From Flavobacteriia bacterium (GTDB lineage Bacteria > Bacteroidota > Bacteroidia > Flavobacteriales > Schleiferiaceae), in NCBI GenBank assembly GCA_013373425.1, contig JABXHW010000021.1, positions 62,001 to 126,000 on the forward strand: a DNA stretch of 64,000 bases, written 5' to 3'. Below the pieces are notes generated by a model that saw nothing but the letters and a program-made list of their open reading frames with translations, ran no database searches and was not told the origin of the DNA. The number at the start of each line of letters is the position of its first letter. Within the stretch, counting starts at the first letter, position 1. The position numbers and the translations under genes were made by a program. Shown piece after piece: positions 1 through 64,000 of this stretch.

Positions 1-90
1 CTCATTGAAAATGGGCGAAGGTCATTCGTGCGTAAGTCTATAGAAAGAGGTAGTCCTACACCTTCCGAAATCCCTTATCTTGGCTCGTCT

Positions 91-3057
91 ATGCGGTGGA
101 CCTCTTTCATCACATTTGTAGTCCTGACCTTGGCGACAGTTCAAGTGCAGGCCCAGCAGTATTTCTTTCAAACCTTCGGGCAGAGAGAAGGAATTCCTGT
201 TTCTACCATTAACGACATTGCGGAAGACCCTTTGGGGTTCATGTGGATTGCCACTGAAGGTGGTGGGCTTGCTCGATTCGATGGAGTTTCTTCCACCGTG
301 TTCACCACAGAGAACGGGTTGCCTTCCAATTATGTCACCTCACTCAAGTCGGATGACGGCGACCTGTTGGTGGGCACCGACAAGGGCCTCACTGCCTATG
401 ATGGTTTCAATTTTCAGTCGCGCTGGGAGTTACCTTCCGAAAGAGTGGTAGCCATTACTCAATGGAATCAAGATTGGATCATCGTCTTTCGTCGCAGCCT
501 TTGGCGAATAGATGAGAACGATAACATTCAACGACTTCAAATTCCAGGCGATCCTCAGTTGATGTCGGTTGATTATACCGACCAGAGCTTGTTTATTGGC
601 GCATCCGATGGCCTTTGGAAATTCACAAACTCCGAATGGGTGAAGTGGTGGGACGGCTCCAATGCACGTTCCATTTTCATTATAGATAGAGAAGATGAAG
701 AGTCTGGGGTCCAAGTAGGCGCTTCAGATGATGTATACCTGGTCCTCAGAAAAGGATTGGCGATTCCGAACCTCAGCACGAATGATGAACTAGGCGCCCA
801 CCCTGATGTGCGCGATATCGTTTTGGACAGTCGCGGCCGATGGTGGTACGGAAGCTATCAGCAAGGCCTTCGAAGATATGATTCTCGACTAGCTGAAGAT
901 TTCCGCGGCGTGAAAGTCGGAGAAGAAGAAGGTTTGGTAACCCCAAAGATTAGATGTCTACACGTTTCTTCTGATGGACGAATTTGGATTGGTGGATTAA
1001 GTGGGTTGAGCCGATTGGTCGAGCCAGATTTGTATCGATATACCTCAGATGATGGATTGATTGATGAACGAGTTCACGCAGTTACTGTCAGTTCTAGAGG
1101 GAATTGGTGGATGGGTGGATTGGCCGGCTTGTCAAGAAAGAACAAGTACGGAGTCATTGAGTCGTTTGACGAACAAAGCGGGCTTCCACGCGGATTGGTG
1201 TTCGATGTCGTTGAATCTACAAATGGCAGAATCTACGTGGCAACAGAAGCGGGTTTGGCACAATGGACCGGCTCTCGATTCAGAACCTACGGCGTGCATG
1301 CCGGCTTGGGCAATGCCTTCATTTTTGACTTAGAACCTTTAGCGAATGGTGAGCTAGCAGTGGCTACCACTTCAGGGATATACATTTTTGCAGATGGTCA
1401 GTTTGAAACGCTGGATGAGAACCTGAGCACAACCGCAATTCCACGTATTCAAGAGGATCAGAATGGAAGGCTGTGGGCCTTGGATATTGAAGGGAGAATT
1501 CTCTATCGCGATAATGGGAGTTGGGAATATGCTTTTGAGGAGTCTGAAATGCTTCGCATTGCACCTGCAACTTTTCAGGTGGATGCGGAAGGTACCCTGT
1601 GGATGGGAACCAACGGATTTGGACTTTGGAGGCTAAAGGAGGGTAGATTGGACTCGCTCTCTTCTAATGAGGGATTGCTTAGTGATAACGTTTGGTCGCT
1701 TGATGTGCTGAACAATGACGTTTGGATCGGAACTGAACGCGGCATACAGAACATCATTTGGAACAATGGATGGGAATTCGGAACACGAGTTTCTGATGCA
1801 CGTGGTTTTGGCGAGTTGGAATGCAATCCGCATGCGGTAACTCGGGATGAAGAGTCGGTCATTTTCGGAACCAATCAAGGTGTGTTAGTGGCTCCATTGA
1901 GAAATGTAGAAGAGCGGCCATCTTTTGGGGTGATTGAAATCACTCGATTAGACCTTTACTTTGAGCAGCCTGAAAGCTGGGGGGATTGGAGCGACACTAT
2001 TAAGCCGTGGAGCCAGGTTCCTCTCAATTTAAGTTTACCATACGACCAGAATTATCTGCGCTTCTCCTATTCGGCTTTGCAAGTAGCCGACCCGCTTGCG
2101 CTTCAGTACGAATATCGATTGAGTCCGCTCAATAAGGAATGGGTGGATGCCGAAGGCCGACGTGAAGCGATTTACACTAGCGTTCCTCCCGGGAAATATA
2201 CCTTCCAAGTTCGCGGATTCGATCCGTTGAGTGGAAAGGTGATTGAATCAGAAGAGTACCATTTTGTCATACGTCGACCTTACTGGACTACTTGGTGGTT
2301 CTATCTCACTGTTTTCGTAGTGGTCGCTGGGTCGGTTTATCTATACTTCCGTTTGCGATTGAAGCGCATCCATCAGCGACTTGCTTTGGAGGAAGAACGA
2401 AACGATTTGGAGCGTCGAGCATTGCGCTTGCAAATGAATCCACACTTCGTCTTCAACGCACTCGATGCTATTTCAGGATTCATCTTCAAGAACGAGCCAA
2501 AAGAGGCTGTGAAGTACCTGAATAAGTTTGCCAAGCTCATGCGACTCATGCTGGAAAGTTCCAGAGAGCACATGATTCCACTTCACACCGAGATTCAGCT
2601 TTTGGAGAATTACTTGGCGCTTGAAAAGTTGAGGTTTTCAGGTGAATTCGACAGTGAGATTGTGTTGGATGAAGAAATAGACACCTACGGATTATCGTTA
2701 CCTTCTATGATGATTCAACCCCACGTGGAGAATGCCATTTTGCACGGTCTACGTCCGAAAGGTGGAGGGAAAGTGACTATCACTTTTGAAATGACCGACA
2801 ATGGAGTTCGATGCGTCGTTGAAGATGATGGTATTGGCAGGAAGAAGGCCGCCGAGATTCGAGAGAAGAGTGGCAGAAAGCACAGAAGTTTGGCTGGGGA
2901 AATCAGCCGAAGAAGAGTAGAGCTCTTTGAGAAGACTTACGGTGGAAGAAGTGCTGTAATCACAGAAGATCTTCATGATGAAAACGGAGAGGCGTCTGGT
3001 ACGCGAGTGATTTTGCAATTGCCACTTCAGTCAACCGACGAATGGGATGATGATTAA
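91..3057 (+). CDS. Two-component sensor histidine kinase, propeller sensor plus LytS-type kinase
   Basis: Inner-membrane sensor kinase of 988 aa. An N-terminal signal peptide (MRWTSFITF..., ending near AQA-Q) leads into a large periplasmic domain of repeated propeller blades with motifs such as GLPSNYV, RIWIGGLSGL and LWMGTNGFGL (about residues 25-610). A Y_Y_Y-type beta domain follows (about 650-725, ending PPGKYTFQVRG), then one membrane helix (about 733-755). The cytoplasmic part carries the HisKA_LytS box MNPHFVFNALDAI with phospho-acceptor His785 and an ATPase domain (QPHVENAILHGL, DDGIGR). The frame is open back to a GTG at 28, but ATG 91 begins directly at the signal peptide. It probably phosphorylates the LytTR regulator encoded 92 bp downstream. 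The ligand is unknown; polysaccharide-linked hybrid kinases share the propeller, but this protein has no receiver or DNA-binding domain. Confidence 0.93.
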   Translation: MRWTSFITFVVLTLATVQVQAQQYFFQTFGQREGIPVSTINDIAEDPLGFMWIATEGGGLARFDGVSSTVFTTENGLPSNYVTSLKSDDGDLLVGTDKGLTAYDGFNFQSRWELPSERVVAITQWNQDWIIVFRRSLWRIDENDNIQRLQIPGDPQLMSVDYTDQSLFIGASDGLWKFTNSEWVKWWDGSNARSIFIIDREDEESGVQVGASDDVYLVLRKGLAIPNLSTNDELGAHPDVRDIVLDSRGRWWYGSYQQGLRRYDSRLAEDFRGVKVGEEEGLVTPKIRCLHVSSDGRIWIGGLSGLSRLVEPDLYRYTSDDGLIDERVHAVTVSSRGNWWMGGLAGLSRKNKYGVIESFDEQSGLPRGLVFDVVESTNGRIYVATEAGLAQWTGSRFRTYGVHAGLGNAFIFDLEPLANGELAVATTSGIYIFADGQFETLDENLSTTAIPRIQEDQNGRLWALDIEGRILYRDNGSWEYAFEESEMLRIAPATFQVDAEGTLWMGTNGFGLWRLKEGRLDSLSSNEGLLSDNVWSLDVLNNDVWIGTERGIQNIIWNNGWEFGTRVSDARGFGELECNPHAVTRDEESVIFGTNQGVLVAPLRNVEERPSFGVIEITRLDLYFEQPESWGDWSDTIKPWSQVPLNLSLPYDQNYLRFSYSALQVADPLALQYEYRLSPLNKEWVDAEGRREAIYTSVPPGKYTFQVRGFDPLSGKVIESEEYHFVIRRPYWTTWWFYLTVFVVVAGSVYLYFRLRLKRIHQRLALEEERNDLERRALRLQMNPHFVFNALDAISGFIFKNEPKEAVKYLNKFAKLMRLMLESSREHMIPLHTEIQLLENYLALEKLRFSGEFDSEIVLDEEIDTYGLSLPSMMIQPHVENAILHGLRPKGGGKVTITFEMTDNGVRCVVEDDGIGRKKAAEIREKSGRKHRSLAGEISRRRVELFEKTYGGRSAVITEDLHDENGEASGTRVILQLPLQSTDEWDDD

Positions 3058-3118
3058 TCGCTAAATCGCGATAAGTTTTCGCACGCTCATTTAAGACGTG
3101 CACCTGAAAGAGATTAGT

Positions 3119-3126
3119 TAAGTTTG
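3119..3126 (+). promoter_or_regulatory. Bacteroidota -7 promoter element for the LytTR regulator
   Basis: TAAGTTTG matches the TAnnTTTG -7 consensus exactly and lies 23 nt before ATG 3150. This suggests the regulator can be transcribed separately from the kinase. No clear -33 TTTG was seen. Confidence 0.45.
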
Positions 3127-3149
3127 TAGTAACTGCAACCGCTACCCCC

Positions 3150-3908
3150 ATGTTAAAAGCATTGATTATTGATGACGAAGAGAACAGCCGTGCGGCCCTC
3201 AAAGGTAAGCTCGACCTCTTTTGTCCAGATATCCGACCCATTCAAGAAGCTGGAGATATTGAATCTGCCATTGCTGAAATCGTAAGTGGGAAACCCGACG
3301 TAATGTTCCTCGATGTGAAGTTGGCCGGTGAAACCGGATTCGAGCTTCTCGAGCGCATTGATGCCGATGGAATCGATTGGAACGGTGAAGTGATTTTCAC
3401 CACGGCGCACGACGAATTCGCGTTAAAGGCCATTAAGTTTTCCGCTTTGGATTACTTACTCAAGCCGATTGATGCGGAAGAGTTAGTGAAGGCCGTTCGC
3501 AAAGTTCAACAGATTAATTCGGTCGAGCCGAAAGCTGGAATCTCTGTGTTGTTGGAAAACTACCGTTCAACTACTGATTCGCCTAAGAAGATTGTCATTC
3601 CGAGCTCTGATGGAATGCACATCATCAAGGTAAGCGACATCCTACGTTGTGAATCTTCGAGTAACTACACTCAGTTTGTGTTGAGAACAGGAAAGAACCT
3701 CTTGGCAAGCAAAACACTCAAGGAATTTGACAACATGCTTTCTGACCACAACTTCGAGCGCATCCACAAAAGCCACTTGGTGAACATGGACTACGTGAAG
3801 CGCTACGTGCAATCGGATGGAGGATATGTGATTATGGAAGACGATTCACGCATTCCAGTGGCGAATAGGAAGAAAGAACATCTTATGACGCTATTGAAAT
3901 CGCTGTAA
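3150..3908 (+). CDS. LytTR-family response regulator
   Basis: Cytoplasmic DNA-binding response regulator of 252 aa. The receiver domain (about 1-120) has the acidic pair DDEE at 8-11, phospho-acceptor Asp55 in MFLDVKL, the TT pair at 84-85 and Lys105 in LLKPID. The C-terminal LytTR DNA-binding domain (about 150-250) shows the typical CESSSNYTQF, ASKTLKEFD, FERIHKSHLVN and IPVANRKK stretches. It is the presumed partner of the upstream LytS-type kinase. A hairpin terminator follows 23 bp after the stop, so the two genes form a complete signalling unit. Target promoters cannot be read from the window. Confidence 0.93.
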   Translation: MLKALIIDDEENSRAALKGKLDLFCPDIRPIQEAGDIESAIAEIVSGKPDVMFLDVKLAGETGFELLERIDADGIDWNGEVIFTTAHDEFALKAIKFSALDYLLKPIDAEELVKAVRKVQQINSVEPKAGISVLLENYRSTTDSPKKIVIPSSDGMHIIKVSDILRCESSSNYTQFVLRTGKNLLASKTLKEFDNMLSDHNFERIHKSHLVNMDYVKRYVQSDGGYVIMEDDSRIPVANRKKEHLMTLLKSL

Positions 3909-3931
3909 CGATTAGCTATAGAAACAAAGAA

Positions 3932-3957
3932 GCCCCGCACAATGCGGGGCTTTTTTT
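3932..3957 (+). terminator. Rho-independent terminator of the sensor/regulator pair
   Basis: Eight-bp GC-rich stem GCCCCGCA/TGCGGGGC with a 3-nt loop followed by seven Ts. The T run overlaps the stop codon of the convergent purE gene, so the hairpin may also limit read-through from the minus strand. Confidence 0.85.
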
Positions 3958-4441
3958 ATGCTTGACCTTCCAGGTCCTCAGCTGATCTGAGTACTTTCTC
4001 TTTCAGCGATTCCTTATACTGAACGATGTTGTTTAGAATCTTTGGATCCGCACTTCCGACGATTTGTGCGGCTAGGATGCCCGCATTCTTAGCACCGTCT
4101 AAGGCTACGGTTGCAACAGGAACACCGCCCGGCATTTGAAGGATACTCAATACGCTATCCCATCCATCGATAGAATTGCGAGATTTCACCGGAACACCGA
4201 TTACAGGAAGTGGACTCATGGAAGCCACCATTCCAGGGAGGTGAGCCGCTCCACCTGCACCAGCGATAATCGCCTTGATGCCTCGGGTGTGGGCATTCTT
4301 GGCATAATCATACATGCGCTCTGGAGTGCGGTGTGCGGAAACGATGGTGATCTCGTAATCAACACCCAACTCCTTCAAAATATCTGCGGCCTCTTGCATT
4401 ACAGGTAGGTCGCTTTTGCTTCCCATGATGATTCCAATCAT
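3956..4441 (-). CDS. purE: N5-carboxyaminoimidazole ribonucleotide mutase
   Basis: Class I PurE, 161 aa, the normal family length. It converts N5-CAIR to CAIR in de novo purine synthesis. The phosphate-binding GSKSD motif is at residues 7-11, the SAHRTP motif carries His37, and the glycine-rich [11 protein letters not shown] loop is present. It lies 23 bp downstream of purK and is presumably co-transcribed with it, so the two ATP-dependent CAIR-forming steps are encoded together. Presence of PurK confirms the N5-CAIR (bacterial class I) route rather than the direct carboxylase route. Confidence 0.97.
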
Positions 4442-4464
4442 GACTTCTATTTTTTATAAAGATA

Positions 4465-5628
4465 CTAGCTTCTAGAAATGACGCGGATGGAGTCTTTAGC
4501 TCTCTCAGCTGCTGCACGAGCTTCACTTCGATCCGTATGGGTAACGGTAACGTGTCCCATCTTTCTAAACGGACGAGTTGTGCTCTTTCCGTAAAGGTGA
4601 ATGTAAACGCCCGGCATACTCAGCAGATTCTGGTAACCGTCGTACTGCACATTTCCTGAATGTCCATCTTCACCTACCAAGTTGGCCATGACCGCAGGCA
4701 GACGAAGTTGAGTGGAACCTAATGGCATTCCAGTTACCGAGCGAACGTGCTGTTCGAACTGCGAGGTGAAGTTGGATTCAATGGTTAGGTGGCCACTGTT
4801 GTGGGTACGTGGTGCTACTTCATTGATGTATACTTCGCCGTCTTTCGTTTGGAACATCTCAACGGCGAGAAGTCCAACAAGTCCGTAAGCTTCAATAGCT
4901 TGAACCGCTAGATTACGAGCCTTCTCTTCGATATCGGCATCTACCGTAGCCGGACAAAGAACGTATTCTACTTGGTTGGCAGTAGGGTGGAATTCCATTT
5001 CTACCACTGGGTAGGTCACTACGTCGCCGTGTTCATTTCGTGCAACGATAACCGCTAGCTCCTTCTCAAAGGGCACAAATGCTTCTACCAACCCAGGCTG
5101 ATCTGGAAGTTCGTCGATTTGATCTGCTGTGCGAACGATGTTCACGCCGAATCCATCGTATCCGCCGGTTGCTGCCTTCCAAACGAATGGGGGTTCCCAA
5201 TTTCCTTCTTTCAATCCTTCGAGCAATTCAGCCTTGTTGTTGAAGGTGAAAAACTTGGAAGTCGGTAGGCCGTTCTCTCCGTAAAAAGATTTTTGGGTGG
5301 CCTTATTTTGAATGATGCGAAGAGCGGATGGCTGTGGGAAAACTTTCAATCCTGATTTCTCAAGGTCTTCGAGCGCATCAACGTTCACATTTTCGATTTC
5401 TATGGTCAGTACATCCAGGCCTTGTGCGAACTTCATGACCGTGTCATAGTCGGTCAGTGAACCCTGTACAAACTCGTTTGCCGCCAATCGAGCTGGGGCG
5501 TCGGCTGCTGGATCCATTACTCGTGTGTAAATGTCGTATCGACGAGTTTCAGCTAACATCATTTTGCCAAGCTGTCCGCCGCCAAGTACGCCGAGTTTAA
5601 AGTCTGGATTTGAGAATATCTCTTTCAT
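4465..5628 (-). CDS. purK: N5-carboxyaminoimidazole ribonucleotide synthase
   Basis: ATP-grasp enzyme of 387 aa that makes N5-CAIR from AIR, bicarbonate and ATP. The N-terminal nucleotide-fold motif LGGGQLGKMM is near residue 15. The ATP-grasp region includes FVWKAATGGYDGFG and the metal-binding NEVAPRTHNSGH near the C-terminal third. Length and order match PurK. Its ATG overlaps the stop of the SprT-like gene by 4 bp (ATGA), suggesting translational coupling, and it is followed by purE. Confidence 0.97.
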   Translation of the reverse strand: MKEIFSNPDFKLGVLGGGQLGKMMLAETRRYDIYTRVMDPAADAPARLAANEFVQGSLTDYDTVMKFAQGLDVLTIEIENVNVDALEDLEKSGLKVFPQPSALRIIQNKATQKSFYGENGLPTSKFFTFNNKAELLEGLKEGNWEPPFVWKAATGGYDGFGVNIVRTADQIDELPDQPGLVEAFVPFEKELAVIVARNEHGDVVTYPVVEMEFHPTANQVEYVLCPATVDADIEEKARNLAVQAIEAYGLVGLLAVEMFQTKDGEVYINEVAPRTHNSGHLTIESNFTSQFEQHVRSVTGMPLGSTQLRLPAVMANLVGEDGHSGNVQYDGYQNLLSMPGVYIHLYGKSTTRPFRKMGHVTVTHTDRSEARAAAERAKDSIRVISRS

Positions 5629-6236
5629 CTTTGGTGGTTCAAAGTTTGTACTTCTGCCAATGGATGGACGGCAAAGGTACGGCCTGTATCTAGCTCTTCA
5701 CAGAGAAAACGTGTTCTTCGTTTCTTTCCCTTGCGCATGGGGCGTCTACCCGGGATTCTGAACAAGGCATCTTCTGGGAGGTCTTCTAGGATGAGGATGT
5801 GTGATTTGTTCTCATCTTCATTTCTCAACACCCTCAATAACTGGGTATCGGCAGAACATGAGGCCTTGGGTTTTGATAAATATCGACTGATTTCTGCAGC
5901 GATATGATCAGGGTAAATATCATCCTGAAGAATAGGAGCCATTAATTCTTGAAAAGTACTTTGCCACTCCTTTCCATGCGGACTCACTTTCATTCCAAAC
6001 TGCTCATGCGTTTTCATGTGAGCAATCTCATGTACAAGAGTTAGCAGGAAATGATAGGGATGCAGGTCGCCATTCACGGTGAGTTGATGAGACGCCCCAC
6101 GAAGACCTGGTCGGAAGTCGCCCAGCTTCGTCTTTCTAGGTCGCACCACCTTTAATTTGAAGGAATGAGGCTGCAGCATTTTTTCGATATGCTCACCCGC
6201 CCCTTCGGGAATAAATGGAAGGAGTTGTTGAATCAC
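5625..6236 (-). CDS. SprT-like zinc metallopeptidase-domain protein
   Basis: 203-aa protein with the zinc motif HEIAH at residues 69-73 inside LVHEIAHMKTHEQFG and the SprT-family stretch R-x-TKLGDFR near 34-42. The C-terminal part contains a basic stretch near GRRPMRKGKKRRTR. The SprT/Spartan families include DNA-protein-crosslink proteases, but bacterial members are poorly characterised and the substrate is unknown. The start is GTG 6236; this codon overlaps the stop of the small lipoprotein gene (GTGA) and places the normal N-terminus. It is followed by purK with an ATGA overlap, making it the second gene of a lipoprotein-sprT-purK-purE operon. Confidence 0.82.
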   Translation of the reverse strand: MIQQLLPFIPEGAGEHIEKMLQPHSFKLKVVRPRKTKLGDFRPGLRGASHQLTVNGDLHPYHFLLTLVHEIAHMKTHEQFGMKVSPHGKEWQSTFQELMAPILQDDIYPDHIAAEISRYLSKPKASCSADTQLLRVLRNEDENKSHILILEDLPEDALFRIPGRRPMRKGKKRRTRFLCEELDTGRTFAVHPLAEVQTLNHQR

Positions 6237-6364
6237 TTCACGTCTGGGTTTTCAATACTGCTGAATGCCGGACAGTCGCAGTCCTTGGCAGATCCACATG
6301 CCGTTATTGCTGCAAAAGACAGAATTAGGACAGCGGCGAAAATTGTACGTTGAATACCTTTCAT
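6233..6364 (-). CDS. Small 43-residue lipoprotein
   Basis: An ATG at 6364 opens a 43-aa frame reading MKGIQRTIFAAVLILSF... with a signal peptide and lipobox AITAC, placing the lipidated Cys at 23. The mature peptide is only 21 residues, contains the cysteine cluster KDCDCPAF and ends IENPDVK. Support for a real gene: a TAnnTTTG promoter 17 nt upstream, a textbook lipoprotein signal, and a 4-nt GTGA overlap with the following sprT-like gene. Function unknown; the C-x-C-P motif could bind metal, but that is speculation. Confidence 0.8.
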   Translation of the reverse strand: MKGIQRTIFAAVLILSFAAITACGSAKDCDCPAFSSIENPDVK

Positions 6365-6381
6365 AATCTTCCTTTGAGCCA

Positions 6382-6389
6382 CAAAATTA
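6382..6389 (-). promoter_or_regulatory. -7 promoter element for the lipoprotein-sprT-purK-purE operon
   Basis: On the minus strand TAATTTTG matches TAnnTTTG exactly, 17 nt before the lipoprotein ATG. It lies back to back with the mlaE element at 6394-6401. Confidence 0.5.
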
Positions 6390-6393
6390 AACT

Positions 6394-6401
6394 TATTTTA
6401 G
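6394..6401 (+). promoter_or_regulatory. Possible -7 element immediately upstream of mlaE
   Basis: TATTTTAG (one mismatch to TAnnTTTG) ends 4 nt before ATG 6406. If used, the mlaE mRNA would have almost no 5' leader. Confidence 0.3.
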
Positions 6402-6405
6402 CGGC

Positions 6406-7152
6406 ATGATCTATCGTTTCTTTAACGGTATTGGCGACTATGCATTACTCATGGCTCGGGTATTTAGAAAACCCGAAAGCTGGAAGGAGATTCGCAAGTC
6501 ATTTTGGAGGGAAGTCGATGGACTTGGCCTAGACTCCTTGTGGATTGTATCTATCATTTCACTCTTCATGGGGGCTGTAGTAACCATCCAAACGGCGCTC
6601 AACCTCGAAGATCCATTCATTCCTGATTACTACGTGGCTATTGCGGTGCGTGAATCCATCATCTTGGAGTTCTCACCAACCATGGTGAGCTTGATTCTCG
6701 CAGGAAAGGTCGGTTCGAACATCGCGTCCACGATTGGAACCATGCGAACCTCTGAGCAGATAGACGCTTTGGAAGTGATGGGTATAAACTCCGCGAACTT
6801 CCTCATCTTCCCAAAGATCACCGCATCGATGTTCTTCAATCCACTGCTGCTTGTAATCAGTGTTGCTCTCGGTTTGTATGGCGGTTACCTCGCTGGTGAC
6901 TTTACCGGAATGGTGAGCTTCTCTGACTTTATCCTCGGTCTGCAAATGGGCTGGATTCCATTCTATATCACCTACGCCATTATCAAGATGGTGGTGTTTG
7001 CTTTCTTAATTGCGAGTATATCTGGATACTTTGGATATACGGTGAAAGGAGGAGCCGTTGAAGTAGGTCGTGCGAGTACTATCGCCGTTGTGAACTCCTG
7101 CTTGGCTATCATCGTCTTTAATTACATTCTTACTGATTTGTTGTTGAATTAA
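6406..7152 (+). CDS. mlaE: MlaE/YrbE-type ABC lipid transporter permease
   Basis: Inner-membrane permease of 248 aa with about five hydrophobic helices. The family core is visible: RESIILEFSPTMVSLILAGKVGSNIASTIGTMRTSEQIDALEVMG, the conserved cytoplasmic coupling region of MlaE/TGD1 proteins, spans about residues 84-128. MlaE works with the MlaF ATPase and an MCE-domain protein to move phospholipids between inner and outer membrane. The matching MlaF gene lies 1.5 kb downstream rather than adjacent, separated by two unknown membrane protein genes. No MCE-domain gene is in this window. Confidence 0.9.
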   Translation: MIYRFFNGIGDYALLMARVFRKPESWKEIRKSFWREVDGLGLDSLWIVSIISLFMGAVVTIQTALNLEDPFIPDYYVAIAVRESIILEFSPTMVSLILAGKVGSNIASTIGTMRTSEQIDALEVMGINSANFLIFPKITASMFFNPLLLVISVALGLYGGYLAGDFTGMVSFSDFILGLQMGWIPFYITYAIIKMVVFAFLIASISGYFGYTVKGGAVEVGRASTIAVVNSCLAIIVFNYILTDLLLN

Positions 7153-7160
7153 ACCCTGAC

Positions 7161-7814
7161 ATGCGTTCGATCTTTTTCTCTCTCATAGGACGTTTTGCCA
7201 TTCCGGTGCTCATCGTTGTTACTGCAATATGGAGTTTCATAGAGGCATATCCCGTGTTTTTTAAGTTTGAGTCCTCCTCAGCGCTCTGGGGAACTCACAA
7301 TTATTACGGAAGTGAAAGCATAGATTATTTGCGTGATGTGGTCCCTTATGTTGTTTCCATAGGAATTATTATTCGTGTGGCTTTTTATCCCAAGCGATAC
7401 CATCAGTTAGCGAACATTGAAGTCGATGTGTTGGACATAGATACAGTTTCTGCTGATACCTCACATGTTCGATTACGAATCGCCAGTGATATCTTGAAGT
7501 ATATGCTCATCTGCACCATAACTTCCCTAATAGTTACTGCAGTAGTTGAACACTATTCAGGGAATGTTCCCTACGAGTATATGCTTGATGAGACCGTTGG
7601 TGGAAATTCTGAACATTGGCCTAACAACTTAATCTTGGTTGGTTTGCACACATTCTTGTCGGCGTCAGTAGTATTCCTATATCCTTTAGTATTTAAAGTT
7701 CTGAATAGAAGGATAGGGAAGAAGAACACGGCTCGGCTTGGGGCTGCTTCTGTGTTGATTATTGCAGCTCACCCTATTGCCTGGACATTGGAATGGCTAT
7801 TTTGGGTTTTTTAG
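7161..7814 (+). CDS. Unknown five-helix membrane protein inside the mla locus
   Basis: 217-aa protein I do not recognise. Hydrophobic stretches near residues 10-32, 57-76, 110-130, 153-180 and 192-214 predict about five membrane helices with short loops; a hydrophilic segment (about 78-108, with DVLDIDTVSADTSHVR) separates helices 2 and 3. ATG 7161 is 8 bp after mlaE, so it is very likely in the same transcript. Its position between mlaE and mlaF suggests a role with the lipid transporter, but the sequence itself gives no function and it could be a lineage-specific insertion. Confidence 0.75.
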   Translation: MRSIFFSLIGRFAIPVLIVVTAIWSFIEAYPVFFKFESSSALWGTHNYYGSESIDYLRDVVPYVVSIGIIIRVAFYPKRYHQLANIEVDVLDIDTVSADTSHVRLRIASDILKYMLICTITSLIVTAVVEHYSGNVPYEYMLDETVGGNSEHWPNNLILVGLHTFLSASVVFLYPLVFKVLNRRIGKKNTARLGAASVLIIAAHPIAWTLEWLFWVF

Positions 7815-7828
7815 TCACAGCTTGACCT

Positions 7829-7933
7829 ATGAAAGGCATTCGAACTTTGCGACCCGAGTATCTTGCCTATGTCCAGAGAGTTCCTTCGCTGGATGATTTT
7901 CACATTCTAATGTCTGACGAACATTCCATGTGA
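7829..7933 (+). CDS. Possible 34-residue ORF, doubtful
   Basis: A short frame from ATG 7829 (MKGIRTLRPEYLAYVQ...) fills most of the 141-bp gap between the two unknown membrane protein genes. It has no signal peptide, membrane segment or recognised motif. It may be chance or the remnant of a longer gene. Listed because nothing else explains this spacer within an otherwise tightly packed operon. Confidence 0.2.
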   Translation: MKGIRTLRPEYLAYVQRVPSLDDFHILMSDEHSM

Positions 7934-7955
7934 TCGGTATTACAAATTCGAAAAG

Positions 7956-8588
7956 ATGATAAAAGGAAAGAGAACGATCAAAACGTGGCACGTCGCAGCC
8001 ATTATAGGTCTCTTGATAGGATTGCTGGAGTACTCCTATACTTCCGTGGTACTGGATGATCCTTTCATTCCATTCTACTATATCCTAGTGGTCGCCATCG
8101 AGAGAGCTTTGTTTGCACAACTGCCCGTTATCTTGACTGTAGTTCTTGTTTTGTCGGTAGTCCGACGAACAAAGCTTGGAGGTGGAAGTGCTTATCGAGA
8201 TTCACAAACGGAAGAACTACTGGATAATTCAGAGGAGAAGAGGCGAGTCAATCAAGTTGACATCCCAACATTCTTTGTGATTTTGCTCAATTATGTTGCA
8301 TCGTTCATCGCTCTATTACTGCCAACCGCTTTTATGCTTATGCTCTCATCGGGCTGGTCTGACTTTTGGGCAGATACTGGACTCATAACTGGGTCTTTCA
8401 AGTATTCCAATCTATCCATAGCTCTGATTCCTCTGGTTCTCCTTTGGCTCGTCTTTATAGTGTATAAGTGGATAATGATTCGGATTTCATTGCCAGATTA
8501 TATCTATGTTCGAGCTCTGCTTGCTGTGTTGTTGATGGGAATTGTCTTTACTTTGATGTTTCCTATTGTTAACTGGCAATACTACTAA
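7956..8588 (+). CDS. Second unknown five-helix membrane protein inside the mla locus
   Basis: 210-aa protein with about five hydrophobic helices (roughly 11-33, 42-68, 103-132, 152-172, 180-204) and a hydrophilic, charged loop near 70-100 (RRTKLGGGS, SEEKRRVN). No family recognised. Residues near 37-47 read VLDDPFIPFYY, closely matching LEDPFIPDYY in the upstream MlaE. This may hint at descent from an mlaE-like gene or a shared structural element, though the rest shows little resemblance. It is 34 bp upstream of mlaF and probably co-transcribed. Confidence 0.75.
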   Translation: MIKGKRTIKTWHVAAIIGLLIGLLEYSYTSVVLDDPFIPFYYILVVAIERALFAQLPVILTVVLVLSVVRRTKLGGGSAYRDSQTEELLDNSEEKRRVNQVDIPTFFVILLNYVASFIALLLPTAFMLMLSSGWSDFWADTGLITGSFKYSNLSIALIPLVLLWLVFIVYKWIMIRISLPDYIYVRALLAVLLMGIVFTLMFPIVNWQYY

Positions 8589-8622
8589 TTCGATTCTCGG
8601 CTCCATTCATTATTAATGCAGT

Positions 8623-9384
8623 ATGATTGAAGTAAAAGGACTTAAGAAGAGTTTTGGAGAACACGAAGTGCTCAAGGGCATCGACGTGAACTTTCAAAAG
8701 GGAAAGACCAACTTGATTATTGGTCGTTCTGGTTCTGGTAAAACCGTCTTCCTTAAATCCGTACTCGGACTTCATGATGTAGATGAAGGGAGTATCAAAT
8801 ACGATGGAAGAGATGTGGGTGCAATGTCGAAAGACGACCGCAAGCTTCTTCGCCAGGAGATAGGAATGGTGTTCCAAGGTGGAGCACTGTTCGATTCTCA
8901 AACTGTACTTGAGAACGTGATGTTCCCACTCAACTTCTTTACAGACATGAGTGAGAGTGAGAAGCGCGATAGAGCCGATTTCTGTTTATCACGTGTTCGT
9001 CTTGATGGTGCACACGACAAGTTTCCCGCGGAAATTTCAGGGGGAATGCAGAAGCGTGTGGCCATTGCTCGTGCCATCTCCATGAATCCAAAGTACCTTT
9101 TCTGTGATGAGCCAAACAGTGGTCTCGACCCGGAAACGGCGATTGTCATCGACAACCTCATTCAGGAGATTACGCACGAATTCGATATTACCACGGTGGT
9201 GAACACCCACGATATGAACTCCGTACTTGAAATCGGAGATCATATCATCCTCCTAAAAGAAGGTTACCGTGTTTGGGAGGGAGATAAAGACGAAATCTTA
9301 CAGTCTGAAGATCAGGCGGTGCTCGACTTCGTCTTTAGTTCTGAGTTGTTCAAGAAAGTCCGTGCTGCATTCAAGCAGGGTTAG
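8623..9384 (+). CDS. mlaF: MlaF-type ABC transporter ATP-binding protein
   Basis: 253-aa cytoplasmic ATPase that energises MlaE-family lipid transporters. Walker A GRSGSGKT is at residues 34-41, the Q-loop at Gln85 (GMVFQGG), the ABC signature ISGGMQ at 138-143 and Walker B YLFCDEP at 158-164, with the D-loop SGLDP directly after. The switch His lies in VNTHDM. Length and motifs fit MlaF. It overlaps the convergent kmo gene by 4 bp, leaving no room for a separate terminator. Confidence 0.94.
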   Translation: MIEVKGLKKSFGEHEVLKGIDVNFQKGKTNLIIGRSGSGKTVFLKSVLGLHDVDEGSIKYDGRDVGAMSKDDRKLLRQEIGMVFQGGALFDSQTVLENVMFPLNFFTDMSESEKRDRADFCLSRVRLDGAHDKFPAEISGGMQKRVAIARAISMNPKYLFCDEPNSGLDPETAIVIDNLIQEITHEFDITTVVNTHDMNSVLEIGDHIILLKEGYRVWEGDKDEILQSEDQAVLDFVFSSELFKKVRAAFKQG

Positions 9385-10715
9385 GACAATTCCAACATCT
9401 TTTCCATAATCTCATCGTCTTCCCATCGCTCTTCGATGTTCGGGATCGACATGATTTTGGCCATAATTGCATCTTGGCGTTCCCCTTCCTTCTTGGCTTC
9501 AGCATATGGAATGTGGCTGAAGGTAACCATGGAGTAGAGTGGAAGCCACTTCTCAGGGTGGAGGGTAGAGAACTTGCGCTCTATTTTTTTGCGAAGAAGG
9601 AATTCTGCATCACCAGTAAGGTCGCGCATCTCCACGAAATTACGCATGGCTAAATCGGCAATGGCATCTCCATTAGGCTTGCGTGAAATCTCATAGCGCT
9701 TCATCGCTTCAGGCCAATCTTCGTTGGTCTCATCTAGAATTTCGTCGAATACTGTACAATCTTCAAAGCCCGCATTCATTCCCTGACCGTAGAATGGAAC
9801 GATAGCGTGGGAAGCGTCCCCCAGCAATGCCACCTTGCCATTTTTCGTCCATGGGAAACAGCGGATAATCACCAAACTGCTAGTTGGGTTCTCATGCCAA
9901 TCTTCAAGGAGATTAGGCATCAGTTCGTAAGCATCCGGGAAAGTATTCTTAAAGAAAGAAACCACCTTCTCATCCGTATCCAAAGCATCGAATCCAACTT
10001 CACCACCGTAAGGGTGGAATAGTGTGCAGGTAAAGCTACCGTCCATATTTGGAAGGGCGATGAGCATAAACTCTCCGCGTGGCCAAATGTGTAGTGCGTT
10101 CTTTTCAATCTTGTGACTCCCATCTGGATTTGGGAGGATGCTGAGTTCCTTATATCCGTGCTCAATGTATTCCTGAGAATAAGTAAAGCGATCGGTGCGC
10201 TGCATGGTTTTGCGAACAGCGGAGAATGCTCCATCGGTGCCAAAGAGCAAACCTTCTGCAGAGGTGATTTTTTCCTTGGTATCGCGATTGACGAATGTGG
10301 CACTTCCTTTTTCAAGGTCAACCGATTGACACTTCTGTTCGAAGTGGATATTTACGTTACCCTCTTTCTCTGCAAGATTCATCAACACTTGATTCAACCC
10401 GCCTCGAGAAACACTGTAAATCGCTTGTCCTTCTTTGCCGTAGGGCTGATAGGTGAGAGATCCATCAACGGCGTGCATTACACGACGATGCATTGGTATG
10501 GCTACTTCGTGGATTTGCTCTTTCAACCCCACCTTTTCGAGGGCTTTCCAACCTCTGTCAGACAGTGCAAGGTTGATTGATCGGCCTGCAGAGAGTGAAG
10601 CTTTTCTCATGTCTGGACGAGCTTCGAATACGTCTACTTTGTATCCTCTTTTTGAAAGGTAAACGGCCCAAAGTGAGCCCACGAGGCCAGCGCCTACAAC
10701 GGTTGCTTTTTTCAT
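9381..10715 (-). CDS. kmo: Kynurenine 3-monooxygenase
   Basis: FAD-dependent aromatic hydroxylase of 444 aa converting L-kynurenine to 3-hydroxykynurenine with NADPH and oxygen. It has the N-terminal dinucleotide fold VVGAGLVGS (7-15), the KMO signature AGRSINLALSDRGW (about 43-56) and the second FAD motif LLGDASHAIVPFYGQGMNAGFED. A hydrophobic C-terminal region, as in other KMOs, precedes the end. The kynureninase gene lies one base upstream, so the two consecutive enzymes are co-expressed. Neither tryptophan dioxygenase nor 3-hydroxyanthranilate dioxygenase is in the window. Confidence 0.96.
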   Translation of the reverse strand: MKKATVVGAGLVGSLWAVYLSKRGYKVDVFEARPDMRKASLSAGRSINLALSDRGWKALEKVGLKEQIHEVAIPMHRRVMHAVDGSLTYQPYGKEGQAIYSVSRGGLNQVLMNLAEKEGNVNIHFEQKCQSVDLEKGSATFVNRDTKEKITSAEGLLFGTDGAFSAVRKTMQRTDRFTYSQEYIEHGYKELSILPNPDGSHKIEKNALHIWPRGEFMLIALPNMDGSFTCTLFHPYGGEVGFDALDTDEKVVSFFKNTFPDAYELMPNLLEDWHENPTSSLVIIRCFPWTKNGKVALLGDASHAIVPFYGQGMNAGFEDCTVFDEILDETNEDWPEAMKRYEISRKPNGDAIADLAMRNFVEMRDLTGDAEFLLRKKIERKFSTLHPEKWLPLYSMVTFSHIPYAEAKKEGERQDAIMAKIMSIPNIEERWEDDEIMEKMLELS

Positions 10716-10716
10716 C

Positions 10717-11994
10717 TTATGCTTCTTCTAATGTGGCGAGAAGTGTTTCGCCAAATCGATATATGTCTTCAAATGAGCTGTACATAGGAACAGGTGCGAG
10801 TCGGATTACGTGCGGCTCGCGCCAATCTGCAATCACTCCTTTAGCTAAGAGCTTGTCGAATAAATCTTTCCCTAAACCTGGGAAGAGTACACTAACCTGA
10901 CAACCGCTCTCCTTCTCGTTATTTGGAGTGATGATTTCAATCTCACGGTTTGTCAATTTTGCTACTTCGTGCAAGACTTCTCTCAAATAGTTGGAGAGTC
11001 TTCTGCCTCTTGCTCTCAATTCATCGAGAGATACTTCATCGAATAAGTCAAGTGATGCGCGGTGGGCCGCCATGGCTAATACTGGCACGTTGCTTAACTG
11101 CCAAGCTTCGGCAGTTGGAATCGGCTCAAATTGATCGGGCATGGCAAATCGGCTCGACTTATCGTGTCCCCACCATCCTTCAAAACGTGGAATATTTTTC
11201 TTGCCATGGTGCTTTTCATTGATGTATATACCAGCTATGGAGCCTGGTCCAGAGTTGAGGTATTTGTACGAACACCACGCAGCGAAATCAACGTTCCATT
11301 CGTTGAGTTTGAGTTCGATGTTTCCTACGCCATGGGCGAGGTCCCAGCCCACGAGAATGCCTTTGTCCTGTGCGATTTTAGTCAGCTTTTCCATATCGAA
11401 CACCTGACCTGTGTAGTAGTTCACACCTCCGACCATCATCATAGCAATTTCGTCGCCGTGGTTCTCGATGGCTGAGATAAAATCTTCTTCACGAATGGTG
11501 TGCTCTCCTTCTCGAGGCGCAATTTCGATGATTGCATCCTTTGGGTCGAACCCGTGGAAACGAGCCTGACTCGCTAGAGCATATTGATCACTCGGGAAAG
11601 CCTTGGCTTCACACAGAATCTTATATCGCTTTTCAGTTGGGCGATAGAAGCTCACCATGAGCAAGTGAAGGTTGTTTGTAAGGGTACCAATGGCTACCAC
11701 TTCAGATTCTTTGCCGCCTACAATTCGAGCGAGAGATTTGGTGAAGTTTTCATGGTAAGGCATCCATGGGCGACGAGCGTGTACGTGTCCTTCAACCCCA
11801 AGATTCTTCCAATCCTCCAACTCTTCCTCGATGTATTGCTTCGCTGCTTTTGGCTGAAGGCCGAGCGAGTTACCGGTAAAGTACATCACATCTTCACCTT
11901 CGTGTTGTGGGATGTGGAATCGTTCGCGGAGTTTTGATAGTGGGTCGTTTGCGTCTTGCGACACCGCAAATTCGCGAGATGACAGCTTACTCAT
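10717..11994 (-). CDS. kynU: Kynureninase
   Basis: PLP enzyme of 425 aa that cleaves 3-hydroxykynurenine to 3-hydroxyanthranilate and alanine. The Schiff-base lysine is Lys244 in CSYKYLNSGPG and the PLP-binding Asp is Asp218 in GWDLAHG. Other family hallmarks are YFTGNSLGLQPK near 38-49 and WMPYHENF. It precedes kmo with a 1-bp gap. Together they perform the middle of the aerobic tryptophan-to-quinolinate (NAD) route; the remaining enzymes must lie elsewhere. Confidence 0.96.
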   Translation of the reverse strand: MSKLSSREFAVSQDANDPLSKLRERFHIPQHEGEDVMYFTGNSLGLQPKAAKQYIEEELEDWKNLGVEGHVHARRPWMPYHENFTKSLARIVGGKESEVVAIGTLTNNLHLLMVSFYRPTEKRYKILCEAKAFPSDQYALASQARFHGFDPKDAIIEIAPREGEHTIREEDFISAIENHGDEIAMMMVGGVNYYTGQVFDMEKLTKIAQDKGILVGWDLAHGVGNIELKLNEWNVDFAAWCSYKYLNSGPGSIAGIYINEKHHGKKNIPRFEGWWGHDKSSRFAMPDQFEPIPTAEAWQLSNVPVLAMAAHRASLDLFDEVSLDELRARGRRLSNYLREVLHEVAKLTNREIEIITPNNEKESGCQVSVLFPGLGKDLFDKLLAKGVIADWREPHVIRLAPVPMYSSFEDIYRFGETLLATLEEA

Positions 11995-12012
11995 GTGGGG
12001 AAATTTGGACCG

Positions 12013-12020
12013 CTAATTTA
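12013..12020 (-). promoter_or_regulatory. Possible -7 element for kynU-kmo
   Basis: Minus-strand TAAATTAG differs by one base from TAnnTTTG and lies 18 nt before the kynU start. Confidence 0.25.
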
Positions 12021-12023
12021 GCC

Positions 12024-12878
12024 CTAAAAGGAGGACGCTACAAATGCTGTTGCAATCGCTTGGGCCGCAAGTAGAATCGGTAATCCTTCAATGGCAAAAC
12101 TAAAGTACATGTCAGGCAGGTCTTGGTGACTCCGATGCACTAAGTATCCGCCGAACAGGAAGACGGCCACTTCACCGTAAGGTATAGTTGGCAAATTGTA
12201 CCCGGGATAGAATTGAAGGAGAATCACAAATGCCATAGCCGTGAGAGCAACGTTTCGCGCACCCATGATGCCGAGCCACATGGGCAATGTCAGCAAGTCA
12301 GTTGAATCCGTTTTGGTGTCGCGGATGTCAAAGGGGATGGTCAGTGCGATTACGAAGGCAAATCGCTCGATGTGAAAGAGAATAAGGTTTCTGTCTATTT
12401 CTACATGGGCAATCAAAGCCGGGATAGTCACCGTCACGGCGGTCCATACCAAGGCGATGTACACCAACTTTACGCCAGCTAGGTATCGAATTCCTCTCCG
12501 ATTAAAGAGGGATGGCACAGTGTAGAGTCCGCTTAAGGCTCCGCAAATTGCATACACCCAACGTGGCGTTGAGGGAAGTTGAAACCAGAAATAGACCGCC
12601 GCGATGGCGCTTACAGTAGACAAGGCTAAGATGAGCGTTCGGTGGTGGATGGTCCAGGCTGCGATATGCTGCTCTGGTGTAGCGGTGAGATTGGTCGTTT
12701 CTACCCATCTAGCGTAGCCATAAAAGGCGATGGTGGAGAAGAGGCTGACGAAAATATACGAGGTATTCCAAACGTCGAAACGCAGCATGGATAGTGCGCT
12801 TAAGGAGGCTACGGCAAGCCCGACCCACAGGTTGCTGTAAACGAAAGCTCGGAAAAATGGTTTCAACATATCTAACAA
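12024..12878 (-). CDS. UbiA-like multi-pass membrane protein
   Basis: 284-aa membrane protein with about seven to eight hydrophobic segments. The segment DIRDTKTD (184-191) with spaced aspartates resembles the second Asp-rich motif of UbiA-family prenyltransferases. The place of the first motif (NDxxDxxxD in active enzymes) reads YGYARWVETTN near 53-63 and lacks the aspartates. It therefore looks like a divergent or inactive UbiA relative. Its substrate is unknown; a link to the neighbouring kynurenine genes, 29 bp downstream, is not supported beyond proximity. Confidence 0.65.
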   Translation of the reverse strand: MLDMLKPFFRAFVYSNLWVGLAVASLSALSMLRFDVWNTSYIFVSLFSTIAFYGYARWVETTNLTATPEQHIAAWTIHHRTLILALSTVSAIAAVYFWFQLPSTPRWVYAICGALSGLYTVPSLFNRRGIRYLAGVKLVYIALVWTAVTVTIPALIAHVEIDRNLILFHIERFAFVIALTIPFDIRDTKTDSTDLLTLPMWLGIMGARNVALTAMAFVILLQFYPGYNLPTIPYGEVAVFLFGGYLVHRSHQDLPDMYFSFAIEGLPILLAAQAIATAFVASSF

Positions 12879-12958
12879 AGTAAATGCAAAGAAACGAGAG
12901 GATGATATCTAGGTTAAAAACACCCTGTTAGATATTCGGACAAATGTCTTTCTCTGCG

Positions 12959-12966
12959 TAACTTTG
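12959..12966 (+). promoter_or_regulatory. -7 promoter element for gcvP
   Basis: TAACTTTG matches TAnnTTTG exactly, 26 nt before ATG 12993. No glycine riboswitch-like structure was recognised in the 114-bp upstream region. Confidence 0.5.
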
Positions 12967-12992
12967 CAGCCTTAATTTGAAGAGTACGGTTG

Positions 12993-15863
12993 ATGCTAAC
13001 ACATTCATTTGCCCATCGTCACATTGGCCCTCGAGATCACGAGGTTGAAGAAATGCTAAATGTGATTGGAGTAAGCTCCATCGAAGAATTGATTGAACAG
13101 ACGATTCCTGACGGGATTCGCATGAAGGAGAATTTGAATCTTTCAACCGCGATGACCGAGCAGGAATTTTTGGTTCATATCCAAGAACAAGCGAGGAAGA
13201 ACCAAATCTTTCGATCGTATATCGGACTTGGATATCACAACACCATTCTTCCTGGTGTGATTCAGCGTAACATTTTGGAGAACCCAGGATGGTACACTGC
13301 ATACACCCCATATCAAGCTGAAATCGCTCAAGGCCGTTTGGAAGCGCTCTTAAACTTCCAAACCATGGTTTCTGAGCTCACAGGTATGGAGTTGGCCAAT
13401 GCTTCTCTTTTGGATGAGGCAACAGCTTGTGCTGAAGCGATGAGCATGATGTATGCCGCTCGCTCTCGCGACAAGGTGAAAGCAAACGCCAATAAGTTCT
13501 TTGTTTCAAAAGACTGTCTGCCTCAGAATATTGAGTTGCTGAAGACGCGTTCTGAGCCAATTGGCATTGAGCTCGTGATTGGTTCTCACCGTGATTTCAC
13601 TTTTAGTGAAGATTTCTTCGGTGCTATTCTTCAGTATCCAGATGTTGTAGGTACTATTTTCGACTACAGCAATTTCGTGGATCGCGCACATGAGAGCGGA
13701 GTTCTCGTAGGTGTTGCCGCAGACATTATGAGTTTGGTTCTCCTCACCCCTCCAGGTGAGTGGGGCGCCGACGTGGTAGTAGGTTCAACTCAGCGCTTCG
13801 GGATTCCGTTGGGCTACGGTGGACCACACGCTGCTTTTTATGCCACTCGTGAAGAGTACAAGCGATTGATTCCAGGTCGAATTATTGGGCAGACTATCGA
13901 CCGTGATGGCAATCCTGCATTGCGTATGGCATTGCAAACTCGCGAGCAACACATCAAGCGCGATAGAGCAACTTCGAACATTTGTACCGCTCAGGTATTG
14001 CTAGCTGTAATGGCAGGTATGTACGCTGTGTATCACGGTGAAGACGGGTTGAAGCGCATCGCAACGACCATCCACAGAGCGGCGGTAACCTTGAATGACG
14101 GTGTTGAGAAGTTGGGCTACGAGCAACTCAACAAAGATTTCTTCGACACGTTGGAGATTGAATTGGGAGATGTTGACCAAATCAACCTGAAGAGAATTGC
14201 GGAAGAGCACAAGATCAACTTCCGCTACATGTACAGCACGCGTATTGGTATCAGTTTGAATGAGCATACCAGCGTAGAGCACGTAAATGATATCCTCAAT
14301 GTTTTGGCGCTGGCCAAAGAAACTGAGGCTCCAGAGTATACCGACTTTATCAAGGCAAGCAAATTGCCAGAATCGCTCGAGAGAAAGTCAGATTTCCTCA
14401 AGCACGAAGTATTCAATAAGTATCATTCTGAAACAGAAATGATGCGTTACTTGAAAAAGCTTGAGCGCAAAGACCTCTCCTTGAATCACAGCATGATTCC
14501 ATTGGGAAGCTGCACGATGAAGTTGAATGCGGCGACAGAAATGTTGCCACTCAGTTGGCCAAGTTTCGGAAATATCCACCCATTCGTTCCATTGGAGCAG
14601 GCTGAGGGATACCAGTTCATCATTAATGAATTGGAGCGAGACTTAGCTGAGATCACCGGATTTGATGCGACATCGCTTCAACCAAACAGTGGTGCTCAAG
14701 GAGAGTATGCTGGATTGATGGTGATTCGTGCATACCACGCTTCACGAGGTGAAGATCATAGAAATGTGGCCATCATCCCATCTTCAGCACACGGAACGAA
14801 CCCAGCGTCTGCTGTGATGGCGGGTATGAAGGTCGTGGTAGTAAAATGCGACGAGCGCGGTAACATCGACGTGGAAGATTTGAAAGCGAAAGCAGAGAAG
14901 CACGCTGAGAATTTGAGCTGTTTGATGATTACCTATCCTTCAACGCATGGTGTTTTCGAAGCCAGTGTGAAAGAAGTTACAGGAATCATTCATGAGCACG
15001 GCGGACAAGTTTATATGGACGGTGCGAATATGAATGCTCAAGTTGGCTTGACTTCTCCTGGATTGATCGGAGCAGATGTTTGTCACTTAAACCTGCACAA
15101 GACCTTTGCTATTCCTCACGGTGGTGGTGGGCCTGGCATGGGACCAATCTGTGTGAGAAAGCACTTGGCACCATTCCTTCCAAGCAATCCGGAGATTCGT
15201 ACAGGTGGCTCTCAAGGCATTTCTTCAATCTCTGCAGCCCCATGGGGTTCTGGTTTGGTGTTGTTAATCAGCTACGCTTATGTGAAGATGTTGGGATCAA
15301 AAGGATTGGCGAATGCTACCCGCTACGCAATCTTGAACGCTAACTACATCAAGCAACGCCTCGAAGGTCACTATGCTGTACTTTACTCTGGTGAGAACGG
15401 AAGATGTGCACATGAGATGATTCTCGATTGCCGTCCGTTCAAGCGCGAAGCAAGTGTTGAAGTTGTGGATATTGCAAAGCGATTGATGGATTACGGCTAT
15501 CACGCTCCAACCGTATCGTTCCCAGTAGCAGGTACATTGATGGTTGAGCCTACCGAAAGTGAAGGTAAAGAGGAGTTGGATCGATTCTGTGAAGCCTTGA
15601 TTAGCATTCGTCGCGAAGTCGACGAGATTGTAAGCGAGCAGGTAGATGCTGAGAATAACGTATTAAAGAATGCACCTCACACGTTGAACATGACGGTTTC
15701 TGATACTTGGGACCTGCCTTATTCCCGAGAGAAAGCGGCTTACCCGTTAGAGTATATCCTAGACAACAAGTTTTGGCCATCTACTCGTCGAGTAGACGAT
15801 GCCTATGGTGATAGAAACTTGGTTTGTACCTGTGCACCTATAGAAGAGTACATGGAATCCTAA
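12993..15863 (+). CDS. gcvP: Glycine dehydrogenase (decarboxylating), P protein of glycine cleavage
   Basis: 956-aa fused-type P protein: the N-terminal half (from [17 protein letters not shown]) and C-terminal catalytic half are one polypeptide. It decarboxylates glycine and transfers aminomethyl to the H protein lipoyl group. The PLP lysine is Lys703 in [32 protein letters not shown] is also intact. A TTG three bases upstream is in frame, but ATG 12993 is the natural start. gcvH and gcvT are not in the window. It stands alone, flanked by its own promoter and terminator. Confidence 0.97.
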
Positions 15864-15900
15864 CAGGGTGTCAATATTGACAATCGATTAATAAATTTTT

Positions 15901-15935
15901 GAAGCCCCTTGCAAAACCTAGGGGCTTCTTCATTT
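15901..15935 (+). terminator. Terminator of gcvP
   Basis: Stem GAAGCCCCT/AGGGGCTTC with a 10-nt loop, followed by TTCATTT. It sits 37 bp after the gcvP stop and is preceded by TTTTT, so it may act in both directions. Confidence 0.7.
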
Positions 15936-15945
15936 GTAGTTATGT

Positions 15946-15953
15946 TAAATTTG
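15946..15953 (+). promoter_or_regulatory. -7 promoter element for the first T9SS cargo gene
   Basis: TAAATTTG, exact TAnnTTTG match, about 49 nt before ATG 16003. The intervening leader is AT-rich. Confidence 0.45.
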
Positions 15954-16002
15954 GGTAATATTGCGTATTGCTCATTAGTGATTAACTAAAACATTTCTTA
16001 AC

Positions 16003-18024
16003 ATGAAGAAATTTACTCCGACTCTCTTGGGTCTGTTTGTAGCGTCTGCTGCATTCGGTCAGCAGCAAGAGAACACACTTCCAGCACAATTGGAAGTAGC
16101 GAATCCGGAGACCCAAGTTCGCGCAACTCCTTCTAGCGATTATCGTAATGCAAGTGAGACAATTTTGTGGTCTGAAGATTTCGCTAATGGTATCCCAGCA
16201 ACTTGGTCAAATCAAGGTTTCGATGGAAACCTTCAGCCATTAACTGCTGCACAATGGGAGTACCGCGGTACATCTACTACTCCTGATAATTCAGAAGGCT
16301 CACGTGGTGCTTATTCAGGCGTATCTACTGGTGCTAACGCGCCTATCGCTTCTACCACGGTTGCTAACGGTTTTGTGATTTTTGACTCGGACTACCTTGA
16401 TAACGGTGGTAACCCACAGAACCCAGGTGGTGGATCAGCTCCAGCACCACACGTAGGAACATTGACTACTGACGTAATCAACCTTACCGGTGAGCCTTAC
16501 GTTATGTTGGAGATGGAGAACTATGCACGCGTTTTCTTCGCGAGCCTCGATGTTGCTCTTTCTATCGACGGTGGTACTACTTGGACTGACACAGTGAACA
16601 TCTACTCAGAAGATGCTTCTTCTTTGGGTGTAAACGGTTCAAGTCCAAACGGTGAATTGGTTCAAGTGAACGTTTCTAGCCAAATCGGTGGTCAAAGCAA
16701 CGTGAAATTGCGTTTCATCTTCGACGGTCGTCCAGGTAACGCCAACGGTAATGGTTACTACTTCTGGATGCTTGATGATATTCGTATCAGCGAGCTTCCA
16801 CGCCATGCTATTCGCTTTACTCCATTCAATGGAGCACCTGAGCGTGATATGATCTTTGGTACTGCTTCAGGTGAAGGTAAGTATGGTATCATGACATTGA
16901 AGCAAGCTCGTTCAGTTGCATTCGACTGTAACGTACTTAACTTCGGTTGGGACCAGCAAACTAATGTAGGTCTTGATATCAACATCTACGATTCGGGCAG
17001 CAACTTGGTTCAGACATTGAGCTCTTCAACTGCTAATGCAGCTTCAGGAGCAATTGTTGACTTCACTGTATTGAACACGTTGGGTTGGACTCCATCTGCG
17101 GAAGACAACTACATCGTTGAGTGGGTTGCTACTTCTGATTCTATTCCTAGCGCAGCGGGTCCAAAAGACTCGGCTAGACTTTATGTTACTGACTCTATCT
17201 GGTCATTGGACTTCAATGTGTTCAGTAACCGTTTCGGTACAGGTAACATTGGTGACGACAACTCTGCAGTTGCTAGCCGTTTCGACCTCGTTAACGACGA
17301 GCGTCTATTCGGAGCTGACATCTGGTTGTCTGCTACTACTGTTCCGGGTGGATTGATTGAAGTTACTGTTTACGATACGACTGGTTTCGACTTCGTTAAC
17401 GGTTTCCCAACTCAGCCATTGGCTTACTACCAGCACTCTATCACTCAAGCTGATGTTGATGCAGGTGTTATCCGCGCTGACCTTACAGATAATAATGGTT
17501 ACCCAGCTTACTTGAACTCAACTAGCACTGGTGCATACTACATCGTTGTTACTATGTTCTCTAACGCAGGTGCTAACCCAGTTTACATCCGTAACGACCA
17601 GAGCTTCCCGCAGTCTCCAAGCGCGGCTATCATGTATTACACATTGGCTAGCCCACGTTGGTACACTGGATTCTCTAACAGCCTTTCTTTGAACGCTCCT
17701 CACATCCGTGCTATCGTATGTCCAGCAGCTACTGCAGCAGCTTGTATGTCAATTAGCATCGACGAAGTAGAATTGAGCGATCAAATCACTGTATACCCTA
17801 ACCCAGCTGAGGATTACGTAAACCTCGAGTTCGGTGAAGGTTTGAACGGCGACGTAGACGTGAACATTGTTGACCTACAAGGTCGCACTGTTGTATCTAC
17901 TTCAATGTACGCAGTAGAAGGAACAGCTCTTCCAGTTGCATTGAACGAACTTACTCCAGGTGTTTACATGATGAACATCGCTCAAGGAGATAAAGTGAGC
18001 ACATTCAAGCTTACTGTGAAGTAA
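16003..18024 (+). CDS. T9SS type A sorting-domain protein, copy 1
   Basis: 673-aa secreted protein of unknown function. A signal peptide (MKKFTPTLLGLFVASAAFG) is followed by a beta-rich body with EDFANGIPATWSNQGF, QPLTAAQWEYRG and RPGNANGNGYYFW. The last roughly 85 residues form a type A sorting domain (ITVYPNPAEDYVNLEF, VDLQGRTV, GVYMMNI, FKLTVK), which directs export through the outer membrane by T9SS. The next gene is a full-length paralogue. Codons are strongly biased toward C-ending pairs (AAC, TTC, TAC) and GGT/GCT/GTT, as in highly expressed genes, unlike the second copy. Likely an abundant surface or released protein. Confidence 0.9.
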   Translation: MKKFTPTLLGLFVASAAFGQQQENTLPAQLEVANPETQVRATPSSDYRNASETILWSEDFANGIPATWSNQGFDGNLQPLTAAQWEYRGTSTTPDNSEGSRGAYSGVSTGANAPIASTTVANGFVIFDSDYLDNGGNPQNPGGGSAPAPHVGTLTTDVINLTGEPYVMLEMENYARVFFASLDVALSIDGGTTWTDTVNIYSEDASSLGVNGSSPNGELVQVNVSSQIGGQSNVKLRFIFDGRPGNANGNGYYFWMLDDIRISELPRHAIRFTPFNGAPERDMIFGTASGEGKYGIMTLKQARSVAFDCNVLNFGWDQQTNVGLDINIYDSGSNLVQTLSSSTANAASGAIVDFTVLNTLGWTPSAEDNYIVEWVATSDSIPSAAGPKDSARLYVTDSIWSLDFNVFSNRFGTGNIGDDNSAVASRFDLVNDERLFGADIWLSATTVPGGLIEVTVYDTTGFDFVNGFPTQPLAYYQHSITQADVDAGVIRADLTDNNGYPAYLNSTSTGAYYIVVTMFSNAGANPVYIRNDQSFPQSPSAAIMYYTLASPRWYTGFSNSLSLNAPHIRAIVCPAATAAACMSISIDEVELSDQITVYPNPAEDYVNLEFGEGLNGDVDVNIVDLQGRTVVSTSMYAVEGTALPVALNELTPGVYMMNIAQGDKVSTFKLTVK

Positions 18025-18044
18025 TCCTGAAACACTTCTTACAG

Positions 18045-18079
18045 AAGGCCATTCCGGTTATCCGGAGTGGCCTTTTTTT
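18045..18079 (+). terminator. Terminator after T9SS cargo copy 1
   Basis: Thirteen-bp stem AAGGCCATTCCGG/CCGGAGTGGCCTT (one G-T wobble), loop TTAT, and a T run to 18079. It separates the two paralogues into independent transcripts. Confidence 0.88.
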
Positions 18080-18308
18080 ATGCCTTCTTCACACGAGGTA
18101 AAGAACGTCTATACACCGTGCAAATGTTTTGAGCTTGTTGAGCTTGTCTAGCCGAAGTAAATTGTGATAACGCTAAAGGATGAGGTTTGGACGACCCGTA
18201 TTCACCTTCAACAACCTGTCTAAACAACTGATTTTTTAGTGGGGATTTACAACCCAAACACAAATCAACGGCGGTGAAAATCATCGCTTAAAACTCAAAA
18301 CACGAATC
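18080..18308 (+). other. Spacer between the T9SS paralogues
   Basis: A 229-bp stretch without a convincing gene. It contains a 9-bp direct duplication (GAGCTTGTT then GAGCTTGTC, 18131-18148). No exact TAnnTTTG element was found, so the promoter of copy 2 is not identified. Confidence 0.4.
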
Positions 18309-20318
18309 ATGAAGAAGATTACTCTATCTCTTCTTGGTCTGGCTTTTGGCGCAACATCATTTGCTCAAACCGACCAAAATCAGCTGCCTGCTCAGCTGAC
18401 GAAAATGGACCCCGAAGCAGTGGTCCGACGTACTCCTCAACTCTCACCTTCTAATGGTCCAGAAGCCATTATTTGGTCTGAAGATTTTTCCAATGGTATT
18501 CCAGCCACATGGTCGAATCAGGGATTTGACGGAAACATGCAACCATTGACTGCAGCTCAATGGGAGTATAGAGGGCCAAACACGACCCCGAATAATGGTA
18601 CAGGATCTCGCGGAGCTTTTGCCAATGCCAATGACCCCATCCAATCCCCAACACGTGGGAACGGCTTTGTAATCTTCGATTCAGGCTTTCTTGACAATGC
18701 TGGTAATGCGCAAACTGCTGGTCAGGGTGCGGCTCCTGCACCTCACGTGGGCACTTTGACCACAGACACCATCGATTTGACAAACAACAGCCTTGTGATG
18801 CTCGAGTTCAGCAATTACGCACGAGTGTTCTTTGCAAACTTTCAAGTGGTGTTTTCTGCTGATGGTGGTCAGACTTGGAACGACACCATTCTAGTTTATT
18901 CCGATGGAACCTTGGGTATCAACATGGCTTCTGCAAATGCAGATCGTGTTCAATACAACGTGTCGCAGTATATCGGGGGCTCGGCCAATGCCATGATGCG
19001 ATTCATTTTTGATGGTCGACCAGGCAACGCAAACGGCAATGGTTACTATTTCTGGTGTTTGGATGATATTCAACTCTTGGACCTTCCTGATCACGTACTA
19101 CAGTTCGTAACCAATACGGATGGTGCGCCACCACATGATATGATTTTCGACAACGATGGTTCTAACTCGAAGTACGGTATCATGACCCTGAAGCAGGCTC
19201 GCCCGATTTCGTTTGATGGAAACATTCTGAACTTTGGTGGAATGACCCAAACCAATGTGCGTTTGGAGATTGACATCTTAGATGGAAATAACAACAATGT
19301 TCAGTCGCTTTCTTCAACTTCAGTGACATTGCCATCCGACAGTATCGCCGATTACACAGTGATGAACACAGTGAGCTGGACGCCTCAAACTACAGGTACC
19401 TACCGCGTAATCTATTCAGCACTCTCCGATTCTGTGAATGGAGTTGACTACGACGCACCAAGAGATACATTCACAATTTATGTGACGGATTCACTTTGGT
19501 CGCTTGACTTCAATGTATTTGATAACCGCTTCGGTACTGATGATATCGGTGCAGATAACTCAGCTCTCGCTGTTCGTCATGAATTGATGAACGATGAGCG
19601 TTTGTTTGGAGTGGATATCTGGCTGTCGGCTACTACCGTTGCTGGAGGTTTGGTGGAAGTTACCGTATACGATACGACTGGCTTTAGCTTCACAAATGGT
19701 TTTCCTACAAATGCTCTGGCATACTCACAACACACAGTGACTGGCCAAGATGTAGCAAGCAGAATGATGCGCGTTCCATTGTCTGATGCCAATGGAAATC
19801 CAATCTATTTGGATGCATCGAACACAGGAGCTTATTACATCGTAGTGACACTATTCTCAAATGCAGATGCGAATCCAATCAATATTCGTAATTCTCAGAC
19901 CTTCGAAGAGCCGCCAGCTTCTGCTATTATGTATTACACCATTTCGAACCCTCGCTGGTACACTGGCTTTACCGGTTCATTGGATTTGAACGCTCCACAT
20001 ATCCGCGCCATTACTTGTCCGGCAAGTAACGCCGCAGCGTGTATGTCGATTTCAATTGATGAGATTGACTTGGCAAACGATATCCAATTGTATCCAAACC
20101 CAGCCAACGAATTCGTAAACATTGAGTTCGGTGATGTGAATGGTGAGATGGGTGTTCGTGTGGTTGATGTTCAAGGAAGAACCGTCCTAGAATCCAACGA
20201 AATGGCAGTGGAAGGCACTGTTCTCCCATACGACTTAAGCACGCTGAAGCCTGGTATTTATATTTTGACTTTAAGTCACGAAAATTCAGTTAGTTCGTTC
20301 CGATTGACTGTTGAGTAA
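18309..20318 (+). CDS. T9SS type A sorting-domain protein, copy 2
   Basis: 669-aa paralogue of the preceding gene, collinear over its whole length. It has a signal peptide (MKKITLSLLGLAFGATSFAQ), the shared blocks EDFSNGIPATWSNQGF, QPLTAAQWEYRG, RPGNANGNGYYFW and SLDFNVF-NRFGT, and a C-terminal sorting domain (IQLYPNPANEFVNIEF, VVDVQGRTV, GIYILTL, FRLTVE). Codon use is ordinary here, with many AAT, TTT and TCG codons, so expression is probably lower than copy 1. Ligand or enzymatic role unknown; no catalytic motif seen. Confidence 0.9.
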   Translation: MKKITLSLLGLAFGATSFAQTDQNQLPAQLTKMDPEAVVRRTPQLSPSNGPEAIIWSEDFSNGIPATWSNQGFDGNMQPLTAAQWEYRGPNTTPNNGTGSRGAFANANDPIQSPTRGNGFVIFDSGFLDNAGNAQTAGQGAAPAPHVGTLTTDTIDLTNNSLVMLEFSNYARVFFANFQVVFSADGGQTWNDTILVYSDGTLGINMASANADRVQYNVSQYIGGSANAMMRFIFDGRPGNANGNGYYFWCLDDIQLLDLPDHVLQFVTNTDGAPPHDMIFDNDGSNSKYGIMTLKQARPISFDGNILNFGGMTQTNVRLEIDILDGNNNNVQSLSSTSVTLPSDSIADYTVMNTVSWTPQTTGTYRVIYSALSDSVNGVDYDAPRDTFTIYVTDSLWSLDFNVFDNRFGTDDIGADNSALAVRHELMNDERLFGVDIWLSATTVAGGLVEVTVYDTTGFSFTNGFPTNALAYSQHTVTGQDVASRMMRVPLSDANGNPIYLDASNTGAYYIVVTLFSNADANPINIRNSQTFEEPPASAIMYYTISNPRWYTGFTGSLDLNAPHIRAITCPASNAAACMSISIDEIDLANDIQLYPNPANEFVNIEFGDVNGEMGVRVVDVQGRTVLESNEMAVEGTVLPYDLSTLKPGIYILTLSHENSVSSFRLTVE

Positions 20319-20350
20319 TTGGAAGAAGACTAATCCTTCGTTTTGCTACA

Positions 20351-20383
20351 GCCGCCCCAATCATTTCGGGGCGGCTTTTTTTT
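20351..20383 (+). terminator. Terminator after T9SS cargo copy 2
   Basis: Stem GCCGCCCC/GGGGCGGC, 9-nt loop, eight Ts; 32 bp after the stop codon. Confidence 0.88.
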
Positions 20384-20446
20384 GTTCCAGCAAACTCTAC
20401 AAGCCGGTTTCTCGTTATTGGGTATGTGGTCCATTGGAACATTGTG

Positions 20447-20454
20447 TACCTTTA
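20447..20454 (+). promoter_or_regulatory. Possible -7 element for the TolB-like gene
   Basis: TACCTTTA, one mismatch to TAnnTTTG, ends 7 nt before ATG 20462. Confidence 0.3.
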
Positions 20455-20461
20455 ATCCTCT

Positions 20462-23400
20462 ATGCTAAAGCGCTATCGATTCCTGTTCTTTATTCTTTCC
20501 ATGACCGTGGCTCCCGCGGTGTATGGTCAGTTTTATTATGGACTGCATCAAACCTTTGGCAAGAACCGCGTTCAGTATCAGAATTTCACTTGGTCGTTTT
20601 ACCGCTATGAGCGCTTCGACGTGTTCCACTACCAGAACGGTCAGCACCTCGCGCAGCAAGTGGCGAGAATGGTGAGTCGCGAGATGCCTTTGATTGAACA
20701 AATGCTAGACGTGCCCCTGGATGAGCGAATTCAAGTAGTTGTGTTCAACACTCTTGGCGAACTCACTCAAAGCAATTTAAATGCATCCACAGAGGAAGCT
20801 TACAATACCGGTGGGGTGACCCACTTCTCCGGGACCCGCATGTTTGTGTACTTCAATGGAGATTACGCTCATTTGGAAGCGCAAGTCAGAGAAGGCCTGG
20901 CAGGGTTAGCAATGAATAGTTTGATGTATGGAGGCTTCACTCGAAGCTTGAGGAATAGCACACTCCTGAACTTGCCTGATTGGTACACCCAAGGATTGTT
21001 GGCTTACATATCGCAGCCTTACGATAGCGAAGTAGAAAGCCGCGTTTTGGATGCGATGGTTCACGATGATTTCGACCACATATATGGAATGACTGGAGTT
21101 CAAGCCCGAGCAGCTGGTCATAGTTTGTGGAACTACATCGCGCAGACTTACGGACGAAACGTTATTAAGGAAATCGTTTACACGACAGTAAGAGAACGAA
21201 GCATTGATCGTGGTCTCGAATACAACTTAGGGGTAGATTCTGATCGCCTTCTTGAAAACTGGAAACGCAGTTTCTTGAATCGATTAAATGAAGCCCATTC
21301 CGACGAAACCTTAGAAGAAGTCGAGATTTATAGGAGTAGGGAAGAGGGACGAATCTCAAGACCAACATTCTCGTCAAACGGGCAGTATATGGCCTTCGTA
21401 TCCAACTACTTTGGTAAGTACAAAGTACATCTCGTGGATGTTGCCACTGGAGAGCGTGAAACCATTCTAAGAGGCGGTCATCTCATCGCTCAGAATGTCG
21501 ACTATTCCTATCCGCTTTTGGCTTGGCACCCGAACGGGCGAATTCTGGCTATGCTCACCGAGGAAGAGGGAATCATTCGATTGAACTACTACGATCTTGA
21601 AACTGGAGAGACTGAACAAAGGAATCTCTACTCCATTCAAAAAGTAACCTCATTTACTTATAGCCAGGATGGACGTTCATTCCTGATTTCAGGCATTCGC
21701 GATAACAAATCAAACATTTACATCTACTCACTTTCAGGTAGAGGCGTTACTCCAATTACCAATGATGGTTATTCGGACATGGATCCGATTTTTATCAATA
21801 ATGATCGCTTCATTGTGTTCCGGTCCAATCGCGATAACGATACACTGCGCGTAAATCAAGAAGTCTACAATCACTCTGAAGACTACAACTTATTCGTCTA
21901 CAGAGTGGGCGACGGACCCGAGCAAGTGCTGTGGAGGTTAAATCCGGATGTGGATGTGAACGAAATCAATCTAGAAAAGATCGACGACACCCATTTTGCG
22001 TATCTAGATTTTCAGACTGGAGAAAAGCCGAAGCAGTATATCGTCACCCTGGATTCGAGTATTGCTTACGTGGATACCATCACTCATTACAACTACTTTA
22101 CTCGTGAAGCGCTCATCGAAACACCTTACTATGGAACGATAGACTATGATATTCAGTCCACCATAGGTGCTGAAGCTAGAGTCTATATCCGAGACGGTCG
22201 GTTTAGAATGATGCTTTCGCGCGACTTTGTAATGCCATCTCAATTCTCGTCAAATCGATCTGAAACCGTGGCTTCACAAGAAGCAAATGTGGAGAGTGAG
22301 CTAACAGATCTACAACGAATGAGAAGAGAATCGGAGGTCAATATTGAAAATTACTCCTTCGATTCCCGAGTATTATCCGACGCTCAACCTCGGAGAAGAA
22401 CAGTAGTTCAGCGAACAGAAGTAGACAATCTGGATAGCTTGTATGGCGAAGACTTCCCGATTCACACGGATCGCAATTACATCCTTTCCTTCTTGCGCGA
22501 TGAGTTTACTGTTCAAGTAGACAATGTTTTTGATTATCCTCAATATCAGCCATTCACGGGAACGCCAAACGCGAGTTTGATCAATACGGGCTTCAACACC
22601 ATGTTTAAGGTGGGCGCAATTGACATACTCGAGGATTATCGCATGGTGGCTGGTTTCAGAACAGATTTCCAACCTCTCCCTGGCGTATCGTTGAGTCCGA
22701 ATAGTGAATTTCTCTTGGCTTTCCTCGATAAGAAGAGTCGATGGAATCACGAGGTCACCTTTTATCGTCGAAGTCAGGTTGCATTCCTTCCAAAGTATTT
22801 CTTAAACGCTCGATACCTCACCTACGAGGCGCATTCGAAGTGGTCATACCCGCTTAGCCAAGTGTCGGGCTTTCACTTCTCTGGAGGGTATCGAAACCAA
22901 AGACAAATCATTTTATTGGATAATGCCGGCGCTGTGACCCCTCCCGAAACTGACCCGGTCACTATCACAGATTACGGTATCCTCAAAGCGACGTATGTGT
23001 ATGATGATACTCGAAAAAAGGGTATCAATCTTTATCATGGACTGCGTTACAAGGTGTTTACCGAGTTCTATGAAAACTTCTCGGCAAGTAACTCCGGACT
23101 GTTTACTGCGGGAATCGACCTTAGACATTACTTGCCAGTACATCGAGAGATTATCTGGGCGAATCGCTTCGCGTATGGCACTTCATTCGGCAATGAAAAG
23201 TTGTTGTACTTCCTTGGGGGTGTCGACAATGAGTTTAGTCCCCAGTTTGCCAATCAAACTCCATTTGCCACCAATGAGAATTATGTATTCCAAACCGTGG
23301 TGACCAATATGCGCGGGTTCTTCCAGAACATCCGAAACGGGAATAATTTCGCAGTCATCAATAGTGAATTGAGAATTCCGTTGGTGAAGTATCTCTATAA

Positions 23401-23701
23401 CCGACCTATTCAAAATGATTTCCTAGCGAACTTCCAGGTCATTGGCTTCGGCGATATCGGAACGGCTTGGAATGGCCTACACCCATACGATGACGAGAAT
23501 GCCATCAATACTAGAGTAGTGGACGCGTTGGGTTATCAGGTGGTTCTAGACACTCAACGTGAACCTATCGTTGGAGGGTTTGGAGTAGGTTTGAGAAGTA
23601 GGATTCTGGGTTACTTCTGTAGAGTAGATTGGGCGTGGGGAGTAGAAGATGGAGCGCTACTCGACAACGTGTTCTATTTCTCCTTAAGCACAGATTTCTA
23701 G
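20462..23701 (+). CDS. TolB-like propeller protein with N-terminal peptidase-like and C-terminal barrel regions
   Basis: 1079-aa exported protein (signal peptide MLKRYRFLFFILSMTVAPAVYG). Residues about 40-280 resemble the peptidase-MA-like fold (RFDVFHYQNG, LPDWYTQGLLAYIS), but no HExxH zinc motif is present, so it is probably not a protease. Residues about 285-520 carry TolB/PD40-type beta-propeller repeats (RPTFSSNGQYMAFVSN, LLAWHPNGR, SYSDMDP-type turns). From about 700 the sequence is rich in aromatic beta strands and ends FYFSLSTDF, typical of an outer-membrane beta barrel. Function unknown; large proteins of this type are widespread in Bacteroidota. It ends overlapping nth by 4 bp. Confidence 0.8.
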   Translation: MLKRYRFLFFILSMTVAPAVYGQFYYGLHQTFGKNRVQYQNFTWSFYRYERFDVFHYQNGQHLAQQVARMVSREMPLIEQMLDVPLDERIQVVVFNTLGELTQSNLNASTEEAYNTGGVTHFSGTRMFVYFNGDYAHLEAQVREGLAGLAMNSLMYGGFTRSLRNSTLLNLPDWYTQGLLAYISQPYDSEVESRVLDAMVHDDFDHIYGMTGVQARAAGHSLWNYIAQTYGRNVIKEIVYTTVRERSIDRGLEYNLGVDSDRLLENWKRSFLNRLNEAHSDETLEEVEIYRSREEGRISRPTFSSNGQYMAFVSNYFGKYKVHLVDVATGERETILRGGHLIAQNVDYSYPLLAWHPNGRILAMLTEEEGIIRLNYYDLETGETEQRNLYSIQKVTSFTYSQDGRSFLISGIRDNKSNIYIYSLSGRGVTPITNDGYSDMDPIFINNDRFIVFRSNRDNDTLRVNQEVYNHSEDYNLFVYRVGDGPEQVLWRLNPDVDVNEINLEKIDDTHFAYLDFQTGEKPKQYIVTLDSSIAYVDTITHYNYFTREALIETPYYGTIDYDIQSTIGAEARVYIRDGRFRMMLSRDFVMPSQFSSNRSETVASQEANVESELTDLQRMRRESEVNIENYSFDSRVLSDAQPRRRTVVQRTEVDNLDSLYGEDFPIHTDRNYILSFLRDEFTVQVDNVFDYPQYQPFTGTPNASLINTGFNTMFKVGAIDILEDYRMVAGFRTDFQPLPGVSLSPNSEFLLAFLDKKSRWNHEVTFYRRSQVAFLPKYFLNARYLTYEAHSKWSYPLSQVSGFHFSGGYRNQRQIILLDNAGAVTPPETDPVTITDYGILKATYVYDDTRKKGINLYHGLRYKVFTEFYENFSASNSGLFTAGIDLRHYLPVHREIIWANRFAYGTSFGNEKLLYFLGGVDNEFSPQFANQTPFATNENYVFQTVVTNMRGFFQNIRNGNNFAVINSELRIPLVKYLYNRPIQNDFLANFQVIGFGDIGTAWNGLHPYDDENAINTRVVDALGYQVVLDTQREPIVGGFGVGLRSRILGYFCRVDWAWGVEDGALLDNVFYFSLSTDF

Positions 23702-24360
23702 ATAGGGCCGTTCGCCTTTTCCCATTCCTTGATGACCGACTTTCTGCCAATCGTTTTGGTGATTTCGTCCTTTCTCAAATCCCATCCACGGGCCGGGCAA
23801 TACTCACGACCATAGAAAATGATTTGAAGGTGGAGGCTGTTCCACTTTTCTTTCGGGAATAGTCGCTTTGCATCTCTCTCCGTCTGCACTACATTTTTAC
23901 CATTGCTGAATCCCCATCGATACATCAATCTGTGGATGTGTGTGTCGACTGGGAAGGCGGGAACTCCAAAAGCTTGACTCATCACAACGGATGCGGTTTT
24001 ATGCCCTACGGCAGGCAAGCTTTCCAAAGCCTCCATGTCTTCAGGAACCTCTCCATTGTACTTGTCGATCAGGATGCGCGAAAGGTTATAGATTCCTTTG
24101 GATTTCATTGGAGTGAGTCCGCACGGCCGGATGATATCTGCGATTTGCTCCAAACTCAACTTGGCCATGTCGTATGGATTGTCCGCTAGTGAGAACAGCG
24201 CAGGAGTCGTTTTATTCACTCGTTCATCGGTACACTGAGCAGAAAGAAGAACAGCGATGAGCAGTGTGTAAGAGTTGTGATGATCTAATGGAACAGGAGT
24301 CTCTGGGTAGAGTGATTCCAATTTTTCAATCACATAGGTTACCTTTTCCGTTTTGGTCAT
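23698..24360 (-). CDS. nth: Endonuclease III family DNA glycosylase lacking the Fe-S cluster cysteines
   Basis: 220-aa base-excision repair glycosylase/AP lyase. The helix-hairpin-helix LPAVGHKTAS carries catalytic Lys121, and Asp139 is in PVDTHIHR, matching E. coli Lys120 and Asp138. At the C-terminus only the first cluster ligand position is a cysteine (Cys188 in GREYCPARGW); the next three (C-x6-C-x2-C-x5-C in E. coli) are absent and replaced by LRKDEITKTIGRKS. The 4Fe-4S cluster is therefore predicted missing. A TTG nine bases upstream is in frame, but ATG 24360 is preferred. Confidence 0.93.
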   Translation of the reverse strand: MTKTEKVTYVIEKLESLYPETPVPLDHHNSYTLLIAVLLSAQCTDERVNKTTPALFSLADNPYDMAKLSLEQIADIIRPCGLTPMKSKGIYNLSRILIDKYNGEVPEDMEALESLPAVGHKTASVVMSQAFGVPAFPVDTHIHRLMYRWGFSNGKNVVQTERDAKRLFPKEKWNSLHLQIIFYGREYCPARGWDLRKDEITKTIGRKSVIKEWEKANGPI

Positions 24361-24421
24361 GCCATTCAAACTTTTAGATTCGTTGTTTGTTCCGCAAGTA
24401 GACCAAAAGAAGCAAATTCAA

Positions 24422-24883
24422 ATGACACATTTAGAACCAGGAGACAAAGCTCCAGACTTTTCAGCGAAAGATCACAATGGTAACGACATATCCCTCAGCA
24501 CTTTCAAGGGCAAAAAACTCGTCTTGTATTTTTATCCAAAAGATGACACCCCAGGGTGTACAGCAGAGGCATGCAGCTTCCGCGACGAGTACACACAGCT
24601 TCGTGAGCAGGGCTTTGAAATTCTAGGTGTTTCAGCAGATGACGAGAAGAAGCACAACAAGTTTGCTGATAAATACGACTTGCCATTCCCACTCATTCCA
24701 GATACCGACAAACAGATTATCAATGCTTACGGAGTTTGGGGTTTGAAGAAATTCATGGGTCGCGAGTACGATGGGATTCACCGTGAAACTTTCGTGATTG
24801 ATGAGAATGGAAAAATCGATCAAGTCATCAAGAAAGTGAAGTCGAAAGAAGCGGCAAAACAGATTCTTGACCTGTACGCATAA
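24422..24883 (+). CDS. bcp: Thioredoxin-dependent peroxiredoxin, BCP/PrxQ type
   Basis: 153-aa cytoplasmic peroxidase reducing hydrogen peroxide and organic hydroperoxides. The peroxidatic cysteine Cys46 and resolving Cys51 sit in TPGCTAEAC, the C-x4-C pattern of alpha-type PrxQ. YPKDDTPGC and the downstream GVWGLKKFMGREYDG are typical. The frame extends upstream to 24353, but MTHLEPGDKAPDF at 24422 is the conserved N-terminus. Divergent from nth with 61 bp between starts; recA follows. Confidence 0.96.
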   Translation: MTHLEPGDKAPDFSAKDHNGNDISLSTFKGKKLVLYFYPKDDTPGCTAEACSFRDEYTQLREQGFEILGVSADDEKKHNKFADKYDLPFPLIPDTDKQIINAYGVWGLKKFMGREYDGIHRETFVIDENGKIDQVIKKVKSKEAAKQILDLYA

Positions 24884-24933
24884 CCTGTCGATAACTTACC
24901 CGTTTTAAAACGCCTAGCCCATATTCTATGGGT

Positions 24934-24941
24934 TATATTTG
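24934..24941 (+). promoter_or_regulatory. -7 promoter element for recA
   Basis: TATATTTG, exact TAnnTTTG match, 29 nt before ATG 24971. No recognisable LexA-type palindrome was found next to it. Confidence 0.5.
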
Positions 24942-24970
24942 TCTTTCCTCAAGCATAAAACAAGGTATTG

Positions 24971-25978
24971 ATGAGTGATAATAAAGATGCCCGTCTGAAA
25001 GCCCTCAAGCTGACGATGGACAAGATGGATAAGACATACGGTAAAGGTGCCGTTATGCGCATGGGCGATGCTCCCGTGATTGAAGTAGATACCATTCCTT
25101 CAGGTTCACTTGGCTTGGACTTGGCTTTGGGCATAGGTGGATATCCACGAGGGAGAGTAGTTGAAATTTACGGACCTGAATCATCGGGTAAAACCACACT
25201 AACTCTTCACGCTATTGCAGAAGCTCAGCGCAACGGTGGTATTGCCGCCTTCGTTGACGCGGAACATGCTTTCGATAGAACCTATGCTGAGAAACTTGGA
25301 GTTAATACTGAGGAACTCATCATCTCACAACCAGATAATGGTGAGCAAGCACTCGAAATTGCCGATAACTTGATTCGTTCAGGGGCCATTGACATTTTGA
25401 TTATTGACTCCGTGGCGGCATTGACCCCGAAGAGTGAAATCGAAGGCGAGATGGGTGACTCGAAAGTTGGTTTGCAAGCGCGATTGATGTCGCAAGCACT
25501 CCGAAAGCTTACGGGGACCATTTCAAAAACCAATTGTACATGCATCTTCATTAACCAGCTTCGTGAGAAGATCGGTGTGATGTTCGGGAACCCTGAAACC
25601 ACTACGGGGGGTAATGCATTGAAGTTCTATTCTTCTGTACGTTTGGATATTCGCCGCAGTAGCCAGATTAAGAGCGCTGATGCCGTGATTGGTAACCGCG
25701 TTCGCGTGAAGGTGGTGAAGAACAAAGTAGCTCCTCCATTCCGTCAGGCTGAGTTTGATATCATGTACGGAGAGGGAATTTCTAAGGTAGGTGAACTCAT
25801 CGATCTAGGTGTTGAGCGCGAAATCGTTCAGAAGAGTGGATCGTGGTTTAGCTACGATGGCACGAAACTCGGTCAGGGTCGCGATGCTGTGAAGCAGTTG
25901 TTGAAAGACAACCCAGAATTGGCCGAAGAAATCGAGAGCCGTATTCACGAGAAAGTAAAGGAAGAAGCGGGAGCTTGA
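24971..25978 (+). CDS. recA: Recombinase RecA
   Basis: 335-aa strand-exchange ATPase for homologous recombination and SOS induction. Walker A GPESSGKT is at 68-75, Walker [10 protein letters not shown] follows, and the DNA-binding loops include [12 protein letters not shown] and [17 protein letters not shown]. It ends with an acidic tail. A TTG three bases earlier is in frame, but the protein begins at ATG 24971. Monocistronic: own promoter and a terminator 26 bp after the stop. Confidence 0.98.
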
Positions 25979-26003
25979 TTCCATTTTGCATATCATTTTG
26001 AAG

Positions 26004-26030
26004 AGGTCGCATTGCGACCTTTTCTTTTTT
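26004..26030 (+). terminator. Terminator of recA
   Basis: Stem AGGTCGC/GCGACCT with a 3-nt loop and the tail TTTCTTTTTT. Confidence 0.85.
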
Positions 26031-26092
26031 CCTAACCCTTTCGATACTTTCGCCGTTAATTCATTGAACGTTTCGCACATGCGAAGGTTATG

Positions 26093-26100
26093 TAGCTTTG
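26093..26100 (+). promoter_or_regulatory. -7 promoter element directly before the TPR lipoprotein start
   Basis: TAGCTTTG, exact TAnnTTTG match, ends 4 nt before ATG 26105. Transcription would start at or within a few bases of the start codon. Confidence 0.45.
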
Positions 26101-26104
26101 TAGT

Positions 26105-27151
26105 ATGAAAAGACTTCTTCCCATTTTCGCCATTCTTTTTATTTGGGCATGCGACTCAAGCAGTGGTGGTGCAGGCACATCCAACGTGGATTCAACCGCA
26201 GCAATGTTGGATACCTTGAATCCTGTCGAGGCCAATGCAGGTAACGATTCATTGAGTGAGTACGTGCGCAACAACCCGTTCGATGTGAACGGTTTTATCA
26301 ATAGAGCGAAGTTTTACCTAGCCCAACAGAATGCACGTTATGCGGCCGCAGATGCTGCGATGGCAATGGAGCTAGATAGTGCCAATCCGGAAGTGTTACT
26401 TCTGTGGGGTGACGTGCACTACGTTCAAAACAAAACACGTGTCTCCAGAGATACTTGGAAGAAGTGTATTCAACAAAACCCAGACAATATCGAATGCCGA
26501 TTGAAGTTGGCAGAACTCTACCTCGCTATCCAGAATTATAGAGAGAGTACAAAGTTGGTCAATGAAGTTATCGAGCTAGACCCTAGAAATGCAGTGGCCT
26601 ACTTTATTAAAGCGACCAATGTGCGTGACCTGGCTGGAGACACTGCTTTGTCGCTTCGCTATGCGCAGCAGGCTATCGAATATGATCCAGATTACTTTGC
26701 GGCACTCGACTATGCCGCTACAATGTCCATTTATCTCAAGAATAGAGTGGGAGTCGGGTATTTTCAGCGAATGATTGAACTAGATCCAGATAACTCCGCC
26801 ACCTATTACAAGAAGGGCATGTATCACATGGAGTTCGATGATTACAACGAGGCGATTCAGGCTTTCACACAAGCAACTCAGCTTCGTCCGACGGATGCGG
26901 AGAGCTACTTCAACTTGGGATACATTCACTTAGAGTTGGGATTAAATCGTGAAGCTCTCGCTTATTTCAATGCATCCATTGAAGCACGCCAAGTGAACCA
27001 CCGAGCGTATTACGGACGTGGCTTCACGTATGAAAAAATGGGTGACCTATTGAGAGCACGTGAAGACTACGCCCAAGCGTTGGCTTACAACCCAGGACAC
27101 TATGCTTCTAGAGTAGGTATGGAGCGTGTTGAGGGGCTTATCAACCGATAA
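26105..27151 (+). CDS. TPR-repeat lipoprotein
   Basis: 348-aa lipoprotein: signal peptide with lipobox FIWAC placing the lipidated Cys at 16, a Ser/Gly linker, then about seven to eight tetratricopeptide repeats filling the rest (AAADAAMAMELDSANPE, AIQAFTQATQLRPTDAESY, REDYAQALAYNPGHY). TPR arrays mediate protein-protein contacts; the partner is unknown. Stands alone between the recA terminator and a convergent SDR gene 9 bp downstream. No terminator seen in that gap. Confidence 0.88.
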   Translation: MKRLLPIFAILFIWACDSSSGGAGTSNVDSTAAMLDTLNPVEANAGNDSLSEYVRNNPFDVNGFINRAKFYLAQQNARYAAADAAMAMELDSANPEVLLLWGDVHYVQNKTRVSRDTWKKCIQQNPDNIECRLKLAELYLAIQNYRESTKLVNEVIELDPRNAVAYFIKATNVRDLAGDTALSLRYAQQAIEYDPDYFAALDYAATMSIYLKNRVGVGYFQRMIELDPDNSATYYKKGMYHMEFDDYNEAIQAFTQATQLRPTDAESYFNLGYIHLELGLNREALAYFNASIEARQVNHRAYYGRGFTYEKMGDLLRAREDYAQALAYNPGHYASRVGMERVEGLINR

Positions 27152-27160
27152 GCAATTGTT

Positions 27161-28042
27161 TTACTTCGCGCTTTTTGTCAGCTTTTCGAGCATGTCCCAT
27201 TCTTGTTCTGAAACAGCTTCAAGGAAGTTGAGCTGACCCGCATCTTGGAGCCATTCACCACCATCGAGGGTAACTACCTCGCCATTCATGTAGCGTGAGA
27301 ACGGACTTACCATGTAAGCGGCCAAGTTGTTCAACTCTTGGTGCTCACCTGATCTTCTCAGTGGAATTTGATTCACCACGTTGAGCTTCTCCGAAGTGTC
27401 GCCAGGCAGCAATCTCGCCCAAGCCCCTTCCGTTGGGAATGGTCCCGGAGCAATCGCATTTGAGCGGATGCCATATTTGGCCCACTCAATCGCTAAACTT
27501 CTCGTCATTGCGAGTACACCGGCTTTGGCCATTGCTGAGGGAACTACATAGGACGAACCCGTCCAGGCATAAGTGGTGACGATGTTGAGGAAAACTCTAT
27601 CCGTAGCTTTTTCAGCAATCCATTTCTTGCCAAAAGCCAATGTCACATTCTTGGTTCCTTTCAACACGATATCAATGATGGCATCGAATGCATTGGCAGA
27701 GAGGCGTTCGGTCGGACTGATGAAGTTACCAGCGGCGTTGTTTAAGACCACATCCGGTGAGCCCCATTTATCTTGAATGGCATCTCTCAAGGCTTCAACC
27801 TGAGCATAATCGCGGATGTCGCAAGCAAAAGGGAATACTTCATTGCCAGTTTCATCGCTGATCTCTTTCGCCGCCTTTTCCAAACGCTCCATCTTTCGAC
27901 TGGAGATGGCCACCTTGGCTCCAAGCTTGGAGAAATAAGTAGTCATTGATTTACCCAATCCGCTTCCTCCTCCGGTTACGAGGATGATTTTGTCTTGAAG
28001 AGCGCCTTCAGGTAGCATTGGGGAGGTGTGAGATATAGCCAT
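27161..28042 (-). CDS. 2,4-dienoyl-CoA reductase-like short-chain dehydrogenase
   Basis: 293-aa SDR enzyme. Cofactor loop TGGGSGLGKSM near residue 24, NAAGNFISPTERLSANA and TTYAWTGSSYVVPSAMAKAG closely resemble mitochondrial DECR1-type reductases, where Tyr of the TTYA segment and Lys of SAMAKAG are catalytic instead of the classical YxxxK. SSRK after the third strand suggests NADPH use. It would reduce 2,4-dienoyl-CoA intermediates during oxidation of unsaturated fatty acids. The frame extends upstream, but ATG 28042 is preferred because the longer form would cross the divergent ptrB start region. Confidence 0.85.
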   Translation of the reverse strand: MAISHTSPMLPEGALQDKIILVTGGGSGLGKSMTTYFSKLGAKVAISSRKMERLEKAAKEISDETGNEVFPFACDIRDYAQVEALRDAIQDKWGSPDVVLNNAAGNFISPTERLSANAFDAIIDIVLKGTKNVTLAFGKKWIAEKATDRVFLNIVTTYAWTGSSYVVPSAMAKAGVLAMTRSLAIEWAKYGIRSNAIAPGPFPTEGAWARLLPGDTSEKLNVVNQIPLRRSGEHQELNNLAAYMVSPFSRYMNGEVVTLDGGEWLQDAGQLNFLEAVSEQEWDMLEKLTKSAK

Positions 28043-28088
28043 GAATCTGTGTATCTTGTTACTGGCAAAATACAACAAATACTCGCCC

Positions 28089-30212
28089 ATGCAGTATCTC
28101 AATCTAACAGTTCTTAGCACCTTTGTGCTCCTTAGTTGTCAAAACCAGACCCAGAATATGATACAACAGCCTGATGCAAAGCAGATTCCGACGTCCTTAG
28201 AGATGCACGGAGATGTCAGAGTGGATGAATATTATTGGCTAAATCAAAGAGAAGATCCTGAGGTGATTGCATACCTCGAGGCTGAGAACACCTACCGCGA
28301 AGCCGTGATGAAAGAAACGGAAGGGCTTCAAAAGAAGCTCTATGATGAGATGGTGGGACGCATCAAACAAGATGACTCATCTGTGCCGTACGAACTTGAC
28401 GGATACTTTTACTACACTCGCTATGAGGAGGGCGATCAATATCCTCTTTACTGCCGTAAACAAGGGAGTTTAGAGGCTCAAGAAGAGATTATTCTCAATG
28501 TGAATGAGATGGCAGAAGGCCATTCTTACTACCAGGTTTCAGGTATTTCCGTTCGCCCAGATTCGAAGATGATTGCTTTTGGCGTAGATACTGTCTCGCG
28601 CAGAAAGTACACCATCTATTTCAAGGATCTTGAGACAGGTGAGATTCTCGAAGAGAACATTCCAAATACGGGAGGCAGTTCTACCTGGGCTGAGGATAAC
28701 AAGACCATCTTTTACGTGACCAAGGACGAAGAGACGCTACGTCAGGATAAGATCCACAAGCATGTTCTTGGAACGAGTCCGTCTGTGGATTCACTGGTGT
28801 ATTATGAGGAAGATGAAACTTACATCACTTTTGTGTACAAGACTAAGAGTAAGAAGTTCGTGGTGATTGGTTCTCACAGCACACTTACTCATGAATATCG
28901 ATACATACCAGCTGACCAGCCGAATGCAGAATTCGAGATTTTCCAAGAGCGAGTGAGAGGATTAGAATATGGCATTGCCCATTATGAAGATGCATGGTAC
29001 ATCCGCACTAATCACGATGGCGCTCAAAACTTCAAGTTGATGAAAACTTCTGTGAACGCAACAGGAGTTGAGAACTGGGTGGATGTAATTCCTCATCGAG
29101 AAGATGTGCTTCTCGAGAGCATCGAGATTTTTAAGGACTTCTTGGTTCTTGATGAGCGAACCAACGGCCTCAATCGCATTCACATCATGCCATGGGATGA
29201 GAGTGTAGAAGATCACTACTTGCCATTTGAAGAAGAGACTTACACCGCCTATATCGGTAATAACCCTCAATTTGATACTCCGGTATTGCGCTATGGCTAC
29301 TCCTCATTGACCACTCCGAATTCTGTCATGGAATACAACATGGTCACCGGAGAGAATACGGTCTTGAAGGAACAGGAAGTAGTTGGCGGGTATGACAAGT
29401 CGATGTATGCCTCTGAGCGGGTTTGGGCTACGGCGGATGATGGTACACAAGTTCCTATTTCGCTAGTGTATCGCAAAGACATGAAGAGAGAAGGCGGCAA
29501 TCCGTTGCTTCTTTATGGTTATGGATCCTATGGATACACGATTGATCCTTCGTTCTCTTCTGGCCGTCTGAGTTTACTAGATCGAGGGTTCATTTTTGCA
29601 ATCGCGCATGTGCGCGGCGGACAGTATCTGGGTAGACAATGGTACGAGGATGGAAAGTACTTGAAGAAGAAGAACACCTTTACCGACTTCATTTCTTGTG
29701 GTAGACATTTGGCTGAGCAAGGCTATTCTTCGCCTGAGCATATGTATGCATTAGGCGGAAGCGCAGGAGGCTTGTTGATGGGAGCCGTTGTGAATATGGC
29801 ACCTGAGCTCTTCAACGGAGTGATCGCCGCTGTTCCTTTTGTGGATGTTGTGACTACGATGTTAGATGAGAGTATACCGCTTACTACGGGTGAATACGAC
29901 GAATGGGGGAATCCAAATGATCCAGAATATTATGAGTACATGCTCTCTTATTCTCCATACGATCAAGTGAAAAAGCAAGACTACCCCGCAATGTTGATTA
30001 CGACCGGACTACATGATAGTCAGGTGCAATACTGGGAGCCGGCAAAGTGGATTGCTCGTTTAAGAGATAGAAGAACGAATCCAGATCGTCCGCTCTTGAT
30101 GTACTGCAATATGGACACGGGACACTCGGGGGCTTCTGGACGATTTGAGTCCTTTAAGGAGACGGCCATGGAGTACGCCTTCTTCCTAGATCTTGAAGGA
30201 ATAAGCGAATAG
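28089..30212 (+). CDS. ptrB: Oligopeptidase B-type prolyl oligopeptidase, lipoprotein
   Basis: 707-aa S9A serine peptidase cleaving short peptides, OpB type (after basic residues, by family). The N-terminus HGDVRVDEYYWLNQREDPEV and a propeller domain precede the alpha/beta-hydrolase domain. The nucleophile is in GGSAGG (ALGGSAGGLLMG), Asp in LHDSQVQYWEP and His in MDTGHSGASG. The N-terminus MQYLNLTVLSTFVLLSC is a lipoprotein signal, so it is predicted to be membrane-anchored outside the cytoplasm. ATG 28089 chosen over the in-frame 28041 because it starts the signal peptide. Divergent from the SDR gene with 46 bp between. Confidence 0.92.
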   Translation: MQYLNLTVLSTFVLLSCQNQTQNMIQQPDAKQIPTSLEMHGDVRVDEYYWLNQREDPEVIAYLEAENTYREAVMKETEGLQKKLYDEMVGRIKQDDSSVPYELDGYFYYTRYEEGDQYPLYCRKQGSLEAQEEIILNVNEMAEGHSYYQVSGISVRPDSKMIAFGVDTVSRRKYTIYFKDLETGEILEENIPNTGGSSTWAEDNKTIFYVTKDEETLRQDKIHKHVLGTSPSVDSLVYYEEDETYITFVYKTKSKKFVVIGSHSTLTHEYRYIPADQPNAEFEIFQERVRGLEYGIAHYEDAWYIRTNHDGAQNFKLMKTSVNATGVENWVDVIPHREDVLLESIEIFKDFLVLDERTNGLNRIHIMPWDESVEDHYLPFEEETYTAYIGNNPQFDTPVLRYGYSSLTTPNSVMEYNMVTGENTVLKEQEVVGGYDKSMYASERVWATADDGTQVPISLVYRKDMKREGGNPLLLYGYGSYGYTIDPSFSSGRLSLLDRGFIFAIAHVRGGQYLGRQWYEDGKYLKKKNTFTDFISCGRHLAEQGYSSPEHMYALGGSAGGLLMGAVVNMAPELFNGVIAAVPFVDVVTTMLDESIPLTTGEYDEWGNPNDPEYYEYMLSYSPYDQVKKQDYPAMLITTGLHDSQVQYWEPAKWIARLRDRRTNPDRPLLMYCNMDTGHSGASGRFESFKETAMEYAFFLDLEGISE

Positions 30213-30216
30213 GGGT

Positions 30217-31446
30217 CTAGAGTTGCTCAGAGAGAAGTTTAGCCGTTTTGGCACTTGCTCCTGTGTTCGACATTACGAATTGATAAGCCAATGCACCGGC
30301 TTCGGAACGCACAGTTTCGGAGTCGGTCATTTTTTTAAGGAGACTACTCAGGTCTTCCACGCTGTTGACTTCAAAACCCCCACCGGCACGAATGAGTGCT
30401 TCTGCTTCCCAGAATTTTTCGTGCTGCGGCCCAAAGAAAACGGGCTGCTCATAGACCGCTGGCTCTAAAATGTTGTGAAGTCCTGTTTTGTAACCACCCC
30501 CCACAAAGGCGAAAGAACCAAGTCGGTAAGCACGGCTCAACAGTCCGATGGAGTCGATGATTAGCACCCGAATGTCTTCGAGATTCGTTTCTGAACTTAC
30601 TTCGCTGAGTTTTACAAAGGGTGCGGGAATTCGATTCGCTAGTCGGTGCACATTGCCTTCACTCACATCGTGTGGTGCTAAAACGAAATTCAGGTACGGG
30701 TGGCGCATGATCTGAGGGAGAATCATTTCTTCATCTTCCTCCCAAATACTACCACCAAAAAAAGTCTGACGTTCGCTGCAAAATGCTTTGAGATACTCGT
30801 TTTCAAACTCTCCTTTCGACAATTGGCTCACATTATCGAACCGACCATCTCCAGTAAGTTCCACGTTCGTGAATCCCTTGCTTAGGAGTAGTTCCTTCGA
30901 CCTGCTATCCTGAACTGCGATTAAGTCGAATTGATGCAATAGCTTGCGAATCGATAAGCCTAGGCTGGAGAAAACGAATTGTTTTTTCCTGAAGGTCGCC
31001 GAGATTACAGAAGTGGGGATGCGTTTGGTGATGCACTCTTTCAGGAGCGTCGGCCAGAAGTCGTACTTGATGAATACGGCCATTTCGGGATTAACCAAAT
31101 TCAGAAAATCTTGAACCTGTTTTGTTGTGTCGTGTGGGAGATAGCAGGCGAAATCATGTGTGGAGTCGTCCTTTTTGTGGAGGTATCCACTAGGAGAAAA
31201 GAAAGTGACAAGCAGTTTCTTTTCCGGAAAGGCTTCTTTCAACTTGATCATGGTGGGTTTCCCCATCTCATATTCACCTAAGCTGGCGGCATGAAACCAC
31301 AGAATAGAGTGTGATTCAATTCCTTTAAGGTCTTCACGAATACGACTTCTACCCCGTGACCATTCCTTCGCCTTTGGATTGAAGGGTGATACCAATCGGA
31401 TGGCAAGGGCGTAGAGACGATAGGTAATTCGGAAGAGGGGAAGCAT
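30217..31446 (-). CDS. waaA: 3-deoxy-D-manno-octulosonic acid (Kdo) transferase
   Basis: 409-aa glycosyltransferase adding Kdo from CMP-Kdo to lipid A precursor at the inner membrane. An N-terminal membrane anchor (LFRITYRLYALAIRLVSPF) is followed by the catalytic motif HAASLGEYEM, whose Glu is the proposed base, and the C-terminal half with FVGGGYKTGLHNILEPAVY and PVFFGPQHEKF, the CMP-Kdo binding region. The ATG overlaps the stop of the upstream barrel-protein gene by one base (TAATG). It converges with ptrB with 4 bp between stops. Confidence 0.95.
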   Translation of the reverse strand: MLPLFRITYRLYALAIRLVSPFNPKAKEWSRGRSRIREDLKGIESHSILWFHAASLGEYEMGKPTMIKLKEAFPEKKLLVTFFSPSGYLHKKDDSTHDFACYLPHDTTKQVQDFLNLVNPEMAVFIKYDFWPTLLKECITKRIPTSVISATFRKKQFVFSSLGLSIRKLLHQFDLIAVQDSRSKELLLSKGFTNVELTGDGRFDNVSQLSKGEFENEYLKAFCSERQTFFGGSIWEEDEEMILPQIMRHPYLNFVLAPHDVSEGNVHRLANRIPAPFVKLSEVSSETNLEDIRVLIIDSIGLLSRAYRLGSFAFVGGGYKTGLHNILEPAVYEQPVFFGPQHEKFWEAEALIRAGGGFEVNSVEDLSSLLKKMTDSETVRSEAGALAYQFVMSNTGASAKTAKLLSEQL

Positions 31447-32198
31447 TAGTAATAGAAAAACTTCTGAGCGTTCTCGTCGTAAATTGGAAGGAACCAAGAG
31501 AAGCGCACTCCGTAGTACAGGTCGAGCTTACTATCCGTGTCGAATGCTCGAGTGTTGTAGTTGTACCCGCGGTTGTTAGAGTTGAACCCCTGCATGAATT
31601 CAAGACCCACGGTGAAGTTTATCGTTCTGCGATTTCCTGCGTGAAAATAGCCAATGAACTGGCGTGTCATAAAACCTTGCGTATATCGATCGTATCCGCG
31701 GAGGTATTCATCTTGAATTTGTGGAGTATTGTCGAGTTGATTTCTCACATCAATCCAATGTGCGTTGAAACCTGCACCGACAGATACCATCGCTCCGGAA
31801 TTTACATTGTGACCGAGACCGTTGTAGATGTAGCTCAAATCCAACGAAGTGTTCCAACCTCTTTCTCTGAATGTGACTGGGGCGTATTCTCCGTTTAGGC
31901 CAAGTACTTCATTTCTACTTGTGATGATGTCTCCAAAAATGGCTTGGGCATCTTTCACCTGGTCGGCAAAATGGTATCGTCCACCGAAAGACAAAATCAA
32001 GTTCGATTTGAACTTGTATTGAATATCCCCGCCGATAGTGAAATTTGGTCCCAGGTACTCCGCAAAATCACCTCCCTTGAGCATGTAGGATGTGGAAATG
32101 TTGAAGAGCCAGCCTTGAGCGAGCGAATCTCTCACATTCACTTGTGCAAAGCTTGGGATGCTTAGAAGAGCTAGGGTGCAGAAAATCAATTTGCGCAT
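31446..32198 (-). CDS. Outer-membrane beta-barrel protein, unknown function
   Basis: 250-aa exported protein with signal peptide MRKLIFCTLALLSIPSFAQ and alternating aromatic/polar strands throughout (NLILSFGGRYHF, TSLDLSYIYNGLG, TINFTVGLEFMQGF, DLYYGVRFSWFLPIY), as in small outer-membrane barrels. First gene of a two-gene operon with waaA (TAATG junction), suggesting a link to envelope or LPS biogenesis. No specific family recognised. Confidence 0.78.
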   Translation of the reverse strand: MRKLIFCTLALLSIPSFAQVNVRDSLAQGWLFNISTSYMLKGGDFAEYLGPNFTIGGDIQYKFKSNLILSFGGRYHFADQVKDAQAIFGDIITSRNEVLGLNGEYAPVTFRERGWNTSLDLSYIYNGLGHNVNSGAMVSVGAGFNAHWIDVRNQLDNTPQIQDEYLRGYDRYTQGFMTRQFIGYFHAGNRRTINFTVGLEFMQGFNSNNRGYNYNTRAFDTDSKLDLYYGVRFSWFLPIYDENAQKFFYY

Positions 32199-32202
32199 AC
32201 CG

Positions 32203-32210
32203 CGAAATTA
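32203..32210 (-). promoter_or_regulatory. -7-like element directly before the barrel protein-waaA operon
   Basis: Minus-strand TAATTTCG (one mismatch to TAnnTTTG) ends 4 nt before the ATG at 32198, the same spacing as at 26105 and 57439. Confidence 0.3.
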
Positions 32211-32279
32211 GGGTTTTTAAGAGATATCGTCTCATAGAGGAAACGAATCAATTCAGTACTCCGTTTGGTCTGTGTTCCT

Positions 32280-32287
32280 TACTTTTG
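32280..32287 (+). promoter_or_regulatory. -7 promoter element for the nucleotide-sugar operon
   Basis: TACTTTTG, exact TAnnTTTG match, 22 nt before ATG 32310. Confidence 0.5.
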
Positions 32288-32309
32288 GCTGAAATTAAGA
32301 CACACTTCC

Positions 32310-33443
32310 ATGAAAGAAATTCGGATGGTTGATTTGGTGACTCAATATGAGAATATCCAAGAAGAAATTGACAGTGCAGTTTTGGACGTGATTCGTTCAA
32401 GTGCTTATATCAACGGACCGGAGGTTCGCTCTTTCCAAGAAGAGCTTGAATCTTACTTAGGAGTAAAGCACGTTATTCCTTGCGCGAATGGAACAGATGC
32501 TCTTCAAGTAGCAATGATGGGTTTGGGCTTGAAGCCTGGTGATGAGGTGATTACTGCCACATTTACTTACGTAGCAACGGCTGAGGTTATTGCACTGCTT
32601 CAATTGACACCTGTCCTAGTTGATGTTGATCCGAATACTTTCCTTATCGATTTGGAGGCAGTAGAAGCAGCTATCACTCCAAAGACTAAGGCTATCGTTC
32701 CTGTGCACCTGTTCGGGCAGGTAGCTAATATGGATGGCTTGATGAAAATCGCTAAAAAGCACAATCTGAAAGTTGTTGAAGATACCGCTCAAGCAATTGG
32801 TGCAGATTATACTTTCTCAGACGGAACCACGCAAAAGGCGGGAACCATTGGAGATGTCGGTTGTACTTCGTTCTTCCCATCTAAGAACCTTGGTTGTATG
32901 GGAGACGGAGGAGCTATCTTTACCAATGATGACGAGCTCGCTGCAGAGATGAGAATGGTCGTTAACCACGGTCAGTCGAAACGATACTACCACGACAGAA
33001 TTGGAGTGAATTCTCGTCTCGATAGTCTCCAAGCGGCAATTTTGCGTGTCAAATTGAGAAAGTTGGATAATTATTCCAATTCGAGAAAGGCAGTTGCAGA
33101 ATACTATGATAAAGCCTTTGCATCTTGCGAGCAGTTAGTAACACCTGTGAGAGCGGAGGGAAGTACACACGTCTTCCACCAATACACAATGATGGTAAAG
33201 AATGGAAAGCGAGATGAACTACAATCGGCTTTGGCTGAGAAAGGAATTCCAAGCATGATTTATTATCCGGTAGCGTTGCATATGCAAGAAGCTTACAAGG
33301 ATGATAGATATCCAAACGGTCATTTTCCTGTAACGGAAAGATTGGTTGACGAAGTGATTTCACTTCCGATGCATACCGAGATGGATGATGAGCAGCTAGA
33401 ATACATCGCGAGTTCCGTTTTGGAATTTATAAATAAGGACTAA
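32310..33443 (+). CDS. DegT/DnrJ/EryC1/StrS-family sugar aminotransferase
   Basis: 377-aa PLP aminotransferase acting on nucleotide-linked keto sugars. The Schiff-base lysine is Lys192 in TSFFPSKNLGC, the PLP-binding Asp158 is in VVEDTAQ, and CANGTDALQVAM plus PVHLFGQVANM are family hallmarks. Overall it resembles WbpE-like enzymes that make amino-uronic sugars, but the exact substrate is uncertain. ATG 32310 is chosen over an in-frame 32265 that lies upstream of the promoter element. First gene of a same-strand run ugd-uxs-galE-(membrane protein)-rfbB-hemJ. Confidence 0.9.
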   Translation: MKEIRMVDLVTQYENIQEEIDSAVLDVIRSSAYINGPEVRSFQEELESYLGVKHVIPCANGTDALQVAMMGLGLKPGDEVITATFTYVATAEVIALLQLTPVLVDVDPNTFLIDLEAVEAAITPKTKAIVPVHLFGQVANMDGLMKIAKKHNLKVVEDTAQAIGADYTFSDGTTQKAGTIGDVGCTSFFPSKNLGCMGDGGAIFTNDDELAAEMRMVVNHGQSKRYYHDRIGVNSRLDSLQAAILRVKLRKLDNYSNSRKAVAEYYDKAFASCEQLVTPVRAEGSTHVFHQYTMMVKNGKRDELQSALAEKGIPSMIYYPVALHMQEAYKDDRYPNGHFPVTERLVDEVISLPMHTEMDDEQLEYIASSVLEFINKD

Positions 33444-33455
33444 GATCAGTCTATC

Positions 33456-34772
33456 ATGAACATTGCAATTGTAGGTACAGGATACGTTGGGTTGGTAACA
33501 GGCGCTTGTTTGAGCGAAGTGGGAATCAATGTAACTTGTATTGACATCGATGAAAAGAAAATCGAAAACCTCAAAAATGGGATTCTTCCTATTTACGAAC
33601 CCGGTCTTGAGGAAATTGTAAAGCGCAATTACACCAAAGGTAGGTTGAAGTTTTCTACAGACCTTGGATCGAGTATTCAAGGTGCTGAGGCAGCTTTTAT
33701 CGCCGTAGGAACGCCTCCGGGTGAAGATGGGTCTGCCGACTTGAAATACGTTCTTCAGGTTGCTAAGGGCATCGGTGAGAATATGACCGACTACCTCGTG
33801 GTGGTTACCAAGTCGACCGTTCCTGTGGGCACGGCGGAGAAAGTTCGCAACCAACTTAAAGAATCACTCGACGCGAGAGGTTCTGACTTGACGTTTGATG
33901 TGGCTTCAAACCCTGAGTTCCTAAAAGAAGGAGCTGCTGTTGATGACTTCATGAAGCCAGATAGAATCGTTGTCGGAGTTGAAAGTGATCGTTCTAAAGA
34001 AATTATGGAGCGCCTCTACCGTCCGTTTACATTGAACGGTCACCCTGTGATTTTCATGGATATCCCATCGGCTGAGATGACCAAGTACGCTGCAAATGCG
34101 ATGCTTGCAACCAAGATTAGCTTCATGAACGACATCGCAAACCTCTGCGAAATCATGGGGGCAGATGTGAATTCAGTACGTAACGGTATTGGCAGCGATC
34201 CAAGAATTGGAAATAAATTCATTTACCCAGGTATTGGCTACGGAGGTAGTTGCTTCCCGAAAGATGTAAAAGCATTAATTCGCACAGCTCGTGAAAACGG
34301 ACACGACATGCGCATCTTGGAAGCGGTTGAAAATGTAAACGAAGATCAAAAGAGCGTGATGTTCTCCAAGCTCGAGAGCCACTTTGGTGATTTGAGCGGC
34401 AAGAAGTTCGCCGTTTGGGGGTTGAGCTTCAAGCCTCAAACTGACGATATGCGTGAAGCGCCAAGCGTGGTGATCATCAATCAAATTCTGAAGGCTGGAG
34501 GAACCGTTTCTGCATACGACCCAGTGGCGATGGAAGAAGCTAAACACCTTCACTTAGGCGATACTATTCACTATGCTCAAGACGAGTATGAGGCATTAGA
34601 CGGTGCGGATGCACTCTTGCTAATTACGGAATGGGCAGAATTCCGCGTTCCAGATTGGAATAGGGTTAAAGGTAGCTTGAACGCTCCTGTGATATTTGAT
34701 GGACGTAACCTTTACAACCGTCAGAAGTTGAGAGAAGCAGGATTTACATACTTCGGAATCGGAGTACAATAA
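33456..34772 (+). CDS. ugd: UDP-glucose 6-dehydrogenase
   Basis: 438-aa NAD-dependent enzyme oxidising UDP-glucose to UDP-glucuronate in two steps. N-terminal Rossmann motif [10 protein letters not shown] (7-16), catalytic Cys266 in [10 protein letters not shown], and the C-terminal NAD/UDP domain [20 protein letters not shown]. Length is normal. 12 bp after the aminotransferase and 9 bp before uxs; its product is the substrate of the next enzyme. Confidence 0.95.
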
Positions 34773-34781
34773 AAAGACGAA

Positions 34782-35774
34782 ATGGGAAGAGCGTTAGTAA
34801 CAGGAGCGGCCGGTTTTTTGGGTTCGCATTTATGCGACAGATTGATTGCTGAAGGACACGAAGTGATTGGTATGGATAACCTCATCACAGGTGATCTCAA
34901 GAATATTGAGCATTTGTTCAAGAATGAGAAATTCACTTTTTATAATCACGACGTTTCGAACTTCATCCATGTTCCTGGTGACCTTGATTACATCTTGCAC
35001 TTCGCTTCACCTGCAAGTCCAATTGACTACCTTAAGATTCCCATTCAAACACTAAAAGTTGGATCTCTAGGAACGCACAACTGCTTGGGTTTAGCTTTAG
35101 CAAAGGGGGCACGAATTCTTGTGGCTAGTACCAGCGAGATTTATGGAGATCCGCACGTACATCCACAGACGGAAGATTACTGGGGCAACGTGAATCCAGT
35201 TGGTCCACGTGGTGTTTACGACGAAGCCAAGCGCTTTCAAGAAGCGATGACGATGGCCTATCATACCTATCACGGTTTGGAAACACGTATTGTCCGCATC
35301 TTCAATACTTATGGGCCACGCATGAGACTCAATGACGGTCGAGTTCTACCTGCCTTTATTGGTCAGGCTCTACGCGGAGAAGACCTTACCATCTTTGGAG
35401 ATGGAAGCCAGACAAGATCCTTCTGTTACGTAGATGATTTGATTGAAGGTATTTACCGTCTCTTGCTGAGTGACCATGCTCAGCCGGTGAACATTGGGAA
35501 TCCTGATGAAATTTCAATTGGCGATTTCGCCGAAGAGATTATCAAACTTACTGGCACAGATCAGAAGGTAGTGTACAAAGAGCTTCCTGTTGATGATCCA
35601 ACTCAACGTCGACCAGATATTACAAAGGCTCAAAATATTCTCGGCTGGGAACCCAAGGTGAATAGAGCTGAAGGATTGAAGATTACCTACGAGTACTTCA
35701 AGAGTCTCCCAAGCGAAGAACTTTACAAGAAGGAGCACAAAGACTTTAGTCAGTACGCTCGCAAGAACAAATGA
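34782..35774 (+). CDS. UDP-glucuronate decarboxylase (UDP-xylose synthase)
   Basis: 330-aa extended SDR. The NAD loop GAAGFLGSH (8-16), the STSEIYGDP motif, and YDEAK, the active-site YxxxK, are present. The segment [18 protein letters not shown] is diagnostic of UXS-type decarboxylases. It converts UDP-glucuronate from Ugd to UDP-xylose. Its TGA overlaps the galE ATG by 4 bp (ATGA). Confidence 0.92.
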
Positions 35775-36787
35775 GCAAGAAGGTATTAGTCACTGGCGGA
35801 CTTGGCTACATAGGCAGCCATACAGTAGTTGAACTACTCGACTCTGGCTATACCCCTATTGTTCTGGATAACCTGAGCACCTCAGACCTTGAGGTCATGG
35901 ATAGAATCGAACACATTAGCGGTCAGAGACCCATTTTCGAAGAGGTCAACATGTGCGATGCAGTCGCATTGAGAAAGGTGTTCGAGAAGCACCCCGACTT
36001 AAGCGGTGTGATTCACTTCGCGGCCTACTTGCTCGTAGATGAATCCGTACATCAACCTTTGAAGTACTATCAGAATAACTTGGTTTCCACGATGAATTTA
36101 CTCGAGTTGATGAGCGAGTTCAAAGTGAAATCGATGGTTTTCAGTTCTTCTTGTACGGTGTATGGAATTCCAGACACTCTTCCTGTAAATGAGGCGGAAT
36201 CTGTGAAGGAAGCCGAGTCGCCTTACGGGAATACAAAGCGCATTGGCGAAGAAATCATCCGTGATGCCACTCGATCTGAAGAATTGAAAACGATATCGCT
36301 TCGTTATTTCAATCCTATTGGAGCGCATCACAGTGGTATCCTTGGAGAGTTTCAAGAAGGTGTTCCACACCACTTGGTGCCGTACATCACTGAAACCGCA
36401 ATTGGAAAGAGAAGCGGATTGAAAGTCTTCGGTGGAGATTATGACACCCGAGATGGCACTTGCATTCGCGACTATATCCACGTTGTAGATATCGCCAAAG
36501 CTCACATCTCGGCGCTTGAAGTGGCTACTGAGATGGAGCCTGGAGTGAATGACATCATCAATCTGGGTTCTGGAGAAGGCTCTACTGTGCTCGAGATGAT
36601 TCACGCCTTCCAAAATGCTACAGGCATAAACATTCCACATGAAGTTGTGGCGAGAAGACCTGGAGATGTTCCTGCTGTTTATGCAGATATCTCAAAAGCC
36701 AAGAAAGTGCTCAATTGGGAGCCCGTTCACAGCCTTGAAGAAATGCTTGCTTCCGCCTGGAAGTTCGAGCAAACATTGAATAAATGA
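35771..36787 (+). CDS. galE: UDP-glucose 4-epimerase
   Basis: 338-aa SDR interconverting UDP-glucose and UDP-galactose. NAD loop GGLGYIGSH (8-16), catalytic SSSCTVYG and YGNTK, GalE-specific [13 protein letters not shown], and [14 protein letters not shown]. It overlaps uxs upstream and the 145-aa membrane protein downstream by ATGA junctions, so all three are probably translated from one message. Confidence 0.95.
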
Positions 36788-37221
36788 AGGAATTCAGACC
36801 TCAGCAATTAGCTAACCGTCCAATCTTTTTGATTGCTTTCACATTGTTGGGAGCGGGATACACCGTTTGGCTAGTTTACGATTACATCGTTCTAAAGAGC
36901 CCAGTGAATTGGTACGCCATTGCATTTGTCCTTGGAGTTATTGCACTGCAGTGGTACTCTAGATTGGCAAAATCGTACTTCGTGAGATTGAAGGATGATC
37001 GAATTGAGTGGAAGAACTCCACCAAACCAAAATCCATCCTTCTCACAGCTGAAATAAAGGAAATCGTAGAGCAATCGTACGGTGTTGATTTTCTAGTAGA
37101 GAAAGATTGGAAAGAATTGTCACTCGACATTTTCTCTAGTCAGCAAGAGCAACGCACAATTGTGGAAGAGGTGAAGAAATGGGCAGAGGCTCATTCAATT
37201 GCATTCGAACCCAAAGGATAG
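36784..37221 (+). CDS. Small two-helix membrane protein in the nucleotide-sugar operon
   Basis: 145-aa protein with two N-terminal hydrophobic segments (about 13-33 and 41-60) and a soluble C-terminal part with DDRIEWKNS, PKSILLTAEIKEIVEQ and a basic/acidic tail, resembling PH-like bacterial membrane domains in layout, though I cannot assign a family. ATGA overlap with galE and a 2-bp gap to rfbB place it firmly in the operon. Confidence 0.7.
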   Translation: MKEFRPQQLANRPIFLIAFTLLGAGYTVWLVYDYIVLKSPVNWYAIAFVLGVIALQWYSRLAKSYFVRLKDDRIEWKNSTKPKSILLTAEIKEIVEQSYGVDFLVEKDWKELSLDIFSSQQEQRTIVEEVKKWAEAHSIAFEPKG

Positions 37222-37223
37222 AA

Positions 37224-38276
37224 ATGATGAAAACTATATTGATTACAGGAGGCGCTGGTTTTATTGGTTCACATGTAGTGCGTCGATTTGTGAAACGCTA
37301 CTCTGATTATCGTATCATCAATGTTGATGCGCTGACCTATGCAGGGAACTTGGAAAACCTCAAGGACATCGATCAGCGACCCAACTATCAGTTCGAGAAA
37401 GTAGACATCGTTGATGCGAATGCCGTGAATGCGCTCTTCGAAAAGTACAATCCCGAAGGAGTAATTCATCTTGCCGCTGAGAGCCATGTGGATAGATCCA
37501 TCACAGACCCACTAGCATTTGTCCGCACTAACGTGCTCGGTACTGTCAATCTCCTAAACGCCGCCAAAGCGAATTGGGCAGACAATTTGGGAAACAAGCG
37601 GTTCTATCACATTTCTACGGATGAGGTGTACGGAACGCTCGGAGAAGAAGGCCTCTTTATGGAGACCACCGCTTATCAGCCGAACTCACCATACTCGGCA
37701 TCAAAAGCGAGTTCCGATCATTTTGTGAGAGCCTATGGTGAGACGTATGAACTACCTTATGTAGTGACCAACTGTAGTAATAACTACGGACCAAATCACT
37801 TCCCTGAGAAGCTCATCCCGCTCTTCATCAACAACATCGTGAATATGAAGCCACTGCCAGTGTACGGGGATGGCAACTACACACGCGATTGGCTCTATGT
37901 TATTGACCATGCACGTGCAATCGACTTAGTGTATCACGAAGGGTTGAACGGAGAAACCTACAACATCGGTGGCTTCAACGAGTGGAAGAATATCGATTTG
38001 GTCAAGGTGCTTTGTAAGCTCATGGATGAGAAACTAGGTCGCCCAGAAGGTACAAGTTTAGGCTTGATTACCTACGTTAAGGATCGCCCTGGACACGATC
38101 GCCGCTATGCGATTGACGCTACCAAAATCAACGAAGAGTTGGGGTGGGAGCCAAGCGTGACTTTTGAAGAAGGGCTCGCGGAAACCATCGACTGGTATCT
38201 CAGTAACGATGAGTGGTTGCAGAACGTCACTAGCGGTGAATATCAACAATACTACAACGACCAATACGGCAAGTAA
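37224..38276 (+). CDS. rfbB: dTDP-glucose 4,6-dehydratase
   Basis: 350-aa SDR making dTDP-4-keto-6-deoxyglucose, the precursor of rhamnose and other deoxysugars. NAD loop GGAGFIGSH, catalytic STDEVYG and YSASK, and GNYTRDWLYVIDHARA are typical. The frame is open upstream to 37179, but ATG 37224 or the adjacent 37227 starts the Rossmann fold. No rfbA, rfbC or rfbD is in the window. It ends in a TAATG overlap with hemJ. Confidence 0.94.
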   Translation: MMKTILITGGAGFIGSHVVRRFVKRYSDYRIINVDALTYAGNLENLKDIDQRPNYQFEKVDIVDANAVNALFEKYNPEGVIHLAAESHVDRSITDPLAFVRTNVLGTVNLLNAAKANWADNLGNKRFYHISTDEVYGTLGEEGLFMETTAYQPNSPYSASKASSDHFVRAYGETYELPYVVTNCSNNYGPNHFPEKLIPLFINNIVNMKPLPVYGDGNYTRDWLYVIDHARAIDLVYHEGLNGETYNIGGFNEWKNIDLVKVLCKLMDEKLGRPEGTSLGLITYVKDRPGHDRRYAIDATKINEELGWEPSVTFEEGLAETIDWYLSNDEWLQNVTSGEYQQYYNDQYGK

Positions 38277-38806
38277 TGGACCCGCTCTACGTACGTGCCC
38301 TCCATATCATCTTTGTTATAACCTGGTTCGCGGGCTTGTTTTACATGCCTCGCTTATTCGTGTATGCCGCAGAGGCACATGAATCAGGTTCCGTAGAAGG
38401 AAAGGTGCTCCTCAAGCAATTTGCCATCATGAAGCGCCGCCTTTGGTTCGGGATTACTTGGCCATCGGCAATCATTACTTTGATTTTCGGGCTTTGGATG
38501 TTAGACACCCTCAATTGGTATATCCAAGAATGGCTTTGGGTGAAGCTGGGCTTTGTAGTTGGACTTTACCTCTATCACTTCAGTCTGCATTACATCTACA
38601 AGCTACAGGCGAGAGGCGATTTCCGGTTCTCCGGGAATCAAATGAGAATGTGGAATGAAGTGGCCACTATCTTCCTTTTTGCCATCGTGTTCTTGGTGGA
38701 GCTCAGGAATACTGTGGATATGCTCTGGGGTCTAGTAGGTCTCGTCGCTTTAGTTGTTGTGCTATTGCTCGCGATGCGGATATACAAGTCGCTTCGGAAA
38801 TCCTAA
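38276..38806 (+). CDS. hemJ: Protoporphyrinogen oxidase HemJ
   Basis: 176-aa membrane protein with four to five helices, HemJ family: MDPLYVRALHIIFVITWFAGLFYMPRLFVY at the start, with conserved His10 in helix 1, and the WVKLGFVVGLYLYHF segment. It oxidises protoporphyrinogen IX to protoporphyrin IX in heme synthesis. Its start overlaps the rfbB stop by one base, so it appears transcribed with the sugar operon despite the unrelated function. It overlaps the convergent next gene by 45 bp. Confidence 0.88.
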   Translation: MDPLYVRALHIIFVITWFAGLFYMPRLFVYAAEAHESGSVEGKVLLKQFAIMKRRLWFGITWPSAIITLIFGLWMLDTLNWYIQEWLWVKLGFVVGLYLYHFSLHYIYKLQARGDFRFSGNQMRMWNEVATIFLFAIVFLVELRNTVDMLWGLVGLVALVVVLLLAMRIYKSLRKS

Positions 38807-39229
38807 ATTTACTCCCCACCACTCCTTAAAGACCTCTTGAAATTGACCGCGGACGTAGTACACGGCATCCGCAGTTCTATTATTACTCTTTCCAGTACAA
38901 TAACGTACTTGGTAAGTGTTAATTCCTTCATTTTCCCCAGTTGCATCAGTGATATGCATGGACATCCATTCGTAGAAAACCAGAGGTTCATCTACGAAGG
39001 ATAATACATATTTCGGCCCCTTATCTGAAGTGGTTGTATCAATCGTCCTGAAATCATTTGATGGGACTCTAGCAATGAATTCACCTAGGTCCATGTGTGT
39101 TTTGATGATGAAAGATGCATGTTCAACCGCTATTCCTGCCTCTGGACCGTGATAATAGGCAGTATCGCCTTGCTGCGAAAACAACGCAGCAGGCAAAAGC
39201 GTAGTTAGGATAAGTGGCTTGATTTTCAT
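38762..39229 (-). CDS. Small exported protein, unknown function
   Basis: 155-aa protein with signal peptide MKIKPLILTTLLPAALFSQQ. The mature part contains FYEWMSMHITDATGENEG, YYVRGQFQEVFKEWWGVNLGFPKR and no recognised domain. Its 3' end overlaps hemJ by 45 bp. The signal peptide and normal codon use support a real gene, although the long overlap is unusual. Confidence 0.65.
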   Translation of the reverse strand: MKIKPLILTTLLPAALFSQQGDTAYYHGPEAGIAVEHASFIIKTHMDLGEFIARVPSNDFRTIDTTTSDKGPKYVLSFVDEPLVFYEWMSMHITDATGENEGINTYQVRYCTGKSNNRTADAVYYVRGQFQEVFKEWWGVNLGFPKRLVYPHREQ

Positions 39230-39241
39230 GTAGTTACAAAA

Positions 39242-40102
39242 TCAAGAACTTGGCCATCTCCCCATTTTACCTGATTGATAATCTTGAATGGCTTTTTCGA
39301 TTTCGTCGTAGGTGTTCATCACAAATGGACCATGTGCGGCGATGGGTTCATTGAACGGCAATCCAAACCCGTACAAGATGACCGCGTCCTCCGATGCTCT
39401 TACTTCAATATAACCTCCATCTCTTTCAAACTGAACCAAACTTCGCTTTTTAATAGTCTTTCCGTTTACCTCAACATCCCCGCTTACCACATAGAATAGC
39501 GTTTCGTTGCGATCGGGAACTTCCAATGAAATCTCACTTCCCGCTTTCATTTCAAGCCATGACATGGTGAGATTGGTAATAGAATCGATAGGGCCGGTTT
39601 CACCGTAGAGATTGCCGCTTAACAAGTGCAACTTCACGCCTTCTTTCGGTTCAAGATGAACGAGGTCTTCAGCTTGTAGTCCTGTATAGTCCGGCTTGGC
39701 CATTTTAAGTCGACTTGGCAGATTAAGCCACAACTGGATCAGTTCCACTTCTCCACCTTTCTTCAAGAACTCTTCTGAAGACGTCTCAGAGTGAAGCAAT
39801 CCACTTCCAGCCGTCATCCACTGAACGCCGCCTTCTGTAATGCGACTTTTATATCCTGTAGTGTCCTGATGCACGAGCTCACCTTTCAGGATGTAGGTGA
39901 GTGTTTCGAAACCACGGTGTGGGTGAGGTCCGAATGGTAACCCTCGGTTAAATGGAGGGAAGTGGTCTGGACCGTGATGGTTCAAGAATAGGAATGGATC
40001 CAGCCATTCAATATGTTGAGTAGGCATCGCTCGCCACGTGCTCAATCCTGGCATGTGAGCGGCAATAGCGGGATGGATGTTCTTTATCGTCTTAAGTTTC
40101 AT
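39242..40102 (-). CDS. Pirin family protein
   Basis: 286-aa bicupin. The metal site PHPHRGFE supplies His60 and His62, with His104 and Glu106 in LLHSET as further ligands. Some pirins are quercetin 2,4-dioxygenases, others bind regulatory proteins; the role here is unknown. Length is typical. It ends 12 bp upstream of the start of the small exported protein gene on the same strand. Confidence 0.92.
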   Translation of the reverse strand: MKLKTIKNIHPAIAAHMPGLSTWRAMPTQHIEWLDPFLFLNHHGPDHFPPFNRGLPFGPHPHRGFETLTYILKGELVHQDTTGYKSRITEGGVQWMTAGSGLLHSETSSEEFLKKGGEVELIQLWLNLPSRLKMAKPDYTGLQAEDLVHLEPKEGVKLHLLSGNLYGETGPIDSITNLTMSWLEMKAGSEISLEVPDRNETLFYVVSGDVEVNGKTIKKRSLVQFERDGGYIEVRASEDAVILYGFGLPFNEPIAAHGPFVMNTYDEIEKAIQDYQSGKMGRWPSS

Positions 40103-40143
40103 GGTGTGCTTTTAGGAGAAAACGTCTCTGCTCCCAATAAAGT

Positions 40144-40761
40144 TTAATGATGAAAGGACGGAGCTTTAACTCCCGCGCGAATGGGAATGATCAACAGGTT
40201 TTCTTCTGGAATTCTCGGACAAGAATAAGGTCCACCATACGCACAGTAGGGATTGTAGCACTGGTTGAAATCAATATATATATCATCTCCATCTGGAATG
40301 CGCAGGTCGAGATACCGACCCCCGCCATAACTTGATCCGCCATTGGTGCCGTCTCCAAAAGGCAAGAAAAGATAGTCTTCATAACCCGGACGATTCAGAA
40401 GTCGGATACTTTGATAAATCGCTAGTCGTACTACGGTGTCTTCCGCCTCAAACTCCAGCCAAGCAAACTGACGATAGACAGGTCGACGATCGGTGGTGGT
40501 GGCCATCTCAAACGGCTTGGCATCTGGAGTGCGAATCACTTTGGCCGTTACCATCCAATTAGTATCGATTGGGAAGTACTCATGTCCATTAAAGGAAGCT
40601 AAATCCTCCTCAAGCAAGGGCGAGTGCTCGGCATCTGCATAGGCGCTGTCCAACTCTGCCTGTGCTTCTAATGCGTCTCTCATCCTGTCGTTCACGGAGC
40701 TGTGCTGTGCGTGTAGTCCTGCTGAAACGAGAAATAAGGGAAGAATCCATCGATACATCAT
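40144..40761 (-). CDS. DUF1684 domain protein, exported
   Basis: 205-aa protein with signal peptide MMYRWILPLFLVSAGLHAQ. The C-terminal half carries the DUF1684 hallmarks LFLPFGDGTNGGSSYGGGRYLDL, IDFNQCYNPYCAYGG and CPRIPEENLL (invariant DFN-xx-YNP-CAY region). Biochemical function of the family is unknown. A TATCTTTC promoter-like element lies 13 nt upstream of the start. Confidence 0.88.
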   Translation of the reverse strand: MMYRWILPLFLVSAGLHAQHSSVNDRMRDALEAQAELDSAYADAEHSPLLEEDLASFNGHEYFPIDTNWMVTAKVIRTPDAKPFEMATTTDRRPVYRQFAWLEFEAEDTVVRLAIYQSIRLLNRPGYEDYLFLPFGDGTNGGSSYGGGRYLDLRIPDGDDIYIDFNQCYNPYCAYGGPYSCPRIPEENLLIIPIRAGVKAPSFHH

Positions 40762-40820
40762 GCTTATTTTTTTAGAAAGATAAGCTGAAAATCGGGGAGT
40801 CGAAAGGATTGAAGGACGAC

Positions 40821-42161
40821 CTAAACCGCCTTGCTAAAGATGCCTTCTTTGATCACATTCATGTCAGGGTCGAACGCCGCGCAAATGACACGCACAATGT
40901 TCTTTCCTTTTGGTGTCACTTCCATTCCATCCACACCAATTCGAATCAAGCCATCCTTTGCGAAGGTGAAGAGCTTTTCATTCAAACTAGGGTCGACTTG
41001 AAGTGCTTGGATAAGATCCGATTCATGAAGTTTGAAATAGCAAGAAATATTCAAAATACGCTGTCGAATCTGTCCTTGGATATTCGAAACATTGTGGCCT
41101 TTGAAAATCGGGAATTCGCCGGATTTTATGCGCTTCGCCCAGTCTTCTACCACTTTTTCATTCTGCCAATACGCGGATCCAGAGTCGGAAATGGAAGACA
41201 CACCAAGACCGAGCTGTAGGGTTTCTCTATCGTGCGTGTATCCCATGAAATTGCGGTGCAAATGACGCGTTTCACGTGCAGTGAACAGTTCGTCGCCAGG
41301 CAACACAAAGTGATCCATTCCCACATCAACATAACCAGCCTTGTTCAAAATCGAGCAGCCCAACGCATAGAGGTATGCCTTTTCGCTCGGAGAAGGTAGA
41401 TCGTTCTCATCGTAGGCGCGCTGACTTTTACTCACCCAAGGCACGTGTGCATAGGAGTAGAAGGCAATACGATCTGGGCGCATCTTCGTCACTTCCGTAA
41501 ACGTGTTCTCCAATCCTTCTGGAGTTTGGAAAGGCAGACCATAAATCAAATCGAAATTGACGCTGTCATAGCCCTCATCTCGAGCTGCATCTACACAGGT
41601 TTGAACCTGCTCTACCGACTGCCAGCGGTGAATGGCTTTCTGAACCACAGGGTCGAAATCTTGAACCCCCAAGCTCATTCGCTTGAAGCCTACAGAACTT
41701 AGAGTGTGTAAATGCTCAGTGGTGGTATTGGCGGGGTGCCCTTCAAAACTGAAGGAGTAATTCTCGGAGAGTTGTTGCTCGTTGAGTAGCCCTTTAATCA
41801 GTTTTCTGAGGTTTTCTGCACCAAAGAACGTGGGGGTTCCTCCGCCTAAGTGTATCGCCGAAATTCTATAATCCACTCCTTTCAGCAGCTCCACATACAT
41901 GGCCCACTCACGAAGGATGTTCTCGAGGTAGGGTGTCTCCACTGCGTGGTTTTTGGTGATGCGTTTGTTGCATCCGCAGTAGGTGCAAAGCGATTCGCAG
42001 AAGGGAAGGTGCAAATACAAACTCAGCTCACCTTTTCTTCGAACTTCATCGACAAAAGATTGATGGGCTTTTGCCAGATTGAACGCATCCGTATTCCAAT
42101 GAGGAACTGGAGGATAGCTCGTATACCTTGGTACAGCTAGATTGTATTTACTGGTGTTCAT
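40821..42161 (-). CDS. hemN: Oxygen-independent coproporphyrinogen III oxidase
   Basis: 446-aa radical SAM enzyme of heme synthesis. Cluster ligands Cys55, Cys59, Cys62 and the adjacent Cys64 in CESLCTYCGC match HemN. The N-terminal YNLAVPRYTSYPPVPHW is diagnostic of true HemN rather than HemW, and GGGTPTFF and FDLIYGLPFQT are present. It decarboxylates coproporphyrinogen III when oxygen is low. A GAACTTTG promoter-like element lies 16 nt upstream. Confidence 0.96.
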   Translation of the reverse strand: MNTSKYNLAVPRYTSYPPVPHWNTDAFNLAKAHQSFVDEVRRKGELSLYLHLPFCESLCTYCGCNKRITKNHAVETPYLENILREWAMYVELLKGVDYRISAIHLGGGTPTFFGAENLRKLIKGLLNEQQLSENYSFSFEGHPANTTTEHLHTLSSVGFKRMSLGVQDFDPVVQKAIHRWQSVEQVQTCVDAARDEGYDSVNFDLIYGLPFQTPEGLENTFTEVTKMRPDRIAFYSYAHVPWVSKSQRAYDENDLPSPSEKAYLYALGCSILNKAGYVDVGMDHFVLPGDELFTARETRHLHRNFMGYTHDRETLQLGLGVSSISDSGSAYWQNEKVVEDWAKRIKSGEFPIFKGHNVSNIQGQIRQRILNISCYFKLHESDLIQALQVDPSLNEKLFTFAKDGLIRIGVDGMEVTPKGKNIVRVICAAFDPDMNVIKEGIFSKAV

Positions 42162-42230
42162 CGTCTTTGCTTTGCGACAAAGTTCGATGCACCTGGCCTA
42201 CTAAAAAATGCGATTTGTCAGGTTTTGCGC

Positions 42231-42869
42231 TTAAAGCACACGCGCCGCCATCAAGCCATCTCGAACAGGGAGCAATACGTTTTCAACACGAGAATCTTCG
42301 AGAATAGCTTTGTTCAAAGCGCGTAAAGTGGCGGTTTCCTCGTCGGTTTCGTTTTCATCTACCACTTTGCCACTCCAAAGGACATTGTCGCATAGAATCA
42401 ATCCGCCTGGATTCATGCGATCGATGATCATGTTGTAGTAGTTGAGGTAATTCTCTTTATCGGCATCGATAAACACCAAATCCCATTTCTCGTCAAGGTT
42501 GGGAATGATTTCCATTGCATTGCCAATGTGCTGAATGATCTTATCGGAATGGCCACTGCGTTCCACGTACTTCTTCACGAAATCTTCGAGTTCCTCATTG
42601 ATATCGATGGTGTGGAGCTGAGAACCTTCGGGCATTCCTTCGGCCAGGCAAAGAGCAGAATAGCCAGTGTAGGTACCGATTTCCAATACGCGCTTTGGCT
42701 TCATCAAATGAGAGAACATAGAAAGTACTCGTCCTTGCAAATGACCACTGAGCATCCTTGGGATGAGAATCTTAGCCCAGGTTTCACGATTGAGGTCGGC
42801 TAATAGTTCACTTTCTGGTGAAGTGTGATTGTGAACGTATTGATCTATGCTTTCAGGTAGAAATTCCAT
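42231..42869 (-). CDS. SAM-dependent O-methyltransferase, catechol/caffeoyl-CoA type
   Basis: 212-aa class I methyltransferase. SAM-binding motif VLEIGTYTGYSALCLA, metal-binding DLVFIDADKENYLNYY and ILCDNVLWSGKVVD match the cation-dependent OMT family (COMT/CCoAOMT-like). The acceptor substrate is unknown. Preceded by a -7-like element; not clearly in an operon with hemN 69 bp downstream. Confidence 0.9.
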   Translation of the reverse strand: MEFLPESIDQYVHNHTSPESELLADLNRETWAKILIPRMLSGHLQGRVLSMFSHLMKPKRVLEIGTYTGYSALCLAEGMPEGSQLHTIDINEELEDFVKKYVERSGHSDKIIQHIGNAMEIIPNLDEKWDLVFIDADKENYLNYYNMIIDRMNPGGLILCDNVLWSGKVVDENETDEETATLRALNKAILEDSRVENVLLPVRDGLMAARVL

Positions 42870-42885
42870 GTGCGCGTATTTTGCT

Positions 42886-42893
42886 CGAAGTTA
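42886..42893 (-). promoter_or_regulatory. -7-like element for the O-methyltransferase
   Basis: Minus-strand TAACTTCG, one mismatch to TAnnTTTG, 16 nt before the ATG at 42869. Confidence 0.3.
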
Positions 42894-42932
42894 CAAAGCG
42901 AAACGCGACGATGGAAGAGCTGGAATAGGATT

Positions 42933-44165
42933 CTATCTCGCCTTGTAAATGAGTGTACTCAACTGATTGGGGTCGAATACCTCGTTGGCTACACGAAGTA
43001 GGGCATCCGATGAGATACTTTCGATGCGCTTTGCAATGTCTTCGAATGTTTCAATTCGATTGTAGTGAAGTAGTGTGCGACCCTGACCTATACTCGCGCT
43101 GGAGTTGTTCTCTTGTCCAAGTGCAATCTGACCCAGAATTTGCTGCTTAGCCTTTTTCAATTGAACCACCCCTAGTTTCTTCTCGCGAAGTAGTTTCAAT
43201 TCGCGTTGAACCAATCGAAGGGTACGATCGATGGTGCCTTTATCAGTTCCCACATATACGCCAATTACTCCGGTATCTGTGTACGGCGTAAAGAACGATT
43301 CGATGTTGTAAGCGAATCCGTACTTCTCTCGAATGTTGAGGTTCAATCTGGAATTCATACCAGGTCCACCCAACAGGTTGTTGAGGAGAATGAGTGCCGA
43401 TAAATCGGGATGATGCATACCGTATGCACGGTTGCCAATGATTGCATGCGTTTGATACGTCTCCTTGGCCTCTGATTGATACTTCGGAGTGTATTCGTTG
43501 ATAGGTCTGCGGTGGTAGCGGGCATCTCCCGTTCTTACCTCAAGCGCGTATTTGTCAATCCACTTTCGGATGTCCTTCAGGGAGAAATTACCCACCGTGC
43601 TAAAGACCATCCTTTCGGGCGAGTAGTGCTTGTTGATCCAGTCGAGCAAACGCTCTCTATTGATGGCTTCCAAGCTTTCTGGTGTTCCGAGAATGTTTCT
43701 ACCAATCGGGTGACCCGCATAAATCAACTCTTCGAAATCATCGAAGATGAGCTCACTAGGGGAGTCGAGGTAGGAGCTGATTTCATCATTGATTACATCG
43801 CGTTCTTTGTTTACCTCCTTTTCGGGGAGAGTAGACTGAAAAGCGATTTCAAAGATGAGTTCAATGGCACGTGGAAGATGTCGCTCCAATACTGAAGCAT
43901 AGAGGACCGTTTCTTCCTTCGAGGTATACGCATTCAGTTCACCACCGATGTCTTCAAGACGACTCAAGACGTGATATGCCTTGCGTTTTTTCGTCCCTTT
44001 AAACAGCACGTGCTCCATGAAGTGCGCCATTCCTTGCTCATTGTCATTCTCGTCTCTGGAGCCTGCATCAATAACCAAGGCGCAGTGCGCAACCGGACTA
44101 TTCACTTGTCGGTGAACAATGCGGATTCCGCTGGAGTGCGTGAATATTTCGAATGGTGTTTCCAT
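42933..44165 (-). CDS. M16 family zinc protease (processing peptidase type)
   Basis: 410-aa inverted-zinc protease with the active-site HxxEH as His48-Glu51-His52 in MAHFMEHVLFKGT, and the downstream RDVINDEISSYLD region. No signal peptide is visible, so it is probably cytoplasmic or associated with the inner face. Similar single-chain M16B proteins act as general processing or quality-control peptidases. Its start lies next to a degraded octamer repeat array and a TACCTTCG element. Confidence 0.92.
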   Translation of the reverse strand: METPFEIFTHSSGIRIVHRQVNSPVAHCALVIDAGSRDENDNEQGMAHFMEHVLFKGTKKRKAYHVLSRLEDIGGELNAYTSKEETVLYASVLERHLPRAIELIFEIAFQSTLPEKEVNKERDVINDEISSYLDSPSELIFDDFEELIYAGHPIGRNILGTPESLEAINRERLLDWINKHYSPERMVFSTVGNFSLKDIRKWIDKYALEVRTGDARYHRRPINEYTPKYQSEAKETYQTHAIIGNRAYGMHHPDLSALILLNNLLGGPGMNSRLNLNIREKYGFAYNIESFFTPYTDTGVIGVYVGTDKGTIDRTLRLVQRELKLLREKKLGVVQLKKAKQQILGQIALGQENNSSASIGQGRTLLHYNRIETFEDIAKRIESISSDALLRVANEVFDPNQLSTLIYKAR

Positions 44166-44172
44166 TGGGGCG

Positions 44173-44180
44173 CGAAGGTA
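44173..44180 (-). promoter_or_regulatory. -7-like element for the M16 protease
   Basis: Minus-strand TACCTTCG, one mismatch to TAnnTTTG, ending 7 nt before the ATG at 44165. Confidence 0.3.
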
Positions 44181-44186
44181 CGGAAA

Positions 44187-44266
44187 AGGGGGTAAGGGAG
44201 TTAAAGGTTTTTAAGGGGCTCAGGGGGAGGGGAGGTGTTAAAGTGTTGAGGTAGGTAAAGTCTATC
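44187..44266 (+). repeat. Degraded octamer repeat array
   Basis: Purine-rich spacer that can be read in 8-bp steps: AGGGGGTA, AGGGAGTT, AAAGGTTT, TTAAGGGG, CTCAGGGG, GAGGGGAG, GTGTTAAA, GTGTTGAG, GTAGGTAA, AGTCTATC. The 12-mer AAGTGTTGAGGT (44241-44252) occurs exactly in the large array at 57590-57601, and both are followed by GTCTA. It lies upstream of the M16 protease promoter-like element. Confidence 0.45.
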
Positions 44267-44285
44267 TCTTGGGGTACTTACTCCT

Positions 44286-44762
44286 TCAATTCACAACCTC
44301 CTCGAGTTTGAAGTGCTTGCGCAGGATAATCTCCACATTCTTTACGGCATCCTTAGTGAAGAAGCGCATGAATAGCCCGCTTAAAGGAAGGAAGATGAAG
44401 ATGAGGGCGAGTCCCAGTATGAGCTTTTCGGAGGCCAAGCCTATTCCAACGAAAACAAACAGTGCAGCTAGAAGTAGCGCAAAGGCTCCAAAGATAGAAT
44501 GAGGAGCTATGTGTAAGGTTACTCTTCCGTCTTCAATTTCCCCATCTACCTCAATGTACCGTTCGACAGAGTTGAAAAGCACATCGACGAAAGCATAGCT
44601 AAGCTTTAATTTGAAGGTGTTTTCGCCGAGATGAAAATTCTCCTTAATACCAATATCCTCCGCAGTGTTGATGTGTGCGAGGAGTTCTGACTGCGCTTCC
44701 TCGTTCGAGTGATACGTCTTCTCCCATCTGAAGCTCTTTTTGATAAACAGTTTCTCTAGCAT
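44286..44762 (-). CDS. Two-helix membrane protein, unknown function
   Basis: 158-aa protein with a soluble N-terminal part and two adjacent hydrophobic segments (about 89-107 and 112-133) followed by a short basic tail. No recognised family. The DNA ahead of its start codon is the T tract of the preceding S9 peptidase terminator, so expression may depend on read-through or on a weak promoter that I could not identify. Confidence 0.65.
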   Translation of the reverse strand: MLEKLFIKKSFRWEKTYHSNEEAQSELLAHINTAEDIGIKENFHLGENTFKLKLSYAFVDVLFNSVERYIEVDGEIEDGRVTLHIAPHSIFGAFALLLAALFVFVGIGLASEKLILGLALIFIFLPLSGLFMRFFTKDAVKNVEIILRKHFKLEEVVN

Positions 44763-44764
44763 AG

Positions 44765-44796
44765 AAAAAACAAACCCCGAGATTGCTCTCGGGGTT
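44765..44796 (-). terminator. Terminator of the S9 peptidase gene
   Basis: Minus-strand stem AACCCCGAG/CTCGGGGTT with a 6-nt loop, followed by TGTTTTTT; 7 bp after the stop of the peptidase gene. Confidence 0.8.
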
Positions 44797-44802
44797 GTAG
44801 TC

Positions 44803-46866
44803 TTAGTCTTGTAAATGTGTCCTTAGCCAACCGAAGAATTCAGTGTGCCAAACGAGTCCGTTTTGAGGACTAAGCACCCAGTGACCTTCATTGGGGAAGT
44901 AGAGGAACTTACTCTCCACACCGCGAATCTGAGCAGCTTGGAAGGCTTCCATCCCTTGGTTTTCTGGAACGCGGAAGTCCTTACCTCCGTGAATCACCAA
45001 AATTGGTGTATCCCAGTTTTGCACAAACTTCGCTGGGTTATAGTCGGTGTAGCTCGCCGGCTGTGGGTCTTGCCAATACGGTCCGCCGAGGTCCCAGTTG
45101 GCGAAGAACAACTCTTCTGTAGAGCCATACCAGCTTTCCATGTTGAAGAGTCCACAGTGACTGATGAAGGCGCTGAATCGTCCTTCGTGAATACCTGCCA
45201 ACATATACACACTGTAGCCGCCGTAAGAGGCACCTACTGCACCGAGGTTGTCGGTATCCACATAAGGCTCTTGGGCTACGTCATCAATGGCAGCCAAATA
45301 ATCGCGCATGGCTTGCCCGCCCCAGTCTTGTGAGATTTGCTCGTTCCATTCAGAGCCGAAGCCTTGAACACCGCGACGGTTAGGCGCTACCACGATGTAC
45401 CCTTGTGCAGCCATGAGCTGGAAGTTCCAACGATAGCTGTAGAATTGTGAAACCGGACTCTGTGGTCCACCTTGACAATAAAGTAGAGTCGGGTACTTCT
45501 TCGTTGGGTCGAAGTCTGGAGGGTAAATCACCCATGTCAACATCTCTTTGCCATCTGAAGTAGTCACCATTCGTTTTTCCACATTGCTCAAGCCGATGGC
45601 CTGATAAATCTGGTCGTTTACGTGAGTCAACGCCACCACTTCTCCCTCGCGAACTTGGAAGATTTCAGTGGCGTGGTTCATATCCTGACGTTCTGCGAAT
45701 AGGTTGCCATCCGCATATTTGAAGCCATTGTAGTTGTAATCACCTGAGGTGAGGAAGTCGAAGTCATACTCAATACGCTCTCCTTCGCGAACTCTGCCGA
45801 TCTCCAATTCAGCCAGTTGTTGAGTAGCGCCGGTTGGAACGTTCACAATCATTTCATCATTCGAAATCCACTGGAAGTCGTTGATGTACTCAACAGTTTG
45901 GTCTTCAACAGTACCTACGATTGAGGTAAAACCTCTTCGAAGATCATAAATCGCTAGTCGGCTTTCATCCGATTCATACCCATTGCGCGCCATTGAAGTG
46001 AATGCCAATAATCGGTTATTCGGAGAGAACTGTGGATGTGCATCGTAGCCTTCTTGCCCTGGTACTTCTGTGGTTTCGCCGGTCTCTGTATTGTAGAGAT
46101 AGATAGCGCTGTTGGTGCTCTGTGCGAATTCAAGTCCAGTTGCGCGCTTGGTGTTGTAAGCTACGTATTTTCCATCTGAGCTCATGGTAAAGCTCTCGCT
46201 CCCGTTGAATGGAGGAATCGGGCAATGATACGGTTCACCCTTCATAAGGTGAGTATAGTCGTCTCCTTCTGTTTCAAGCAAATTAGCACCGGTCAAGTCG
46301 AGTGCACCGAATGCTGGATGGTTCACGTACTCATCGGTCCAGTGATCCCAGTGACGGTACATCAAATCGTCAATTACACGGAATTCAGCTTGATCCAATC
46401 CAGGGTAGAGGTCGCTTGAAGTTGGGAACACTTTCTCGCGAACACTGAAGAGGAGCTGCCAAGAGCCGTCGTTCATTTGAACAGGCTTGAAATTGCCAGA
46501 GCCCTCTGGGAGATTTGTCAATTTCACGGGGGCAGATCCGAATTCAACTTTCCAATACTGACCATCCTTAGCGTAGCCTACCGTGCTTTCGTTGAAGAAA
46601 ACGGCGCTGCTTTCGGAGCCAGGAATGTCGATTACGAGTTGAGGAACCCCAGTGGAGAGGTCGTATACATACAAATCTCTTTCTCCGCTGTTCGCTTCGA
46701 TGGAGTATCTGGAAACGCCATAGAGAACTCTTTCTCCTGAGGTAGAAACATCTTCGAGGGATACTCGGCCTAATTGCCAGAGTAATTCGGGAGTCATACC
46801 CGCAGGTTGTGCTTGTGCAGTTAGCATTGAGCCCATGGCTATCAAACTAAAGATTAGCTTCTTCAT
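44803..46866 (-). CDS. S9 family serine peptidase (dipeptidyl/acylaminoacyl type)
   Basis: 687-aa exported peptidase with signal peptide MKKLIFSLIAMGSMLTAQAQ. An N-terminal propeller is followed by an alpha/beta-hydrolase domain with nucleophile Ser in GASYGGYSVY, Asp in VIHGGKDFRVPENQ and His in FPNEGHWV. RRGVQGFGSEWNEQISQDWGG is typical of S9C-like peptidases. Likely periplasmic or outer-membrane-associated peptide degradation. Monocistronic with its own terminator. Confidence 0.93.
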   Translation of the reverse strand: MKKLIFSLIAMGSMLTAQAQPAGMTPELLWQLGRVSLEDVSTSGERVLYGVSRYSIEANSGERDLYVYDLSTGVPQLVIDIPGSESSAVFFNESTVGYAKDGQYWKVEFGSAPVKLTNLPEGSGNFKPVQMNDGSWQLLFSVREKVFPTSSDLYPGLDQAEFRVIDDLMYRHWDHWTDEYVNHPAFGALDLTGANLLETEGDDYTHLMKGEPYHCPIPPFNGSESFTMSSDGKYVAYNTKRATGLEFAQSTNSAIYLYNTETGETTEVPGQEGYDAHPQFSPNNRLLAFTSMARNGYESDESRLAIYDLRRGFTSIVGTVEDQTVEYINDFQWISNDEMIVNVPTGATQQLAELEIGRVREGERIEYDFDFLTSGDYNYNGFKYADGNLFAERQDMNHATEIFQVREGEVVALTHVNDQIYQAIGLSNVEKRMVTTSDGKEMLTWVIYPPDFDPTKKYPTLLYCQGGPQSPVSQFYSYRWNFQLMAAQGYIVVAPNRRGVQGFGSEWNEQISQDWGGQAMRDYLAAIDDVAQEPYVDTDNLGAVGASYGGYSVYMLAGIHEGRFSAFISHCGLFNMESWYGSTEELFFANWDLGGPYWQDPQPASYTDYNPAKFVQNWDTPILVIHGGKDFRVPENQGMEAFQAAQIRGVESKFLYFPNEGHWVLSPQNGLVWHTEFFGWLRTHLQD

Positions 46867-46918
46867 TTACTGTGAATTTTGGGAAGTGTGAAGATAAGGA
46901 AGTTCGACGGAGAACGGG

Positions 46919-47980
46919 TTAAATCCTTCTTGCAACAAAACTCTTCACGCGCTGGGTGTCTCTACCTCCGGTTTTTTCATGCACACTGATGTCCTGAGCG
47001 GTATCAGATGTGAGTACTTCGTCGAGCGACTTGACAATTCCCAAGGGGACTTTCTCCTCAGTACAGACTTTGGCCAATTTTCCACTTTCCCATTTTGAAG
47101 TGTATTGAGAGAGTTCGGCGATGAGTGCGGTTCTGTTGGTCACACGATCAACATTGCTTCTAAATCTCAAATCCTCTGCGAGAACCGAGCATTCCAATAA
47201 CATGCAAAATCGCACGAATTGAGACTGACTGCCAATTGCCGGTACCGCCCACTTCTTATCCGCTGTTGGCAAGAGGTCGCCATACGGAGCAATGTTCGGA
47301 TGCGCCGTTCCAATGGGTTGAGCCACATGTTGATTCATCCAAAAATTCGTGGCTTGATTGGCAAGGCCAGAAAGTGAGGATTCTTCTAAGGTTACTTCCC
47401 AGCACGATCCTCGGCCTGTTCTTTCGCGTTCAAGCAAGGCCAACAACAGCGCTTCTTTAAGTTGATGGGCAGCCATCACATCTACCATGGCCACAGGCAA
47501 CTTCGACAAGTGTTTCTCAGAAGTGCCTGTCATGCTGATCCAGCCTGTTTCGGCTTGTAGTACAACATCAAAGGCGGGTCGATTCGGATCAGAAGCAAAA
47601 CCTCTAATTCGGCCCCAAATCAATTTTGGATTTAAAGTGCGAAGTTCCTCTGGATTCAGTCCAAACGCTTCTTCATCGGAAGGCTTGAAATTGGATAGAA
47701 GGATGTCCGCGTCCGATAAGAGCTCTTTGAGCATTCGCCGTCCATCCTCGGATTTTAAATCGAGTTGCTCGTAGCTCTTTTCAGCATTAACTGCAGCAAA
47801 GTAAGCGGATATGGAGGAAGTTCTGTCTTCGTTCGCGAGTCGCCATCCCCGCGTAACATCCCCGGCAGGCGGTTCATACTTCACCACCGTTGCACCGAGC
47901 TCGGCCAAAAACCGACCCACTTCTGGTCCGGCAAGTACGGTTGCCAGCTCTACGACTTTGATGCCTTCGAGTGGGCGCAT
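46919..47980 (-). CDS. Family III CoA-transferase, CaiB/BaiF type
   Basis: 353-aa CoA-transferase, somewhat shorter than the usual 380-400. Family hallmarks: GIKVVELATVLAGPEVGRFLAELGATVVKYE (begins at residue 6), the proposed catalytic Asp167 in AMVDVMAAHQ, and LLERERTGRGS. The acyl donor and acceptor are unknown. The start overlaps the DUF4286 stop by one base (TAATG), placing it last in the serS operon. Confidence 0.9.
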   Translation of the reverse strand: MRPLEGIKVVELATVLAGPEVGRFLAELGATVVKYEPPAGDVTRGWRLANEDRTSSISAYFAAVNAEKSYEQLDLKSEDGRRMLKELLSDADILLSNFKPSDEEAFGLNPEELRTLNPKLIWGRIRGFASDPNRPAFDVVLQAETGWISMTGTSEKHLSKLPVAMVDVMAAHQLKEALLLALLERERTGRGSCWEVTLEESSLSGLANQATNFWMNQHVAQPIGTAHPNIAPYGDLLPTADKKWAVPAIGSQSQFVRFCMLLECSVLAEDLRFRSNVDRVTNRTALIAELSQYTSKWESGKLAKVCTEEKVPLGIVKSLDEVLTSDTAQDISVHEKTGGRDTQRVKSFVARRI

Positions 47981-48306
47981 TAGTCGAGACGTTCAGCGGT
48001 GAATTCTGCTACCACTTCCATGATGGTTCGGAAGGCTACGGTTTTGTTCTCGAACTTCTTCTTGTGTTCAGCTTGAAGGCCTTCGGCGTACATCTCTTGG
48101 TAGATGCGGAATGCCTCCATGTCTTTGAGCTTGTATTGAATGGCGAAGGTCGTTCCAGATTCTTCTTCAACCATCAGTTTTGAAAATGCAGCACCCACGA
48201 ACAGTCCCGTCTGAAGCACATCTGGAATATGTGTTTCCCTCATCCACTCGAGCCAAGTCTCGAGCACATCATCATCTACATTAACAGTTACGTTGTACAA
48301 GTACAT
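47980..48306 (-). CDS. DUF4286 family protein
   Basis: 108-aa soluble protein matching the small DUF4286 family (YLYNVTVNVD, HIPDVLQTG, YAEGLQAEHKKKFENK). These proteins resemble ferredoxin-like alpha/beta monooxygenase folds; function unknown. Two bp after the TPR protein gene and in a TAATG overlap with the CoA-transferase. Confidence 0.8.
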   Translation of the reverse strand: MYLYNVTVNVDDDVLETWLEWMRETHIPDVLQTGLFVGAAFSKLMVEEESGTTFAIQYKLKDMEAFRIYQEMYAEGLQAEHKKKFENKTVAFRTIMEVVAEFTAERLD

Positions 48307-48308
48307 AG

Positions 48309-50126
48309 TTATGAATTCAAGTCACCGCGCAATTTGCGGTATTCGTTTCTGGCTTCTTCAGCATAAACGCTGTTGCCGTGTTCGAGTACAATTTTCTCGT
48401 ATAGCTCCTTGGCTTTATCGAGATTGTACAATTGATATTGATAAATTCTCGCTGCTCGAATAAGCGATTCATCCGCGAGTAAGTCCTTCCCGAAGGTGGA
48501 TTCAACAGCAATGTAAAGCTCCGCTGCACTGTCGAGCTGACCCAAGTTTTCCAAGTTCCTAGCGCGAGAGTACATCGCCTCATCGAGCAAAGGATGATCA
48601 GGGGAGAATTGAAGCATGGCATCCAGTGAGTCTAGTTCAACCAGTGCCAAATCGTACCTATGCTGAGCTTGCTTCATCAGCGCTTGGGCATAGAGTTCGA
48701 GCATGATGTATGTTGTGTCCAATGCCGCATTATCCTTGATGAGCAAACTCAATCTCAATGCGTCGTTCGCAATGAGTTTGGATGTCGACTGCTTCAAAAC
48801 ATCGAACTGAATCAAAGCAAATTCAAAATCACCTACGTAGAATGCGATACGCGCCTTTCTGAATCGAGCTTCCTGACCTAGAATTCCTCCTTCGTACTCC
48901 GTTTCGACCTGAGCGTATGTGAGTAGAGCGTCGTACGGCTGACCTTGTGTGAGTTCAATATCGCCTTTGAGGAGTTTTGCTTCAGCGGCTACCTTTGGCT
49001 GACTAGAAGCAGAGTTGATGCATGCCTCAATTGTGGTCAATGCATTCACCGGTTGGTTGAGGTATAGATATTCGGTTTCGGCCTGAAGCAAGAGGAGGTT
49101 GCTACGGGTGGAATTTCCTCTAAGCAGATCACTGGCATTCACCATTTCTTGATGAAGTGCAGTGAATTCTTCCATGCCGCCGTTCTCTTCTACGAGCTGA
49201 GCATGCGTGGCTTCGATTTTCCCGAAGACCGCATCAGCATAAAACGGGGTAGCTGACTCTTCCTCAATCAAGAACTCATAAATGTAAATCGCAGAGGAGA
49301 AGTCGCCAGCTTGCTTCGCATTGACAGCCAGTTGAAAAATCTCATACGGTTCTGCTAGTGTTCTGCGGTAAAGTGCAGACAATTGGCGGAACGCTTGTCG
49401 ATACTGGCCTTCCTGAGTGAGTGTCCAAATCAATAGCTGATTAAAGACGATGTCGTCGGTTTCCTGAATGCGGAGTACAATTTCGCGCTTGAGCACCTCT
49501 GCAAGTGGGATTTCTCCATCCCGGTTGGTGTTGAAACGAATCACGTTTTTCAGGCTCGGTAGGAAGTTTGGATTCTTCTCGAGCACTTCCAAGTAGGAGA
49601 TGTACATTTCCTCGAGCATTCCCATTTCCGCATAGAGCATGGCTTTTTGCTGATCGAAAGCCATTCGTGGATTGCTGCGTTCCGCAGTTTCAAGCGCACC
49701 CAAGGCGAATTGAAAGATGCCGAGTTTTTTAAAGCGTTCGCTGTATTGATAGGCCAATCCAGGCTGACGATATATGGCTTCTAGAACCGTGTTGAACCGG
49801 TCTTCTGCTTCTGTGGTATCTCGTTGCAATAGCGAGATATACCCAAGGTCAATTCGGTAAAGATCCTGCCGATTCTGCGCTTTGTCGATGTGATCCTCGA
49901 TAAAGTCTTCAGCATCTTCGAGTTCTTCCAGTTGGATGAAACAATCGACAATCTGTTCGTAGTAGAAATCGGAGCCGTCCGACTTATACAAGTCCTGCCA
50001 ATCGCTCAATGCCTCTTCATACTTACCTTCATCCATGGCTTGTTGGGCCATCTGTCTCTTTACCTGTCCGAATGTTGTCAGGGAGAAGCTAAAGGTCAAT
50101 ATGTAGATGAAGAAGTATTTAGGCAT
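48309..50126 (-). CDS. Exported TPR-repeat protein
   Basis: 605-aa protein with signal peptide MPKYFFIYILTFSFSLTTFG and tetratricopeptide-like repeats over nearly the full length (RQMAQQAMDEGKYEEAL, AETEYLYLNQPVNAL, LYEKIVLEHGNSVYAEEARNEY). Presumably a periplasmic or membrane-associated scaffold; partner unknown. The ATG overlaps the stop of the upstream lipoprotein gene by one base (TAATG). Confidence 0.87.
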   Translation of the reverse strand: MPKYFFIYILTFSFSLTTFGQVKRQMAQQAMDEGKYEEALSDWQDLYKSDGSDFYYEQIVDCFIQLEELEDAEDFIEDHIDKAQNRQDLYRIDLGYISLLQRDTTEAEDRFNTVLEAIYRQPGLAYQYSERFKKLGIFQFALGALETAERSNPRMAFDQQKAMLYAEMGMLEEMYISYLEVLEKNPNFLPSLKNVIRFNTNRDGEIPLAEVLKREIVLRIQETDDIVFNQLLIWTLTQEGQYRQAFRQLSALYRRTLAEPYEIFQLAVNAKQAGDFSSAIYIYEFLIEEESATPFYADAVFGKIEATHAQLVEENGGMEEFTALHQEMVNASDLLRGNSTRSNLLLLQAETEYLYLNQPVNALTTIEACINSASSQPKVAAEAKLLKGDIELTQGQPYDALLTYAQVETEYEGGILGQEARFRKARIAFYVGDFEFALIQFDVLKQSTSKLIANDALRLSLLIKDNAALDTTYIMLELYAQALMKQAQHRYDLALVELDSLDAMLQFSPDHPLLDEAMYSRARNLENLGQLDSAAELYIAVESTFGKDLLADESLIRAARIYQYQLYNLDKAKELYEKIVLEHGNSVYAEEARNEYRKLRGDLNS

Positions 50127-50650
50127 TAAAGATTGGGGAATATAGAATCGAGTCTTGTTTGCATTGAATCTACACCGTCGGAGTAGTAGAGAATTTCACC
50201 CCCACGAGCGCTAATCTCATCGAGCATTCCCTGAATAACAGAGCGCTCCTGTTCGATGTAAGTGGAAACCTGCTCTGATTCGAGCAAGTCGTATTGAATG
50301 TCGTGTTTGAGGTTATCCAATCTTGATAACGCTTCATCGAGCTGAACCGTATGCATGCGGTACTTGCCTCTCCACTTACCCAAAGCGCGCTGGTATCGAT
50401 CAAGCCAAGTTAGGTCATGGATGTACACATCCGCAAGAGAGCTGTCGAAATCAGATGAGCTCAAATAGAGGTAATAGGGCTTCACCTTGTTGAAGGTTGT
50501 CCAAATGGAATTGCTGTCCAACAAAGTATTTAGACTATCGGCATATTCCACTTCGCTGTGAAGCGTACTGAACTCGCTTGGAACAGGGTGGTTTCCGTTG
50601 CAAGCTGTGAGGAAAATCGAAAGAATTGCAAGTGCCGTTAGCTTTCTCAT
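50126..50650 (-). CDS. Lipoprotein downstream of serS
   Basis: 174-aa lipoprotein, lipobox FLTAC with lipidated Cys17; the mature part is mainly helical with charged, coiled-coil-like stretches (LDNLKHDIQYDLLESEQV, IQGMLDEISARGG). Function unknown. The frame is open upstream, but ATG 50650 begins the signal peptide and overlaps the serS stop in ATGA. Genes of this kind regularly follow serS in Bacteroidota, in my recollection. Confidence 0.82.
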   Translation of the reverse strand: MRKLTALAILSIFLTACNGNHPVPSEFSTLHSEVEYADSLNTLLDSNSIWTTFNKVKPYYLYLSSSDFDSSLADVYIHDLTWLDRYQRALGKWRGKYRMHTVQLDEALSRLDNLKHDIQYDLLESEQVSTYIEQERSVIQGMLDEISARGGEILYYSDGVDSMQTRLDSIFPNL

Positions 50651-51921
50651 TTTGTAATCTTTTGAAATCCTGTATACGTGTGAAGTACTTTCGGGATACG
50701 AATTCCATCTTCTTCTTGATGGTTTTCCAATAGTGCAGCAACGATTCTCGGAAGCGCCAATGCTGAACCGTTCAAGGTATGACAAAGATGCTTCTTCTTG
50801 TCTTCTCCTTGATAGCGCAACTTGAGGCGGTTAGCCTGGAATGTCTCGAAATTTGAAACGCTACTCACTTCGAGCCAACGCTCTTGTGCGGCACTCCAAA
50901 CTTCAAAGTCGTAAGTCAATGCACTTGTGAATCCCATATCTCCACCGCATAAACGAAGAATACGGTAAGGAAGTTCTAGCTCTTCGAGGAGGTTTGCAAC
51001 GTGAGCCACCATTTCGTCGAGTTGAGCATAAGAATTCTCTGGACTGGTAATATTCACAATCTCCACCTTATCGAATTGGTGAAGTCGGTTTAGACCACGA
51101 ACATCTTTGCCATAAGATCCTGCTTCGCGACGGAAACAAGGAGTATATGCTGTGCTTTTGATTGGGAAGTCGTCTGCGCTTACAATCTGATCGCGGAACA
51201 TATTCGTGATTGGAACTTCTGCAGTTGGGATGGCGTAGAGATTATCTTCACCCATGTGGTACATCTGGCCTTCTTTATCAGGAAGCTGACCCGTCCCATA
51301 TCCACTCTCTTCATTCACGAAGAAAGGCGGGATGAATTCTCTGTATCCAGCGGCGGTGTTCTTGTCGAGGAAGTAGTTGATCAGCGCGCGTTGAAGGCGA
51401 GCTCCACGATTGGTGTATACCGGGAAACCAGCGCCTGTTACCTTAACTCCTAGTTCGAAATCAATCAGGTCGTATTCTGTGGTGAGCTCCCAGTGTGGCT
51501 TGGCATCTGCAGGAAGAGTAGGGAAGTCGCCAACGCGCTTCACTTCAACGTTATCATCTGCATGTGCACCTTTCACCACGCTCTCATGCGGTGTGTTCGG
51601 CAAGGTGAGAAGCAATTCGGTTTGCTTTTCACTGGCGGTGTTCAAGGCCTCTTGTAGCTCTTTGCTCTTTGTTTTGAGGTCAGCTGTTTTCGCTTTGGCG
51701 GCTTCAGCTTCTTCTCTTTTGCCGGATTTGAAGAGCTCACCGATTTCTTTAGCAAGTCGGTTAGACTCTGCCAAGGTGTTATCGAGTTCCACTTGAGTGT
51801 GTCGGCGGTCTTCATCAGCTTGAAGGATCGCTTCGATAGTCTCGGTAGCATCGATGTTGCGCTTGTCAAGTGCAGCGATAACTCGATCTTTATCTTCTCG
51901 GATTTTGTGTATTTCGAGCAT
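50647..51921 (-). CDS. serS: Seryl-tRNA synthetase
   Basis: 424-aa class II synthetase. N-terminal coiled-coil tRNA-binding arm (LDNTLAESNRLAKEIGELFK region), motif 2 TPCFRREAGSYGKDVRGL and motif 3 near LNGSALALPRIVAALLENHQ. Normal length. Heads an operon with the lipoprotein, TPR protein, DUF4286 protein and CoA-transferase, all with overlapping or nearly touching junctions. Confidence 0.98.
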   Translation of the reverse strand: MLEIHKIREDKDRVIAALDKRNIDATETIEAILQADEDRRHTQVELDNTLAESNRLAKEIGELFKSGKREEAEAAKAKTADLKTKSKELQEALNTASEKQTELLLTLPNTPHESVVKGAHADDNVEVKRVGDFPTLPADAKPHWELTTEYDLIDFELGVKVTGAGFPVYTNRGARLQRALINYFLDKNTAAGYREFIPPFFVNEESGYGTGQLPDKEGQMYHMGEDNLYAIPTAEVPITNMFRDQIVSADDFPIKSTAYTPCFRREAGSYGKDVRGLNRLHQFDKVEIVNITSPENSYAQLDEMVAHVANLLEELELPYRILRLCGGDMGFTSALTYDFEVWSAAQERWLEVSSVSNFETFQANRLKLRYQGEDKKKHLCHTLNGSALALPRIVAALLENHQEEDGIRIPKVLHTYTGFQKITK

Positions 51922-51949
51922 GATTGTGTTCCAGCGTTTTAGAAGTCTT

Positions 51950-51957
51950 CAAAAGTA
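51950..51957 (-). promoter_or_regulatory. -7 promoter element for the serS operon
   Basis: Minus-strand TACTTTTG, exact TAnnTTTG match, 28 nt before the serS ATG. Confidence 0.5.
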
Positions 51958-52025
51958 CATTAAGGCCTCATTCCTCGCAAGGATGATGCGCCCCAACAGG
52001 ATGAGTGCTCTTCGGAGTTTGGAGC

Positions 52026-52059
52026 AAAAAAAAAAGGCCATCCAATGGACGGCCTTTTT
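52026..52059 (-). terminator. Terminator of the rplU-rpmA operon
   Basis: Hairpin AAAAAGGCC-x-TCC / GGA-x-GGCCTTTTT with a 3-nt loop; on the minus strand it is followed by ten Ts. It lies about 20 bp after the rpmA stop. Confidence 0.82.
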
Positions 52060-52078
52060 ATCTTTTTAAAATATCGAT

Positions 52079-52339
52079 TTAGGCCTCAGCAGGCTGAATC
52101 GATACAACTGACTTGTTGTCTTTCTTCTTAGAGAAAACAACAGTTCCGTCAACAAGGGCAAAGAGCGTGTGATCTTTACCGATACCTACGTTTTTACCTG
52201 GGTGGTGCTTAGTTCCACGCTGGCGAACAATAATGTTTCCGGCAATCGCGTCTTGGCCACCGAAAATTTTCACGCCAAGGCGTTTACTTTCTGATTCGCG
52301 TCCGTTCTTGGAACTACCAACCCCTTTTTTGTGTGCCAT
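52079..52339 (-). CDS. rpmA: 50S ribosomal protein L27
   Basis: 86-aa L27, starting [24 protein letters not shown] with the typical basic N-terminus near the peptidyl-transferase centre and no cleavable leader of the Firmicutes type. [15 protein letters not shown] and [13 protein letters not shown] are conserved. 19 bp downstream of rplU, the usual order. Confidence 0.98.
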
Positions 52340-52358
52340 GGTTGATTGACTTTATTCG

Positions 52359-52910
52359 TTATTCTTCAGATTTCTTATCGTCAGCCTTCTTTGCTGTAGT
52401 CTTCTTCGCTGCTGGTTTCTTAGCAGTAGTTGACTTCTTAGCGGCTGTAGTTTTCTTTGCTGCTGGCTTAGCGTCAGTCTTAGCTTCAGAAGCCTTCTTA
52501 GTAGTAGTCTTCTTCGCTGCTGGCTTCTTCGCTTCAGCCTTTGGAGCTTCTTCAGTCTTCGCTGCTGCTTCCTTCTTAGGAGCGGCTTTCTTAGCGGCAG
52601 GCTTACCGAAACCAGTGATTTCGATAGATGTGATGGCCTGACGGTGACCGTTCTTCTTCTTGTAGCCTTTGCGACGTTTCTTTTTGAAAACGATCACTTT
52701 ATCAGCCTTCAAGTGCTCAAGGATAGTTGCATTAACTGCAACACCTTCTATAACCGGGGCGCCAACTTCTACCTTACCGTTATCATCGGTCAAAAGAACG
52801 CGGTCGAAAGTCAATTTCGCACCTGCTTCTCCTTCGAGACGATTAACGTAGAGGCGTTGGTCTTTTTGTACTTTGTACTGATGCCCTGCTATCTCTACAA
52901 TTGCGTACAT
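52359..52910 (-). CDS. rplU: 50S ribosomal protein L21 with long Lys/Ala-rich tail
   Basis: 183 aa; the L21 core is residues 1-102 (MYAIVEIAGHQYKVQ..., FKKKRRKGYKKKNGHRQ, SIEITG), the usual full length. Residues 103-183 (52362-52604) form an extra low-complexity tail of Lys, Ala, Thr and some Glu built from PAAKKTT- and AAKKSTT-like repeats, resembling histone H1-like bacterial tails. It is in frame with rpmA following normally, so not a frameshift artefact by appearance. The tail may contact rRNA or be disordered. Confidence 0.95.
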   Translation of the reverse strand: MYAIVEIAGHQYKVQKDQRLYVNRLEGEAGAKLTFDRVLLTDDNGKVEVGAPVIEGVAVNATILEHLKADKVIVFKKKRRKGYKKKNGHRQAITSIEITGFGKPAAKKAAPKKEAAAKTEEAPKAEAKKPAAKKTTTKKASEAKTDAKPAAKKTTAAKKSTTAKKPAAKKTTAKKADDKKSEE

Positions 52911-52950
52911 ACGTTCGTACTAATTATTAAACAATCCAGAATTGGGGCTG

Positions 52951-52958
52951 CAAATGTA
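52951..52958 (-). promoter_or_regulatory. -7 promoter element for rplU-rpmA
   Basis: Minus-strand TACATTTG, exact TAnnTTTG match, 40 nt before the rplU ATG. Confidence 0.5.
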
Positions 52959-53055
52959 ATCGAAATTATTGAATGAGAGGAAACTGTGCTGCAAATATTT
53001 CATAGAAATGGGCCTGTGTATCGGAGCGAACCTTGGGACTCCACCGAATAAAGGT

Positions 53056-53063
53056 TACTTTTG
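53056..53063 (+). promoter_or_regulatory. Promoter of the M16 protease pair
   Basis: TACTTTTG, exact -7 match, with a TTG at 53033-53035 about 20 nt upstream in the expected -33 position. Start codon 44 nt downstream at 53108. Confidence 0.5.
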
Positions 53064-53107
53064 GGCCTTGCTGCTTGAATTTCAGTATCAATTTTAATCC
53101 TCCTGTG

Positions 53108-54433
53108 ATGAAACAGATCACTCTTGGAGCCCTTCTTTGTGCTACCACATTGACGGCCCAAGCTCAACGAAATGCCATCGAATTTACGGAGTTTGACCTA
53201 GACAATGGTCTACATGTGATTCTTCACGAAGATCACTCTACTCCTATCGTGGCGGTTACCGTACTTTACCATGTAGGCTCTAAAGATGAAGTAGAAGGAA
53301 GAACTGGTTTTGCCCACTTCTTTGAGCACCTACTCTTCGAAGGAACAGAAAACATCGGTAGAGGTGAATACTCAAAAATCGTTCAATCGAACGGTGGTGC
53401 ACTCAATGCGAATACCACTCAAGATCGTACCTTCTATTACGAAATCCTTCCAGCAAATCAACTTGAACTCGGCCTATGGCTTGAGTCAGAGAGAATGCTT
53501 CACGCCAACATCGACATCGATGGTGTGGAAACACAGCGCGAGGTAGTTAAGGAAGAGAAGCGCATGCGTATCGACAATCAGCCTTATGGAAGCTTCCAGG
53601 CTGAAATGTTCGGTCGCGTTTTCACCAATCACCCTTATACCTGGACTCCAATTGGGTCTATGGATGATTTGAATGCCGCGCAATTGCCTGAGTTTATGGA
53701 TTTCTACTCGAAGTTCTACATCCCAAACAATGCTACATTGAGCATCGCGGGCGACTTCGATCCGGAAGAGGCGCGCGAAATGATCGAGCGCTTCTTCGAG
53801 GATATTCCTTCCGGAGAAGAAGTAGTTCATCCTACTGTTCAGGAGGATCCACTCCAAGGTCCTATTGTTGATACAATTTATGACAACATCCAGATTCCAG
53901 GTGTCTTTGTGGGTTACCGTATGCCAGGCCAAACTTCAGATGACGCTTATGCATTGGATATGCTGAACACAGTTCTCTCTAGAGGCGGTTCTTCTATCCT
54001 TCCTAAGAGAATGGTGGATCAAGAGCAAACTGCTATCCAAGTAGTGAGCTTCCCTTATACTTTGGAAGACTATGGAATCTTCATCACCCTCGCTTTGGCG
54101 AATGGTGATAATTCTACAGATGTGTTGATGACCAGCATGGATGAGGAGATTGCAAAGCTTCAAGCTGAACTCATCGATGAAGAGAGCTTTACACGAGCAC
54201 TGAACCAAATCGAGAGTACATTCATTCAGAGCAATTCGAGTATGGCCGGTATCGCGGAAAGCTTGGCGAATTACCACGTGTACTACGGTGATGCGAACTT
54301 GGTGAATACCGAAATCGAGCGTTATCGCAATCTTACCCGTGAGGATATCCAGCGCGTAGCTCGTGAGTACCTCACGGAAGACAATAGAGTAGTGCTTCAC
54401 TACTTGCCGATGTCAATGCAAGAATCAAACTAA
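53108..54433 (+). CDS. M16 family zinc protease, catalytic subunit, exported
   Basis: 441-aa exported protease with signal peptide MKQITLGALLCATTLTAQA. The inverted zinc motif HxxEH is intact: His70, Glu73, His74 in GFAHFFEHLLFEGT, with the distal Glu in LWLESERM. The frame is open upstream to 53033, but ATG 53108 starts the signal peptide. It is followed 24 bp later by a non-catalytic M16 homologue, the arrangement of heterodimeric bacterial M16B proteases. Confidence 0.94.
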   Translation: MKQITLGALLCATTLTAQAQRNAIEFTEFDLDNGLHVILHEDHSTPIVAVTVLYHVGSKDEVEGRTGFAHFFEHLLFEGTENIGRGEYSKIVQSNGGALNANTTQDRTFYYEILPANQLELGLWLESERMLHANIDIDGVETQREVVKEEKRMRIDNQPYGSFQAEMFGRVFTNHPYTWTPIGSMDDLNAAQLPEFMDFYSKFYIPNNATLSIAGDFDPEEAREMIERFFEDIPSGEEVVHPTVQEDPLQGPIVDTIYDNIQIPGVFVGYRMPGQTSDDAYALDMLNTVLSRGGSSILPKRMVDQEQTAIQVVSFPYTLEDYGIFITLALANGDNSTDVLMTSMDEEIAKLQAELIDEESFTRALNQIESTFIQSNSSMAGIAESLANYHVYYGDANLVNTEIERYRNLTREDIQRVAREYLTEDNRVVLHYLPMSMQESN

Positions 54434-54457
54434 TCGACACAGCTAAAGAAGTAAGAA

Positions 54458-56506
54458 ATGAAACGTTTATTATTCTCCATATTGACTTTAGTTGTGGTGA
54501 CTACAGCGTGTAAACTCGACCGTTCGGTGATGCCGGAGCCAGGTCCAGCACGTGAGCCAGTCATCGCTAGCTTTGAAGAATTCACACTAGAAAATGGTCT
54601 GACGGTTATTGTTGTTGAAGACCATAAGCTTCCTCGTATTTCGGTTCAGCTCTCTGTAGACATGGGGCCACAACTCGAAGGTGATTACGCAGGATTGGCG
54701 AGCATGACGGGCGACCTCATGCGTGAAGGAACTGAGAACAGAAGCAAAGAGCAGCTCGATGAGGAAATCGACTTCATGGGAGCGCGTTTGTCTACTTTCT
54801 CAAGTGGTGCCTTCGTGTCGGGCTTGTCGAAGTACGACGAAAGCATGATGGAAATTCTAGCCGATGTGGTTCTCAACCCAAGCTTCACTAACGAAGCTTT
54901 CGACAAAGTTCAGCAGCAGACACTCACTGGTATTCGTTCAAATGCTGACGACCCAGGTGCGTTAATGTCTGACCTCTACAGCTCACGTATTTATGGTCTC
55001 GATCATGCCTATGGTGAGTTGGTGACAGAAGAGACAGTAGAAAACTTGTCTCCTTCGGCTTGCCGCATGTTCCATGAAACGCACTTCACACCACACTTGT
55101 CTTACATGGCTATTGTTGGTGATATCACGCTTGAAGAAGCACGTGCTTTGGTAGAGAAGAATTTTGGTAGCTGGGCACAAAAGCGCTTGACTCCTTCTAC
55201 GGCGTCCGTTCCAGAACTTCCAGCAGAGACATACGTAGCATTGCTCGATCGTCCAGCTTCAGTTCAAAGTGAGATTCGCGTGGGTAACCGCGTTCACTTG
55301 CCACGTGATGCAGAAGACGCTGAAGCGGCAGCATTGGCAAATATGATTCTCGGTGGCGGCTCATTGGCTCGTCTCTACTTGAACCTTCGTGAAGACAAGT
55401 CGTACACTTACGGTTCGTATTCTAGCTTGGGTACTAACCGCTATGTTTCCGCTTTCACTGCTCAAGCGGCCGTGAGAAACGAAGTGACCGATAGCGCGAT
55501 TGCTGAGATGCTCTACGAGATTAATCGTATTCGCACTGAGTTGGTCAGTGAGGATGAGCTTCAAGCTGCGAAAAATTACTTGGCGGGTTCATTCGGACGG
55601 TCATTGGAAAGTCCTCAAACCGTGGCCAGCTTCGCTTTGAACATCAAGCGTGAAGGACTCGATCCAGATCACTACAACAATTACCTACAGCGCCTTCAAG
55701 CTGTAACAGCAGAGGAAGTTCGCGCAGCAGCACAGAAGTACTTTGCAGAAGATAACTTAACGATTGCCGTAGTTGGCAAGGCTTCTGAAGTTGAAGAAGG
55801 TCTCGCCCAATTCGGCGAAGTAGTTCGCTACGGACGCGATGGTATGCCAGCCGGAGATGCTGAATTGGTGGGGGATATCACAGCGGTTGACGTGATGAAC
55901 AACTACTATGAAGCAATCGGTGGTCGTGAGGCTTTGAACGGCGTGAGCAGCTACATCATGGAAGCTGAAGCAAACTTTAACGGAATGGCAATCACGGTTT
56001 CAGAAGTGTGGATGTCGCCAGACAAATACAGCCAATCTTTGAACTCTCCAATGGGAGGTCAGAAGAGCATTGTAAACGGCGATGCAGTAAGAATTGAAGC
56101 AGGAGGCCAGGTTCAAAACTTGGAAGGAGAGCAAGCGGCTGAAGTGAAGGCGGGTGCATTCATCTTTGAACTTCGCAATTACGATGTAAGCGAGTTGAAC
56201 CTTCTACCTGAATTTGCTGATGTGAATGGTGAGAAAGCGTATGCGGTTGAAGCAACTGTGTCGGGCAACACGGTTACACATTATTTCAGCGCCGAAACAG
56301 GCTTGAGAATTCGTTCATCACAAACTGCACAGGGTCCAGGAGGTCAGAGCATGACGCTCAATCAAGATTTCTCAGATTACCAAGCTACGGAGAGCGGCAT
56401 TTTGGCTCCGCGAATGATGACTATCCCATTGGGGCCACAGTCACTCGAAGCTAAGATTACACGTGTAGAGTACAATCCATCAGACGTATCTGCTTCGGAT
56501 TTCTAA
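54458..56506 (+). CDS. Non-catalytic M16 homologue fused to a C-terminal lipoprotein-like domain
   Basis: 682-aa lipoprotein (signal with TTAC lipobox, Cys18). Residues about 35-460 are two M16 repeats, but the zinc motif is lost: the HFFEH of the partner aligns with SMTGD at 82-86. This is therefore the non-catalytic subunit, likely anchored in a membrane and pairing with the protease encoded just upstream. Residues about 477-682 form a separate domain (NNYYEAIGGREALNGVSSY, MSPDKYSQSL, TVSGNTVTHYFSAETGL) resembling LolA-like/outer-membrane lipoprotein carrier folds that bind lipids; this assignment is inference. Confidence 0.88.
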   Translation: MKRLLFSILTLVVVTTACKLDRSVMPEPGPAREPVIASFEEFTLENGLTVIVVEDHKLPRISVQLSVDMGPQLEGDYAGLASMTGDLMREGTENRSKEQLDEEIDFMGARLSTFSSGAFVSGLSKYDESMMEILADVVLNPSFTNEAFDKVQQQTLTGIRSNADDPGALMSDLYSSRIYGLDHAYGELVTEETVENLSPSACRMFHETHFTPHLSYMAIVGDITLEEARALVEKNFGSWAQKRLTPSTASVPELPAETYVALLDRPASVQSEIRVGNRVHLPRDAEDAEAAALANMILGGGSLARLYLNLREDKSYTYGSYSSLGTNRYVSAFTAQAAVRNEVTDSAIAEMLYEINRIRTELVSEDELQAAKNYLAGSFGRSLESPQTVASFALNIKREGLDPDHYNNYLQRLQAVTAEEVRAAAQKYFAEDNLTIAVVGKASEVEEGLAQFGEVVRYGRDGMPAGDAELVGDITAVDVMNNYYEAIGGREALNGVSSYIMEAEANFNGMAITVSEVWMSPDKYSQSLNSPMGGQKSIVNGDAVRIEAGGQVQNLEGEQAAEVKAGAFIFELRNYDVSELNLLPEFADVNGEKAYAVEATVSGNTVTHYFSAETGLRIRSSQTAQGPGGQSMTLNQDFSDYQATESGILAPRMMTIPLGPQSLEAKITRVEYNPSDVSASDF

Positions 56507-56530
56507 ACGTACACTCCAAGAGAATAGTAG

Positions 56531-56557
56531 AAGGTCGCCTTATTGGGCGGCCTTTTT
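56531..56557 (+). terminator. Terminator of the M16 pair
   Basis: Stem AAGGTCGCC/GGCGGCCTT (one G-T wobble), 6-nt loop and a T run; its right half overlaps the stop codon of the convergent DMT gene. Confidence 0.82.
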
Positions 56558-57439
56558 CATTTTACGGGCATTCACCAAATAGACACCACTTAGAATGGCG
56601 ATGATACCGATGATATGTCCAGCAGTCACTTCCTCGCCGACAGTTACACCCCAGCCCAATGCGACAATGGGCACCACGTAGGTGATGCTAACTGCAAACA
56701 TCTGTGAAGCTTTCTTGATGAGGTAATTGAAGAGAATAATGGCAAAACCGGTTCCCATCACACCAAGAATAGCAATGAAGCCGATGGCATTCAAAGCCTG
56801 AGGGTCCTCTGAAATTACCGTGGTGAAGTCTGTGAAGAGGAACAGGCTGAGTATCGCCAGCGGACCAACAATCGTAAGGGCTAGTGCCGTAATGGTGATT
56901 GAATCGTAGTGCTGTAATTTCGCGCTTATCGTATTCACACCAAAGGCGTACATCATGGAAGCTCCAATGGTCAAAAGGGCGTACGGCCAATTCTCCCCTA
57001 GAGCGGCATTGTTCGCTGGGTCGATCATGTAATAGGTTCCAAAAAGACCTAATGCGATACCAGCGAGTTGAAGCGGTCGGATTCTGATTTTGTAGAGCAC
57101 GGCGCCCACAACCAAAGTGAACAGGGGAGTGAGCGAGTTGGTAATTCCACCAATGGAGGAATCGATGTGCATCAAACCCCAGGCAAAGAGGATGTAAGGG
57201 AAACCATTTCCAAGAAAGCCCACGATCATGATGGCCGGCAAATCCTTCTTTTGAAAGTTCTTCAACTTTCGCCAACCAATCGCTAGGATAAATAGCAATG
57301 CAAAACAGATACGCAATAGCGCTACCTGAACACCGTCAAACGACTCAAGTCCTTTCTTCATCAAGATGAATGAACTACCCCAAGTAAGGGCGAGGAGGGC
57401 GAAGATGCCTATGTTGAGTGCTTGTTGATTCCCTTTCAT
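56540..57439 (-). CDS. EamA/DMT-superfamily transporter
   Basis: 299-aa membrane protein with about ten helices in two EamA repeats (N-terminal LLALTWGSSFILMKKGL and PLFTLVVGAVLY; C-terminal repeat ending IIAILSGVYLVNARK). Likely a metabolite or amino-acid exporter; substrate not predictable. Preceded by an exact -7 element only 4 nt from the ATG. Confidence 0.9.
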   Translation of the reverse strand: MKGNQQALNIGIFALLALTWGSSFILMKKGLESFDGVQVALLRICFALLFILAIGWRKLKNFQKKDLPAIMIVGFLGNGFPYILFAWGLMHIDSSIGGITNSLTPLFTLVVGAVLYKIRIRPLQLAGIALGLFGTYYMIDPANNAALGENWPYALLTIGASMMYAFGVNTISAKLQHYDSITITALALTIVGPLAILSLFLFTDFTTVISEDPQALNAIGFIAILGVMGTGFAIILFNYLIKKASQMFAVSITYVVPIVALGWGVTVGEEVTAGHIIGIIAILSGVYLVNARKMKKAAQ

Positions 57440-57443
57440 GGGG

Positions 57444-57451
57444 CAAAAGTA
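57444..57451 (-). promoter_or_regulatory. -7 promoter element directly before the DMT gene
   Basis: Minus-strand TACTTTTG, exact TAnnTTTG match, ends 4 nt before the ATG at 57439; a leaderless or nearly leaderless mRNA is implied. Confidence 0.45.
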
Positions 57452-57554
57452 GTTCGAATACTCAGAGTAATATCGATGTGCATATAACTTAACTTGATGA
57501 GGTCTACGTCATCGGTTGAACCTGTGGGATGACAGGATTGTTAGATGTGCGGTG

Positions 57555-57562
57555 TATCTTTG
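57555..57562 (+). promoter_or_regulatory. Possible -7 promoter element ahead of the octamer array and ctaA
   Basis: TATCTTTG, exact TAnnTTTG match. Transcription starting five to seven bases downstream would begin at about 57568, the first base of the octamer array. No clear -33 element. Confidence 0.4.
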
Positions 57563-57567
57563 GGGGC

Positions 57568-57735
57568 GTGGCGACGTGCGGATGTGGGGAAGTGTTGAGG
57601 TGTCGAAGTACGGAGGTCAGCAGGTCTATTTGTCCATTAGTCTAAAAATCTAATTCTCTGATAGTCTAACAGTCCAAGAGTCTAATTGTCTATTAGTCTA
57701 AATATCTATCCATCTGATAGTCTATAAGTCTACTT
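57568..57735 (+). repeat. 21-unit degenerate octamer repeat array upstream of ctaA
   Basis: Continuous 8-bp periodicity over 168 bp without a single phase shift. Units 1-7 (57568-57623) are GTGGCGAC, GTGCGGAT, GTGGGGAA, GTGTTGAG, GTGTCGAA, GTACGGAG, GTCAGCAG. Units 8-21 (57624-57735) follow GTCTAATA: GTCTATTT, GTCCATTA, GTCTAAAA, ATCTAATT, CTCTGATA, GTCTAACA, GTCCAAGA, GTCTAATT, GTCTATTA, GTCTAAAT, ATCTATCC, ATCTGATA, GTCTATAA, GTCTACTT. The array ends 4 bp before the ctaA ATG. The rest of this 300-bp intergenic region (57452-57554) holds nothing I recognise. Confidence 0.85.
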
Positions 57736-57739
57736 TCAC

Positions 57740-58756
57740 ATGAAAGAATTATGGTTTCGCCGTCTCGTGCGAATTGAATTGCTGCTCATCTTTTTGGTCA
57801 TACTCGCTGGATCGGTGGTTCGAATGACCGGTTCTGGAATGGGTTGTCCGGATTGGCCGCAGTGTTTTGGATACATGATTCCACCAACAGAAGAGTCGCA
57901 GGTTCTTTGGACAGCAGGGAAAGAGTATAGTGATGGGCAAATGATTGTTCATGCCGATGCGATGTATTCGGCAAACGGTGATTTCACATCTGGGGATGAG
58001 TACAATCCTGAAAACTGGACGAAGTACACCAAGCACGACTATGCCATTTTCAATCCTACGCACACTTGGGTGGAGTACATCAATCGCTTGCTCGGAGCGT
58101 TGAGCGGGCTGCCGATGGTGCTGCTGCTCGTTCTGAGTCTGACGGAGATTCGCAGAAAACCTAGCTATACTTTGTATTCGGCCATCGGATTATTCCTTCT
58201 GGGGTTTGAAGCCTGGTTAGGCAAAGAAGTGGTGGATGGAAACTTGATTCCCGGACAGATCACCTATCACATGTTGGGTGCATTCGCCATTGTGATGGTG
58301 CTCGCTTTGTTCTTGAATACGCTAAGAGGTGGAAAGTTGAAACAGCTTCCAATTCCACGCGGATTGATCTTTATCGCATTGGTGCTGATGCTCATTCAAA
58401 CCGTGTTGGGCACGCAGGTGAGAGAGCAAGTAGATGGATTGACCAAAATGTTTGGAGATGATGCAAGCCGAGATGGTTGGATCTCTAAACTCGACTTCAT
58501 GATTTACGTCCACCGCTCGGCATCTTTGGTGGTTACCGGTTTGATTTTCTACCTCTGGTACAAAACGAAGAAAGCTGGACAGTTCCTCAAGTTCATGAAT
58601 GGTGCCTTTGCGATGGTTATGCTGTCGACCTTGACAGGTGCTATCTTGTTTTATTTTGATATTCCCAAGGTTTTGCAACCGGTTCACTTGTTATTGTCTG
58701 CAGGGATTATCGGTACGCTAATGTTCGGGTTGACGCTCAGAGAAAAAGACGCCTGA
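57740..58756 (+). CDS. ctaA: Heme A synthase (COX15/CtaA)
   Basis: 338-aa membrane enzyme with about eight helices converting heme O to heme A for cytochrome oxidase. Heme-ligand histidines His108 (PTHTWVEYINRLLG), His177 (ITYHMLGA), His258 (YVHRSASLVVTG) and His316 (LQPVHLLLSAG). The signature MTGSGMGCPDWPQCFG includes Cys36 and Cys42. A hydrophilic insertion of about 50 residues follows that motif. Its leader is probably the octamer array. Confidence 0.94.
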   Translation: MKELWFRRLVRIELLLIFLVILAGSVVRMTGSGMGCPDWPQCFGYMIPPTEESQVLWTAGKEYSDGQMIVHADAMYSANGDFTSGDEYNPENWTKYTKHDYAIFNPTHTWVEYINRLLGALSGLPMVLLLVLSLTEIRRKPSYTLYSAIGLFLLGFEAWLGKEVVDGNLIPGQITYHMLGAFAIVMVLALFLNTLRGGKLKQLPIPRGLIFIALVLMLIQTVLGTQVREQVDGLTKMFGDDASRDGWISKLDFMIYVHRSASLVVTGLIFYLWYKTKKAGQFLKFMNGAFAMVMLSTLTGAILFYFDIPKVLQPVHLLLSAGIIGTLMFGLTLREKDA

Positions 58757-58786
58757 TTCCATATATTTAGGGAAACGTTTGTCATC

Positions 58787-59212
58787 ATGGTACGCCTCTC
58801 TCTGTTCGCATTGGTCATTCTGTTCTCTATGAAAAGCCTAGGGCAATCCGAGGAGACTGCATCGATTATTAGAGTAGAATTTTCACCGAATACCCCAGAC
58901 CCTGTTGATCTTGCTAAGCGAGACATTAGCGAAGGTCGGATTAAGTTATACTGTGGTGGAAATGTTCAAGAAAGTCAATGGGTTGTTGACGTTTCTGAAG
59001 ATGATAGAATCGTAGCGAATGATATTGGGATTGAGTATATCACTCCGTCTTGTATTGATCCCTACCGTTATAGCGATGCTGGAAAAGCTAAGTACAACGC
59101 TGTAATACTATCCTACCTGAAAGAAACTATGGAAATCGAGGATCTGGATAAACTTCGTGCAGACGTGCACGGGCTGACAGAGTGGATTGAATCGGCTGAG
59201 GAAATGCCTTAA
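58787..59212 (+). CDS. Small exported protein, unknown function
   Basis: 141-aa protein with signal peptide MVRLSLFALVILFSMKSLGQ; the mature part has two cysteines (YCGGN, PSCIDPYRY) that could form a disulfide. No domain recognised. 30 bp after ctaA, possibly co-transcribed; overlaps the convergent DUF2007 gene by 4 bp. Confidence 0.65.
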   Translation: MVRLSLFALVILFSMKSLGQSEETASIIRVEFSPNTPDPVDLAKRDISEGRIKLYCGGNVQESQWVVDVSEDDRIVANDIGIEYITPSCIDPYRYSDAGKAKYNAVILSYLKETMEIEDLDKLRADVHGLTEWIESAEEMP

Positions 59213-59445
59213 AGATGCATTCGCTCTTCTTCACCGAAGTCGAGGTCGGCTAGAACTGCATAAGCGTGTTCTCGTGCCTCTTTTGGTACTCTGATTTGAA
59301 TTCCACTAAACATGACTCCCCCTCCGAAAACGTTTGAAGCAGGCGTGATAACGATGCATGGGATACCTTCAGATTCAAGTTTTGACCGAGCAATATGGGC
59401 TCGACTGAAGTCTGAGTATTCCGCAATCGTTACTTGTTGTTCCAT
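59209..59445 (-). CDS. DUF2007 family protein
   Basis: 78-aa soluble protein of the DUF2007 (putative signal-transducing) family: AEYSDFSRAHIARSKLESEGIPCIV, GIQIRVPKEAREHAYAVL. Function unknown. Overlaps the end of gldD by 16 bp, so it is the last gene of the mutY-ssb-gldE-gldD cluster. Confidence 0.85.
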   Translation of the reverse strand: MEQQVTIAEYSDFSRAHIARSKLESEGIPCIVITPASNVFGGGVMFSGIQIRVPKEAREHAYAVLADLDFGEEERMHL

Positions 59446-60005
59446 TGAGTGGTGCGCATGATGTGCTTCACTTCTTCGGCCATGTAATTACTGGCTGGAC
59501 GAAGGGAGTCTGCATTCGGTGCAGCATAAAAGTAAACAACTCCACGTAGAAAATGGGTGGTGCTATCCGTTAAGAAGAACTGGGTGGTTGTAGCTGCGTC
59601 ACCCTTGAATCGATACAAAATGCCGTACACCTCATTCTCCGGCATGCGGAAAGCTTCTGGAACGATTCCATCTGCTCGAACAGTGTGATTGTAAGCTAAA
59701 CCGTGTGCCTCTTCTGTCAATTGTTGAAGATTATCTTCCACCGGTTTATACGTCACCTGAACAGTGGCCAAAATGGATGGGTACTCGATATCTATCCACC
59801 CAAAACCATCGCGCACAGGTTTCCAGCTCGCGTTCTCGTTGATCTCGAAGTTGTACGGGTAAACCGAATCCAGTTCTGCGTTTTCATAGACTTGCTCTGG
59901 GAGCTCAATTCTAGGATAGGCATAAGGGCGAGGAGAGGCTTCTTCTCCACAACTCGCTATGATTAGCGTAACAACTGCAAGCACTGCGATCTTAGCGATC
60001 TTCAT
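59430..60005 (-). CDS. gldD: Gliding motility lipoprotein GldD
   Basis: 191-aa lipoprotein, lipobox IIASC with lipidated Cys19. The mature start PRPYAYPRIELPEQVYE and the NENASWKPVRDGFGWIDIEYP region are characteristic of GldD, required with other Gld proteins for gliding and T9SS-related secretion in flavobacteria. Overlaps the end of gldE by 14 bp. Consistent with the T9SS cargo proteins at 16-20 kb. Confidence 0.92.
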   Translation of the reverse strand: MKIAKIAVLAVVTLIIASCGEEASPRPYAYPRIELPEQVYENAELDSVYPYNFEINENASWKPVRDGFGWIDIEYPSILATVQVTYKPVEDNLQQLTEEAHGLAYNHTVRADGIVPEAFRMPENEVYGILYRFKGDAATTTQFFLTDSTTHFLRGVVYFYAAPNADSLRPASNYMAEEVKHIMRTTQWNNK

Positions 60006-61323
60006 CTTCCTGTATCTCTTCTGGGTTGATAGTGACCTTAATACGCTTAATTCGGCGTTGATCTACGGCCTCTACTTTAAAGGTGAATTCTGCAAAAGTC
60101 TCTGTGTGCCCCTTTTCAGGGAACTGTCCAGATAACTCCAACAACATGCCTGCTAGTGTGTCTGCTTCCCCTTTTACTTTTTCAAACGGCTCATCGTTCC
60201 TGTCCAGTACCCGATAGAAATCGGTAATCTGAGTCTTTCCTTCGAATACATAGTTGAAATCATCCAACTTGGAATACACGAGTTCTTCCACATCGAATTC
60301 ATCGGAGATATCCCCAACAATTTCTTCAATCACATCCTCCAGAGTGACAATTCCGTCCGTTCCACCAAACTCGTCTACTACAACGGCAAGGTGAATTTTC
60401 TTGTCTTGAAACTCCTTGAGTAGATCGTCGATTTTCTTGCTTCCAGGCACGAAGAATGGATCTCTGAGAAGTTCTTGCCATGCAAAGTCGGCCGGTGCAT
60501 CGATGTGTGGGAGCAGGTCTTTGATGTATAGTACACCGACAATTACATCTGAGCTTTCTCGGTAGACCGGAATACGGGAATAACCGCACTCCAAGAGCTC
60601 CTTCATCACTTCCGGATAGCTCTCGTTAATGTCGAATGCAATGATATCCGTTCGAGGTTTCATGATTTGCTTTACCGTCGTAGAGCCAAATCGAACAATT
60701 CCTCTTAGAATTTTCTGTTCATCTGAATTCGTGGCTTCGTCATCGGTAAGGTCGAGCGCTTGTTCCAACTCATCCATGGAGATGTTGCCCGCTTTTCTCG
60801 GTTTGGAGAACAGTCGACCTGTTCTCGTGAGAATGAAGATCAACGGCTTGAGTCCACGTCTAGTAGCGAACATCGGGCGCGCCATGAGTCGGGCAAAGCC
60901 CAAGTTGTTGGTGTTGGCGTACACCTTTGGGAGGATTTCGCCAAAGAGCAAAATCAAGAAAGTGATGCCGATAAGTTCAATGGCTATTCCAAGCTCTTCG
61001 TATCCGGTGAAATCGAAAATTTCGTCTGTTAGGAACGTAGAAAGAAGGATGATTCCAATATTAATGAAGTTGTTGTTGATCAAGATGGAAGCCAGCAATT
61101 CTTCCGGTTGGTCGAGCAACTTCAGTATAACTTGATCACGCGAATCGTCACTTTCGTTCAAGGCTTGCTTATCGCCAGGCGTGAGTGAAAAGAATGCGAC
61201 CTCAGATCCGGAAACCAAGGCAGAACCAATCAATAGGAGTCCCAAAATGATCAATGGGATGATCAATTGGGCTTCGAAATTCATCGAAATAAGAAATAGG
61301 GAGGAACTCGGGTCAGGGTCCAA
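59992..61323 (-). CDS. gldE: Gliding motility-associated protein GldE (CNNM/CorC type)
   Basis: 443-aa inner-membrane protein: an N-terminal CNNM transmembrane domain (LIIPLIILGLLLIGSALVSGSEVAFFSL), a CBS-domain pair (about 205-325, with IMKPRTDIIAFD and VVDEFGGTDGIVTLEDV), and a C-terminal CorC/HlyC domain. The start is taken as TTG 61323 because it yields MDPDPSS, the N-terminal MDPxP-type sequence I recall for GldE; the first ATG (61284) would remove it. GldE works with GldD. Confidence 0.92.
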   Translation of the reverse strand: MDPDPSSSLFLISMNFEAQLIIPLIILGLLLIGSALVSGSEVAFFSLTPGDKQALNESDDSRDQVILKLLDQPEELLASILINNNFINIGIILLSTFLTDEIFDFTGYEELGIAIELIGITFLILLFGEILPKVYANTNNLGFARLMARPMFATRRGLKPLIFILTRTGRLFSKPRKAGNISMDELEQALDLTDDEATNSDEQKILRGIVRFGSTTVKQIMKPRTDIIAFDINESYPEVMKELLECGYSRIPVYRESSDVIVGVLYIKDLLPHIDAPADFAWQELLRDPFFVPGSKKIDDLLKEFQDKKIHLAVVVDEFGGTDGIVTLEDVIEEIVGDISDEFDVEELVYSKLDDFNYVFEGKTQITDFYRVLDRNDEPFEKVKGEADTLAGMLLELSGQFPEKGHTETFAEFTFKVEAVDQRRIKRIKVTINPEEIQEDEDR

Positions 61324-61351
61324 TACTTTGGAGTTTGGTTAACAATAGGAA

Positions 61352-61828
61352 TCAGAATGGAAGATCATCGTCATCTGATCCCGGATTGAAATCACCACCT
61401 CCTGAATCGACAGGAGTAGTAGGTTGTGGATTGCTCGCAGGTTGTTGAGCCGCTGGTGCAGCCTGGTAGGAGCTACCGCTATTGCTTTCTCCTTTTGGAG
61501 TAAGCATGGTCATATTGTCGGCTTGAATCTCAGTAGCGTAACGCGTTTGTCCTTCTTGGTCTTGCCAAGAGCGCGTTTTGATACGTCCTTCGATGTAGAC
61601 TTTATCTCCTTTGTTCAGGTATTTCTCGCAAACTTCAGCTAGACCTCGGCGGCCTACTACGATGTTGTGCCATTCGGTAGACTCTACCTTTTGACCTTCT
61701 CTGTTCTTGTAGCTTTCTGTAGTTGCAATCGGAAATTTCACAAGCATTCCGCCGCCTTCAAAGTGCTTTGCTTCAGGATCTTTTCCAAGATTTCCGATGA
61801 GCATTACTTTGTTGAGTGAACCTGACAT
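61352..61828 (-). CDS. ssb: Single-stranded DNA-binding protein
   Basis: 158-aa SSB with an OB fold (NKVMLIGNLGKDPEAK, TEWHNIVVGRRGLAEVCEKYLNKG), a Ser/Gln/Pro-rich linker and the acidic tip DDDLPF that binds repair partners. Between mutY and gldE, 28 bp from gldE, as in other Bacteroidota. Confidence 0.97.
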   Translation of the reverse strand: MSGSLNKVMLIGNLGKDPEAKHFEGGGMLVKFPIATTESYKNREGQKVESTEWHNIVVGRRGLAEVCEKYLNKGDKVYIEGRIKTRSWQDQEGQTRYATEIQADNMTMLTPKGESNSGSSYQAAPAAQQPASNPQPTTPVDSGGGDFNPGSDDDDLPF

Positions 61829-61852
61829 AGTTGATTTTCAATCTGTTTCTAT

Positions 61853-61860
61853 CAAAGGTA
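61853..61860 (-). promoter_or_regulatory. -7 promoter element for ssb-gldE-gldD
   Basis: Minus-strand TACCTTTG, exact match, 24 nt before the ssb ATG. A second identical TACCTTTG lies 34 bp upstream at 61887-61894, inside the end of mutY. Confidence 0.45.
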
Positions 61861-61865
61861 GTAAA

Positions 61866-62888
61866 TCAACCTTCGAAATCATCATGCAAAGGTAGGAGTT
61901 TCTCATCGAGCCAACCGCGTAATGGTTTAGGAAAAGCGAGCTGCTCAATCTCCTTCCACCGGTAGAGTTTCAAACCTGAAAGTTCATCCGGTTCGTCACC
62001 TTCTAATTCTATGGAGTGAATGGTGATGTTCAGCTTTCTGTGAGAGAGTAGGTGAGTCACTTTGAAGGTCTCATTGCGGATGCTGTTGGCCACATCTACA
62101 TCGATTTGCTCTGGCTCTGTTGGGTGAACCTCGTAAAGCCCGCCCCAGATGCCGTCGGTAGATCGCTGCTGAACGTACATGCCCCGTTGTCCGTATACGG
62201 CGGTGTAGCTCATCCCCACTTCCTTCACCTTCGTTTTTTTGAGCTTGATGGGATACTTCAATTGTGTACCTGTTGCAAATGCTTCGCACTGATTTGCCCA
62301 AGGACATTTCTCGCACTTGGGCGCTTTTGGGGTGCAAACCAGAGCGCCGAGTTCCATAATTGCTTGGTTGTGTTCGGCTGCAGGTTCATCTTTGATGAGC
62401 TCATCGGCAATCCCTTGAATCAATTTATGTCCGATCGCAGTGTTGACGGGCTCTTCCACTCGATACACACGGGATAGTACTCTGTGTACATTTCCATCGA
62501 CCACCGCTACGTTTTCATCTAGAGCAAATGAGGCAACTGCCGCGGCGGTATACGGACCCACACCGGGAACTTTCAACCACTCTTCAAAATTTTTTGGCAA
62601 GCCGTTTTCCGAGATGTACTTCGCTCCTTTATGAAGGTTCCGCGCACGGCTATAATACCCCAATCCTTCCCAAAGTTTTAGCACTTCATCCAGGTCTGCT
62701 GTAGCGAGATCATCGACGGTTGGGTAGGCTTCAATGAACCGCTCGAAGTAGGGTAGGCCTTGGTTTACGCGGGTTTGTTGAAGAATGATCTCCGATAGCC
62801 AGATGGCATACGCATCCCTTGTCGACCTCCAGGGCAAGTTTCTCGCAATTCGCTTGTACCATTGTCTTAAGTCGTGTGATCTACTCAC
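61866..62888 (-). CDS. mutY: Adenine DNA glycosylase
   Basis: 340-aa base-excision glycosylase removing adenine opposite 8-oxoguanine. Glu33 in SEIILQQT and Asp131 in VVDGNVHR are catalytic; the helix-hairpin-helix KVPGVGPYTAAAV is present. The 4Fe-4S ligands are intact: Cys185, 192, 195, 201 in the spacing x6-x2-x5. The C-terminal NUDIX-like domain for 8-oxoG recognition is present. It starts with GTG 62888; no in-frame ATG gives the conserved N-terminus. Confidence 0.95.
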   Translation of the reverse strand: MSRSHDLRQWYKRIARNLPWRSTRDAYAIWLSEIILQQTRVNQGLPYFERFIEAYPTVDDLATADLDEVLKLWEGLGYYSRARNLHKGAKYISENGLPKNFEEWLKVPGVGPYTAAAVASFALDENVAVVDGNVHRVLSRVYRVEEPVNTAIGHKLIQGIADELIKDEPAAEHNQAIMELGALVCTPKAPKCEKCPWANQCEAFATGTQLKYPIKLKKTKVKEVGMSYTAVYGQRGMYVQQRSTDGIWGGLYEVHPTEPEQIDVDVANSIRNETFKVTHLLSHRKLNITIHSIELEGDEPDELSGLKLYRWKEIEQLAFPKPLRGWLDEKLLPLHDDFEG

Positions 62889-62963
62889 GGAAATTATTGG
62901 AATTTAAGAAGTTACGCTTCCGAAAAAAGCTAAACGAGGTTTAGGATTTAGAAAAAAAGGGGC

Positions 62964-62971
62964 TATATTTG
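62964..62971 (+). promoter_or_regulatory. Promoter of the HU gene
   Basis: TATATTTG, exact -7 match, with TTTA at 62940-62943, 20 nt upstream, as a weak -33. Start codon 54 nt downstream. Confidence 0.55.
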
Positions 62972-63025
62972 CGCCCTCAAATTTATGCAGTAAAACTGTC
63001 TCTAATCATTTAATTCACAGGAACG

Positions 63026-63319
63026 ATGACGAAGGCGGATATCGTTGGACGAATCTCCGATAAGACCGGAATGGAAAAAGCTGATGTTCAAGCTGTTGTA
63101 GAAGGCTTCATGCGCGAAGTAAAAACAGGTCTTGAATCTGGAGACAACGTATACCTGCGCGGTTTTGGTAGCTTCATTATTAAGAAGCGTGCCAAGAAGA
63201 CGGGTCGTAACATCTCTAAGAACACCACTTTGGTAATTCCAGCACACTACATCCCAGCATTTAAGCCTGCAAAGGTTTTCGCTGAGAGTGTTAAGGATAA
63301 GGTTCCTGTACAAGACTAA
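63026..63319 (+). CDS. HU-family DNA-binding protein
   Basis: 97-aa nucleoid protein of the HU/IHF fold: MTKADIVGRISDKTGMEKADV, GSFIIKKRAKKTGRN and the arm tip around NTTLVIPAHYIPAFKPAK (in place of the usual RNPxTG-type arm). It bends and compacts DNA. Divergent from mutY; followed 9 bp later by the TPR membrane protein. Confidence 0.95.
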   Translation: MTKADIVGRISDKTGMEKADVQAVVEGFMREVKTGLESGDNVYLRGFGSFIIKKRAKKTGRNISKNTTLVIPAHYIPAFKPAKVFAESVKDKVPVQD

Positions 63320-63328
63320 TATTGTTTG

Positions 63329-63838
63329 ATGAAGGTTGGACCAATCATAGCCATTGCTTGTGCTGTAGGTGTTACAGCTGGGCTTTACTTCGCAAATCGC
63401 ACACCTAGCGAGGAGAAGTTAGCCGCTGACCGCATGCGTGAAGCTGAGCAGGAAATGGTGGAACAACAATCTTCGTTAGATGATAAAGTTGCACAAGCAG
63501 TAGAAATCATCCAAGGAGGGGAACAACCTCCAATGGTAGCTATTGGCTTACTTCGTGAAGTGTTGGCGGAAGATCCGCAGCATCATGAAGCGTTGATGTG
63601 GATGGGCGAATTCTCCGTAATGTCAGGTCAGTATGAAAAGGCCGTCGACCGTTACAATGAGATTCTGACCTATTACCCTACGGATGAGGTCGCTTTGAAT
63701 AAGTTGGTGGGAGTGCATCTCGCTATCAGCCAAAACGATGAGGCCGTAACTGCTATGCAGGACTTTTTGAACGAGAATCAAAATCATCCGAAAAGACAGG
63801 AGCTTGAAGAACTCCTCGGTCGAATTCGGGAACAATAA
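63329..63838 (+). CDS. TPR membrane-anchored protein
   Basis: 169-aa protein with one N-terminal hydrophobic segment (KVGPIIAIACAVGVTAGLYFA), a coiled-coil-like charged region, and about two to three TPR repeats (HHEALMWMGEFSVMSGQYEKAV, LAISQNDEAVTAM). Start ATG 63329 preferred over the in-frame TTG 63326. Regularly found next to HU in Bacteroidota; function unknown. Confidence 0.82.
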   Translation: MKVGPIIAIACAVGVTAGLYFANRTPSEEKLAADRMREAEQEMVEQQSSLDDKVAQAVEIIQGGEQPPMVAIGLLREVLAEDPQHHEALMWMGEFSVMSGQYEKAVDRYNEILTYYPTDEVALNKLVGVHLAISQNDEAVTAMQDFLNENQNHPKRQELEELLGRIREQ

Positions 63839-63859
63839 TTCATTAAAATATTTTCAGCT

Positions 63860-63949
63860 ATGCCAAGCGGAAAGAAAAGAAAGCGTCATAAGATGGCAAC
63901 GCACAAGCGTAAGAAGCGCTTGCGTAAGAACCGTCACAAGAAGAAGTAA
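63860..63949 (+). CDS. 29-residue basic protein of the AURKAIP1/COX24 (mS38/bS22-like) type
   Basis: 29-aa frame MPSGKKRKRHKMATHKRKK... composed almost entirely of Lys, Arg and His. It matches the small AURKAIP1/COX24-domain ribosomal proteins (mitochondrial mS38, mycobacterial bS22), and proteins of the same sequence type are annotated in Bacteroidota. It would sit on the 30S subunit. 21 bp after the TPR protein gene. Confidence 0.85.
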   Translation: MPSGKKRKRHKMATHKRKKRLRKNRHKKK

Positions 63950-63973
63950 TCCTCTTCTTTACATCTAGCCGTG

Positions 63974-63994
63974 AGCACCGCAAATGCTGGTGCT
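63974..63994 (+). other. Hairpin at the window edge, possible terminator
   Basis: AGCACCGCA / TGC-T-GGTGCT pairs into a stem of about nine bp with one bulge and a 2-nt loop. The following TTCGGC is cut off by the window end, so a poly-T tract cannot be judged. It could instead lie at the start of a following gene. Confidence 0.3.
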
Positions 63995-64000
63995 TTCGGC

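Follow-up and report, generated by a model that had tools for sequence, protein, structure and literature searches.

The octamer array upstream of ctaA

In the window, by which we mean the whole 64,000-nucleotide stretch of Flavobacteriia bacterium DNA that was analysed, ctaA lies on the plus strand at 57740..58756 and encodes a heme A synthase (COX15/CtaA) of 338 aa (Pfam PF02628, E 2.1e-41; orthologues found). Its left neighbour, on the minus strand at 56540..57439 with its start at 57439, is an EamA-family transporter gene (Pfam PF00892, E 1.7e-37). Direct reading gave a promoter-like element for each gene: TACTTTTG at 57444..57451 on the minus strand, 4 bases ahead of the EamA ATG, and the TAnnTTTG element TATCTTTG at 57555..57562 on the plus strand, which is also found ahead of ctaA in both congeners (here G001 and G002; G000 is the genome under study, and L numbers denote loci). 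An earlier note, made from the window's sequence, had described 21 consecutive octamers without insertion or deletion at 57568-57735, and the 168 bp do divide into 21 in-phase octamers with no indel. Lag-8 identity over the segment is 0.62 vs 0.26 +/- 0.04 in dinucleotide shuffles, with 0/5000 shuffles as high; comparison with shuffled sequence had been proposed in the same note as a check, and the shuffles fall far short. Identity stays high at lags 16 (0.59), 24 (0.59) and 32 (0.60), and TRF called a period-8 core at 57638-57701. Unit position 2 is T in 21/21 octamers, and position 1 is G in 17/21. The array ends four bases ahead of the ctaA ATG (57740), as had been reported, but starts five rather than six bases after TATCTTTG. 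That the octamers could make up the 5' leader was upheld to the extent that they lie between the TAnnTTTG element and the start codon, and they probably constitute most of the ctaA leader.

The division of the array into seven GTGxxGAx units and fourteen units of a second type needed revision in its first part only. The right half, at 57624..57735 on the plus strand, indeed consists of 14 GTCTAATA-type units directed toward ctaA, with the GTCTA core constant and the final three positions varying. The left half, assigned from unit reading and strand composition, comprises six units at 57568..57615, in the order GTGGCGAC GTGCGGAT GTGGGGAA GTGTTGAG GTGTCGAA GTACGGAG, which on the minus strand are TCC-type octamers directed toward EamA; GTGCGGAT, for example, is the reverse complement of ATCCGCAC. 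The seventh unit, GTCAGCAG at 57616..57623, has no strand assignment and is the turning point at which the polarity flips. Since the GTGxxGAx units are TCC-type units of the reverse strand, what looks like one array is a back-to-back pair, with each member running toward its own flanking gene, EamA on the left and ctaA on the right. A forward grammar in which GTGxGGA, CTGGA, TCCAG and TCTAA follow one another in fixed order was rejected; CTGGA and GTGxGGA are reverse-strand units. The outward two-sided layout was also found at prfB, L316, L038, L320 and L045. A single phase spanning both halves is not general, the half-to-half offset differing among the six two-sided loci, and the phase common to both halves at ctaA is therefore probably due to chance. 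Likewise, the claim that the 8-bp phase never slips holds at ctaA but fails in the sibling arrays at prfB, ruvX and thrS.

Two other repeats were seen in the window. A weaker purine-rich lag-8 stretch at 44176-44260 (35/64 matches) is probably a further decayed octamer array. The period 15/18 repeats at 52386-52571 (CTTCTTAGCTGTAGT and similar) look like a minus-strand lysine/alanine-rich coding repeat.

Sibling arrays in the genome and its relatives

The genome was sampled by stretches and by pattern searches. The pattern GTCTAnnn, with up to 2 mismatches allowed, gave 63 matches vs 11 for a reversed-pattern control, the matches falling in about 20 gaps elsewhere in the genome. Other octamer families (GGTGAGCT, GCAGGAAC, CCTGCGTT and GTGTTGAG) are present, as are the heptamer families GTACCCA and GTACTGG. 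In 550 kb of this genome's DNA not picked for GTCTA matches, non-coding tandem arrays numbered 12 at lag 7, 13 at lag 8 and one at lag 9, with zero at lags 5, 6 and 10-13; the higher lags seen were 14 and 16, i.e., multiples. Shuffled gaps, the control for this count, gave 0 arrays at lag 8. The non-coding preference is strong: lags 7 and 8 dominate non-ORF DNA, and all arrays bar a few lie in gaps. The arrays of this genome show both a fixed short unit length and many loci per genome, as expected of the intergenic 7-8-nt tandem repeats (long SSR / STRR class). Five contigs of the assembly (L073, L079, L080, L235 and L236) start at position 1 inside 7- or 8-nt arrays (CCCAGTA, AGCTCACC), so arrays interrupt the assembly and their counts are too low.

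Unit length differs between the congeners. In G002, where the sample was partly picked for GTCTA matches, octamer arrays outnumber heptamer arrays 34 to 4 and often consist of CCCTCTAA; G001 gave 12 heptamer arrays and 0 octamer arrays. One G002 locus (L086, 9225-9702) holds a higher-order repeat in which a 46-bp octamer block recurs about every 93 bp. Three further members of the family have almost no arrays, and ten more genomes from the family and order, sampled at 40 kb each, were mostly without them, with five heptamer arrays in one.

The ctaA array thus belongs, with a unit of 8, to the intergenic simple repeats of 7-8 nt that are already known, and is no special ctaA switch. The earlier note knew of no named element of this kind, but related repeats have been described under several names. 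Long SSRs with units of 5-11 nt and one dominant unit length near 7 were reported by Mrazek et al. 2007, who, in the accounts given in PMC4679880 and PMC4692102, ascribed the dominance of 7 nt to slippage with a polymerase-footprint step. Like the long SSRs as described there, the present arrays are short-unit tandem repeats with a unit length near 7; unlike them, they mix periods 7 and 8 and have strongly degenerate units. TAACTGA heptamers occur in Beggiatoaceae, cyanobacteria and a few Bacteroidetes (PMC4679880). These and the cyanobacterial STRRs are, like our arrays, tandem, intergenic and often near start codons, with a patchy distribution in which the same site is empty in close relatives, but they are heptamers with nearly invariant units, and the Beggiatoaceae repeats are mostly forward and upstream of starts, whereas our arrays are symmetric around genes (PMC4679880).

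The closest likeness in layout is to the G-rich heptameric SSRs GGGAATC of Xanthomonas and GGGGA(C/T)T of Nostoc, which lie on the non-coding strand within 50 bp upstream of genes and on the coding strand downstream, overlap stop codons, include some inverted pairs, and have no known role (PMC4692102). As in those repeats, the G-rich strand of our arrays points away from the closest ORF, whether the array lies at its 5' or its 3' end. The differences are that our unit is 8 rather than 7 nt, and that the published repeats carry quadruplex-capable G-runs which GTCTAATA units lack. Further, sites are mostly common to two Xanthomonas species, while the sites tested here are not common to the congeners, and divergent gaps, under-represented for the Xanthomonas and Nostoc heptamers, carry arrays in several cases here. 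No paper on such octamer arrays in Bacteroidota was found in the literature library searched. What sets our arrays apart is the degenerate, AT-rich octamers without G-runs and their head-to-head pairing.

Orthologous sites and gap length

The earlier reading of the array as an element of ctaA or of leaders was not sustained: at prfB, thrS, def and ruvX the array precedes the promoter-like element, and other sibling arrays sit at stop codons. Orthologous regions lacking periodicity, named in the earlier note as a refutation, were observed at genus level, both congeners being without any array at ctaA. At seven orthologous sites, those of ctaA, prfB, thrS, def, ruvX, ppi (a peptidyl-prolyl isomerase gene) and nadpr (an NADPH reductase-like gene), no octamer array was present in G002, and none was present in G001, where the thrS site has a heptamer array instead. 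The congeners are distant, CtaA identity between them and the genome under study being 66-71%. The TAnnTTTG promoter-like element beside the array is kept at ctaA, prfB and thrS. The convergent nadpr genes practically touch in G002, with a gap close to zero, whereas in G000 the gap holds an outward array pair with both stop codons within the array. Overall, array-bearing gaps are about 80-140 bp longer, the G000 medians being 248/300/218 vs 165/157/128 for gaps without arrays. Given the empty orthologous sites and the longer array-bearing gaps, the arrays look like recent additions rather than conserved control elements.

Two sites in the congeners have other repeats in place of octamers. Upstream of thrS in G001 (L276), a CATCCAC/CACCCGT heptamer array adjoins the upstream side of the conserved TACCTTTG element, the same place as the octamer array of G000. 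Upstream of ruvX in G002 (L283), GC-rich palindromes (CCGCCTACCGGCGG / GCCGACCGCAGGGAGGC) are found where G000 has its octamer array.

These comparisons bear on the proposal that a protein binds the octamers cooperatively, as DNA or as leader RNA, and so controls ctaA and other genes. The constant GTCTA core with its variable last three positions is what such a binding site might look like, the GTCTAnnn unit is found at many genes, and none of 200 shuffles of the ctaA leader RNA is as unstructured as the RNA itself (z +2.2). The lack of positional conservation at the seven sites tested in G002 speaks against it, however, as does the variable place of arrays relative to promoter and start, stop codons being used as readily; moreover, unrelated unit sequences and both periods behave alike. 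We regard regulation of this kind as distinctly improbable. A known structured leader or riboswitch was also sought, and Rfam gave no match in 57300-57900 up to E 1; an RNA hairpin leader at ctaA was rejected, the RNA being less structured than its shuffles. Another proposal, that the arrays are what is left of a mobile or inserted cassette with inverted octamer arrays as its ends, would account for the outward inverted layout and for insertion into short gaps. Against this, the offset between halves is variable, the halves may belong to different families, as at ctaA, many arrays are one-sided, and neither a core gene nor a target duplication was seen. A cassette origin is very unlikely.

Outward polarity

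By inspection, all 22 TCYR half-arrays in G000 (13 at starts, 9 at stops) face the gene that they abut. When edges of the genus 7-9-nt arrays were scored mechanically, as C over G, the C-rich strand was the one toward the nearest gene by 18:3 at 5' edges and 25:8 at 3' edges. In array-free flanks of the genus the corresponding fractions were 0.75 (5') and 0.54 (3'), so the 5' skew in the genus is partly background. The polarity was also found in public loci from many phyla (at least 119 loci, recovered with one pattern seeded on GTCTA, so that the phylum list is no census). Among the matches listed, arrays scored 45:13 at 5' edges and 74:16 at 3' edges, and the array-free flanks of the same loci gave 0.57 at 5' and 0.54 at 3'. 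With one count per assembly over the first 80 of the at least 119 loci, the ratios were 22:3 at 5' edges (p 1.6e-4), 29:2 at 3' edges (p 5e-7) and 37:3 over all edges. A stop codon is part of TAGAC and determines where the ORF finishes, so the 3' counts are possibly inflated; 5' edges are free of such bias. Among the matches listed, 29 pairs of adjacent arrays of opposite skew were arranged outward and a single pair inward. Dense head-to-head pairs occur, among the same matches, in L137 (a Caldilineales MAG), L189, L209 and L215, with units such as GGTAGATT / CCAATCTACC and AAGTAGAC / GTCTACTT. Similar polarity has been published for G-rich heptamers only, and is unexplained there (PMC4692102). 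Our observations extend the outward polarity to AT-rich octamers.

G-quadruplex or i-motif elements have been proposed for the heptamers of Xanthomonas and Nostoc, and the present arrays share the borders and the polarity reported for those repeats (PMC4692102). The GTCTAATA units show the same polarity yet lack G or C runs, so that GTCTA arrays cannot form either structure, and as an account of the present arrays quadruplexes are scarcely credible.

An alternative is that the arrays are Rho-type insulators, in which C-rich, G-poor, unstructured RNA with regularly placed YC blocks transcription coming from outside the gene. The genome has a rho gene, the C-strand is 0.34-0.48 C and 0.07-0.19 G, and phased YC occurs in 76-100% of units. 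At ctaA, C exceeds G on the EamA-facing strand of the left half (29 C : 6 G) and on the ctaA-facing strand of the right half (25 C : 16 G), in both half-arrays a composition of rut type, in which C outnumbers G across some 78 nt of unstructured RNA. Outward polarity would place RNA of this kind where transcription arrives from outside, and in G000 convergent gaps are enriched for arrays (16/36 vs 22/234, p 1e-6). This enrichment is absent in G002, however, the right half at ctaA would sit within the ctaA leader, and array-free 5' flanks in the genus are already skewed alike (0.75). Intrinsic-terminator-like hairpins are not depleted where arrays are present; replacement of intrinsic terminators by arrays was rejected, with hairpin-like sites in 9/16 convergent gaps with arrays and 11/20 without, by a crude detector. 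Cyanobacteria in general are not known to have Rho, and Synechococcus elongatus, among the controls, gave no Rho match. The same polarity is nevertheless reported for Nostoc (PMC4692102), a cyanobacterium, and the C spacing of 8 (7-8) in the arrays lies outside the published rut rule of a C every 11-13 nt (PMC6407284). Rho-dependent insulation thus seems quite unlikely, and neither Rho nor G-quadruplexes fit as a general explanation of the polarity.

Origin of the arrays

On the observed class membership, recurrence, gap preference, absence at the ctaA sites of the congeners and outward polarity, we think it probable that the ctaA feature is a decayed back-to-back octamer pair in the EamA-ctaA gap, one case of a class of intergenic 7-8-nt repeats that is genome-wide in this genus. 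Such arrays would arise by copying with a 7-8-nt step, perhaps by polymerase slippage as proposed for bacterial heptanucleotide repeats. Short gaps of the ordinary kind would grow in this way, the arrays would spread to, or form anew at, numerous gene borders, and point mutation would afterwards erode them. The array at ctaA would be tolerated there rather than selected for a function, and probably separates an old promoter from its gene, giving a long unstructured leader by accident. With the G/purine-rich strand directed away from the border of the gene, growth or retention of the arrays would have to be directional.

In some arrays of G000 and G002, adjacent units are more alike than in unit-shuffled copies, which is what local copying predicts. 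In the GTCTA half at ctaA, adjacent units resemble each other no more than distant units do, and the G001 heptamers show no neighbour effect, so simple local slippage is not the explanation of all arrays. Plain slippage, moreover, predicts neither the polarity nor unit sequences common to several loci. Loss of mismatch repair as the cause was rejected, as MutS is present in all 21 genomes.

Eukaryotic interstitial telomeric repeats are head-to-head TTAGGG/CCCTAA fusions. They share with our arrays a G-rich strand that heads outward on either side until a junction is reached, a likeness of geometry only; the G002 units TTAGAGGG/CCCTCTAA also recall them. By this analogy, 7-8-nt intergenic arrays in many bacterial phyla may grow outward from gene borders, through extension of the G/purine-rich strand, until their ends meet head to head, in the geometry of fused telomeres. 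Directional growth would fit that geometry, the variable junction offset, the two families at ctaA and the fact that sites are not conserved. We know of no enzyme for outward directional growth of arrays, and we consider this origin unlikely. If it is true, there would have to be an end-extension or break-healing activity, so far unrecognised, that works in steps of 7-8 nt.

In sum, the supposed leader of a single gene appears as an example of a general rule, as yet unexplained, that intergenic short-unit repeats in distant phyla face their flanking genes on both sides. Since the polarity holds for AT-rich octamers, quadruplexes are not its cause. A fixed 7-8-nt step with directional growth would be a testable idea on how bacterial gaps expand.
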